From a gamma proteobacterium HTCC2207 (GTDB taxonomy: Bacteria; Pseudomonadota; Gammaproteobacteria; Pseudomonadales; Porticoccaceae), in assembly GCA_905182275.1 (NCBI GenBank), contig CAJJAU010000072.1:1-33062 (forward strand): a DNA stretch of 33,062 nucleotides, given 5' to 3'. Positions 1 through 33,062 of the stretch are shown piece after piece; positions within the stretch are counted from its first letter, which is position 1, and each line of letters starts with the position of its first letter. Both the position numbers and the translations under genes were made by a program. Below the pieces are notes generated by a model. The model saw nothing but the letters and a program-made list of their open reading frames with translations. It was not told the DNA's origin and made no database searches.

Positions 1-95
1 GGCATTGATTTAGACGCCGGCGCCAATAAGTCTGCGAGCGCTAAATTATCGCGCAGTGCTTGTCGATTAATAATGGCTACGGTTGGTCTAGACAT
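1..95 (-). CDS. alr: Alanine racemase, N-terminal fragment (cut by window start)
   Basis: The reading frame opens at an ATG (93-95) and runs off the window after about 31 codons. The visible residues begin MSRPTVAIINRQALRDN and continue through APASKSM. This resembles the N-terminus of PLP-dependent alanine racemases: a short strand, the 'AL..N' helix start, and the stretch just before the PLP-lysine motif, which would lie outside the window. The ATG is 14 bases after the stop of the D-amino-acid transaminase on the same strand, so the two are probably co-transcribed. Alanine racemase interconverts L- and D-alanine, and D-alanine is the usual amino donor for the neighbouring transaminase. Another fold-type III PLP enzyme, such as a D-threonine aldolase-like protein, is possible because the diagnostic lysine is not visible. 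Confidence 0.6.
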   Translation of the reverse strand, partial: MSRPTVAIINRQALRDNLALADLLAPASKSM

Positions 96-109
96 AATCG
101 TTTCGCTTT

Positions 110-967
110 TTAATAGTCATACTTATGCTGAGTGAACAGTGTCTGAGCTGCTAGCCATATATCACCAATTTGGCCGTCACCAACAGGTACACCATCGACA
201 CTAACCACAGCACCTATCTCCTTAGTTGAACTGGTGATCCAGACTTCATCAGCCGCGCGAACCTCGTCCATTGTTACAGGGCGTTCTTCGACACGTATGG
301 AACCGTCTTCACGCAGTATATCAACAAGCATATTACGGGTGATACCGGGTAGGAGTTGGTTGTCTAGTGGCGGCGTAATGACCACCGAATCTTTCACGAT
401 AAAGGCATTGCAGGCGCTGGCCTCAGTCAGTTCATTTTTGTCATTGTAAAGTAGTGTCTCATCATTTCCTTGAGAATAACCTTCCTGAAAATGCAACACA
501 TTACCTAGCAAAGCAGTAGATTTAATATGGCAACGCTGCCAGCGCAGATCTTGGCTAGTTGAAACGGTATAGCGCTTGGCTGTTTCTTTGTTGGCGACCG
601 GCGATGCGGGTATATCGAAGGTAAAACCAAATATAGTCGGTTTAACGTCTTGAGGGAAAGCATGATAACGTTTGCTATCTGCTCCGCGACTGACTTGCAG
701 ATAGATACCTAAATTACCATTGCCATTTTCAGACGCAAGCTTGGTACAGAGTGTTTCCCATTCTTGATGCGTCCACTGTAAACCCAAGCCAATGCCGGCC
801 AGACCTTCTTGCATACGTGTTATGTGGCCGTTAAAGCCGAGTAACTTACCTTCATAGGAGGGGATTACTTCATAAATTCCGTCACCAAACAAAAAGCCTC
901 TGTCCATGGGAGAAATTTTGGCTTCGGTTATTGGCATGTAAGAGTCGTTTAGAAAGGCAATGCTCAT
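110..967 (-). CDS. dat: D-amino-acid transaminase (class IV PLP aminotransferase)
   Basis: This 285-residue protein has the normal length for fold-type IV aminotransferases. The PLP lysine is in RCHIKSTALLGN (K149), followed by the class IV signature around E183 (ELTEASACNAFIV) and the phosphate-binding SST segment (WITSSTKEIG, about 243-252). R100 and H102 match the Arg/His pair that binds the substrate carboxylate in Bacillus D-amino-acid transaminase, which favours D-amino-acid over branched-chain specificity. The expected reaction is D-alanine + 2-oxoglutarate giving pyruvate + D-glutamate, in the cytoplasm. A probable alanine racemase follows 14 bases downstream. Upstream, after a 302-base gap, is a 5-oxoprolinase/D-glutamate cyclase operon on the same strand, so its product D-glutamate could feed that operon. 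An aminodeoxychorismate lyase or BCAT assignment is less likely. Confidence 0.85.
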   Translation of the reverse strand: MSIAFLNDSYMPITEAKISPMDRGFLFGDGIYEVIPSYEGKLLGFNGHITRMQEGLAGIGLGLQWTHQEWETLCTKLASENGNGNLGIYLQVSRGADSKRYHAFPQDVKPTIFGFTFDIPASPVANKETAKRYTVSTSQDLRWQRCHIKSTALLGNVLHFQEGYSQGNDETLLYNDKNELTEASACNAFIVKDSVVITPPLDNQLLPGITRNMLVDILREDGSIRVEERPVTMDEVRAADEVWITSSTKEIGAVVSVDGVPVGDGQIGDIWLAAQTLFTQHKYDY

Positions 968-1269
968 TAATCAATCAATCCTTTAAATTAGCTACTTGTA
1001 TCGTTATCGGTGTTTATTCTAGAGCCTTATACGGCAGGTTTTCCCATCTGTAGAAAAATGTTATCAGCCAACAGTGGTTTAGACAAAGGAATTTTATAAA
1101 AAACCATTCCGGTTAGCCTTATAGCTCCTATATTACAAGGTTTACGCTCGGCTCACAGTAACACCAAAGAGGTACATTGGACGTCATCATTTATCAATAC
1201 GGATAGATACAGAGTTTGTATCGAGGTAGTTGGTGTATCGCTAGATCAAACTAGGTCGGCCTGAGATTT
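968..1269. other. 302-base gap between pxpC fusion and dat
   Basis: There is no convincing reading frame on either strand. The gap follows the stop of the pxpC-cyclase fusion and precedes the dat start, so it should contain the dat promoter and any operon terminator. I found no hairpin with a T-run and no well-spaced -35/-10 pair. The dat start is preceded by AAAGGA followed by a TTGATTGATTA stretch, a rather distant ribosome binding site. Confidence 0.5.
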
Positions 1270-3045
1270 TTATACTTTAGATGTCAATCCGCTTACTTGC
1301 CTGCACCGTTCAATTAACGCCTCACTGGCACTTGAGTCCATGCCATCTTCGGTCAAGGTGTTCTCACCAGTCACGCCATCAACACTGCCTGCGGCAGACA
1401 AGTAAGCTAATACTGCGTGATTATTCCAGTTAGCCAGTAAATCTTTGCCGGTCATGACTGATAGCAGTGCGATGAGTCCATGCGCAGCCCAGTTGGACAC
1501 ATCTGCCACCAGTAATTCATCACAACAGGTTTGAGATGCTCGAATATCCAATTGACTGAGAGTCTCGGCAATATTGCCCATCCCAATTTCATTTCCGCCA
1601 TCACCAATAGCAATGGTAGGGCAGGGCGCATTGATCATAAAGCTATCAAAGTTGGCAGATTTATCTGAAATATCCATGCCGCGCATATTGTAATAACAGC
1701 CGTCGACGGCCTGTCCAGGACGTTCAATAGAAATAATTAAAGAGGGATTATACTGCGCTAAAATACGCTCGGCTTGATCATCATTGACGGTTATCTTATG
1801 AACCTGGTAGTCATTTTTCAGTGCGCTTGAAAGCGGCTCATCACAAACCATTATAGGATTGCCACCAAGCTCCTTAATGGCCCTATAAAGAGCGATAGCA
1901 CCCACGGGCCCATCGGTCTCAAAACTGCCATTTACTGGGAACCCAGTACCTATGAGTACGGTGCCAATAGAGTCACAGATTAAGTTGGCAGCCCGTAAAT
2001 AGGACCCGCTTTTGATGTCGGGGCTAACGGTTTGCATACCGCGAGGATTGAGAGCAACTAAAAGAGTTTCTATTTCTTGTGAAAGACGATCAAGGTCGAC
2101 TTTTGCTTGGCTTCTCTGAATATTTATTGCGGACAATTGCAAAAGGTTATGCGCCTCTTCGATACTAATAGGTTCAAAGTTGATGACGCTTTGTGGCGGT
2201 AGCTGTACTAGTTTATTAAGATCTAGCGACAGTACGGAGCCAATTTTTGGGTAGCCACCTATGGTCTGACGATCATTGAGTAGGATAATAGGCTGTCCAT
2301 CCGCAGGGACCTGCATGGCACCAAGGCAAATTCCCTCAGACAAAATGCCGTTCACGGAGGGCGCTATAGATGGGCCACTGAGCCGAAAGCCCATACGATC
2401 ATTGAGATCTGAAATTTGATAGTCTGAATTAAATAAAATATGCTTTTGCTGGTGGCTAAAATGCTCTTGTTGATACCCAAGTACGACTCTCAGCACGGTC
2501 TTTGTTGGCGCGTTCTGTAAATGTTGAGGTTGCTGCTCGAAGGGAACGTAGAGTGGCGCTAATAGCTCGGTGTCACGGCAGGGCAATAAATCGCCATTTT
2601 GTAGTTGCGCACCTTTGCCATCTAGGCCGCCAATGGATTCTCTGCCCACAGTGGAACAGCTGCCAAATACCGGTTGAACGGAAAATCCACCAGGTACTGA
2701 TAGGTAGCAACGCATGCCAACTGACGTAAACCCAATCTCAACCCGATCACCGACACTAATTCTATGCACCCTCCAGCCGTCAACTGACATTTTATTAATA
2801 CTTATTGGAACGGACGCGCCAGTCACCACAAAATAGCTACTAATGGTTGATTCAAACACTAAGCCACCAACAGTAATCTCAATGAGAGGGGTATTTAAGG
2901 GATTGGCACAGAGCTGATTGGCCCAGCGAAACGCGTCACGATCCATTGGCCCTCCCACGGTTAATCCGTTGTGATGTTGACCCATGCGCCCGGCATCTTG
3001 AATCAAACTTAAGATACCTGGTTGAATAACCTTGAGACCTTTCAT
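1270..3045 (-). CDS. pxpC: Fusion: 5-oxoprolinase subunit PxpC + D-glutamate cyclase C-terminal domain (DUF4392)
   Basis: I chose the ATG at 3045 because it overlaps the pxpB stop as ATGA and has GAGG upstream; a TTG at 3063 is possible. The product is 591 residues, about twice a normal PxpC. Residues 1 to about 300 are a complete PxpC/KipA (biotin-dependent carboxylase-like) domain: IQDAGRMGQHHNGL, GGPMDRDAFRWANQL, SDLNDRMGFRLSG, MQVPADGQPIILLNDRQT and GGYP. Residues about 320-591 match DUF4392, the C-terminal half of D-glutamate cyclase (DGLUCY): TGFPVNGSFETDGPVGA (367-383), ERPGQAVDGCYYNMRGMDIS (441-460) and GDGGNEIGMG (481-490). PxpABC opens 5-oxoproline to glutamate using ATP, and D-glutamate cyclase forms 5-oxo-D-proline from D-glutamate. 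The fusion therefore joins successive steps. The N-terminal cyclase half is a separate gene at the head of the cluster. Domain assignments are strong; the activity is inferred. Confidence 0.88.
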   Translation of the reverse strand: MKGLKVIQPGILSLIQDAGRMGQHHNGLTVGGPMDRDAFRWANQLCANPLNTPLIEITVGGLVFESTISSYFVVTGASVPISINKMSVDGWRVHRISVGDRVEIGFTSVGMRCYLSVPGGFSVQPVFGSCSTVGRESIGGLDGKGAQLQNGDLLPCRDTELLAPLYVPFEQQPQHLQNAPTKTVLRVVLGYQQEHFSHQQKHILFNSDYQISDLNDRMGFRLSGPSIAPSVNGILSEGICLGAMQVPADGQPIILLNDRQTIGGYPKIGSVLSLDLNKLVQLPPQSVINFEPISIEEAHNLLQLSAINIQRSQAKVDLDRLSQEIETLLVALNPRGMQTVSPDIKSGSYLRAANLICDSIGTVLIGTGFPVNGSFETDGPVGAIALYRAIKELGGNPIMVCDEPLSSALKNDYQVHKITVNDDQAERILAQYNPSLIISIERPGQAVDGCYYNMRGMDISDKSANFDSFMINAPCPTIAIGDGGNEIGMGNIAETLSQLDIRASQTCCDELLVADVSNWAAHGLIALLSVMTGKDLLANWNNHAVLAYLSAAGSVDGVTGENTLTEDGMDSSASEALIERCRQVSGLTSKV

Positions 3046-3770
3046 TTTTGGCCCTCGAAGCAATTCAGGTCACCACCCAGGTCAATAAATGCTTGCCTAT
3101 CAATCGCTTCAAATACCACTCGATCCCCCGTTTTTACGGGCATGTTGGGTTCTGAGTTGGGGTCAAACATTAGTGTTGGGCACAGACCAATCAAGTTCCA
3201 TCCACCGGGTGAAACTGCTGGATAAACGGCAGTTTGACGGTCGGCAATAGCGACAGCGCCCTTGGGAACTTTTTGGCGCGGTGTAGCTAATCGGGATGCG
3301 GCAATTCGCTCGTCAACTTCGCCAAGATAAGCAAAGCCAGGTGCAAAGCCGATAGCGTAAACACGATATTCAACAGATTGATGAATGGCAATGACTTGCT
3401 CAACGGTTAAGCCAGCATTCGCTGCCAAGCCAGCTAAATCAGGGCCGGATTCGAGGCCATAGTAGACCGGCAATTTCACCAATGCACCGCCCGCTGCATC
3501 AAGCGCACCCTCATCAGACTTATCAGCCAATTGCGCTGCGGCATGAATACTTTTACTGACGGCAAAGTGGTCTGTCAGGAGCGGATTGTAAATCACCAAA
3601 ATAGAGGCGTATGAGGGAATAAGATCAATCAGGTATGATTTCAAATTATCCCGAAGTGCTTCAGTCATACGCTGAATTTTCGCTGCAATCAGTGGCTCTG
3701 TTCGTGTCGATAAATAGACTATTAATGAGTTCTCGCCAGCCACGCAAATTTTCAGAGCATCAGTAGGCAT
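3042..3770 (-). CDS. pxpB: 5-oxoprolinase subunit PxpB (KipI family)
   Basis: PxpB forms the ATP-dependent 5-oxoprolinase with PxpA and PxpC, opening 5-oxoproline to glutamate in the cytoplasm. KipI/PxpB family features are visible: the N-terminal KICVAGENSLIVYL, then VYAIGFAPGFAYLGEVDERI, the ATPR-type segment SRLATPRQKVPKGAVAIADRQTAVYP, and SPGGWNLIGLCP. I chose the ATG at 3770, four bases after the pxpA stop, because family members start just before the AGENSL strand. This gives about 242 residues. A GTG at 3806 in the same frame would overlap pxpA by 32 bases and add 12 unlikely residues. The 3' end overlaps the pxpC fusion in an ATGA arrangement, indicating translational coupling. Confidence 0.92.
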   Translation of the reverse strand: MPTDALKICVAGENSLIVYLSTRTEPLIAAKIQRMTEALRDNLKSYLIDLIPSYASILVIYNPLLTDHFAVSKSIHAAAQLADKSDEGALDAAGGALVKLPVYYGLESGPDLAGLAANAGLTVEQVIAIHQSVEYRVYAIGFAPGFAYLGEVDERIAASRLATPRQKVPKGAVAIADRQTAVYPAVSPGGWNLIGLCPTLMFDPNSEPNMPVKTGDRVVFEAIDRQAFIDLGGDLNCFEGQK

Positions 3771-3774
3771 GCGG

Positions 3775-4518
3775 CTATCGTTTACTAAGTAGGTGACGAA
3801 TTTCACGAATAGCAGCTACGCCTTCACTATTGTCGCCATGAACACAAATAGAATCGGCTTGCAGCTCTAATTTATGGCCACTTATCGTGGTAATTGAGCC
3901 CTCATTGCTGAGTTGGGCGACCTGTTCTAGCATTTTTTCGCGGCTGTGAACGGCTCCGGGCAAACTGCGGCTAAGCAAGGCGCCATTATCGGCGTAACAG
4001 CGATCAGCAAAAACTTCAAAAATTAACTGTAAGCCGAAGGCAGCAGCTTCCTGTTTATGCTGTTCTGCGGAGGGCGTAGCTTGAAGCATAAATGCGAGAG
4101 GCTGTGGACAATCGCTGATGGCTTGCATAACCGCACTGCGGATATGGCCGTTGACCATCATGTCGTTGTAGAGGGCGCCGTGTGGCTTGACATAGTTGAC
4201 GCTAATACCCTGGGCCGTTGCGATCTCTAACAGTGTGGCGATTTGTTGTGTAATGAGATCGATAAGCTGTTGGTGTGGAATATCCATGGACAACCGACCA
4301 AAATTTTCTCTATCAGGATAGCTTGGGTGCGCACCCACAGTGACATTATTTTGTCGGGCCAAGGATAGCGTTTGCGCCATTACTGCTGAATCGCCAGCAT
4401 GCTGACCGCACGCAATACTCGCTTGGTCTATAAACGGCATTACTTGAGCGTCAACATTATCGCTATCGATGCAGGCACTTTCGCCAAGGTCGCAATTGAG
4501 TAGTAAAGTCATATCCAT
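3775..4518 (-). CDS. pxpA: 5-oxoprolinase subunit PxpA (LamB/YcsF family)
   Basis: The 247-residue protein shows the LamB/YcsF family signatures in order: LLNCDLGES near the N-terminus, SIACGQHAGDSAVM (about 34-47), VTVGAHPSYPDRENFGRLSMD (about 59-79) and YVKPHGALYNDM. PxpA works with PxpB and PxpC in ATP-dependent cleavage of 5-oxoproline. The start is the ATG at 4518, or another in-frame ATG at 4512; neither has a strong ribosome binding site. The 140-base spacer upstream contains a degenerate partial copy of this gene's own 5' end, which may have displaced the original leader. pxpB begins four bases after the stop. Confidence 0.93.
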   Translation of the reverse strand: MDMTLLLNCDLGESACIDSDNVDAQVMPFIDQASIACGQHAGDSAVMAQTLSLARQNNVTVGAHPSYPDRENFGRLSMDIPHQQLIDLITQQIATLLEIATAQGISVNYVKPHGALYNDMMVNGHIRSAVMQAISDCPQPLAFMLQATPSAEQHKQEAAAFGLQLIFEVFADRCYADNGALLSRSLPGAVHSREKMLEQVAQLSNEGSITTISGHKLELQADSICVHGDNSEGVAAIREIRHLLSKR

Positions 4519-4549
4519 AGTTTAAATCAACCGGTTCGTAGAGTCGCTA

Positions 4550-4650
4550 TCTCGATCAGGGTAGCTTGGGTGAGCGCCGACAGTGACCTTATTTTGTAGG
4601 GCCAAGATTACAACTGAATAAAAGGATCATATCCTAAATCAACCGATTCT
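4550..4650 (-). pseudogene. Decayed partial duplicate of the pxpA 5' end
   Basis: The spacer between the DUF1445 gene and pxpA contains two blocks homologous to pxpA in the same order and orientation. First, an ATG at 4630 opens MILLFSCNLG, matching pxpA MTLLLNCDLG (20 of 30 bases identical). The leader before it (TAAATCAACCGATTC on the plus strand) also matches the pxpA leader at 4523-4537 in 14 of 15 bases. Second, 4550-4610 matches pxpA 4307-4367 without gaps in 52 of 61 bases, preserving a reading LALQNKVTVGAHPSYPDR. The blocks meet at CTTGGC, a word present in pxpA at both positions, which fits an internal deletion between short repeats. The join shifts frame, and the small frame stops after 13 codons. 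It is a relic, not a gene. Confidence 0.8.
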
Positions 4651-4658
4651 CAGTGCCA

Positions 4659-5444
4659 CTATTTGCTTTCAAAGTTACTGTTGAGCACGTCAGTCACTAG
4701 CATACAACCTGGGCTATGAGTTATACAGAAGGGTGGCTTGGCTTGTTCTAAGGCTACTTGAGGTGTCACACCACAGGCCCAAAATAAAGGTTCTTCATCG
4801 CTATTAATGGTTACTGCTTCGCCGTAGTCCGGGTTATTGATGTCCTTAATGCCGATGAGCTCAGGGCTGCCATAGTGAACAGGTGCACCATGTACGCGCG
4901 GGAAACGCGCACTAATGTCTGTCGCTCGAGTGGCGTCGGGTTTATTAAAAGGTCGCATGCTGACGACCATCTTGCCACTAAAAGGACCGGCGGGTTCACA
5001 GTCGATATTGGTTCTATACATTGGCACGTTGCGACCCTCACTGATATTCCGTACATCTAGGCCTTCTGCAAGAATCGCTTCTTCGAAGGAAAATGAACAA
5101 CCCAGCAAAAAGACCACTAAATCATCACGCCAAAGTGATCTAATGTCAGAGCGTTCGTCGGTCAGCAGACCATCTTCAAAAACTCTGTAACTGGAGATAT
5201 CTGTTCTAATGTCGACATCTAGGCCCAATTCTGGAAGTTTAAATTCACCCGGTTTAGATGTGGCTATCAAGGGGCAGGGTTTTGGATTAGCGAGACAGAA
5301 TTGAGTGAAATCAGCAGCCCATGCAGTCGGCAATATAACGAGATTACACTGCACGTAGCCTTGGCAAAGGCCAGAGGTCATGCCGGTGTGTTTTCCCCGT
5401 CGAATCTGCATGCGCAGGTTCTCAGGCGATGGGCTTGTTGACAT
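4659..5444 (-). CDS. ycsI: DUF1445/YcsI protein, N-terminal half of D-glutamate cyclase
   Basis: This is a 261-residue DUF1445 (D-Glu_cyclase, YcsI) protein of normal stand-alone length. Family motifs seen: GYVQCNLVILP and FTQFCLANPKPCPL near the N-terminus, VFLLGCSFSFEEA, NVPMYRTNIDCEPAGPFSGK, VVSMRPFN, RVHGAPVHYGSPELIGI, and LFWACGVTPQVAL with HSPGCMLVTDV at the C-terminus. In vertebrate DGLUCY this domain is followed by a DUF4392 domain in one chain. Here the DUF4392 part is attached to PxpC three genes downstream. I used the ATG at 5444, which has AAAAGGA nine bases upstream; an in-frame TTG lies one codon earlier. It begins 19 bases after the proS stop. The annotation 'putative hydro-lyase' is an older alternative name. 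The catalytic role is inferred from the family. Confidence 0.88.
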   Translation of the reverse strand: MSTSPSPENLRMQIRRGKHTGMTSGLCQGYVQCNLVILPTAWAADFTQFCLANPKPCPLIATSKPGEFKLPELGLDVDIRTDISSYRVFEDGLLTDERSDIRSLWRDDLVVFLLGCSFSFEEAILAEGLDVRNISEGRNVPMYRTNIDCEPAGPFSGKMVVSMRPFNKPDATRATDISARFPRVHGAPVHYGSPELIGIKDINNPDYGEAVTINSDEEPLFWACGVTPQVALEQAKPPFCITHSPGCMLVTDVLNSNFESK

Positions 5445-5463
5445 CAATCCATGTCCTTTTGGG

Positions 5464-7194
5464 TTAGCCTTTTACTAAGGCATTTTCGGATAGAAAGCGG
5501 ACTATATCGTCGGTTGCTATATATTGATTTTCAGTCTCTCGGCGATGACGGTACTCAATCTTTCCGTCATCAAGGCCGCGATCACCGATCACCACTCGAT
5601 GAGGGATACCAATCAACTCTATGTCAGCCAGCATGCCGCCTAACCTAGCCTTGGCCTGATCCATAAAGAGGACTTCGTACCCCAGTTCTGTTAGTTGGTC
5701 ATATAGACCTTCACAGGCTAATTTAACGGCCTCAGACTTGTGCATGTTGATCGGCACAATGGCAATTTGGAAAGGTGCGATAGATTCAGGCCATATAATG
5801 CCATTGGCATCATTATTTTGCTCAATCGCCGCGGCTACAATTCGACTAACGCCAATGCCATAGCAGCCCATACTCATAAACTGCTCTTTACCATTTTCAT
5901 CAAGCACTGTGGCCTTCATGGATTCGCTATATTTTGTACCTAACTGAAATATGTGTCCTACTTCGATACCGCGTTTAATCTCTAGGGTGCCTTTACCATC
6001 GGGACTAGCATCACCAGCGACGACATTGCGAATATCAGCTACCGTGAAGTCAGCGCAGTCGCGATCCCAGTTCACGCCAGTGAAGTGAAAATCGTTTTTG
6101 TTAGCGCCGCAACTGAAGTCTCTCAAAGCTGCTGCACTGGGGTCAACAATCATGGTTAAGCCTAAGCCAACCGGTCCGATCGAGCCAGGTGCGCATTGCA
6201 ATGCGGATTTAATCTGTTGTTCAGTTGCAAAAGCAATATCGCCACTAAGGCCCAAAACGCGTTGGGCTTTTACTTCATTTAACTCGTGGTCGCCGCGCAA
6301 CATGAGGCCAAACAGTTCAGCTTCTCCCTCATTATTTTCAGCACTAATAATTAATGCTTTTAGTGTTTGATTGGCCTCAACACTTAAGAATGTAGCCAGG
6401 TCACTAATGGTATGCACTCCAGGAGTAGCAATTTCTGCCATGGGTGCCGTACCTGATGGATTATTCTGTTCGGGTGCTAAGGCTTCAGCCTTCTCAATGT
6501 TCGCTGCGTAGTCACTGCCATTAGAAAACACAATAGCGTCTTCTCCTGACTCAGCAAGCACGTGAAATTCATGAGAATGACTTCCGCCGATACTTCCAGT
6601 ATCGGCAAGCACCGCTCTAAAGACTAGCCCGGTTCGTTGGAAGATTTCTGAGTAAGTACGGTGCATGAGATCGTAAGTCTCTTGCAGTGAATCTGCGTTG
6701 CTGTGAAACGAATAGGCATCCTTCATACAAAATTCACGTGTACGCATTACTCCAAAGCGAGGTCTGCGTTCATCGCGGAACTTAGTTTGTATTTGATAGA
6801 AGTTCGCCGGTAGTTGCTTGTAGCTACTAATTTCACTGCGAATAATGTCTGTAATGACTTCTTCATGGGTTGGGCCCAAGCAAAACTCACGATCGTGACG
6901 ATCCTTGATACGCAAAAGTTCGGGACCAAATTGATTCCAGCGCTTGGACTCTTGCCACAGATCAGCGGGTTGGACGACTGGCATCATTAATTCAAGCGCA
7001 CCGGACCTGTCCATTTCTTCGCGAACGATATTTTCAACCTTTCGGAATACCTTGAGTCCAAGAGGGAGCCATGAGTAGAGGCCTGAGGCAACCTTCCTTA
7101 TCATGCCCGCTCGTAGCATTAGTTTGTGACTGATTACCTCAGCGTCTGCAGGAGAGTCTTTTTTCGTTGTGATTAGGTATCGGCTAGCGCGCAT
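5464..7194 (-). CDS. proS: Prolyl-tRNA synthetase (bacterial type, with editing domain)
   Basis: This class II synthetase charges tRNA-Pro with proline. It has the full bacterial architecture in 576 residues: an N-terminal catalytic part with motif 1 and motif 2 ([25 protein letters not shown], about 139-163), the INS editing insertion (about 225-400), motif 3 ([10 protein letters not shown], 443-452), and the C-terminal anticodon-binding domain (from about 475). K279 in the segment NQTLKAL matches the editing lysine of the E. coli enzyme, so clearance of Ala-tRNA-Pro is probably intact. The start ATG has AAGAGA just upstream. The DUF1445 gene starts 19 bases after the stop, so proS may head the 5-oxoprolinase operon. 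Divergent from the HIT gene. Confidence 0.97.
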
Positions 7195-7222
7195 GATTTC
7201 TCTTAAACTTTAATGGGTGACT

Positions 7223-7234
7223 AATGGTACCATT
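7223..7234. repeat. 12-base perfect palindrome in the proS/HIT divergent region
   Basis: AATGGTACCATT reads identically on both strands. It lies 28 bases upstream of the proS start and immediately upstream of, overlapping by one base, the putative -35 of the HIT gene. The position suits an operator, but one copy alone is weak evidence. Confidence 0.35.
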
Positions 7235-7262
7235 TTACTGACCAGAACCGTCCCGGTATACA
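7234..7262 (+). promoter_or_regulatory. Putative sigma70 promoter of the HIT gene
   Basis: TTTACT at 7234-7239 and TATACA at 7257-7262 are separated by 17 bases. Transcription would start near 7269, giving a short leader before TAAGGAC and the ATG at 7286. Confidence 0.5.
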
Positions 7263-7285
7263 AGAAAGCAGTCTAAGGACTAAAA

Positions 7286-7711
7286 ATGTTTCAATTACAC
7301 CCTGTGCTTCAAAAAGATACAGTACTTGTCGGTGAGTTTTCGCTAAGTCTTTTGCTCATTAGCAAAGACGCGAATTACCCGTGGGTAATCCTTGTTCCGA
7401 AAAGATCGGATATTGATGAGATATACCAATTAAGTGTGTCTGATAGGCAAGAATTACTTAAGGAATCTTGCTTGCTGGCCAACGCATTGGTCAAAATATG
7501 CAAGCCGGATAAGCTCAATATTGCGACCATAGGAAATATGGTACCCCAGCTTCACATGCACCATGTTTGCAGATACCAAACAGACCTTTGCTGGCCAAAG
7601 CCGGTTTGGGGCCAGGCACCGTCTTCTACCTATGTTTCTCAGGAATTAGAGAGATTTAAGCAACGTTTGCGTGCAGAGCTTGGTGAGTATATTAGTGATT
7701 CTCAGCGCTAG
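7286..7711 (+). CDS. HIT-family (histidine triad) nucleotide-binding protein
   Basis: The 141-residue protein aligns with small HIT-like proteins common in gammaproteobacteria: an N-terminal hydrophobic strand pair (LLLISKDANYPWVILVPKR), a helical middle, then NMVPQLHMHHVCRYQTDLCWPKPVWG. Proteins of this branch usually read Q-L-H-x-H-V-I-A-R followed by a WPGPVWG-like stretch. Here the triad region is Q88-L-H90-M-H92-H93-V. HIT proteins bind nucleotides and often hydrolyse or transfer nucleoside monophosphates. The substrate of this branch is not known to me. TAAGGAC upstream supports the start. It is divergent from proS and convergent with the HU-like gene, with only 14 bases between stops. 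Confidence 0.85.
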   Translation: MFQLHPVLQKDTVLVGEFSLSLLLISKDANYPWVILVPKRSDIDEIYQLSVSDRQELLKESCLLANALVKICKPDKLNIATIGNMVPQLHMHHVCRYQTDLCWPKPVWGQAPSSTYVSQELERFKQRLRAELGEYISDSQR

Positions 7712-7725
7712 GTTCCCAAGTATCG

Positions 7726-8097
7726 TTAGCGCGTCATATCCTTGAGTCCCTTTAGAGGGTGTATCTTAACCAAGGTTCTTGCGGGCTTTGCAGAAAACTC
7801 GATCGATTGCCCAGTAAAAGGGTTTATGCCTACGCGAGGCGCTTTGGGATCTTTTTGAGCAGTGGTGACCTTAAATAGGCCTGCGAGGATAAATTCTCCT
7901 ACCGCGCCATCAATAATGTGTCGTTCAATTAGAATCGCGAGCTCATCTAAAACGATATTAATTTGCTGCCGGCTGAGGTCTGATTGAATGGCAAGTTCAT
8001 TAATGATGTCGTTTTTATGAAAACGTTCAGTGATGGGTGACATGTCTTTTACAGTGTTGTTAGAGAGAGAGTTGCCAGTGTTCAATGATTCTTTCAT
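7726..8097 (-). CDS. HU/IHF-family DNA-binding protein with N-terminal extension
   Basis: The 123-residue protein contains the HU fold: helical dimerisation part (KNDIINELAIQSDLSRQQINIVLDELAILIERHI, about 28-61), GEFILAGLFKV (67-76), and the DNA-binding arm with GINPFTGQSIEF (90-101). The arm proline that intercalates DNA in HU (P93) is kept. It ends with HPLKGLKDM, comparable to the FKPGKALKD end of HU. Ordinary HU is about 90 residues. The extra 25 or so residues at the N-terminus are polar (Ser, Asn, Thr). The ATG at 8097 has AAGGGA eight bases upstream, which supports the long form; M19 at 8043 is a weaker alternative. The protein probably bends or packages DNA; its particular role is unknown. 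Confidence 0.85.
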   Translation of the reverse strand: MKESLNTGNSLSNNTVKDMSPITERFHKNDIINELAIQSDLSRQQINIVLDELAILIERHIIDGAVGEFILAGLFKVTTAQKDPKAPRVGINPFTGQSIEFSAKPARTLVKIHPLKGLKDMTR

Positions 8098-8251
8098 CGT
8101 TTAGTCCCTTAAAATAAAAGGTGAAGTCGAGAATAACCAGTTCAGGTAAATTCTATGTATACCGTTTATTTATAGTCCAAATTTCGGTAACTGCCAGATC
8201 CTTATCAAATAATTTTTGTGAATTCATATAAAACAGTGTTGATTCTGGCAT

Positions 8252-8280
8252 TCTCTCAGAGCAGAGGCTGATGTATACTG
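8252..8280 (+). promoter_or_regulatory. Putative promoter of fmdB-aspS
   Basis: A good -10 (TATACT, 8275-8280) is followed by a GC-rich discriminator. The best -35 at 17 bases is a weak TTCTCT (8252-8257). The leader to the fmdB ATG would be about 65 bases. Confidence 0.4.
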
Positions 8281-8352
8281 CGCCGCCTTTAAAATACAGG
8301 TTTAAGACAAGCCACAAAAATGTGCGGTGACATGATAAAAAGGAGTTAAGGG

Positions 8353-8664
8353 ATGCCAATTTATGAATATCGTTGCCAGTCTTGTGGCCATGAGATGGAG
8401 AAGCTACAAAAAATCAGCGATGATCCGTTGTTAGAATGCCCTGCATGTAATGAAGCGGCCCTGAAAAAGCTTATCTCAGCGGTCGGATTTCGTCTCAGTG
8501 GCAGCGGGTGGTATGAAACCGATTTTAAAAAGGGCAAAATGAAGAATGTAACGAATACGGGTTCAGGGGATAGTCCTGGGTCATCCGATAGCTCTACAGC
8601 AAAGCAAAAAAACGGCGCTTCGGCTAAATCTGACACAGCCTCTAGCGGAACCTCGAGTTCATAA
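8353..8664 (+). CDS. FmdB-family zinc ribbon protein
   Basis: This 103-residue protein starts MPIYEYRC and has two CxxC knuckles (C8/C11 and C29/C32) that would bind one zinc ion. This is the FmdB regulatory/zinc-ribbon signature. The C-terminal 45 residues are a Ser/Gly/Thr/Lys-rich, probably disordered tail. AAAGGAG lies upstream of the ATG. It is followed 28 bases later by aspS, a very common pairing in proteobacteria, so both are probably expressed together. Its biochemical function is not established. Confidence 0.93.
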
Positions 8665-8692
8665 TAATTTTTATACTGGGAATAATAAACTA

Positions 8693-10462
8693 ATGGATCG
8701 ATCAATTTATTGTGGGTTAGTGAGAAGCTCTCATATCGATAGTGAAATCACTTTAACGGGGTGGGTTGACCGCCGCCGCGATCATGGCGGGGTTATCTTT
8801 CTTGATCTGCGCGATCGTGAAGGTATTGTGCAGGTGGTATTTGACTCTGACGGGGGTGAGTTTTTCAAGCTGGCTGATAGTGTCAGGTCGGAGTACGTAC
8901 TTAAGGTGACCGGGAAGGTACGAGCACGCAGTGAAACGACCGTTAACTCTGGTATGGCAACCGGTGAGATCGAAGTTTATGGTACCCAGCTAGAAATTTT
9001 AAATACCGCTCAAACGCCTCCTTTTCAGTTAGATGATTTTGTTACCGTCGGCGAAGATGTGCGTCTTAAATATCGCTACATGGATTTGCGGCGAACCGAA
9101 ATGCAAAATAGTTTGCGGTTTCGCTCTAAAATCACTTCATCGATTCGTAACTATCTGGTCGAAGACGGTTTCTTAGATATTGAAACACCTATTATGACGC
9201 GGGCAACTCCTGAGGGTGCTCGAGACTACTTGATACCGTCACGGACTCATCCCGGTCAGTTTTTTGCTATGCCTCAGTCTCCTCAGCTATTTAAGCAGAT
9301 GCTTATGGTGGCTGGATTTGATCGTTATTATCAAATAGCCAAATGCTTTAGAGATGAAGACCTCCGGGCAGATCGCCAGCCAGAGTTTACTCAAATCGAT
9401 ATTGAAGCGTCGTTTATTGAAGAAGAAGACATTATGTCTACTACTGAGACAATGATGACTAAGCTGTTTGCTGAACATATGAACGTTGAGTTTGCAGCAT
9501 TTCCAAGAATGACCTATAGCGAAGCGATGCAGCGTTACGGATCAGATAAGCCTGATCTGCGAATCCCATTAGAATTGGTTGACATTAAAGACTTGCTGAA
9601 AGATATAGACTTCAAAGTATTTGCCGGGCCTGCCAATGATCCTGCTTGCAGAGTTACCGCGCTTAAAGTGCCTGGTGGCGCGACAATCTCTAGAAAGCAA
9701 ATTGATGATTACACTAAGTTTGTCAGTATTTATGGCGCTAAAGGTCTTGCTTGGATAAAAGTTAACGCGCTAGAAAACGGCATTGACGGCCTGCAATCTC
9801 CGATCATTAAGTTTCTTGGTGAAGAAGTTACCTTGGCTATTATGCAGCGTTTAGACGTTGCAAACGGCGATATTGTGTTCTTCGGAGCCGATAAGTCCTC
9901 TGTTGTTTCCGAAGCGCTTGGCGCCTTACGTTGTAAGGTTGGCGAAGATCTTAATCTTTACACCTGCGAGTGGGCCCCTATGTGGGTGATCGACTTCCCC
10001 ATGTTTGAAACCACTGATTCGGGTTCTTTAACACCGCTTCACCACCCGTTTACTGCGCCATCATGTTCGATTGAAGAGCTCAAAGCTGATCCGGCTAATG
10101 CGCTGTCGCGGGCTTATGACATGGTGCTTAATGGTGTCGAGCTTGGTGGCGGTTCTATTCGTATTCATGATCAAAATATGCAATCAATTGTATTTGATGT
10201 ATTGGGAATTGATGCTGAGGAACAGCGCGAGAAGTTTGGCTTCTTGCTGGACGCATTAAAGTTTGGTGCTCCACCTCATGGGGGTGTTGCGTTTGGTTTG
10301 GATCGCCTGATTATGTTGATGGTTGGCGCAGATTCTATTCGAGATGTAATGGCCTTCCCTAAAACGCAGTCTGCAGCTTGTCTGCTTACTGATGCACCAA
10401 GCCGTGTAGATGCTGCGCAATTGCGAGATCTAAACATCCGTTTGCGTAAAAAAGAAGACTAG
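8693..10462 (+). CDS. aspS: Aspartyl-tRNA synthetase (bacterial type, probably non-discriminating)
   Basis: The 589-residue class II synthetase has the bacterial layout: OB-fold anticodon domain (1 to about 105, with [22 protein letters not shown]), catalytic core with motif 2 ([19 protein letters not shown]), GAD insertion domain (roughly 285-420), and motif 3 ([15 protein letters not shown]). H31 replaces the leucine of the E. coli-type discriminating enzyme. In Pseudomonas aeruginosa this histidine is one of two determinants that let AspRS also charge tRNA-Asn, with GatCAB then converting Asp to Asn. The second determinant (Gly82 there) is Thr82 here. Non-discrimination is therefore a prediction, not certain. 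It lies downstream of fmdB with no strong ribosome binding site. Confidence 0.97.
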
Positions 10463-10491
10463 CCTGAGAATTATTTCGGGGCTTAGACGAA

Positions 10492-10512
10492 GTAAGTGGT
10501 AAGTGGTAAGTG
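10492..10512 (+). repeat. Three tandem copies of GTAAGTG
   Basis: Three perfect 7-base copies lie in the 120-base spacer after aspS. Most likely replication slippage; no function is apparent. Confidence 0.8.
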
Positions 10513-10582
10513 TACGAAAACGTCGCGCAAGTTGTGCGGCAATTAATACTCAAACGAGTAATCATTAAACGAGGTAATACCG

Positions 10583-11146
10583 ATGAAAGTTATAAAAAAG
10601 ACAAAAGAATATGTTGTATATCAAAAAGGCTCTGGCCGTTATGCGGTAAAAGATGCTGGCAAAGATTGGGTCAATGGTGACGAGAAAGTTAAAGTTTTGT
10701 TGGCCGAAGGTTTAATTAAAGCAGTTATGCCTGCCGCTCCTGTAGTTGAGGAAGCTCCGGTGGAAGAAGTCGCCGCTGTTGAAGAGGCACCTGCTGTTGA
10801 AGAGGCACCTGCTGTTGAAGAAGTAGCTGTGGTTGAAGAAGTAGCTGTTGCTGAAGAAGTAGCTGTTGTTGAAGAAGCACCTGCTGTTGAAGAAGCACCT
10901 GCTGTTGAAGAAGTAGCTGTTGTTGAAGAAGCACCGGCTGTCGAAGAAGTAGCTGTTGTTGCAGAAGCACCGGCTGTCGAAGAAGCACCTGCTGCGGAAG
11001 AAGCACCTGCCGCTGAAGAAGCTAAGCCAAAAGCTAAAGCAAAAGCTGCACCTAAAGCAAAAGCTGCACCTAAAGCAAAAGCTGCGCCTAAAGCAAAGGC
11101 TGCACCTAAAGCAAAAGCTAAGCCTGCAGCGAAATCAGAGGACTAA
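10583..11146 (+). CDS. Low-complexity acidic/basic repeat protein with histone-H1-like tail
   Basis: This 187-residue protein has three visible parts. Residues 1 to about 50 (KVIKKTKEYVVYQKGSGRYA, then WVNGDEKVKVLLAEGLIKA) look folded, with no signal peptide. Residues about 54-146 are acidic and built of VEEAPA, VEEVAV and AAEEAP units. Residues about 147-184 are basic, with PKAKAA units like the tails of histone H1 or AlgP. GAGGT before the ATG supports the start. It lies between aspS and ruvC, where Pseudomonas carries yebC, and ends in a strong terminator, so it forms its own unit. I do not recognise a family by name. The basic tail could bind nucleic acid or the acidic block; this is inference. 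The reverse-strand frame here is only a Leu/Gln-rich shadow. Confidence 0.82.
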   Translation: MKVIKKTKEYVVYQKGSGRYAVKDAGKDWVNGDEKVKVLLAEGLIKAVMPAAPVVEEAPVEEVAAVEEAPAVEEAPAVEEVAVVEEVAVAEEVAVVEEAPAVEEAPAVEEVAVVEEAPAVEEVAVVAEAPAVEEAPAAEEAPAAEEAKPKAKAKAAPKAKAAPKAKAAPKAKAAPKAKAKPAAKSED

Positions 11147-11176
11147 CCCATTCGGTTTTAACCCTGGTTTCAGAAC

Positions 11177-11210
11177 AAGCCCTCTGAATTATGTTCAGAG
11201 GGCTTTTTTA
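11177..11210 (+). terminator. Rho-independent terminator
   Basis: A perfect 12-base-pair stem (AAGCCCTCTGAA with TTCAGAGGGCTT) has a five-base loop and is followed by T-rich sequence. It ends the repeat-protein transcript and lies 62 bases upstream of ruvC, arguing that ruvC has its own promoter. Confidence 0.93.
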
Positions 11211-11271
11211 TTTGTTGACTCAGCCCAATGAGGTTGCAACACTCTGTGAAAGGTTTTACTTAAGAAAGACT

Positions 11272-11793
11272 ATGATTAGAATTTTGGGGATAGATCCAGG
11301 CTCGAGACGTACCGGATATGGTGTGATAGACGTTGCTGGAAGTAAAATTGCCTATATCTCTAGTGGTATTATCCGACTTCCGGAGAAGTCTCTTCCGGAC
11401 AGGTTAAAAATAATATTCGACGGTGTTAGCGAAATCATTGAGCAGTATCATCCACAGCATATGGGTATTGAAGAGGTGTTTTTTGCCAAGGACCCCCGCG
11501 CAGCGTTAAAGTTAGGGCAAGCCAGGGGTGCAGCAATTGTGGCCGGTGTTAATGCCGGACTTCCGGTTGGGGAATATTCAGCCAGAAGTGTAAAACAGGC
11601 TGTTGTGGGAACTGGGGCCGCTGATAAGCACCAGGTTCAAGTCATGATCAAGCAACTCCTTAAATTATCTCAGTCTCCATCTGAAGACGCAGCTGATGCG
11701 CTTGCAGTAGCTATTTGTCATGCACATAGCATGCATACCAATGCAGCTTTGGGGAATGCGGTAAAAGGTTTTGCCCGTGGCAGACATAAATAA
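11272..11793 (+). CDS. ruvC: Holliday junction endonuclease RuvC
   Basis: RuvC cuts Holliday junctions together with RuvAB during recombinational repair. The 173-residue product has the RNase H-like active site: D8 in [14 protein letters not shown], a glutamate in MGIEEVFF (E67 or E68), and D139/D142 in [15 protein letters not shown] chose the ATG at 11272, preceded by AAGAAAG, because RuvC proteins begin right before the ILGIDPG strand. An upstream in-frame start at 11191 lies inside the terminator hairpin and would add 27 unrelated residues. ruvA follows after 41 bases. Confidence 0.97.
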
Positions 11794-11834
11794 AAGTTCG
11801 GTATATCAATAAAAATTAGAGAGATTAACGGCAT

Positions 11835-12434
11835 ATGATTGGACAAATCACAGGAATTATCGTCAGTAAAATTGCACCTGATGTATTAGTTGATGTACAG
11901 GGTGTTGGTTACGAGGTGCTAGTTTCTCTGGGTACGTTTTTTGATCTACCTGACATTGGCCAGGGCGTTACTCTTCATACACATTTCGTTGTTCGAGAAG
12001 ATGCCCAGTTATTGTTTGGGTTTTCCTCGCTGCAGGAACGAATCCTCTTTCGGACTCTCATTAAGGTGAACGGGGTAGGTCCAAAAATGGCTCTGGGTAT
12101 ACTGTCGGGTATGACTGCCGGCGAATTTGCCCATGCAATACGCAATAATGATGTTGCCACCTTAGTAAGGCTCCCTGGAGTAGGTAAGAAAACTGCGGAA
12201 AGACTCGTCATTGAAATGAGAGATCGAGTAGATGATATTGATACGACTGCCAATGAAAATACAGATGTCTCGATTAAGCGGCCTGATATTCAGCAAGAGG
12301 CTGAGAGCGCCTTAATAGCGCTTGGTTATAAACCCCAGGACGCTGCTAAAATGATTAGCCGGGTTGATAGTGATGAAATGGCCAGTGCCGAGCAATTGAT
12401 TAGAGGAGCTCTTAAATCCATGGTGGCTAAATAA
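11835..12434 (+). CDS. ruvA: Holliday junction branch migration protein RuvA
   Basis: RuvA binds the four-way junction as a tetramer and loads the RuvB motor. The 199-residue protein starts MIGQITGIIVSK and has the OB-fold domain I (1 to about 63, including VQGVGYEVLVS), the helix-hairpin-helix domain II (LIKVNGVGPKMALGILSG and LVRLPGVGKKTAERLVIEMRDR), an acidic linker, and domain III (about 150-199, ESALIALGYKPQDAAKMI), which contacts RuvB. Length is normal. GAGAG precedes the ATG. Second gene of ruvCAB. Confidence 0.97.
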   Translation: MIGQITGIIVSKIAPDVLVDVQGVGYEVLVSLGTFFDLPDIGQGVTLHTHFVVREDAQLLFGFSSLQERILFRTLIKVNGVGPKMALGILSGMTAGEFAHAIRNNDVATLVRLPGVGKKTAERLVIEMRDRVDDIDTTANENTDVSIKRPDIQQEAESALIALGYKPQDAAKMISRVDSDEMASAEQLIRGALKSMVAK

Positions 12435-12532
12435 GCTACATAATGGACAAATACGACTGGCTTAACACTACTGCGTAGTGAAAAGTTCACATGAGCAATG
12501 TATGCTATAAGACAAATTCGAGACCTTATTTA

Positions 12533-13570
12533 ATGATAGAACCTGATCGCTTAATTTCTCCTGATATTTCCGCCTCGGAAGAGCGCTATGATCGAGCGCT
12601 GCGTCCTGTAACCCTAGAGGAATACGTTGGTCAGCCGGTGGTCAAGCAACAGCTTGAGATCTTTATCGAAGCCGCACGGCGGCGTGGCGAACCGCTTGAT
12701 CACACGCTTGTATTTGGCCCCCCTGGTCTCGGGAAAACTACCTTGGCACATATTATTGCCAATGAAATGCAGGTGGACCTCAAAACCACATCGGGCCCGG
12801 TATTGGAAAAAGCTGGAGATCTTGCCGCGCTGCTAACAAACTTAGAATCTGGTGATGTGCTCTTTATTGATGAAATTCATCGACTGAGTCCGGTTGTAGA
12901 GGAAATTCTCTATCCTGCTCTGGAAGACTACCAGTTAGATATTGTGATTGGCGAGGGGCCCGCTGCACGTTCCATCAAGTTGGATCTCCCGCCGTTTACG
13001 CTGGTGGGAGCTACTACACGGGCCGGATTGCTAACATCGCCCCTTCGAGACAGATTCGGTATCGTTCAGCGATTAGAATTCTACTCGGTTGAGGATCTTG
13101 CCAGTATCGTAAGGCGAGCGAGTAGTATTCTTAAGGTAGAAATCAACGATGATGGCGCTAAAGAAATTGCATGCCGAGCTCGTGGAACACCCCGAATAGC
13201 AAATCGACTGCTCAGGCGAGTCAGGGATTATGCCGAAGTTAAAGGTGATGGTTCAATTACTAAGCAGACAGCTGATGCAGCGCTTAATATGCTTAATATT
13301 GATCAGAGCGGCTTTGACCATTTAGATCGGCGCCTATTGTTAACCCTGATGGAAAAATTTGAGGGAGGCCCTGTCGGAGTTGACAGTTTAGCCGCTGCGT
13401 TGAGTGAGGAGCGTGGAACTATTGAAGACGTCCTTGAGCCGTATTTGATTCAGCAGGGCTATTTAATGAGGACCTCAAGAGGGCGAATGGCAACGCGAAT
13501 GGCTTACGAGCACTTTGGCCTCAAAAGCCCAAAACGTGTCCAGCAACAGATGGATGTTGTGGATGACTGA
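12533..13570 (+). CDS. ruvB: Holliday junction DNA helicase RuvB
   Basis: RuvB is the AAA+ motor that drives branch migration. With the start at 12533 ([11 protein letters not shown]) the protein is 345 residues, the usual length. An in-frame ATG at 12491 would add 14 residues and lies next to small inverted repeats. Visible motifs: Walker A GPPGLGKT (62-69), Walker B FIDEIH (111-116), sensor [11 protein letters not shown] (156-165), arginine-finger region [10 protein letters not shown], sensor [17 protein letters not shown], and the C-terminal winged helix ([25 protein letters not shown]). The 3' end overlaps ybgC by 8 bases. Confidence 0.96.
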
Positions 13571-13985
13571 ATTTTGTATGCCTATGCGTGTCTATATTGA
13601 AGATACAGATGCGGGCGGCATTGTTTACTATGCTAATTACCTCAAATTTATGGAGCGAGCTCGAACCGAGTTAATGCGCAGTTTAGGTTATGGCAAGCCG
13701 GCACTTTTTGATGGATTACAGTTGGTCGTCCATGAGGTGCAGGTTAAATATCATAGCCCTGCGGTATTAGACGATGAAATTAGGGTGCTGGCAAAGTTAG
13801 AGTCGGTTCGAAAAGTGACTTTGTCGATGAGTCAAAATATTTTCAGGGGCGATACTCTTTTATGTGAAGGGCATGTCAAATTAGCCTGTTTAAATGCTGC
13901 TACGAAGAAACCGGCAGCAATGCCACAAGTAATGTATCAAAAATTAAATGGCCTTATGGCCCAATACCGGAGTTCAGGCCAGTGA
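13563..13985 (+). CDS. ybgC: Acyl-CoA thioesterase YbgC (Tol-Pal cluster)
   Basis: This hotdog-fold thioesterase begins [36 protein letters not shown], matching the YbgC family. The conserved aspartate in EDTDAGG (D16) is the catalytic residue of the 4-hydroxybenzoyl-CoA thioesterase type. The start at 13563 overlaps the end of ruvB by 8 bases and gives 140 residues. An upstream in-frame start at 13515 would run further into ruvB. The stop overlaps the tolQ GTG. YbgC is almost always first in the tol-pal operon, but its role in envelope function remains unclear. Confidence 0.95.
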
Positions 13986-14671
13986 ATGAAGAAAACTTAT
14001 CAATCCTTTCGCTAATTGTAAATGCTAGTTTACCGGTGCAAGCGGTTATGGGAATCTTGTTCATTGCCTCGGTAATGTCCTGGATTATGATTGTTCAACG
14101 AGGGATTTTTCTGAGCCAAGCACAGAATAACTTTAAGGATTTCGAAGACACCTTTTGGTCTGGTGTGGATTTAGCGCAGTACTACCAAGAGTTGACTCAG
14201 AAGGCCAAGGATATTGGCATATCAGACGGTATTGAAAATGTATTTAGAGCCGGCTTTCGTGAATTTAATCGCTTGTCGCACTCGGATAAAGCCGATCCTG
14301 ATGCCGTTATGGAAGGCACTGATAGGGCAATGCGAGTCGCATTGTCACGTGAAGATGAAAAGCTAGGCGTCAACTTACCCTTTCTTGCCAACGTCGCTTC
14401 GGTGAGCCCCTATATTGGCCTGCTGGGCACTGTATGGGGAATTATGGATACCGTTCGAGGTCTCGGAATGATGCAGCAGGCAACATTGGCTGCGGTAGCC
14501 CCGGGTATATCAGAGGCACTAATACCAACCGCAATGGGTCTCTTTGCGGCCATACCCGCTGTTATAGCCTACAACCGATATGCCGCAAAGGTTGAGGGTA
14601 TTAATACCAGCTACGAGACTTTTTCAGATGAGTTCTCGAGTATTTTACATCGTCAGGTTTATTCGAAATAG
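13982..14671 (+). CDS. tolQ: Tol-Pal motor protein TolQ
   Basis: TolQ is the ExbB/MotA-like inner-membrane stator that uses the proton gradient with TolR to energise TolA. The 229-residue protein has three membrane segments: about 14-38 (VNASLPVQAVMGILFIASVMSW), about 130-155 (LANVASVSPYIGLLGTVWGIM), and about 168-192 (EALIPTAMGLFAAIPAVIAY). The start is a GTG overlapping the ybgC stop by four bases; the nearby ATG at 13986 is out of frame. Confidence 0.96.
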   Translation: MNEENLSILSLIVNASLPVQAVMGILFIASVMSWIMIVQRGIFLSQAQNNFKDFEDTFWSGVDLAQYYQELTQKAKDIGISDGIENVFRAGFREFNRLSHSDKADPDAVMEGTDRAMRVALSREDEKLGVNLPFLANVASVSPYIGLLGTVWGIMDTVRGLGMMQQATLAAVAPGISEALIPTAMGLFAAIPAVIAYNRYAAKVEGINTSYETFSDEFSSILHRQVYSK

Positions 14672-14695
14672 ATTGAATTTTGGAGTTTAGCGTTT

Positions 14696-15118
14696 GTGAA
14701 GTCAAGAAAACCGAAGCGTAAATTAGTAGCCGAAATCAATGTAGTGCCTTACATTGATGTTACCTTGGTACTGATGGTTATTTTTATGATAACCGCACCA
14801 TTGCTAATGCAAGGTGTGAAGGTTGAGTTACCGTCGGCTAATTCCGCTCCGATGGACAGCACCGATCAAGAACCGTTCATAGTGTCGATAAAAGGCGACG
14901 GTACATACTGGATTGACGTCAAAGGAATAAATGAAACTCAGTCATTGAAAACGGTAAAAGAACGAGTTACCAAAATACTCAGGCAAAAGCCACAGACGCC
15001 GATTCTTGTTTGGGGTGATACTGCGGTGGATTATGGTTCCGTGGTAAATTTGATGAGTGAATTACAGCTTGCCGGCGCAACATCTGTTGGGTTGGTGACA
15101 GAACCCGCTAGCCAGTAG
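14696..15118 (+). CDS. tolR: Tol-Pal protein TolR
   Basis: TolR is the ExbD-like partner of TolQ. The 140-residue protein has a short basic cytoplasmic start (KSRKPKRKLVAEINVVPYID), a single membrane helix (about 20-40, VTLVLMVIFMITAPLLM) and a periplasmic domain. D21 is the proton-carrying aspartate equivalent to D23 of E. coli TolR. It starts at GTG with TGGAG upstream. The stop is one base before the tolA ATG. Confidence 0.95.
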   Translation: MKSRKPKRKLVAEINVVPYIDVTLVLMVIFMITAPLLMQGVKVELPSANSAPMDSTDQEPFIVSIKGDGTYWIDVKGINETQSLKTVKERVTKILRQKPQTPILVWGDTAVDYGSVVNLMSELQLAGATSVGLVTEPASQ

Positions 15119-15119
15119 C

Positions 15120-15866
15120 ATGACAAATTATCTCAGTTATGGTTTAGGGGCTATTGGCAGTATCTGCATACATGGCTTGGTGCTCAGCGTATTGCTCATT
15201 CCTGGGAATGGCGATACTCAAGCTATAGTCATACAGCCACAATATATTAATTCAAAACTTGTCGAGCTTGCACCCAAAAAGAAAGTAGTTGTGCCAAAGA
15301 GAACCAAAGAAGATACCGCAGAAAAGAAGCGTGAGCGACAGCGTCGATTAGATGCCTCCAAGGCAAAAGCAAAAGCCAAGACAAACGCTGATGCGCTAAA
15401 GAAAAAGAAGGCCGATCTGGATCGTAAGGAAAGAGAACGGCTGGCTTTAGAACAAGACAAGCTTGAGCGAGAGCGTTTAGAGGAGCTGCAGCGGCAGGAG
15501 CTTGCGGCAGAATTTGCACAGACTCTTGCTGAAGAGCAATCATTGATTAGCGCTCAAGAAGACGAAGTGGCGGCGAATAGTTACCGACAGCTGATTTCGC
15601 AGCGTCTTTCCGAGAATTGGAGTCGCCCTCCCAGTGCACGCCGAGGTATGGAGACACTGATTAGATTGCAATTGGTGCCAACCGGTCGTGTGGTGGGTGT
15701 GACTATATTAACATCAAGTGGTGATTCAGCATTCGATCGGTCGGTTGAGCAGGCCGCGTTTAAGGCAGCGCCATTTGTTGAGTTGCAACAAATGGCGCCG
15801 AGTCTATTTGAAAAGAAGTTTCGGCAAGTAGACGTTTCATTCAGCCCCCTAGACCTTAGGCTTTAA
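15120..15866 (+). CDS. tolA: Tol-Pal protein TolA
   Basis: TolA spans the periplasm and links the TolQR motor to Pal/TolB. The 248-residue protein is short compared with the 421 residues of E. coli TolA but has all three parts: an N-terminal membrane anchor (about 5-28), a Lys/Glu/Arg/Ala-rich helical rod (about 60-145), and a C-terminal TonB/TolA domain (about 150-248) with [28 protein letters not shown] and [13 protein letters not shown]. It begins one base after tolR. Confidence 0.93.
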
Positions 15867-15883
15867 AGATTAATGGAGATCAG

Positions 15884-17200
15884 ATGCCCCACAAAATAAA
15901 ACCCTTGCGCCATTCTTCTCAAGCACTCTTGCTGTGCCTTGTGTTGATTATTCACCCGTTAAAAGCTTGGAGTGAGTTGGTTATTAGAGTGACCCAAGGT
16001 AATGATCAGCCTACTATGGTTGCGGTTCCACCCATGGTGATGTCCGGCAATCAATTAGTCGAGGATATCAGTGCCATTGTCGAATCGGACCTGCAGAGAA
16101 GTGGGCTGTTTAAGACTATCCCCAGAGAGAATATGCTGGCATTTCCCTCTCACCCTGAGGATGTCTATTTCAGGGATTGGCGATTACTTGGCAGCGAATA
16201 TCTGATTGTGGGTTCCTTGTCTGCAGTGGAGGAGGGTGGGGTTGAGTTGAGTTTTAGTTTGCTAGATGTAAATGCTCAAAAAACCGTCTTTAAACACAGT
16301 GTTAAAGGGTCAAAAAACCAATTAAGAGACCTTGCGCATCTGGCCAGTGACAAGATCTATGAAGAAATAACCGGTATTCGTGGCGCCTTTAGCACTCGAC
16401 TGGCTTATGTCACCGCCGATCAAAAAGATGGACGTTTAGTTTATCAACTGAATGTCGCAGATTCTGATGGTGCTAGAGAAAGAGTAATGCTTAAATCTGC
16501 TGAACCTATCATGTCTCCAGCGTGGTCTCCCAAAGGGGATGAATTAGCTTATGTGTCCTTTGAAACGGGTAGGCCAGCTATTTTTAGGCAGAGTTTAACG
16601 ACAGCTGCTCGAAAACAACTAACCAATTTTCGCGGACTTAATGGCGCTCCATCATGGTCGCCAGATGGTAAGCAGTTAGCTTTAGTACTATCCAAAGATG
16701 GAAATCCTGAAATTTATATTTTGGACCTTGCGACAAATAAGTTTGCTCGAATGACTCGTCATTTTGCCATTGATACCGAGCCTACTTGGTCTCCGGATGG
16801 GAAAAGTCTATTATTTACCTCAGATAGGGGAGGTACTCCACAAATTTATAAATTAACGGTTGCAACTAGGGCGGTGCAACGAATAACATTCAAGGGTAAC
16901 TATAACGCTCGACCAAGTCTTGCGCCTGACGGTCGTACTCTAGTCATGGTTCATCGCGAATCGGGAGTGTTTCATATCGCAACACTAGATTTGGTTACTG
17001 GTCGGATGTTAGAGCTGACAGAGACTCGTTTGGATGAATCTCCGACAGTAGCTCCCAATGGGGCAATGTTAATTTATGCGACAAAGCAGGGCGATAAAGG
17101 AATTTTGTCTGCGGTGTCGCTAGATGCTGGCGTGAAGTATTTTTTACCGGCTAAATCCGGTGATGTCAGAGAGCCAGCTTGGTCGCCGTTCTTAAGGTAA
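15884..17200 (+). CDS. tolB: Tol-Pal translocation protein TolB
   Basis: This is the periplasmic beta-propeller protein that binds Pal and TolA. The 438 residues contain a signal peptide (about 1-30, hydrophobic [17 protein letters not shown]), the N-terminal alpha/beta domain (about 32-160, [19 protein letters not shown]), and the propeller (about 170-438) with repeated [25 protein letters not shown] and [17 protein letters not shown] blades. GGAGATCAG precedes the ATG. Confidence 0.97.
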
Positions 17201-17253
17201 TGGCATTATTTTTGATATAACACTTAAATATACTTTTTAATAAGGAGCTGTAA

Positions 17254-17763
17254 ATGAATATTTCTGCAACTAAAATGGGTCTTCCTGTTCTATGCCTGTC
17301 GGTGCTGCTTGCTGGCTGTAGTTCGTCTCCGGTTGATGAAAGCACATCTTCAATTGAAGATACCACTGTCCAAACGGCGACTCTAGAGATGGATGCTGAG
17401 AACACAGCAACAATGGTTGAAGAGGTTGCCGAGCCAACTAATTCTGCAGACACTGTGTTTTACTTCGCATTTGATAAAGCAGTACTAAGTGATGAGTCTC
17501 GGGCAGCTTTGGTCGAGAATGCTCAGTTTTTCATGAGCAATCCGCGGGCTTTGCGGTTAGAGGGACATGCTGATGAGCGTGGTACTCGCGAGTATAATAT
17601 GGCGCTTGCTGAGCGTCGCGCTAATGCGGTTAAAGACTTCATGGTTTTACAAGGCGTCTCCGGCAATATGATCGAGGTTGTCAGCTACGGTGAAGAGCGA
17701 GCAGCTTCTTTTGGTAGCAGTGCTGCAGCTTGGAGTATGAATCGTAGAGTTGAGCTTAAGTAG
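17254..17763 (+). CDS. pal: Peptidoglycan-associated lipoprotein Pal
   Basis: The 169-residue lipoprotein has a signal peptide with lipobox LLAGC and acylated C22, then a Ser/Thr/Glu-rich linker. An OmpA-like peptidoglycan-binding domain (about 68-169) follows, with VFYFAFDKAVLSDES, LEGHADERGTREYNMALAERRA and SMNRRVELK. It anchors the outer membrane to peptidoglycan and binds TolB. AAGGAGCTGTAA before the ATG is a strong ribosome binding site. A hairpin terminator follows. Confidence 0.97.
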   Translation: MNISATKMGLPVLCLSVLLAGCSSSPVDESTSSIEDTTVQTATLEMDAENTATMVEEVAEPTNSADTVFYFAFDKAVLSDESRAALVENAQFFMSNPRALRLEGHADERGTREYNMALAERRANAVKDFMVLQGVSGNMIEVVSYGEERAASFGSSAAAWSMNRRVELK

Positions 17764-17785
17764 AGTCCGAAGATTAGTACCTGGT

Positions 17786-17820
17786 GGCTGGAGTCGATCG
17801 ACTCCAGCCGCTGATTTTTT
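17786..17820 (+). terminator. Terminator or attenuator after pal (perfect 24-base palindrome)
   Basis: Positions 17786-17809 form a perfect palindrome, with each 12-base arm beginning GGCTGGAGTCGA. Five bases later comes a run of six T (17815-17820). It would stop or attenuate transcription between pal and cpoB, so cpoB may be expressed at a lower level or from its own start. Confidence 0.75.
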
Positions 17821-17849
17821 AGATTTAAACTTGTTACACGTGAGCTGAA

Positions 17850-18704
17850 ATGAAATTAGATCAAAGATTCTGGTTACTTTTTCTGTGTATTCCTGTGGGA
17901 GCAGTGGCACAAGAGTTAGTGCCCATTGTAGATGCTTCGCAAACCTCCTCGTCTGGTGCACAAGATGTTATTACTGAATTTATGCCGGCGGAATCTGCGA
18001 ACTCTGTGGAGCTAGTGTCTAGTCGTTACGATATTATGCAAAATCTGCAAGAAGAGGTCAGAATGCTTAGGGGCTTGGTCGAAGAAATGACCTATGAACT
18101 GCAGCAAGTAAAACAACGTCAGCTCGACGATTATCTAGACCTTGACCGCCGTTTAGGGCTTGCCCAAGAAACAGGTATTTCTCTAGTATCTGATCCTAAT
18201 CGTATTACAGACAATCCCGATACTGCAGTTGGTGATGAGAGTACCGTCATATCAGATTTGGACGCAACAACTGACGTTGAATTTACTACGGTTGCCGCAA
18301 CTGTGCAGGCCGATTTAGTATTGGATGAGTCATCTGTCGAAGAAGATTATAAAGCGGCATCGAATAAACTATTAAAAGAGCGGGATATCGAAGGAGCCAC
18401 CATTGCTCTAAAGACACACTTAGAGAGGTATCCTGCTAGTCCATTTGCAGCGAATGCTAACTATTGGTTGGGTGAAATCTATCTGTTGCAAGGTGATACA
18501 GAATTGGCGCGGCAAGCGTTCACAAGTATTGTTGAGCGTCATGCGAGCCACCCAAAGGCCATGGATTCAAGTTTTAAGCTAGGTAAGATATATTACCAGC
18601 TGGGTGAGCTAAAACGGGCAAAAAGCCTTCTTGAAGCCGCAGCACAAAGCTCTGGTGGCGTTGCCAGTAAAGCCCGCAATTTTTTAGATAAAAACTTCCA
18701 GTAA
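17850..18704 (+). CDS. cpoB: Cell division coordinator CpoB (YbgF)
   Basis: CpoB is a periplasmic TolA-binding protein that couples Tol-Pal function to peptidoglycan synthesis at the septum. The 284 residues show a signal peptide (1-20, ending AVA before QE), an N-terminal coiled-coil trimerisation stretch (about 54-95, [33 protein letters not shown]), a variable Asp/Thr-rich linker, and C-terminal TPR units (about 165-284, containing [26 protein letters not shown]). It closes the tol-pal gene set. queC starts 14 bases later. Confidence 0.93.
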
Positions 18705-18718
18705 AAGGTTTTCCTCAA

Positions 18719-19399
18719 ATGCCTGATAAGGCCGTTATTTTAGTTTCCGGTGGTTTAGATTCGTCTACGGTTTTGGCGATTGCCGCCAAGCAAGGTTACC
18801 AGTGTTATACGCTTAGCTTTGATTATGGTCAGCGCCATCGCTCAGAACTGGATGCAGCGATTCGAGTGTCGGAGTCAATGTCGGTTGTCGAACACAAAGT
18901 CATTAAGCTTGATTTGCAAGCCATCGGTGGCTCCGCTCTCACCGACACTACCATTGCAGTGCCAGAGAAAGAGACTGCGGGAATTCCCGTGACCTATGTG
19001 CCCGCTCGGAATACTGTCTTTTTGTCAATTGCTCTTGGTTGGGCTGAAGTGATTGGGGCCAACAAAATTTTCGTCGGCGTTAATGCGGTCGATTACTCCG
19101 GTTATCCAGATTGTAGGCCAGAATATATTGCCAGCTTTGAAACAATGGCTAATCTAGCCACACGAGCTGGTGTAGAGGGGAATCATTTATCAATTGAAGC
19201 GCCTCTCATTGACATGACTAAGGCGCAAATTATCCAGGCTGGGTTGGAGCTTGGGGTAGATTATGGGCAGACCGTTTCATGTTATCAGGCAAATTCTGAT
19301 GGCCTGGCTTGTGGCAAATGTGACAGTTGTCGACTGCGTGCACAGGGGTTTTTTGAGGCAGGGGTAAATGACCCGACAAGATATCAAAATAACGCTTGA
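18719..19399 (+). CDS. queC: 7-cyano-7-deazaguanine synthase QueC
   Basis: QueC converts 7-carboxy-7-deazaguanine to preQ0 in queuosine synthesis, using ATP and ammonia. The 226-residue protein has the PP-loop SGGLDSS (10-16), [46 protein letters not shown] and the C-terminal zinc-binding cysteines in [21 protein letters not shown]. In Pseudomonas queE usually sits between cpoB and queC; it is not here. The -35 of the tRNA-Lys promoter overlaps the queC stop codon. Confidence 0.96.
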
Positions 19400-19423
19400 A
19401 TTTTGTTAGCTGGTCAGTATGAT
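19396..19423 (+). promoter_or_regulatory. Promoter of tRNA-Lys
   Basis: TTGAAT (19396-19401) and TATGAT (19418-19423) are 16 bases apart, followed by a GC-containing discriminator. Initiation would be near 19430, just before the mature tRNA 5' end. Confidence 0.7.
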
Positions 19424-19438
19424 ACGCACCTCCTCTGA

Positions 19439-19514
19439 GGGCCGTTAGCTCAGTTGGTAGAGCAGTTGGCTTTTAACCAATTGGTCCCGCGTTCGAGTCG
19501 CGGACGGCCCACCA
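19439..19514 (+). tRNA. tRNA-Lys (anticodon TTT)
   Basis: This is a 76-base cloverleaf. The acceptor stem GGGCCGT pairs with ACGGCCC, the discriminator base is A, and CCA is encoded (19512-19514). The D-arm is AGCTCAGTTGGTAGAGC and the T-arm contains GTTCGAGTC. The anticodon TTT is at 19472-19474 in loop CTTTTAA. Its place after queC matches Pseudomonas. Confidence 0.98.
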
Positions 19515-19662
19515 TTTTTCTATTTCGTGAAGTGGTTCACGCACGATTCTTTATTTGAAGGTCTCGTGTTTTATATGTGAAACCTCCTATATTGCGGCAA
19601 TTCAGTTAACTTCATAGTGGTTAGTCTATAAACTATTCGTAATGTAATTGAGTGACGTCTAA

Positions 19663-20949
19663 ATGTTCAGTCTGTTTAAAAATCGTAACTTTTCATTATT
19701 CTGGTTTGGTGAAATGGCGTCTGTTATTGGCGACCATATCAGCCTAATAGCCTTTCCTTGGCTTGTTTTACAAATGACTAATAGTGCTATTTTAACGGGG
19801 CTTGTTTTTGCAGTCCAAGGGATCCCTCGTGCCATTTTGATGCTTGCCGGCGGTGCTCTAGTTGATCGAACCAGTCCTCGTTTGGTTATCCTCGCTACTA
19901 ATGCGCTTAGAATGATCTTGGTAATGTCTCTTGCCTATATGATTTATAACGATGCGGTGCAGGTAACGACGGTATTTATCCTGGCTTTCGCCTTTGGTGT
20001 GGCGGATGCTTTTTTCTACCCTGCGAGTACCTCAATCATCCCAAGCCTTGTTTCTAGGGATGACCTTCAAGCCGGTAACGCGATTCTTCAGACCACTCTT
20101 CACTTGGGTATGACCCTTGGTCCCGTTATTGCCGCCTTTATCATCGCAGGTGAAGTGTCTTCAGTCAGTCATCACGATGTCAACGCTGACGCTATCAATA
20201 GTTATGAGGTGGATAGACAGGGTTTAGCGCGTGCTTTCTTTGTCGACGGACTAACCTTCGCCGTATCTTTTGTAACACTACTTTTCGTTAAGGTCCGGCC
20301 ACTCGAAGCGGCTGCGTCCTCGGAGGACAAAGGTTCGCTGTATGAAGAAATTGGTGAAGCGGTAAAATGGGTCGCTTCAATTCCAGCGGTGCGCTTTGGT
20401 TTTATAGGAATGGCAGTGATACATTTCTTCTTTATGCCCATGGTGTTTGTTGGTATTCCGGTATGGGCGAAAGAGCGTTTCGTAGAAGGCGCCTATGTTT
20501 ATGGATTGGTCACAGCCGCCTTTGGCGCCGGTGCCCTGATAGGCGCTGTTGCCAGCGGTTATATGAAAGGACCAAAGGACACTAACTTGATTCCTATGAT
20601 GTTCATAGCCTATGTGTTTAGCGGCTCCACCTTGGCACTGATCATTTTTTATGACGCCTACTGGTGGGCAATGTTATTGTTTTTTGTATCTGGGATTTTT
20701 GAAGCGTATTTTTATGTGCACTTCACGACATGGTTACAAAAAATCACGCCTGAGTATTTATTGGGTAGGGTGATGAGTGTACTTATGCTGATGTCTATGG
20801 GGCTGTTACCTATTGCTGACGCGATTATGGGCTTCGTTATTGAATATAGTTTGGATATGGCAATGATCTCTAGCTCTGTCTTTCTGATGGTTTTCTGTGG
20901 ATTGGTGGCGATTAATCCGAAATCTAGAGTGGTTACTAGTGATAAATAA
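19663..20949 (+). CDS. MFS transporter (exporter-like, EntS/MFS_3 type)
   Basis: The 428-residue inner-membrane protein has about 12 hydrophobic helices. Helices 2 and 3 are joined by a motif A-like loop, GGALVDRTSPR (63-73), and the N-terminus reads FKNRNFSLFWFGEMASVIGD, typical of the MFS_3 group that includes enterobactin exporter EntS and macrolide efflux proteins. A longer loop (about 166-185) lies between helices 5 and 6. The substrate cannot be told from sequence. It stands alone downstream of tRNA-Lys and is convergent with the beta-propeller hydrolase, separated by a bidirectional terminator. Confidence 0.88.
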   Translation: MFSLFKNRNFSLFWFGEMASVIGDHISLIAFPWLVLQMTNSAILTGLVFAVQGIPRAILMLAGGALVDRTSPRLVILATNALRMILVMSLAYMIYNDAVQVTTVFILAFAFGVADAFFYPASTSIIPSLVSRDDLQAGNAILQTTLHLGMTLGPVIAAFIIAGEVSSVSHHDVNADAINSYEVDRQGLARAFFVDGLTFAVSFVTLLFVKVRPLEAAASSEDKGSLYEEIGEAVKWVASIPAVRFGFIGMAVIHFFFMPMVFVGIPVWAKERFVEGAYVYGLVTAAFGAGALIGAVASGYMKGPKDTNLIPMMFIAYVFSGSTLALIIFYDAYWWAMLLFFVSGIFEAYFYVHFTTWLQKITPEYLLGRVMSVLMLMSMGLLPIADAIMGFVIEYSLDMAMISSSVFLMVFCGLVAINPKSRVVTSDK

Positions 20950-21049
20950 GCCTACGAATAAGAATAGTTTCCAGAGCTGTATTTTGTTGCTTTGACGCTG
21001 ATATATGTAATGCTACGATCGGATTAATTCAGATTTCCCATAGTCATTC

Positions 21050-21090
21050 GGCCAAAAAAAGGCCCGCCGAGGAAGCCCTTTTTTTTGGCC
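21050..21090. terminator. Bidirectional terminator between convergent genes
   Basis: The arms GGCC-A7-GGC and GCC-C-T8-GGCC form a long hairpin with an A-tract on one side and a T-tract on the other, so it can stop transcription from both the MFS gene (+) and the hydrolase gene (-). Confidence 0.85.
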
Positions 21091-21104
21091 AAAATGTAGT
21101 GCTA

Positions 21105-23519
21105 CTAGTCACTAATAGCTTCTCGAGCATCATCTATTCGTGTCAGTAAGGCGGATATATTTTCGCCTTTATACGCTAGTCGAGCTCGCTCTTCGATGTG
21201 ATTTAACGCACGACGCAATTCTCTCGTTGCCTTAGTTTTAGCAGCGGGCTCGGTGCTCCCTTTGCTATTAATCCAAATGGGTGATGTGTGCCCGAACGGA
21301 TAGCTGTCCATTAATGGCCAAGAGGTTTCGCCCCCATGGGCCCGCGCGGCGACCCAGCCACCTTCAGGAAGGTCAATTTGACCTGTAAAGGTTCGTGAAT
21401 CTCCCGCATCAATGCTACCTCCAGACCAAACTATCTCCCCATTTACTACCAATTCGATATTATCAACAGCAATCGCAGAAGAAGCTTGTAACGAGAATGA
21501 TTGCTTACCACCTAAAATCACATCCCCCGGCTTTATTTTTCCGTCGAGTTCAAGCAAAAGTACCGGCGCGTTTGTGACGAAGGTTCGACCTTGCTTAACG
21601 GCGTTAATATAAGAGGTCCATTGCAATTTATTTTGGCTTTGTTCGGCATAAACACGTGCCGTACCGATTGCTGGCGTCCGATGAAAGTCCACAAACATAT
21701 CCGTTCCTGCCATCGCAATGACAGGGCGTCCAATATTTAGAAGCCGGTACCATAGCTCTGCAGTACCAAGTTCATCGCTCCAAGCACAAACCAGTTCAAG
21801 GCCAACATGGCTTGATAGAATACCATCGGGGATAAACTCTAATGGAATACTAGAGGCTTTTTTATGGTCAAAGGGATTTACGTTATAGGCAACGGGGTGG
21901 ACGTAGGTGCCAATACTATCTTCAAAAGACTCTACAAATTCAAAGACACTAGCATTGGAGAGGTCGCCATTATTGAGCGTTGGATAGCCCGGACCCCAGA
22001 ACCATGGAAAGTAAAATTCAGAGGGTCCAACCACACCAATATGGCCGTGAAAGTGGGATCTCACTTCTTGAGCAAACTTTATTATAGAACCACTTCGCGC
22101 TCGCAGCGTCTCTCCTAAGAACTCTCTGTCCATAAGGCGATTATGAAGATTGGCGGCTTGCGGTGTGGCAATATCTAAGTTTTCTCCGGCGATCAAAGGC
22201 TCTATGTCTTTTGTTACTTGGCGATAGGGGCCGTCATAGTTTAGATGTAGATGAAAGTCAGCAGATCGATAGCCTGCCTGTTTTGCATTCCACACCTCTT
22301 TGACCGGTATAACGATTTTACTGTCACCGACAACACTGACCATACTCTCCACTGGGAGCCCCATCATTCCATGCACAGCAGTAATATAAATATTGCCCTC
22401 GGGCACCTCAAGATCCACAGTGCCGTCGCTGTAGAAGTAATGCAGTCCATTTTGGGAGTCAAAGTAAGTAGCCGCATTGGGGTTTACAATAGGATGCCCA
22501 TTTGGCCCCTTAACAGAGAGTCTAACTGGTGTGGTTTTATGATTTAAACGTGTGGTTATTATCAATTTAGCGGTTTTTTGGCCCCAATCCCAATGCTTAA
22601 TCTGTACTTCTTTACTTGATCCGCCTAACGCTGAGACCTGCTTCATTTTAAATTGCTGGTGTGAGTCAGGTTCTGAATAATAGACTGAACTGCCGTCTGC
22701 ACTCCATGCCGGGTCTTGTATATAGGTTCTTCCCGGAGTGAGATTAATAATAGGGTTTAACTTGGCTACATCAGCCAGCATCAGATTCAAGTCATCATTA
22801 ACCGGCCAGGTATAGCTCACGACGTCTTTTGTAGGATGCATGTCAAAACTAAACTGACCGCCAATACTGTCAGTTTTTAGAATAGTCTCCTCGCCAGACT
22901 CAAGATTCAATGATCGAATCTGTCTTTCCGGCCAGTCCAGGTGACTGAAAAATAGCGTGTTGCCATCAGTAGACAGCCTGGGGTTGCGTGAATGACCATC
23001 CAGGTCGGTGATCATGGTCATCGCACCATCCTTGAGGTTATATCTCCATATGTTGAGTAAGCCGCTTTTTCCCGAGCTTAGGTAAATTGATTTGCCGTCA
23101 GGCGCGAATTCTGGATCTAGTTCAATCGTTGGTGTGTTTATCTCGACAGTCTTGTCAGTGCCCAGCTCTATGATGACAATCGATGAATCTGTGCTGTTAT
23201 CGCGTACAAATGCCAAGTGTCTGCTATCCCCTGACCAGCGAGGTCGGCCGTCGATAGACTCTCCGTTGGTCACACGCGTCGCCATTTGGGTGCTTATGTC
23301 CATGACCCAAATCCACCCGTGGGAAGCAAAGGCAATAGACTCTCCATCGGGAGAGGGTGCTGGATATTTAGGCCCTGAGGACAATATAGGCAGCTCGTAG
23401 CTTTCAAGGTAGATATGGTGTCTTTGGCCATCGACCTTCGGGTACCGGTTTGTCCACTCGGCTTGAGCGGCAAATGAACAAATAAGTAGCAGTAAAAGTA
23501 ATCGTTTGGCGTGAATCAT
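21105..23519 (-). CDS. Secreted TolB-like beta-propeller + CehA/McbA-type metallohydrolase
   Basis: The ATG at 23519 opens directly on a signal peptide (MIHAKRLLLLLLICSFAAQA, then EW); upstream starts at 23561 (ATG) and 23579 (TTG) would bury it. The product has 804 residues. The N-terminal half (about 35-310) has propeller blades (KYPAPSPDGESIAFASHGWIW, PRWSGDSRHLAFV, PEFAPDGKSIYLSSGKSG). A middle beta domain follows (about 315-410). The C-terminal half (from about 418) has a PHP-like metal site (FHLHLNYDG, HFHGHIG, AGTDMFVDFHRTP), as in CehA/McbA metallohydrolases such as carbaryl hydrolase. It is probably a periplasmic hydrolase of unknown substrate. It is a single-gene unit divergent from gloB. 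Confidence 0.75.
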   Translation of the reverse strand: MIHAKRLLLLLLICSFAAQAEWTNRYPKVDGQRHHIYLESYELPILSSGPKYPAPSPDGESIAFASHGWIWVMDISTQMATRVTNGESIDGRPRWSGDSRHLAFVRDNSTDSSIVIIELGTDKTVEINTPTIELDPEFAPDGKSIYLSSGKSGLLNIWRYNLKDGAMTMITDLDGHSRNPRLSTDGNTLFFSHLDWPERQIRSLNLESGEETILKTDSIGGQFSFDMHPTKDVVSYTWPVNDDLNLMLADVAKLNPIINLTPGRTYIQDPAWSADGSSVYYSEPDSHQQFKMKQVSALGGSSKEVQIKHWDWGQKTAKLIITTRLNHKTTPVRLSVKGPNGHPIVNPNAATYFDSQNGLHYFYSDGTVDLEVPEGNIYITAVHGMMGLPVESMVSVVGDSKIVIPVKEVWNAKQAGYRSADFHLHLNYDGPYRQVTKDIEPLIAGENLDIATPQAANLHNRLMDREFLGETLRARSGSIIKFAQEVRSHFHGHIGVVGPSEFYFPWFWGPGYPTLNNGDLSNASVFEFVESFEDSIGTYVHPVAYNVNPFDHKKASSIPLEFIPDGILSSHVGLELVCAWSDELGTAELWYRLLNIGRPVIAMAGTDMFVDFHRTPAIGTARVYAEQSQNKLQWTSYINAVKQGRTFVTNAPVLLLELDGKIKPGDVILGGKQSFSLQASSAIAVDNIELVVNGEIVWSGGSIDAGDSRTFTGQIDLPEGGWVAARAHGGETSWPLMDSYPFGHTSPIWINSKGSTEPAAKTKATRELRRALNHIEERARLAYKGENISALLTRIDDAREAISD

Positions 23520-23708
23520 TGGGTGACGTCCATATGAAAATAGAAGGTCAAGATTAAACATCCCATTGGTTTTGTTCAAGCGTTAATGAGAGGTGTAAAC
23601 CAGGTAAGGTTAGGGTAACTAGGCGTTAGCATTATGAATAACTTGAAATTTGGACCCACAGGTATGATCATCACACTTTATTCTAAAATCAAAGACTAGG
23701 GTTACACA

Positions 23709-24488
23709 ATGAAGATTCATCAGATATATACACAAAGCTTTTTGCGTAACTTTACCTATCTTATTGAGCTTGACGATCACTCTGCTATGGTCATTGACCC
23801 GTGGGAGGAGGGTATTGTTAACAGCCTATTGGTGGAAAAAAATCTTCGCTTAACAACCATTATTAATACCCATGAACACTGGGATCATACACAGGGTAAC
23901 GAAGCACTTGTTGCAGAGCATGGCTGCGAAGTTTGGGCGCATGCAAATGGACAGGGTAAAATACCAGGACTAACGCGAGTGCTTTCTACCGGTGAGGTTA
24001 TTGATCTTGAACCGGGCGCACAACTGCAAGTACTGAATACACCAGGACACACATTTGCGCATCTTTGTTTTGTGGTTTTAGATCAGGGCCAGCCTATAGC
24101 AGTATTTACCGGCGATACTCTATTTAATGCCGGTGTGGGCAACTGCACCAATGGCGGTGATGCGGAAGTAATGTATCAAACCATTGTTGATCAATTTCAC
24201 ACTCTTAATGACAATGTAACTGTCTACCCTGGGCATGAGTACCTAGAGAATAACTTGCGTTTTACCCTCAGTATGGAACCGGACAACGCGGATGCCCAGG
24301 CATGGTTGGTGCGAGCGGTGGCAGCAGATCCAACAGTACAGCCTCTGATGACCACCATTGGTGATGAACGAAAGCTAAATACTTTTTTCCGCTTAGATAA
24401 CCCCATAATCCGCTCTGCGGTTGACTGCTCGGATCGTTCTGACAAAGAAGTTTTTGTTGCATTGCGATCTCGTCGCGACAACTGGTAG
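23709..24488 (+). CDS. gloB: Hydroxyacylglutathione hydrolase (glyoxalase II)
   Basis: This enzyme hydrolyses S-D-lactoylglutathione to D-lactate and glutathione in methylglyoxal detoxification. The 259-residue protein has the metallo-beta-lactamase metal site THEHWDH (H55, H57, D59, H60), then H114 in TPGHTFAHLCF, D136 in FTGDTLFNAGVGNC and H176 in VYPGHEYLENNLRF. This is the complete two-metal set of glyoxalase II. The C-terminal HAGH domain holds the glutathione-binding basic residues, ending ALRSRRDNW. AGGG lies upstream of the ATG. Confidence 0.95.
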   Translation: MKIHQIYTQSFLRNFTYLIELDDHSAMVIDPWEEGIVNSLLVEKNLRLTTIINTHEHWDHTQGNEALVAEHGCEVWAHANGQGKIPGLTRVLSTGEVIDLEPGAQLQVLNTPGHTFAHLCFVVLDQGQPIAVFTGDTLFNAGVGNCTNGGDAEVMYQTIVDQFHTLNDNVTVYPGHEYLENNLRFTLSMEPDNADAQAWLVRAVAADPTVQPLMTTIGDERKLNTFFRLDNPIIRSAVDCSDRSDKEVFVALRSRRDNW

Positions 24489-24563
24489 TTTGTGATTTAA
24501 AATGATCGCACAGAGGAGTCAGTTTTGGCTCCAATATAAATTGATAATAAGTTGGAATACAGC

Positions 24564-26045
24564 ATGACTGTTCGTACCAGAATAGCCCCATCCCCAACAG
24601 GTGATCCGCACGTTGGTACTGCCTACGTCGCGCTTTTTAATATGGCATTCGCGCATAGTCAGGGCGGTGAGTTCTTATTGCGTATTGAAGACACCGATCA
24701 AGCGCGTTCCACGCCAGAATCAGAAAAAGCGATCTTAGATGCTCTTCACTGGCTTGGGCTAGACTGGGATGAAGGCCCAGATAACGGCGGACCCAAAGGT
24801 CCATATCGGCAAAGTGAGCGGTCAGACATATATCGGCAACACGCTGACGAGTTAATCGAGAAAGGACACGCATTCCGCTGCTTTTGTTCATCAGAGCGTT
24901 TAGATGCGTTGCGTCAGCAGCAAATGGAGAATAAACAAGCGCTTGGTTATGACGGTCATTGTATGCACCTAGATCAGGCAGAGGCGTCTTCCCGGGCCGC
25001 AAACGGCGAATCCCATGTCGTGCGCATGAAAGTGCCCAGAGAAGGGCAGTGCATCTTTAATGACATGTTGCGCGGTGAGATCAGCATAGATTGGGCGCAG
25101 ATAGATCTGCAGGTTTTATTAAAAGCCGATGGTATGCCAACCTACCACCTGGCAAACGTAGTAGATGATCATCTCATGGAGATCAGTCACGTTATTCGTG
25201 GTGAGGAATGGATTAATTCAGCACCCAAGCATATTTTGCTATATCAGTATTTTGGGTGGGAGATGCCCGTTTTCTGTCATCTACCACTGTTGCGTAATGT
25301 GGACAAAAGTAAGCTATCGAAGCGCAAAAACCCCACCAGCATTTTATTTTACCAGCGCATGGGTTATTTACCTGAGGCCTTGCTCAATTACCTAGGGCGT
25401 ATGGGTTGGTCCATGCCTGATGAGCGAGAAAAATTTACTCTATCTGAGATGCTTGAAGTGTTCGATATTCAGCGTGTGTCTTTAGGCGGCCCAGTGTTTG
25501 ATGTGGAAAAACTAAGCTGGCTCAATGGCATGTGGATTCGTGAAGAGTTAACTGACGAGCAGCTTGCTGACAGGCTTCAAGAATGGGCGCTCAACCGCGA
25601 CGTCTTGATGGCCTTCTTGCCCTTTGCCAAACAGCGCATGGAGACGCTTTCAGATATAGCCCCCCTCGGTAATTATCTAGTGTCAGGTATGCTGCCTATT
25701 ACCGCGGAACAGTTAAAGTCGGCCGGTATCGATGAAGAACCCTTAATAGAAGTATTGCAGTACTCACTTTGGCGGCTAGAGGCAATACAGGATTGGCAAC
25801 GTGATACTATTTTTGAGGCACTAAAAAGTGTCGCTGAGGCTATGAATATTAAGCTAAAGCCATTTCTAGCGCCGCTGTTTATCGCAATAGCTGGCAGTAG
25901 CGCCTCTATATCGGTTATGGACTCAATGAACTTGCTAGGTCCAGACATGTCCAGGGCGAGATTACGCCATGCTATCGATGTCCTGGGCGGCGTTGGTAAA
26001 AAGAAACTAAAGAAGATGGAAAAAGCCTATCAGAAATTGAGCTGA
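24564..26045 (+). CDS. gltX: Glutamyl-tRNA synthetase
   Basis: This class I synthetase charges tRNA-Glu. With the ATG at 24564 it has 493 residues; a TTG four codons upstream is less likely. Motifs: HIGH-type [11 protein letters not shown] (9-19), [18 protein letters not shown], the zinc site C106/C108/C133/H135, [20 protein letters not shown], and KMSKS-type KLSKRKN (250-256). The C-terminal helical anticodon domain is complete (ending [25 protein letters not shown]). A tRNA-Ala gene follows, as in Pseudomonas. Confidence 0.97.
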
Positions 26046-26072
26046 AAGTACTGTGCGTTCGGGGATTTATCC

Positions 26073-26101
26073 TTGACTTGATGTAGGCTCATCCCTATCA
26101 T
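26073..26101 (+). promoter_or_regulatory. Sigma70 promoter of tRNA-Ala
   Basis: TTGACT (26073-26078) and TATCAT (26096-26101) are 17 bases apart, near consensus, followed by a GC discriminator. It lies after the gltX stop, so the tRNA is independently transcribed. Confidence 0.85.
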
Positions 26102-26115
26102 GCGCATTCCTTTTT

Positions 26116-26191
26116 GGGGCCTTAGCTCAGCTGGGAGAGCGCAACACTGGCAGTGTTGAGGTCAGCGGTTCGATCCCGCTAGGCTCCACCA
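26116..26191 (+). tRNA. tRNA-Ala (anticodon GGC)
   Basis: This is a 76-base cloverleaf. GGGGCCT pairs with AGGCTCC (one G-T pair), the discriminator is A, and CCA is encoded. The D-arm is AGCTCAGCTGGGAGAGC and the T-arm has GGTTCGATCC. The anticodon GGC is at 26149-26151, flanked by the stem CAACA/TGTTG. Confidence 0.98.
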
Positions 26192-26197
26192 AAAATC

Positions 26198-26230
26198 AAT
26201 CCCTCGTACGTAAGTGCGGGGGATTTTTTT
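26198..26230 (+). terminator. Terminator of tRNA-Ala
   Basis: AATCCCTCG pairs with CGGGGGATT (one G-T pair) across a 10-base loop and runs into seven T. Confidence 0.88.
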
Positions 26231-26518
26231 GGCCTGCATTTGATAGAGCTTAACTGAAGTTGCTTAGCTCAATGCAAGTGTCTTATTATCAGCTAATATA
26301 TCGAATTCGGTCTGGATATCTTTGGCGTCAAGAGTAGTAAAAGCTTTAAGGTTGTCGAGTCATTAATGAGTAGAATTTTTACTATTATGTTTTTTATTAA
26401 ACGCTTAAACGTTTGTAGTTTACTGCGCAAAAACAAAGACGTTTTGTTCTGGACAATATAAACCGTAGTTATTATCCTATTTTTTCAAATCCAACCACAA
26501 AATTAAAAGAAGGCTAAT
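26231..26518. other. AT-rich gap upstream of the isochorismatase-DDAH-APC operon
   Basis: No gene is visible on either strand between the tRNA-Ala terminator and the TTG start at 26519. The stretch is markedly AT-rich and includes AAACGCTTAAACGTTT near 26400, an imperfect dyad that could be a regulator site. A TATAAA near 26456 could be a -10, but no good -35 accompanies it. It should hold the promoter of the downstream operon. Confidence 0.5.
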
Positions 26519-27139
26519 TTGATTAATCAATTTTCCAACGATAGCTGTTTGCTGCTCATTGACGTACAGAAGGGTGTTGATGTTTTGTCCCATTGGGGTG
26601 GTAAAACGGGTCGCAGAAATAACCCTGAGGCTGAAAATAATATGCTGGGATTATTGTCTGAGTGGCGACAACGTGGGTTACCAGTTGCCTGGACTTTGCA
26701 TGATTCTCGCGAAGCAGCCTCCCCATTAAAGCTTTCCGAGCCCGGAGGTGAATTGAAACCAGGCTTTGAGATTGCAGCCAGTGATATAGTCATTGAGAAA
26801 GATGTTAATAGTGGTTTTGTTGGGACATCCTTAGAAATTCTGCTGCGCAGGGCGGGTATTCAAAGGTTGGTGGTGGTTGGATTTTTTACTAATTGTTGCG
26901 TTGAAACTACTATTAGAATGTCTGGGAATATGGGCTTTGACACCTACCTTGTACCAGATTGTTGTGCAACAACAAATCGCTTAGGCCCTGATGGTGCAGA
27001 CTATGATCCGGAACTGGTCCATTCCATGGCGGTGGCCAACCTCCATCGCGAATTTTGCACTGCACTTGAAATGAATCAAACGCTGAGTCTTGTTGCAGGG
27101 GATTTAGTAGACGCCGATCGCTGTCAGGGTAACGAATGA
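26519..27139 (+). CDS. Isochorismatase-family cysteine hydrolase
   Basis: The 206-residue protein has the cysteine-hydrolase triad: D15 in CLLLIDVQKG, K94 in VIEKDVNSGF and C127 in GFFTNCCVETTIRMSGNMGF. This family (isochorismatase-like, including nicotinamidase, N-carbamoylsarcosine amidase and related amidases) hydrolyses small amides or carbamoyl groups. The start is TTG, supported by AGAAGG seven bases upstream; no usable ATG lies near. It is first in an apparent operon with a DDAH-like hydrolase (56 bases downstream) and an amino-acid permease. This suggests it acts on a product of guanidino-compound breakdown, though its substrate cannot be read from sequence. Confidence 0.87.
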   Translation: MINQFSNDSCLLLIDVQKGVDVLSHWGGKTGRRNNPEAENNMLGLLSEWRQRGLPVAWTLHDSREAASPLKLSEPGGELKPGFEIAASDIVIEKDVNSGFVGTSLEILLRRAGIQRLVVVGFFTNCCVETTIRMSGNMGFDTYLVPDCCATTNRLGPDGADYDPELVHSMAVANLHREFCTALEMNQTLSLVAGDLVDADRCQGNE

Positions 27140-27195
27140 AAGCCCCTCTGATGGACAGTAAAATTAGCAATTCATTGAATGTTTGAGCCACAATT

Positions 27196-28080
27196 ATGCC
27201 AGTAAAGACTTATGGCGTATCCTCAATGGTCGCACCCTTGCAAAGGGTTGCTCTCCATGCTCCGGGAAATACGTTGCGAAACGCAGATGCTCATCAGTGG
27301 CATTATGGCGATAGTTTTGACCCAAAAGAGTTAGGTAAAGATTACCGAAAATTTGTCTCATATATTGAACGAGCAGGCGTAGAAGTCTTGTGGATGCCAG
27401 AAAATACTGAGTCCGCTGATGCAGTTTTTACCTATGATGCCTCTTTAATGACTCCTCGGGGTGCCATTTTGATGAATCCAGGTAAGATGCTTAGGAAAGG
27501 TGAGTCAGACTTACATCGACTATTTTACCAAGCTATGAATATTCCAGTTATCGGTCAAGTGACGGGTGATGCAACATGTGAAGCCGGTGACACGCTTTGG
27601 TTAGATGATAAGACCTTACTCATCGGGCGTGGATACAGAACCAATGAAGCTGGCATTATTCAGATGCGAAATATGCTCTGCGATCAAGGGATAAATGTTT
27701 TAGCCTTTGACTTACCGTGTTATCAGGGTGAGCAGGCGTGCCTGCATCTGATGTCATTGATTAGTCTGCTGGCGGAGGATTTAGCGTTGGTGCATAAGGT
27801 GCTATTGCCTGTTGCATTAGCACAGCTCTTGATTTCAAGGGGCATCGAATTGCTTGAGGCGCCAACGGATGAGTTCGAGGCCTCTGGCGGATTAAACCTA
27901 AATGTACTTACTCTCGCCCCGCGTCAAGTTGTGGCTATTGATGGATATGACCAAACGTTGTCGCTGATGCACAATGCTGGCTGTAAAATTGATATCTTTA
28001 GTGGTGATTCACTGTGCATACCCTGTGAAGGCGGACCAACCTGTATGACGAGACCGATTTTACGAGGCTCTAATAATTAA
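27196..28080 (+). CDS. Dimethylargininase/arginine deiminase-like hydrolase (amidinotransferase fold)
   Basis: This 294-residue beta/alpha-propeller guanidino-modifying enzyme has a D75-x5-D81 pair in SADAVFTYDASLM, E129/D132 in GDATCEAGDTLWLD, GRGYRTNEAG (144-153), H184 in EQACLHLMSL, and catalytic C283 in CEGGPTCMTRPI. The Cys-His-acid set is that of dimethylarginine dimethylaminohydrolase and arginine deiminase; the single-domain length fits DDAH better than the roughly 400-residue deiminases. The expected reaction is a (methylated) arginine giving citrulline plus an amine or ammonia. It lies between an isochorismatase-like amidase and an APC permease, fitting a catabolic operon. Exact substrate unproven. 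Confidence 0.82.
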   Translation: MPVKTYGVSSMVAPLQRVALHAPGNTLRNADAHQWHYGDSFDPKELGKDYRKFVSYIERAGVEVLWMPENTESADAVFTYDASLMTPRGAILMNPGKMLRKGESDLHRLFYQAMNIPVIGQVTGDATCEAGDTLWLDDKTLLIGRGYRTNEAGIIQMRNMLCDQGINVLAFDLPCYQGEQACLHLMSLISLLAEDLALVHKVLLPVALAQLLISRGIELLEAPTDEFEASGGLNLNVLTLAPRQVVAIDGYDQTLSLMHNAGCKIDIFSGDSLCIPCEGGPTCMTRPILRGSNN

Positions 28081-28148
28081 AAGCTAAAACATTAGGTCTT
28101 TAATAGCCGTTAAACCATAAGAGGATCGAGAGATCTCTGGGAACGCTG

Positions 28149-29432
28149 ATGAGCACAACAACAAAAAAGATGGGGTTCTGGCAATGTTGGGGAATGTCAG
28201 TAGGCGTAATGATTGGCTCGGGTATCTTTTTACTCCCTACGGTACTGGCTCCCTACGGCTGGATCAGTTTGCTGGGTTGGCTGTTGACCTGTTCAGGAAC
28301 GATTGTATTGTCACTGGTATTGGCGCGATTAGCCGGCACTACTGATCATGCAGGTGGTCCTTATGCCTATGTGAAGGAATCTTTCGGTGATCTCGCCGGT
28401 TTCTTAATAGGTTGGGGTTATTGGGTTGGTGTGGTGTTTGGCGTTACCGCTATTGCCGTAGGTTTCGCGGGTTACATGGGGTCGGTGTTTCCTATATTTG
28501 CAGCCAACAGCCTTACTCAAGCATTGGTTGCAGCCGCGGGTATTGGTGTGCTGACCTGGGTAAATGTTAAAGGAGTTTCCGAAGCGGCGACCGTTCAATT
28601 GGTGATGACCATTCTTAAAATCATTCCATTAATTGTGATTATAGGTTTGGGTATTATCTATGGTGATATTGACAACTTTCCCGCTTTCAATCCGCAAGGC
28701 CTTCCTGTCACTGAAGCATTAGCTAGTACCGCATTGTTAACCATGTGGGCCTTTATAGGGATAGAGGCCGCGGTTATTGCAACAGACGATGTAGAGAGCC
28801 CAAAGAAGACGATTCCTATTGCGGTAGTTTCTGCGGCCATTACTGTGTCATGCCTTTATGTGGGTGCGTCGATCGCTATCATGTTTTTGGTGCCTTCCGA
28901 TGTATTGGCACTGTCAGAATCACCCTTTGTCGATGCGGCTTCGCACATGGGTACTGGAGGTGCGCTACTAATCGGTATAGGTGCGTTAATCTCTACCGCA
29001 GGCGCTCTTAACGGCAATATCTTTGTGATGGGTCAGATGGCTATGGCGGTAGCTGCAGATGGTTTAGCACCAGCGGTCATTGCAAAGAAAAATAGGGGCG
29101 GTGCTCCAGCTGGAGTACTTATTGTATCTAGTGTTTTTTCAACGGCTTTACTGGTGCTTAACTTTACTGAAGGATTAGTAGGCGCATTCTCTTTTTTAAT
29201 CTCCATGTCGACCCTTTCAATTTTGGCACCCTATGGATTATCGGCTGTGGCAGAATTCAAACGCTCCTGGCTTAGCGCCAAGGGATGGGCTGGAGTTGCT
29301 CTCTTGTCAGTGATATATACGCTGATAGCAGCCGCAGGTTCTGGCTGGCATGTGTTCTTTTTGGGGCTTGGCTTGTTCTTGCTTGGTATCCCTCTGTACA
29401 AACTCTTTCATCCTGACATTCAGAAACTCTAA
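28149..29432 (+). CDS. APC-family amino-acid permease
   Basis: The 427-residue inner-membrane protein has about 12 helices. It starts with the APC signature GMSVGVMIGSGIFLLPTVLAPYG (helix 1 unwound GSG motif), followed by AGTTDHAGGPYAYVKESFGDLAGFLIGWGYW and MWAFIGIEAAVIATDDVESPKKTIP. This resembles the AdiC/PotE/YjeH branch of basic or polar amino-acid transporters. It is last in the operon with the DDAH-like enzyme, 68 bases downstream, so a guanidino amino acid such as a methylarginine, arginine or citrulline is a reasonable cargo (inference). Confidence 0.88.
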   Translation: MSTTTKKMGFWQCWGMSVGVMIGSGIFLLPTVLAPYGWISLLGWLLTCSGTIVLSLVLARLAGTTDHAGGPYAYVKESFGDLAGFLIGWGYWVGVVFGVTAIAVGFAGYMGSVFPIFAANSLTQALVAAAGIGVLTWVNVKGVSEAATVQLVMTILKIIPLIVIIGLGIIYGDIDNFPAFNPQGLPVTEALASTALLTMWAFIGIEAAVIATDDVESPKKTIPIAVVSAAITVSCLYVGASIAIMFLVPSDVLALSESPFVDAASHMGTGGALLIGIGALISTAGALNGNIFVMGQMAMAVAADGLAPAVIAKKNRGGAPAGVLIVSSVFSTALLVLNFTEGLVGAFSFLISMSTLSILAPYGLSAVAEFKRSWLSAKGWAGVALLSVIYTLIAAAGSGWHVFFLGLGLFLLGIPLYKLFHPDIQKL

Positions 29433-29510
29433 GGACAATCGGTCGAATAAAAGTCCAAAATAGAGGCTTAGTTAGAACAGACTAGCAAGTTCAATGGTTT
29501 GTCTTTCTAG

Positions 29511-29525
29511 GCTGGCAATGCCAGC
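29511..29525. repeat. Small perfect hairpin between convergent genes
   Basis: GCTGGC and GCCAGC flank a three-base loop in the 106-base space between the permease and the PF10118 gene. No T-run follows on either strand, so a terminator role is only possible. Confidence 0.3.
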
Positions 29526-29538
29526 ACCAATAAAAGCC

Positions 29539-30393
29539 TTAGGCTGCAGCCATGGCAGGCTCCAGCTTCTCTTGCCAATACTCTAGCAGCGCTCGGTTGT
29601 CGGTATCCCAAGGATGAAAGTCCTCCCTAAAAAAGTCATTATAGGCCCGTAGGTGCTGGCGTAAAAAGCCATCTTTGAAAAAAAGAAATGTCGATAGGCT
29701 CTTCAATGTGCGCCATTTCCACATCTGTTTATCATGACGCAAGATTTTAAATGTTACATTTAAGAAATCTTTAATCAGGGTCAACATTGTAATACGCATG
29801 ATAGCTTTGCGCATTTTATAACTGCCCCCGGTTTGGTTGTACACATCATATGCAACGGATTTATGCTCTATTTCTTCGAGAGAATGCCACCGCCAAAGAT
29901 CGCCTATAGGCCCGTCAATATTTTTCAATAATCGGCCCTCTAAAAATGACTCTCCAAAACTGGCGGTAAAGTGCTCAACAGCCACTGTGGATGCCAACAT
30001 CATTCGTGGGGTAACACGCGGATTTGATTTACCTTCTTCAATCCTTTGTAAATAGACACCTTCCAGTTTTGTTAGGTCATAGCCACGCTGTTCACAAAGA
30101 ACTTTGTTGTACTTGCGATGCTCACGGCTGTGTATACCTTCTTGTTTATAAAACCCCTTGACCTCTTTAAGTAGCTTCTCATCGGTGATGCGTTTTTCAT
30201 AGGGACGGACAGAATCAATAAAATTCTTCTCACCTGAGGGGAAACTGATACTCATGGCGTTAAAGAGAGCAGTTAAAAAGGGGTCATTGTCTGCCCAGTC
30301 AGTAGCAAGTGATTTTTCTAACTCGAAACTCACGTTTCTAGCGTTAATGGAAATACCCTCGGGCGTTTGAGATGCTGATCTTAATGCGGTCAT
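29539..30393 (-). CDS. PF10118-family predicted metal-dependent hydrolase
   Basis: This 284-residue, mostly helical protein has the His/Glu pattern of the PF10118 family: FKQEG-type segment GFYKQEGIHSREHRKYNKVL, AVEHFTASFGESFLEGRLL, and WRWHSLEEIEHKSVAYDVYN, which together resemble a di-metal four-helix-bundle site. The ATG at 30393 is used; a TTG four codons upstream is possible. The catalysed reaction is unknown. It is divergent from an AraC-type regulator (143 bases between starts), which probably controls it. Confidence 0.8.
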   Translation of the reverse strand: MTALRSASQTPEGISINARNVSFELEKSLATDWADNDPFLTALFNAMSISFPSGEKNFIDSVRPYEKRITDEKLLKEVKGFYKQEGIHSREHRKYNKVLCEQRGYDLTKLEGVYLQRIEEGKSNPRVTPRMMLASTVAVEHFTASFGESFLEGRLLKNIDGPIGDLWRWHSLEEIEHKSVAYDVYNQTGGSYKMRKAIMRITMLTLIKDFLNVTFKILRHDKQMWKWRTLKSLSTFLFFKDGFLRQHLRAYNDFFREDFHPWDTDNRALLEYWQEKLEPAMAAA

Positions 30394-30535
30394 AAATATG
30401 TCCAATTAGTTTGATCTGATTTAATAATAACCAAGTTTATTGAAATTTGGGGGATATATTCATCCTTTAGTGGAGATATTTTCGTTCAATTGTTTTATGG
30501 TCTAGGACTCAAACCACATAATTCGAGCTCGCACC

Positions 30536-31561
30536 ATGCCTGAACGTAAGCCACACGATTTACTCTTACAACAATTGTGTACAATTTTAGAAGAGGATGG
30601 TATTAGCTCAACTCAGCTATTTTCGTTACCCGAGTTGCAGGTGCTGGCGACCGAAGATCACAGGTCATTGGCTCCTACGCATATGCTAAATATATTGGAG
30701 GCAGCGATGGCTCTGTCCAATGATCCTGCTCTGATGATTCGTCTTGGTCAACGAGTAGATATAGCAAGCTTAGGTACCTTTGGCTTTGCGTTAATGAGTT
30801 GCGCTGACTTGCGGGAAGCGCTTAAGCTTTTTCTTCGCTACGGGGACATAGTAGGGCCGGGACCTTCATTTAAAGTGAGTGAACTAGGTACGGGTTTAGC
30901 GCTGCGTATACAGCTGAACTTTGGCAATCCTGTACAACAAAAGCTGATTACTGAATATACATTTTCCCAGATATTATCTATTGCTGAAACTCTCATCAAT
31001 AACGTGGTTAATGAGGGTGAAATGCACTTGAACTATCCTGAGCCAGCGGGTGGAGAGAGGCTCCAGTCGTTAATTTCAGTGCCGATTAAGTTTGGCCAGA
31101 CATTCAGTGAATTGATAATACCGAACAGTTTGATACGTTCACTAATTAGTACGGCTAATCCGGCTGGTCATGTTATTTTCCAAAATCAATGCGAGGAATT
31201 GCTGCGGGGATTAAACAGGGTGGAGAACTTCTCCGCTGCCATACGCCGTATTTTGATTCAAGCGGGCGGGCCATTCCCAACGATTAACCAGGTTGCTGAA
31301 CGGCTGTATGTGAGTGAGAGCACGCTGCGGCGACGGTTGAGAAACGAATCAACAAACTTTCGCGCTATTTGTGATGAAGTTAGGAATGCACTGGCTTGTC
31401 AGTACCTATCGACCACTGGGCTGACCGTTGCCGAGATTGCCAATCTACTGAATTACACCGAGGCTGTGAGCTTCCGTCGTGCTTTTGCTCGCTGGAATCA
31501 AATCACGCCCAGTCAATATAGGTATGAGTCGAAGAGGCTGGATATTTCTCTATCAAATTAA
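30536..31561 (+). CDS. AraC-family transcriptional regulator (Arabinose_bd/OruR-like)
   Basis: The 341-residue regulator has an N-terminal PF12625-like effector domain (about 18-200, with HMLNILEAAMALSNDPALMIRLGQRVDIASLGTFGFALMSC). Its C-terminal double helix-turn-helix AraC domain (about 240-335) contains NQVAERLYVSESTLRRRLRNESTNFRAICDEVR and TGLTVAEIANLLNYTEAVSFRRAFARWNQITPSQYR. It stands divergent from the PF10118 hydrolase gene, the usual arrangement for a local regulator. Its effector is unknown; members of this group respond to amino acids or lipid-like molecules. Confidence 0.92.
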   Translation: MPERKPHDLLLQQLCTILEEDGISSTQLFSLPELQVLATEDHRSLAPTHMLNILEAAMALSNDPALMIRLGQRVDIASLGTFGFALMSCADLREALKLFLRYGDIVGPGPSFKVSELGTGLALRIQLNFGNPVQQKLITEYTFSQILSIAETLINNVVNEGEMHLNYPEPAGGERLQSLISVPIKFGQTFSELIIPNSLIRSLISTANPAGHVIFQNQCEELLRGLNRVENFSAAIRRILIQAGGPFPTINQVAERLYVSESTLRRRLRNESTNFRAICDEVRNALACQYLSTTGLTVAEIANLLNYTEAVSFRRAFARWNQITPSQYRYESKRLDISLSN

Positions 31562-31585
31562 GTGCTGTAATCCATAGCCTGTTAT

Positions 31586-31605
31586 AGAATACGCCACTGT
31601 ATTCT
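31586..31605. promoter_or_regulatory. Inverted repeat upstream of the YeeN-type gene
   Basis: AGAATAC and GTATTCT are perfect 7-base arms with a 6-base spacer, 15 bases before the ATG and overlapping a -10-like TATAGAAT. It could be an operator or an RNA hairpin over the ribosome binding site. Confidence 0.45.
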
Positions 31606-31620
31606 AAATTGGACTGGATC

Positions 31621-32334
31621 ATGGGCAGAGCCTATCAAAATCGTAAAGACTCAATGGCAAAAACATCAGATGCCAAAGCGCGGGTATACAGTAAGTACGC
31701 TCGAGAAATTTACGTTATTGCTAAATCAGGCGGCCTCGATCCTACAGGAAATCTAAGCCTTCGCAGTGTTATCGATCGGGCTAAAAAAGATCAAGTACCT
31801 ACTCACGTTATTGATAAAGCGATTGAAAAAGCCAAGGGTGGCGCGGGGGAGAACTTTGAGTTGGCGCGCTATGAAGGCTATGGGCCAGGCAACTGCATGG
31901 TTATTATTGACTGTCTGACCGACAACGCGAGTCGCACGTTTAATGATGTGCGTTTATGCTTTACCAAAACTAAGACTAAGATAGGCACTCAGGGTTCGGT
32001 CACCCACATGTTTGATCATTTAATGATTTTGAAATTTTCTGGGCAAGATGAAGAAGAGGTTTTGGACATCTTGTTGACCGCCGATGTTGATGTTATTGAT
32101 ATAGAGAACGAAGACGAAATATTGACTGTTTTCGCTCCACACACCGAGTCATTTAAAGCCAAGCAAGCGTTGAGCGAAGCCTTTGGTGAGATTGATTATG
32201 ATGTCGATGAAATTCAGTTTATTGCTCAAAACACTATGGTCTTAACGGGCGATGACATCGACGTTTTCGATACGTTTATAGACATGCTGGATGATCTCGA
32301 TGATGTGCAGAATATTTATCATAATACTGAGTAA
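31621..32334 (+). CDS. yeeN: YebC/PmpR-family protein, YeeN subgroup
   Basis: The 237-residue protein begins [38 protein letters not shown], like E. coli YeeN rather than canonical YebC (which begins MAGHSKW). It continues with [40 protein letters not shown] and the acidic end [15 protein letters not shown]. YebC proteins have been described as transcription regulators and, more recently, as translation factors for proline-rich stretches; what the YeeN subgroup does is less clear. The ATG at 31621 is used rather than a start four codons upstream. Confidence 0.92.
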
Positions 32335-32446
32335 AGGAAGAAGGTCTTGACGAGGAAAAAGTGTTCGTCGTGATAAACTTTGTGGTTGATTCTGATGTGT
32401 TTGTCAGGGATAACTGAAAAATTACAATTTAAAATGAGGTGTTGAT

Positions 32447-32845
32447 GTGAATGCTACTGTAGTCAAAATTATTGCGGTTATACCGGGGTTACCTTTGTTA
32501 ATGAACGCCATTTTGTTCGTCGTTGATCCGGCAAAAGTAACTGCTGATCTAGGTATGCCGCTTCTGGATGGTCTCGGTCGCAGTACCCAGCTAGCTGACC
32601 TTGGCGCACTGTTTCTTTTTGGCGCCATACTTGTTTTTTATGGTGTTTTGAAATCAGAAGGTTTGTATCTTCGCATAGGATCCCTTTTGTTAGGGTTAAT
32701 TGCGGTACTGAGAGTGGTTGCCTGGGGGGTTAATGGCGCAGAGCTAGCGACGATTTTGATTATCACAGAACTGGTATTGGTGATCTGGTTGCTCGTGGCG
32801 GCGGTATATCTCGACAAGTTAAAACAGGCAGATGGAGTAGAGTAG
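32447..32845 (+). CDS. Small membrane protein, four predicted helices, function unknown
   Basis: The 132-residue protein starts at GTG with GAGGTG upstream. Hydrophobic segments lie at about 6-26, 48-68, 74-92 and 100-121, with a short charged tail (LDKLKQADGVE). I do not recognise a family with confidence; it looks like small DUF-type inner-membrane proteins of gammaproteobacteria. Its stop codon shares a G with the GTG start of the glutaredoxin-like gene, so the two are translationally coupled. Confidence 0.8.
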   Translation: MNATVVKIIAVIPGLPLLMNAILFVVDPAKVTADLGMPLLDGLGRSTQLADLGALFLFGAILVFYGVLKSEGLYLRIGSLLLGLIAVLRVVAWGVNGAELATILIITELVLVIWLLVAAVYLDKLKQADGVE

Positions 32846-33062
32846 TGAAGTTAGTACGTTGGATTTTAGGAAGAATTATTTTGGTACTCGATGCGCTGAC
32901 ATCCCCGAGGCCAGTGGTGCGCGAAGTAATCGCGCAAAAGGCCATTGACGAAGTGACCGCCAATATGTCGCTGTATCAATTCAAGACGTGCCCGTTTTGT
33001 GTGAAAGTTCGACGCGAGCTCAAGCGTCATTCGCTAAATATAGAAGTACGTGATGCTAAAGA
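32845..33062 (+). CDS. Glutaredoxin-like protein with N-terminal anchor (cut by window end)
   Basis: The frame opens at GTG 32845, with GGAG eight bases upstream, and runs off the window after 72 full codons. Residues about 3-18 (LVRWILGRIILVLDAL) are hydrophobic and could anchor the protein to the inner membrane. Residues from about 41 start a thioredoxin fold, MSLYQFKTCPFCVKVRREL, with redox motif C49-P-F-C52, then SLNIEVRDAK. This matches the N-terminal part of glutaredoxin or glutathione-S-transferase-N-domain proteins. The rest is missing. Confidence 0.82.
   Translation, partial: MKLVRWILGRIILVLDALTSPRPVVREVIAQKAIDEVTANMSLYQFKTCPFCVKVRRELKRHSLNIEVRDAK

Follow-up and report, generated by a model that had tools for sequence, protein, structure and literature searches.

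The window, by which we mean the whole 33,062-nt stretch of DNA analysed here, comes from a SAR92-group marine bacterium (gamma proteobacterium HTCC2207, family Porticoccaceae), and the minus strand of positions 1270-5447 encodes DUF1445, pxpA, pxpB and a PxpC::DUF4392 fusion, all four well above their Pfam cut-offs. The DUF1445 gene (4659..5447, minus strand), a homologue of the N-terminal part of D-glutamate cyclase, specifies 262 aa from a TTG or 261 aa from the ATG at 5444; its product matches PF07286 with 219.8 bits (cut-off 25) and NF003969, named 'putative hydro-lyase', with 400.8 (cut-off 324), and has homologues with solved structures (3db9 and 2pif). On the same strand lie pxpA (3775..4518; 247 aa; PF03746, 269.2 bits against a cut-off of 22; NF003816, 305.3 against 213) and pxpB (3042..3806; 254 aa; PF02682, 210.2 bits against 22.1; TIGR00370, 151.1 against 145.55), which encode 5-oxoprolinase subunits A and B, and the coordinates of pxpB overlap those of both its neighbours, pxpA and the fusion gene. 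Between DUF1445 and pxpA lies a duplication scar, a 57-nt copy (88%) of pxpA 4307-4363 at 4550..4606 (minus strand).

The fusion gene (1270..3045, minus strand) is a single open frame with two Pfam domains, encoding 591 aa from an ATG and 597 aa from an upstream TTG. In the 597-aa frame, the PxpC part (2116..3036, minus strand) matches PF02626 over residues 33-298 (259.0 bits, cut-off 25) and TIGR00724 over residues 10-316 (249.3 bits, cut-off 230.2) and is homologous to YbgK (5dud); the fusion stays below the strict NCBI cut-off of the PxpC equivalog NF045499 (203.7 bits against 500). The PxpA, PxpB and PxpC domains of a 5-oxoprolinase are thus all present and adjacent. The DUF4392 (GLUCM-like_C) part falls at exactly 1306..2058 on the minus strand (PF14336, E 1.6e-68), or residues 336-586 of the 597-aa frame (228.8 bits, cut-off 27.9). 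A sixth conserved operon gene, for a D-amino-acid transaminase (DAAT; 110..967, minus strand; 285 aa; PF01063), lies 302 bp downstream of the fusion in a position conserved among relatives. At 5464..7194 (minus strand) is a prolyl-tRNA synthetase gene, named by eye ('ProRS' in our blast reference), which is the usual upstream neighbour in the genus. A search for promoters and terminators gave 11 and 8 matches, nothing beyond chance given shuffle means of 12.9 and 7.2. An earlier sequence-only reading of this DNA had placed the first four genes where we find them and had recognized the cyclase halves as separate, with DUF1445 at one end, DUF4392 on PxpC at the other and pxpA and pxpB between; the Pfam search bears out these positions and both domains of the 591-residue protein, and the account of the operon needs to be extended to DAAT, which lay beyond the range then considered.

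The DUF4392 part is homologous to TON_0340 (E 4e-37), the one assayed free-standing DUF4392 protein, which is reported as a weak Mn-dependent phosphatase whose metal ligands have been named (PMC5132392). When the alignment was read by hand, E59, D61, E115, D157, E161 and D246 of TON_0340 corresponded to E382, D384, E447, D488, E492 and D573 of the fusion (597-aa numbering; codons within 1345..1920, minus strand). Our alignment held 135 DUF4392 rows, six repeated contigs included and one locus (L190) left out; all six ligands are present in 130 of the 131 rows that cover every site, and the remaining row has an X at one of them.

The survey of genomes that the sequence-only reading had proposed found the fusion in 13 of the 44 other fetched family loci, two of the 13 being cut by a contig end, and it is present in 14 of the 45 family genomes with DUF4392, a count in which G037 and G095 are entered as unfused even though their DUF4392 frames (L146, which is also L038, and L064, respectively) are open at the contig start and could be fused. 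Linkers between the fused domains vary in sequence across these genomes. On a quick tree with SH-aLRT support only, from which four rows with missing genes were left out and in which the outgroup did not form one side of a branch, a single origin of the fusion was rejected by an AU test, the tested clades having been chosen with the tree already in view. The pxpC and DUF4392 genes have thus fused at least twice in the family, which they could do because they are neighbours. Many marine relatives carry the same gene grouping unfused, and DUF4392 is visibly a separate gene in 79 of the best 80 of 561 confirmed loci, which makes the fusion a local variant. It would tie one cyclase part to the 5-oxoprolinase and appears not to be needed for function.

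The best 80 loci were ranked by likeness to the DUF4392 alignment, with ORF limits taken from stop to stop, and five of them (L143, L145, L146, L154 and L158) are already-fetched contigs of the window's own family. Within this set the five-gene order is mostly fixed, and DUF1445-pxpA-pxpB-pxpC-DUF4392-DAAT is complete in 53 of the 80. A mirror-tree comparison of 90 loci, from which these five repeats and any locus that lacked one of the genes or fell under the length limits were dropped, gave pairwise distance correlations of 0.67-0.80 among DUF1445, PxpA, PxpB, PxpC and DUF4392, indicating a common history; correlations of DAAT with these five proteins were only 0.30-0.47, indicating a different one. 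The partial correlation between DUF1445 and DUF4392 (0.21) is no higher than others (0.32 for PxpA-PxpC), so the mirror-tree does not single out that pair. Pfam searches of 20 chosen neighbours from 13 loci returned LysR and Lrp/AsnC regulators and other, apparently unconnected genes, as well as PALP pyridoxal-phosphate enzymes near the cluster in two loci (L108 and L157) and an alanine racemase after DAAT in one (L148).

Across 98 family genomes, DUF1445 was found in 41, DUF4392 in 45 and both in 41, with no genome carrying DUF1445 only; in the four genomes with DUF4392 only, the locus is broken at a contig end. Eight family genomes without either cyclase part retain proS-pxpA-pxpB-pxpC-DAAT, one of them (L085) with DAAT split over two frames. 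The two parts were lost together, in two events on the best tree or, as the AU test allows for this likewise post hoc clade (p 0.175), in one. This joint presence and joint absence supports the view that DUF1445 and DUF4392 would form one two-part cyclase. The two are also adjacent without pxpABC in three distinct loci (L147, L157 and L198; L197 is the same 466,459-base contig as L157 and was counted once), and in all five of the best 80 loci that have pxpABC-DUF4392-DAAT and no local DUF1445, DUF1445 lies elsewhere in the genome. Beyond the family they are not always a pair, because the B. subtilis control has DUF1445 and lacks DUF4392. DUF4392 occurs without DUF1445 in two genomes (G511 and G558), a search of two MAGs (G894 and G898) did not recover DUF1445, and in a phylum sample four of nine loci (L191-L194) have DUF4392 without other cluster genes nearby. 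The suggestion of the sequence-only reading that DUF1445 and DUF4392 belong together holds up well, and a coupling of the cyclase to PxpABC gains from the shared history and the mostly fixed order. What does not survive is the importance given to the fusion, which most relatives do without, PxpABC itself persisting in the eight cyclase-free genomes. Likewise, to call the cyclase 're-fused' misleads: DUF4392 is joined to PxpC and not to DUF1445, and the usual arrangement among the bacteria examined is one of separate genes.

The closest solved relatives of the DAAT are D-amino acid aminotransferases, and by hand alignment to 3daa it carries the entire canonical motif (F26, Y31, [VA]33, [KRPT]35, xYxQ and RxH; residues as given in Table 2 of PMC10003956), at scores below the NCBIfam cut-offs (227.1 against 277.45 for TIGR01121 and 233.2 against 320 for NF005209). 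DAAT is present in 35 of 36 SAR92 genus genomes, and the usual glutamate racemase, MurI, exceeds its cut-off in none of the 36. In a class sample of 369 genomes, 68 had MurI only, 217 DAAT only, 47 both and 37 neither, the last against 72 expected (uncorrected for kinship), a complementarity on which we retain the view that DAAT stands in for MurI; subject to the same correction, these counts point to a broad exchange of MurI and DAAT in Gammaproteobacteria. A further idea, that absence of MurI accounts for the cluster, looked strong in the family and was dropped, since MurI is over its cut-off in only 115 of the 369 class-sample genomes and in 16 of the 48 cluster genomes searched among those of the best 80 loci. 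The MurD2/MurL route was also considered and, as judged from the Mur ligases, is opposed: at the positions of D182 and K348 of E. coli MurD, counted by hand, the window genome's MurD has the D-glutamate residues D and K and so differs from MurD2, which uses L-glutamate, and a fifth Mur-ligase match turned out to be Mpl.

We consider it about an even chance that the locus is a node between D-glutamate and 5-oxoproline, in which DAAT supplies D-glutamate, a two-part cyclase closes the ring and PxpABC returns the product to glutamate. The activities, the direction of flux, a physical complex and the D-isomer's route to PxpABC are what we infer in this proposal. DAAT would interconvert D-alanine plus 2-oxoglutarate and D-glutamate plus pyruvate, and would offer D-glutamate a route of supply as well as one of removal. 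Since no gene scores above the MurI cut-off, this enzyme probably supplies the cell's D-glutamate for peptidoglycan. DUF1445 and DUF4392, as a putative two-part, metal-dependent counterpart of the one-chain vertebrate DGLUCY, whose product is 5-oxo-D-proline (PMC5339696), would convert surplus or recycled D-glutamate to 5-oxo-D-proline, and PxpABC would convert 5-oxoproline to glutamate at the expense of ATP. Were PxpABC to return D-glutamate, the result would be an ATP-burning futile cycle, so inversion, export or another role must be assumed; channelling through the fusion is conjectural.

One alternative, possible if rather unlikely, is that two clean-up pathways run in parallel, the cyclase discarding D-glutamate as exported 5-oxo-D-proline and PxpABC separately repairing spontaneous 5-oxo-L-proline, with the genes co-located because glutamate by-products are regulated together, and with the fusion arising as a neutral accident. 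Each half does occur without the other, in the eight genomes and three loci described above, PxpABC has been described with 5-oxo-L-proline (PMC13274462), and humans excrete 5-oxo-D-proline according to work cited in a mouse study (PMC5339696). The mostly fixed gene order, the shared history and two separate DUF4392-PxpC fusions speak against such independence.

It is improbable that both pyroglutamate enantiomers serve as food, 5-oxo-L-proline through PxpABC and 5-oxo-D-proline through DUF1445/DUF4392 to D-glutamate and, through DAAT, to 2-oxoglutarate. Hydrolysis of 5-oxoproline without help is unfavourable, which means that the cyclase by itself could not work in the ring-opening direction, and no 5-oxoproline uptake gene was recognized by Pfam among the 20 chosen neighbours. 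In its favour, DAAT would offer an outlet for D-glutamate, and Corynebacterium glutamicum uses pyroglutamate for carbon and nitrogen via pxpTABC (PMC13274462). We would be similarly surprised if the five proteins proved to be one ATP-driven machine that inverts D- to L-glutamate via 5-oxoproline, with the cyclase closing the ring, one part inverting the stereocentre at the ring stage and PxpABC reopening it; a Pfam search for an inverting enzyme found no recurrent candidate in the 20 chosen neighbours from 13 loci. Such a machine would be a MurI-independent, one-way means of reclaiming D-glutamate, in which the fusion would keep the ring-closing and ring-opening enzymes joined.

A role for DUF4392 as a metal-dependent phosphatase or PxpABC helper, acting for example on a phosphorylated ring-opening intermediate, is very improbable. 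The Mn-dependent phosphatase activity of TON_0340 (PMC5132392), the conservation of all six ligands and a fusion partner that is PxpC, not DUF1445, would fit it, and the fusion would then reflect that role; against it, PxpABC persists without DUF4392, which is missing jointly with DUF1445 in the family, has DUF1445 as its only partner in three loci and is joined to it in the vertebrate chain (PMC5132392). A sequencing or assembly error that joined two genes is effectively ruled out, because the fusion recurs, with linkers of differing sequence, across 14 of the 45 family genomes that have DUF4392.

In the literature searched, we found no role assigned to bacterial homologues of either D-glutamate cyclase domain. 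Under the D-glutamate/5-oxoproline reading that we favour, the cluster offers a testable role for both, D-glutamate handling in bacteria in which MurI was not found; the bacterial fate of D-glutamate has been little studied, and the cluster makes it accessible to experiment. It could also help to explain the separate roles of the two vertebrate domains.

The operon shares both its cyclase domains with vertebrate DGLUCY (9030617O03Rik, C14orf159), including the DUF4392 metal site (6/6), but here they are on two polypeptides encoded at opposite ends of pxpABC, with DUF4392 on PxpC. Since they are not in one chain, we class the operon not as DGLUCY itself but as a likely counterpart in two parts. 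With PxpABC of the YbgJ/YbgK/YbgL type and Bacillus ycsF-kipI-kipA, all three subunits are held in common, whereas here the C subunit has a DUF4392 tail and scores below the strict PxpC equivalog cut-off, and DAAT follows. In B. subtilis, ycsI, which we take to be a DUF1445 gene, is described in the same operon as ycsF-kipI-kipA. TON_0340 of Thermococcus onnurineus (4dwz, 5gl2-5gl4) is homologous to the C-terminal domain of the fusion and shares all six ligands with it, yet is a free-standing archaeal protein and a reported phosphatase, whereas here the domain is fused to PxpC. The DAAT has the canonical residues of D-amino-acid transaminase (1daa, 3daa) at positions 26, 31, 33, 35, 88/90 and 98/100, but scores below the NCBIfam cut-offs and has a predicted substrate. 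Finally, the Xanthomonas MurD2/MurL route is likewise an alternative to MurI in Gammaproteobacteria, whereas the MurD of the window's genome is of the canonical type.

The domain architecture proposed from the sequence alone, a four-gene arrangement including a 591-residue PxpC::DUF4392 frame, is borne out by Pfam matches on the window's minus strand. These comprise a DUF1445 gene (4659-5447), pxpA (3775-4518), pxpB (3042-3806) and a single 591-residue frame (1270-3045) that joins an N-terminal PxpC half to a C-terminal DUF4392 half, with scores for all five domains approximately 8-12 times the curated cut-offs. Among solved structures, the PxpC half of the fusion is closest to YbgK (5dud), its DUF4392 half to the archaeal DUF4392 protein TON_0340 and related proteins (4dwz, 4fc5), and the DUF1445 protein to 3db9 and 2pif. 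Six metal-binding residues are described for TON_0340 (PMC5132392), and a hand-read alignment identifies equivalents of all six in the fusion (E382, D384, E447, D488, E492 and D573, numbered in a 597-residue frame). Of 135 aligned DUF4392 rows, 131 span the complete set of sites, and every residue is present in 130 of them; the remaining row has an X at one site. The gap between the DUF1445 gene and pxpA harbors a 57-nt, 88% copy (4550-4606) of pxpA codons at 4307-4363 and a 35-nt, 74% repeat (4516-4550 and 4628-4662); the repeats at 4516-4662 are a duplication scar. Elsewhere in the window, the protein encoded at 10583-11146 is of low complexity, with abundant Ala, Val, Glu and Lys and short recurring motifs.

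The sequence-only reading stopped at these four genes and lacked the sixth gene of the cluster, a D-amino-acid transaminase (DAAT, 110-967) downstream of the fusion gene. We assigned it from its nearest solved structures, which are D-amino acid aminotransferases, and from the presence of the canonical specificity residues (F, Y, V, P, YxQ and RxH) tabulated in PMC10003956; its score is below the NCBIfam cut-offs.

The fusion is a genuine, local variant that recurs. DUF4392 is present in 45 of 98 genomes of the window's family, and 14 of the 45, counting the window's own genome, have PxpC and DUF4392 in one frame. In 29 of the 45 DUF4392 is a separate gene, and in two genomes (G037, G095) its frame runs off the start of a contig, where the fused or separate state cannot be judged. 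On a tree built from concatenated PxpA, PxpB and PxpC, 12 fusions form one clade (SH-aLRT 98) and another, L054 from genome G043, sits apart among unfused relatives; forcing all 13 fusions in the tree together is rejected (AU p 0.002). No fusion was found among the best 80 of 561 DUF4392 loci (hereafter the named loci), although in one of them, L146, the frame runs off the start of the contig.

Fused or not, the six genes keep a single order in 38 of 44 fetched family relatives, including two with broken genes (L053, L062), and in the remaining six the cluster is cut by contig ends. Among the named loci (best 80 of 561), 53 exhibit the full six-gene order, two have the first five genes plus a weakly similar aminotransferase on the opposite strand, nine have the first five genes and no DAAT within the examined stretch, five lack DUF1445 alone, nine are cut short and two lack pxpABC. 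DUF4392 is uncommon in even samples, the counts being 3 in 369 genomes for the class and 10 in 398 for the phylum, the window's genome included. DUF4392, DUF1445 or DAAT genes are split over frames in L053, L062 and L085, perhaps through decay or assembly faults, and in L087 and L088, from another genus of the family (g6), DAAT comes immediately after proS, without intervening pxp genes. Pairwise distances across 90 loci correlate at 0.67-0.80 among DUF1445, PxpA, PxpB, PxpC and DUF4392, compared with only 0.30-0.47 between DAAT and those five, such that the five appear to have been inherited as one unit, with DAAT as a looser neighbor. These correlations support a general coupling between cyclase and 5-oxoprolinase and single out no particular pair.

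Within the window's family, the two cyclase parts travel together. All 41 family genomes with DUF1445 (of 98) also encode DUF4392, and in the four with DUF4392 and no DUF1445 (G024, G037, G075, G095) contigs break in or beside the cluster. Eight genomes of the window's genus lack both parts and retain proS-pxpA-pxpB-pxpC-DAAT; a ninth, G097 (85% complete), is without either part and gave no DAAT match. The best tree splits the eight into two clades, but a single clade is not rejected (AU p 0.175), so that joint loss occurred in one or two events. Further afield, five named loci (best 80 of 561) with pxpABC-DUF4392-DAAT and no DUF1445 have DUF1445 elsewhere in the genome, and in L147, L157 and L198 (L197 being the L157 contig) DUF1445 adjoins DUF4392 without pxpABC, a minimal two-gene form. 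Strict pairing is contradicted by the B. subtilis control, which has DUF1445 without DUF4392, and by G511 and G558, which carry DUF4392 without DUF1445; nor was DUF1445 found in the DUF4392-bearing MAGs G894 and G898. Four of nine phylum-sample loci (L191-L194) have no other cluster gene near DUF4392. Genome G774 contains a 3439-residue open frame (L190:1683-11999) in which DUF4392 occurs twice along with a match to DUF4781, and a DUF1445 gene a few kb away.

Several observations bear on the source of D-glutamate. The usual glutamate racemase, MurI, exceeds the TIGR00067 cut-off in 46 of 98 family genomes and in none of the 36 genomes of the window's genus, two of which give weak matches; DAAT is found in 56 and 35 of these, respectively. 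Eight family genomes have both and four have neither (G008, G013, G038, G097), of which G008 has MurI fragments and the G013 contig stops inside the fusion gene. Among 369 class genomes, 68 have MurI only, 217 DAAT only, 47 both and 37 neither, versus 72 expected to have neither under independence (Fisher odds ratio 0.12, uncorrected for kinship). Put differently, a DAAT-like gene occurs in 217 of the 254 class genomes in which MurI is absent or below cut-off, many of these matches being only ~40% identical to the window DAAT and thus less sure in substrate. The window's genome encodes Mpl, a murein-recycling ligase, and a MurD over cut-off with, by hand count, D and K at E. coli positions 182 and 348, where the L-glutamate user MurD2 is described as having E and R (PMC8788868). 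The authors of PMC5808125 state that, to their knowledge, microbial D-glutamate formation is limited to racemases and D-aminotransferases, and present MurL as a new route. Together, the MurI/DAAT distribution, the MurD residues and these known routes make DAAT the likely D-glutamate source. The cluster itself does not follow the loss of MurI, with MurI over cut-off in 16 of 48 cluster genomes (from the best 80 of 561 loci) versus 115 of 369 in the class sample. In L148 (marine gammaproteobacterium HTCC2148), an alanine racemase gene directly follows DAAT and would supply it with D-alanine.

According to the respective reports, DGLUCY, the vertebrate one-chain cyclase, converts D-glutamate to 5-oxo-D-proline (PMC5339696), PxpABC uses ATP to convert 5-oxoproline to glutamate (PMC13274462) and Dat interconverts D-alanine and D-glutamate (PMC5458566). 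Combined, these reactions suggest a loop in which DAAT would link D-alanine and D-glutamate, the two-part cyclase would close the ring and PxpABC would reopen 5-oxoproline with ATP. Stereochemistry is the weak step of this loop: were PxpABC to hydrolyze 5-oxo-D-proline to D-glutamate, the cyclase would be undone at the cost of ATP. Either inversion occurs at the ring, or the two enzymes operate in parallel, or the flux has a different direction.

Parts of this arrangement have precedents. The B. subtilis operon already unites ycsI, which we take to be DUF1445, with pxpABC. The report on TON_0340 notes that the two cyclase domains, joined in one chain in higher animals, are separate proteins in other organisms (PMC5132392). 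The component families are known; as far as literature searches show, their arrangement in a PxpC::DUF4392 fusion and in a six-gene cluster is a new variant.
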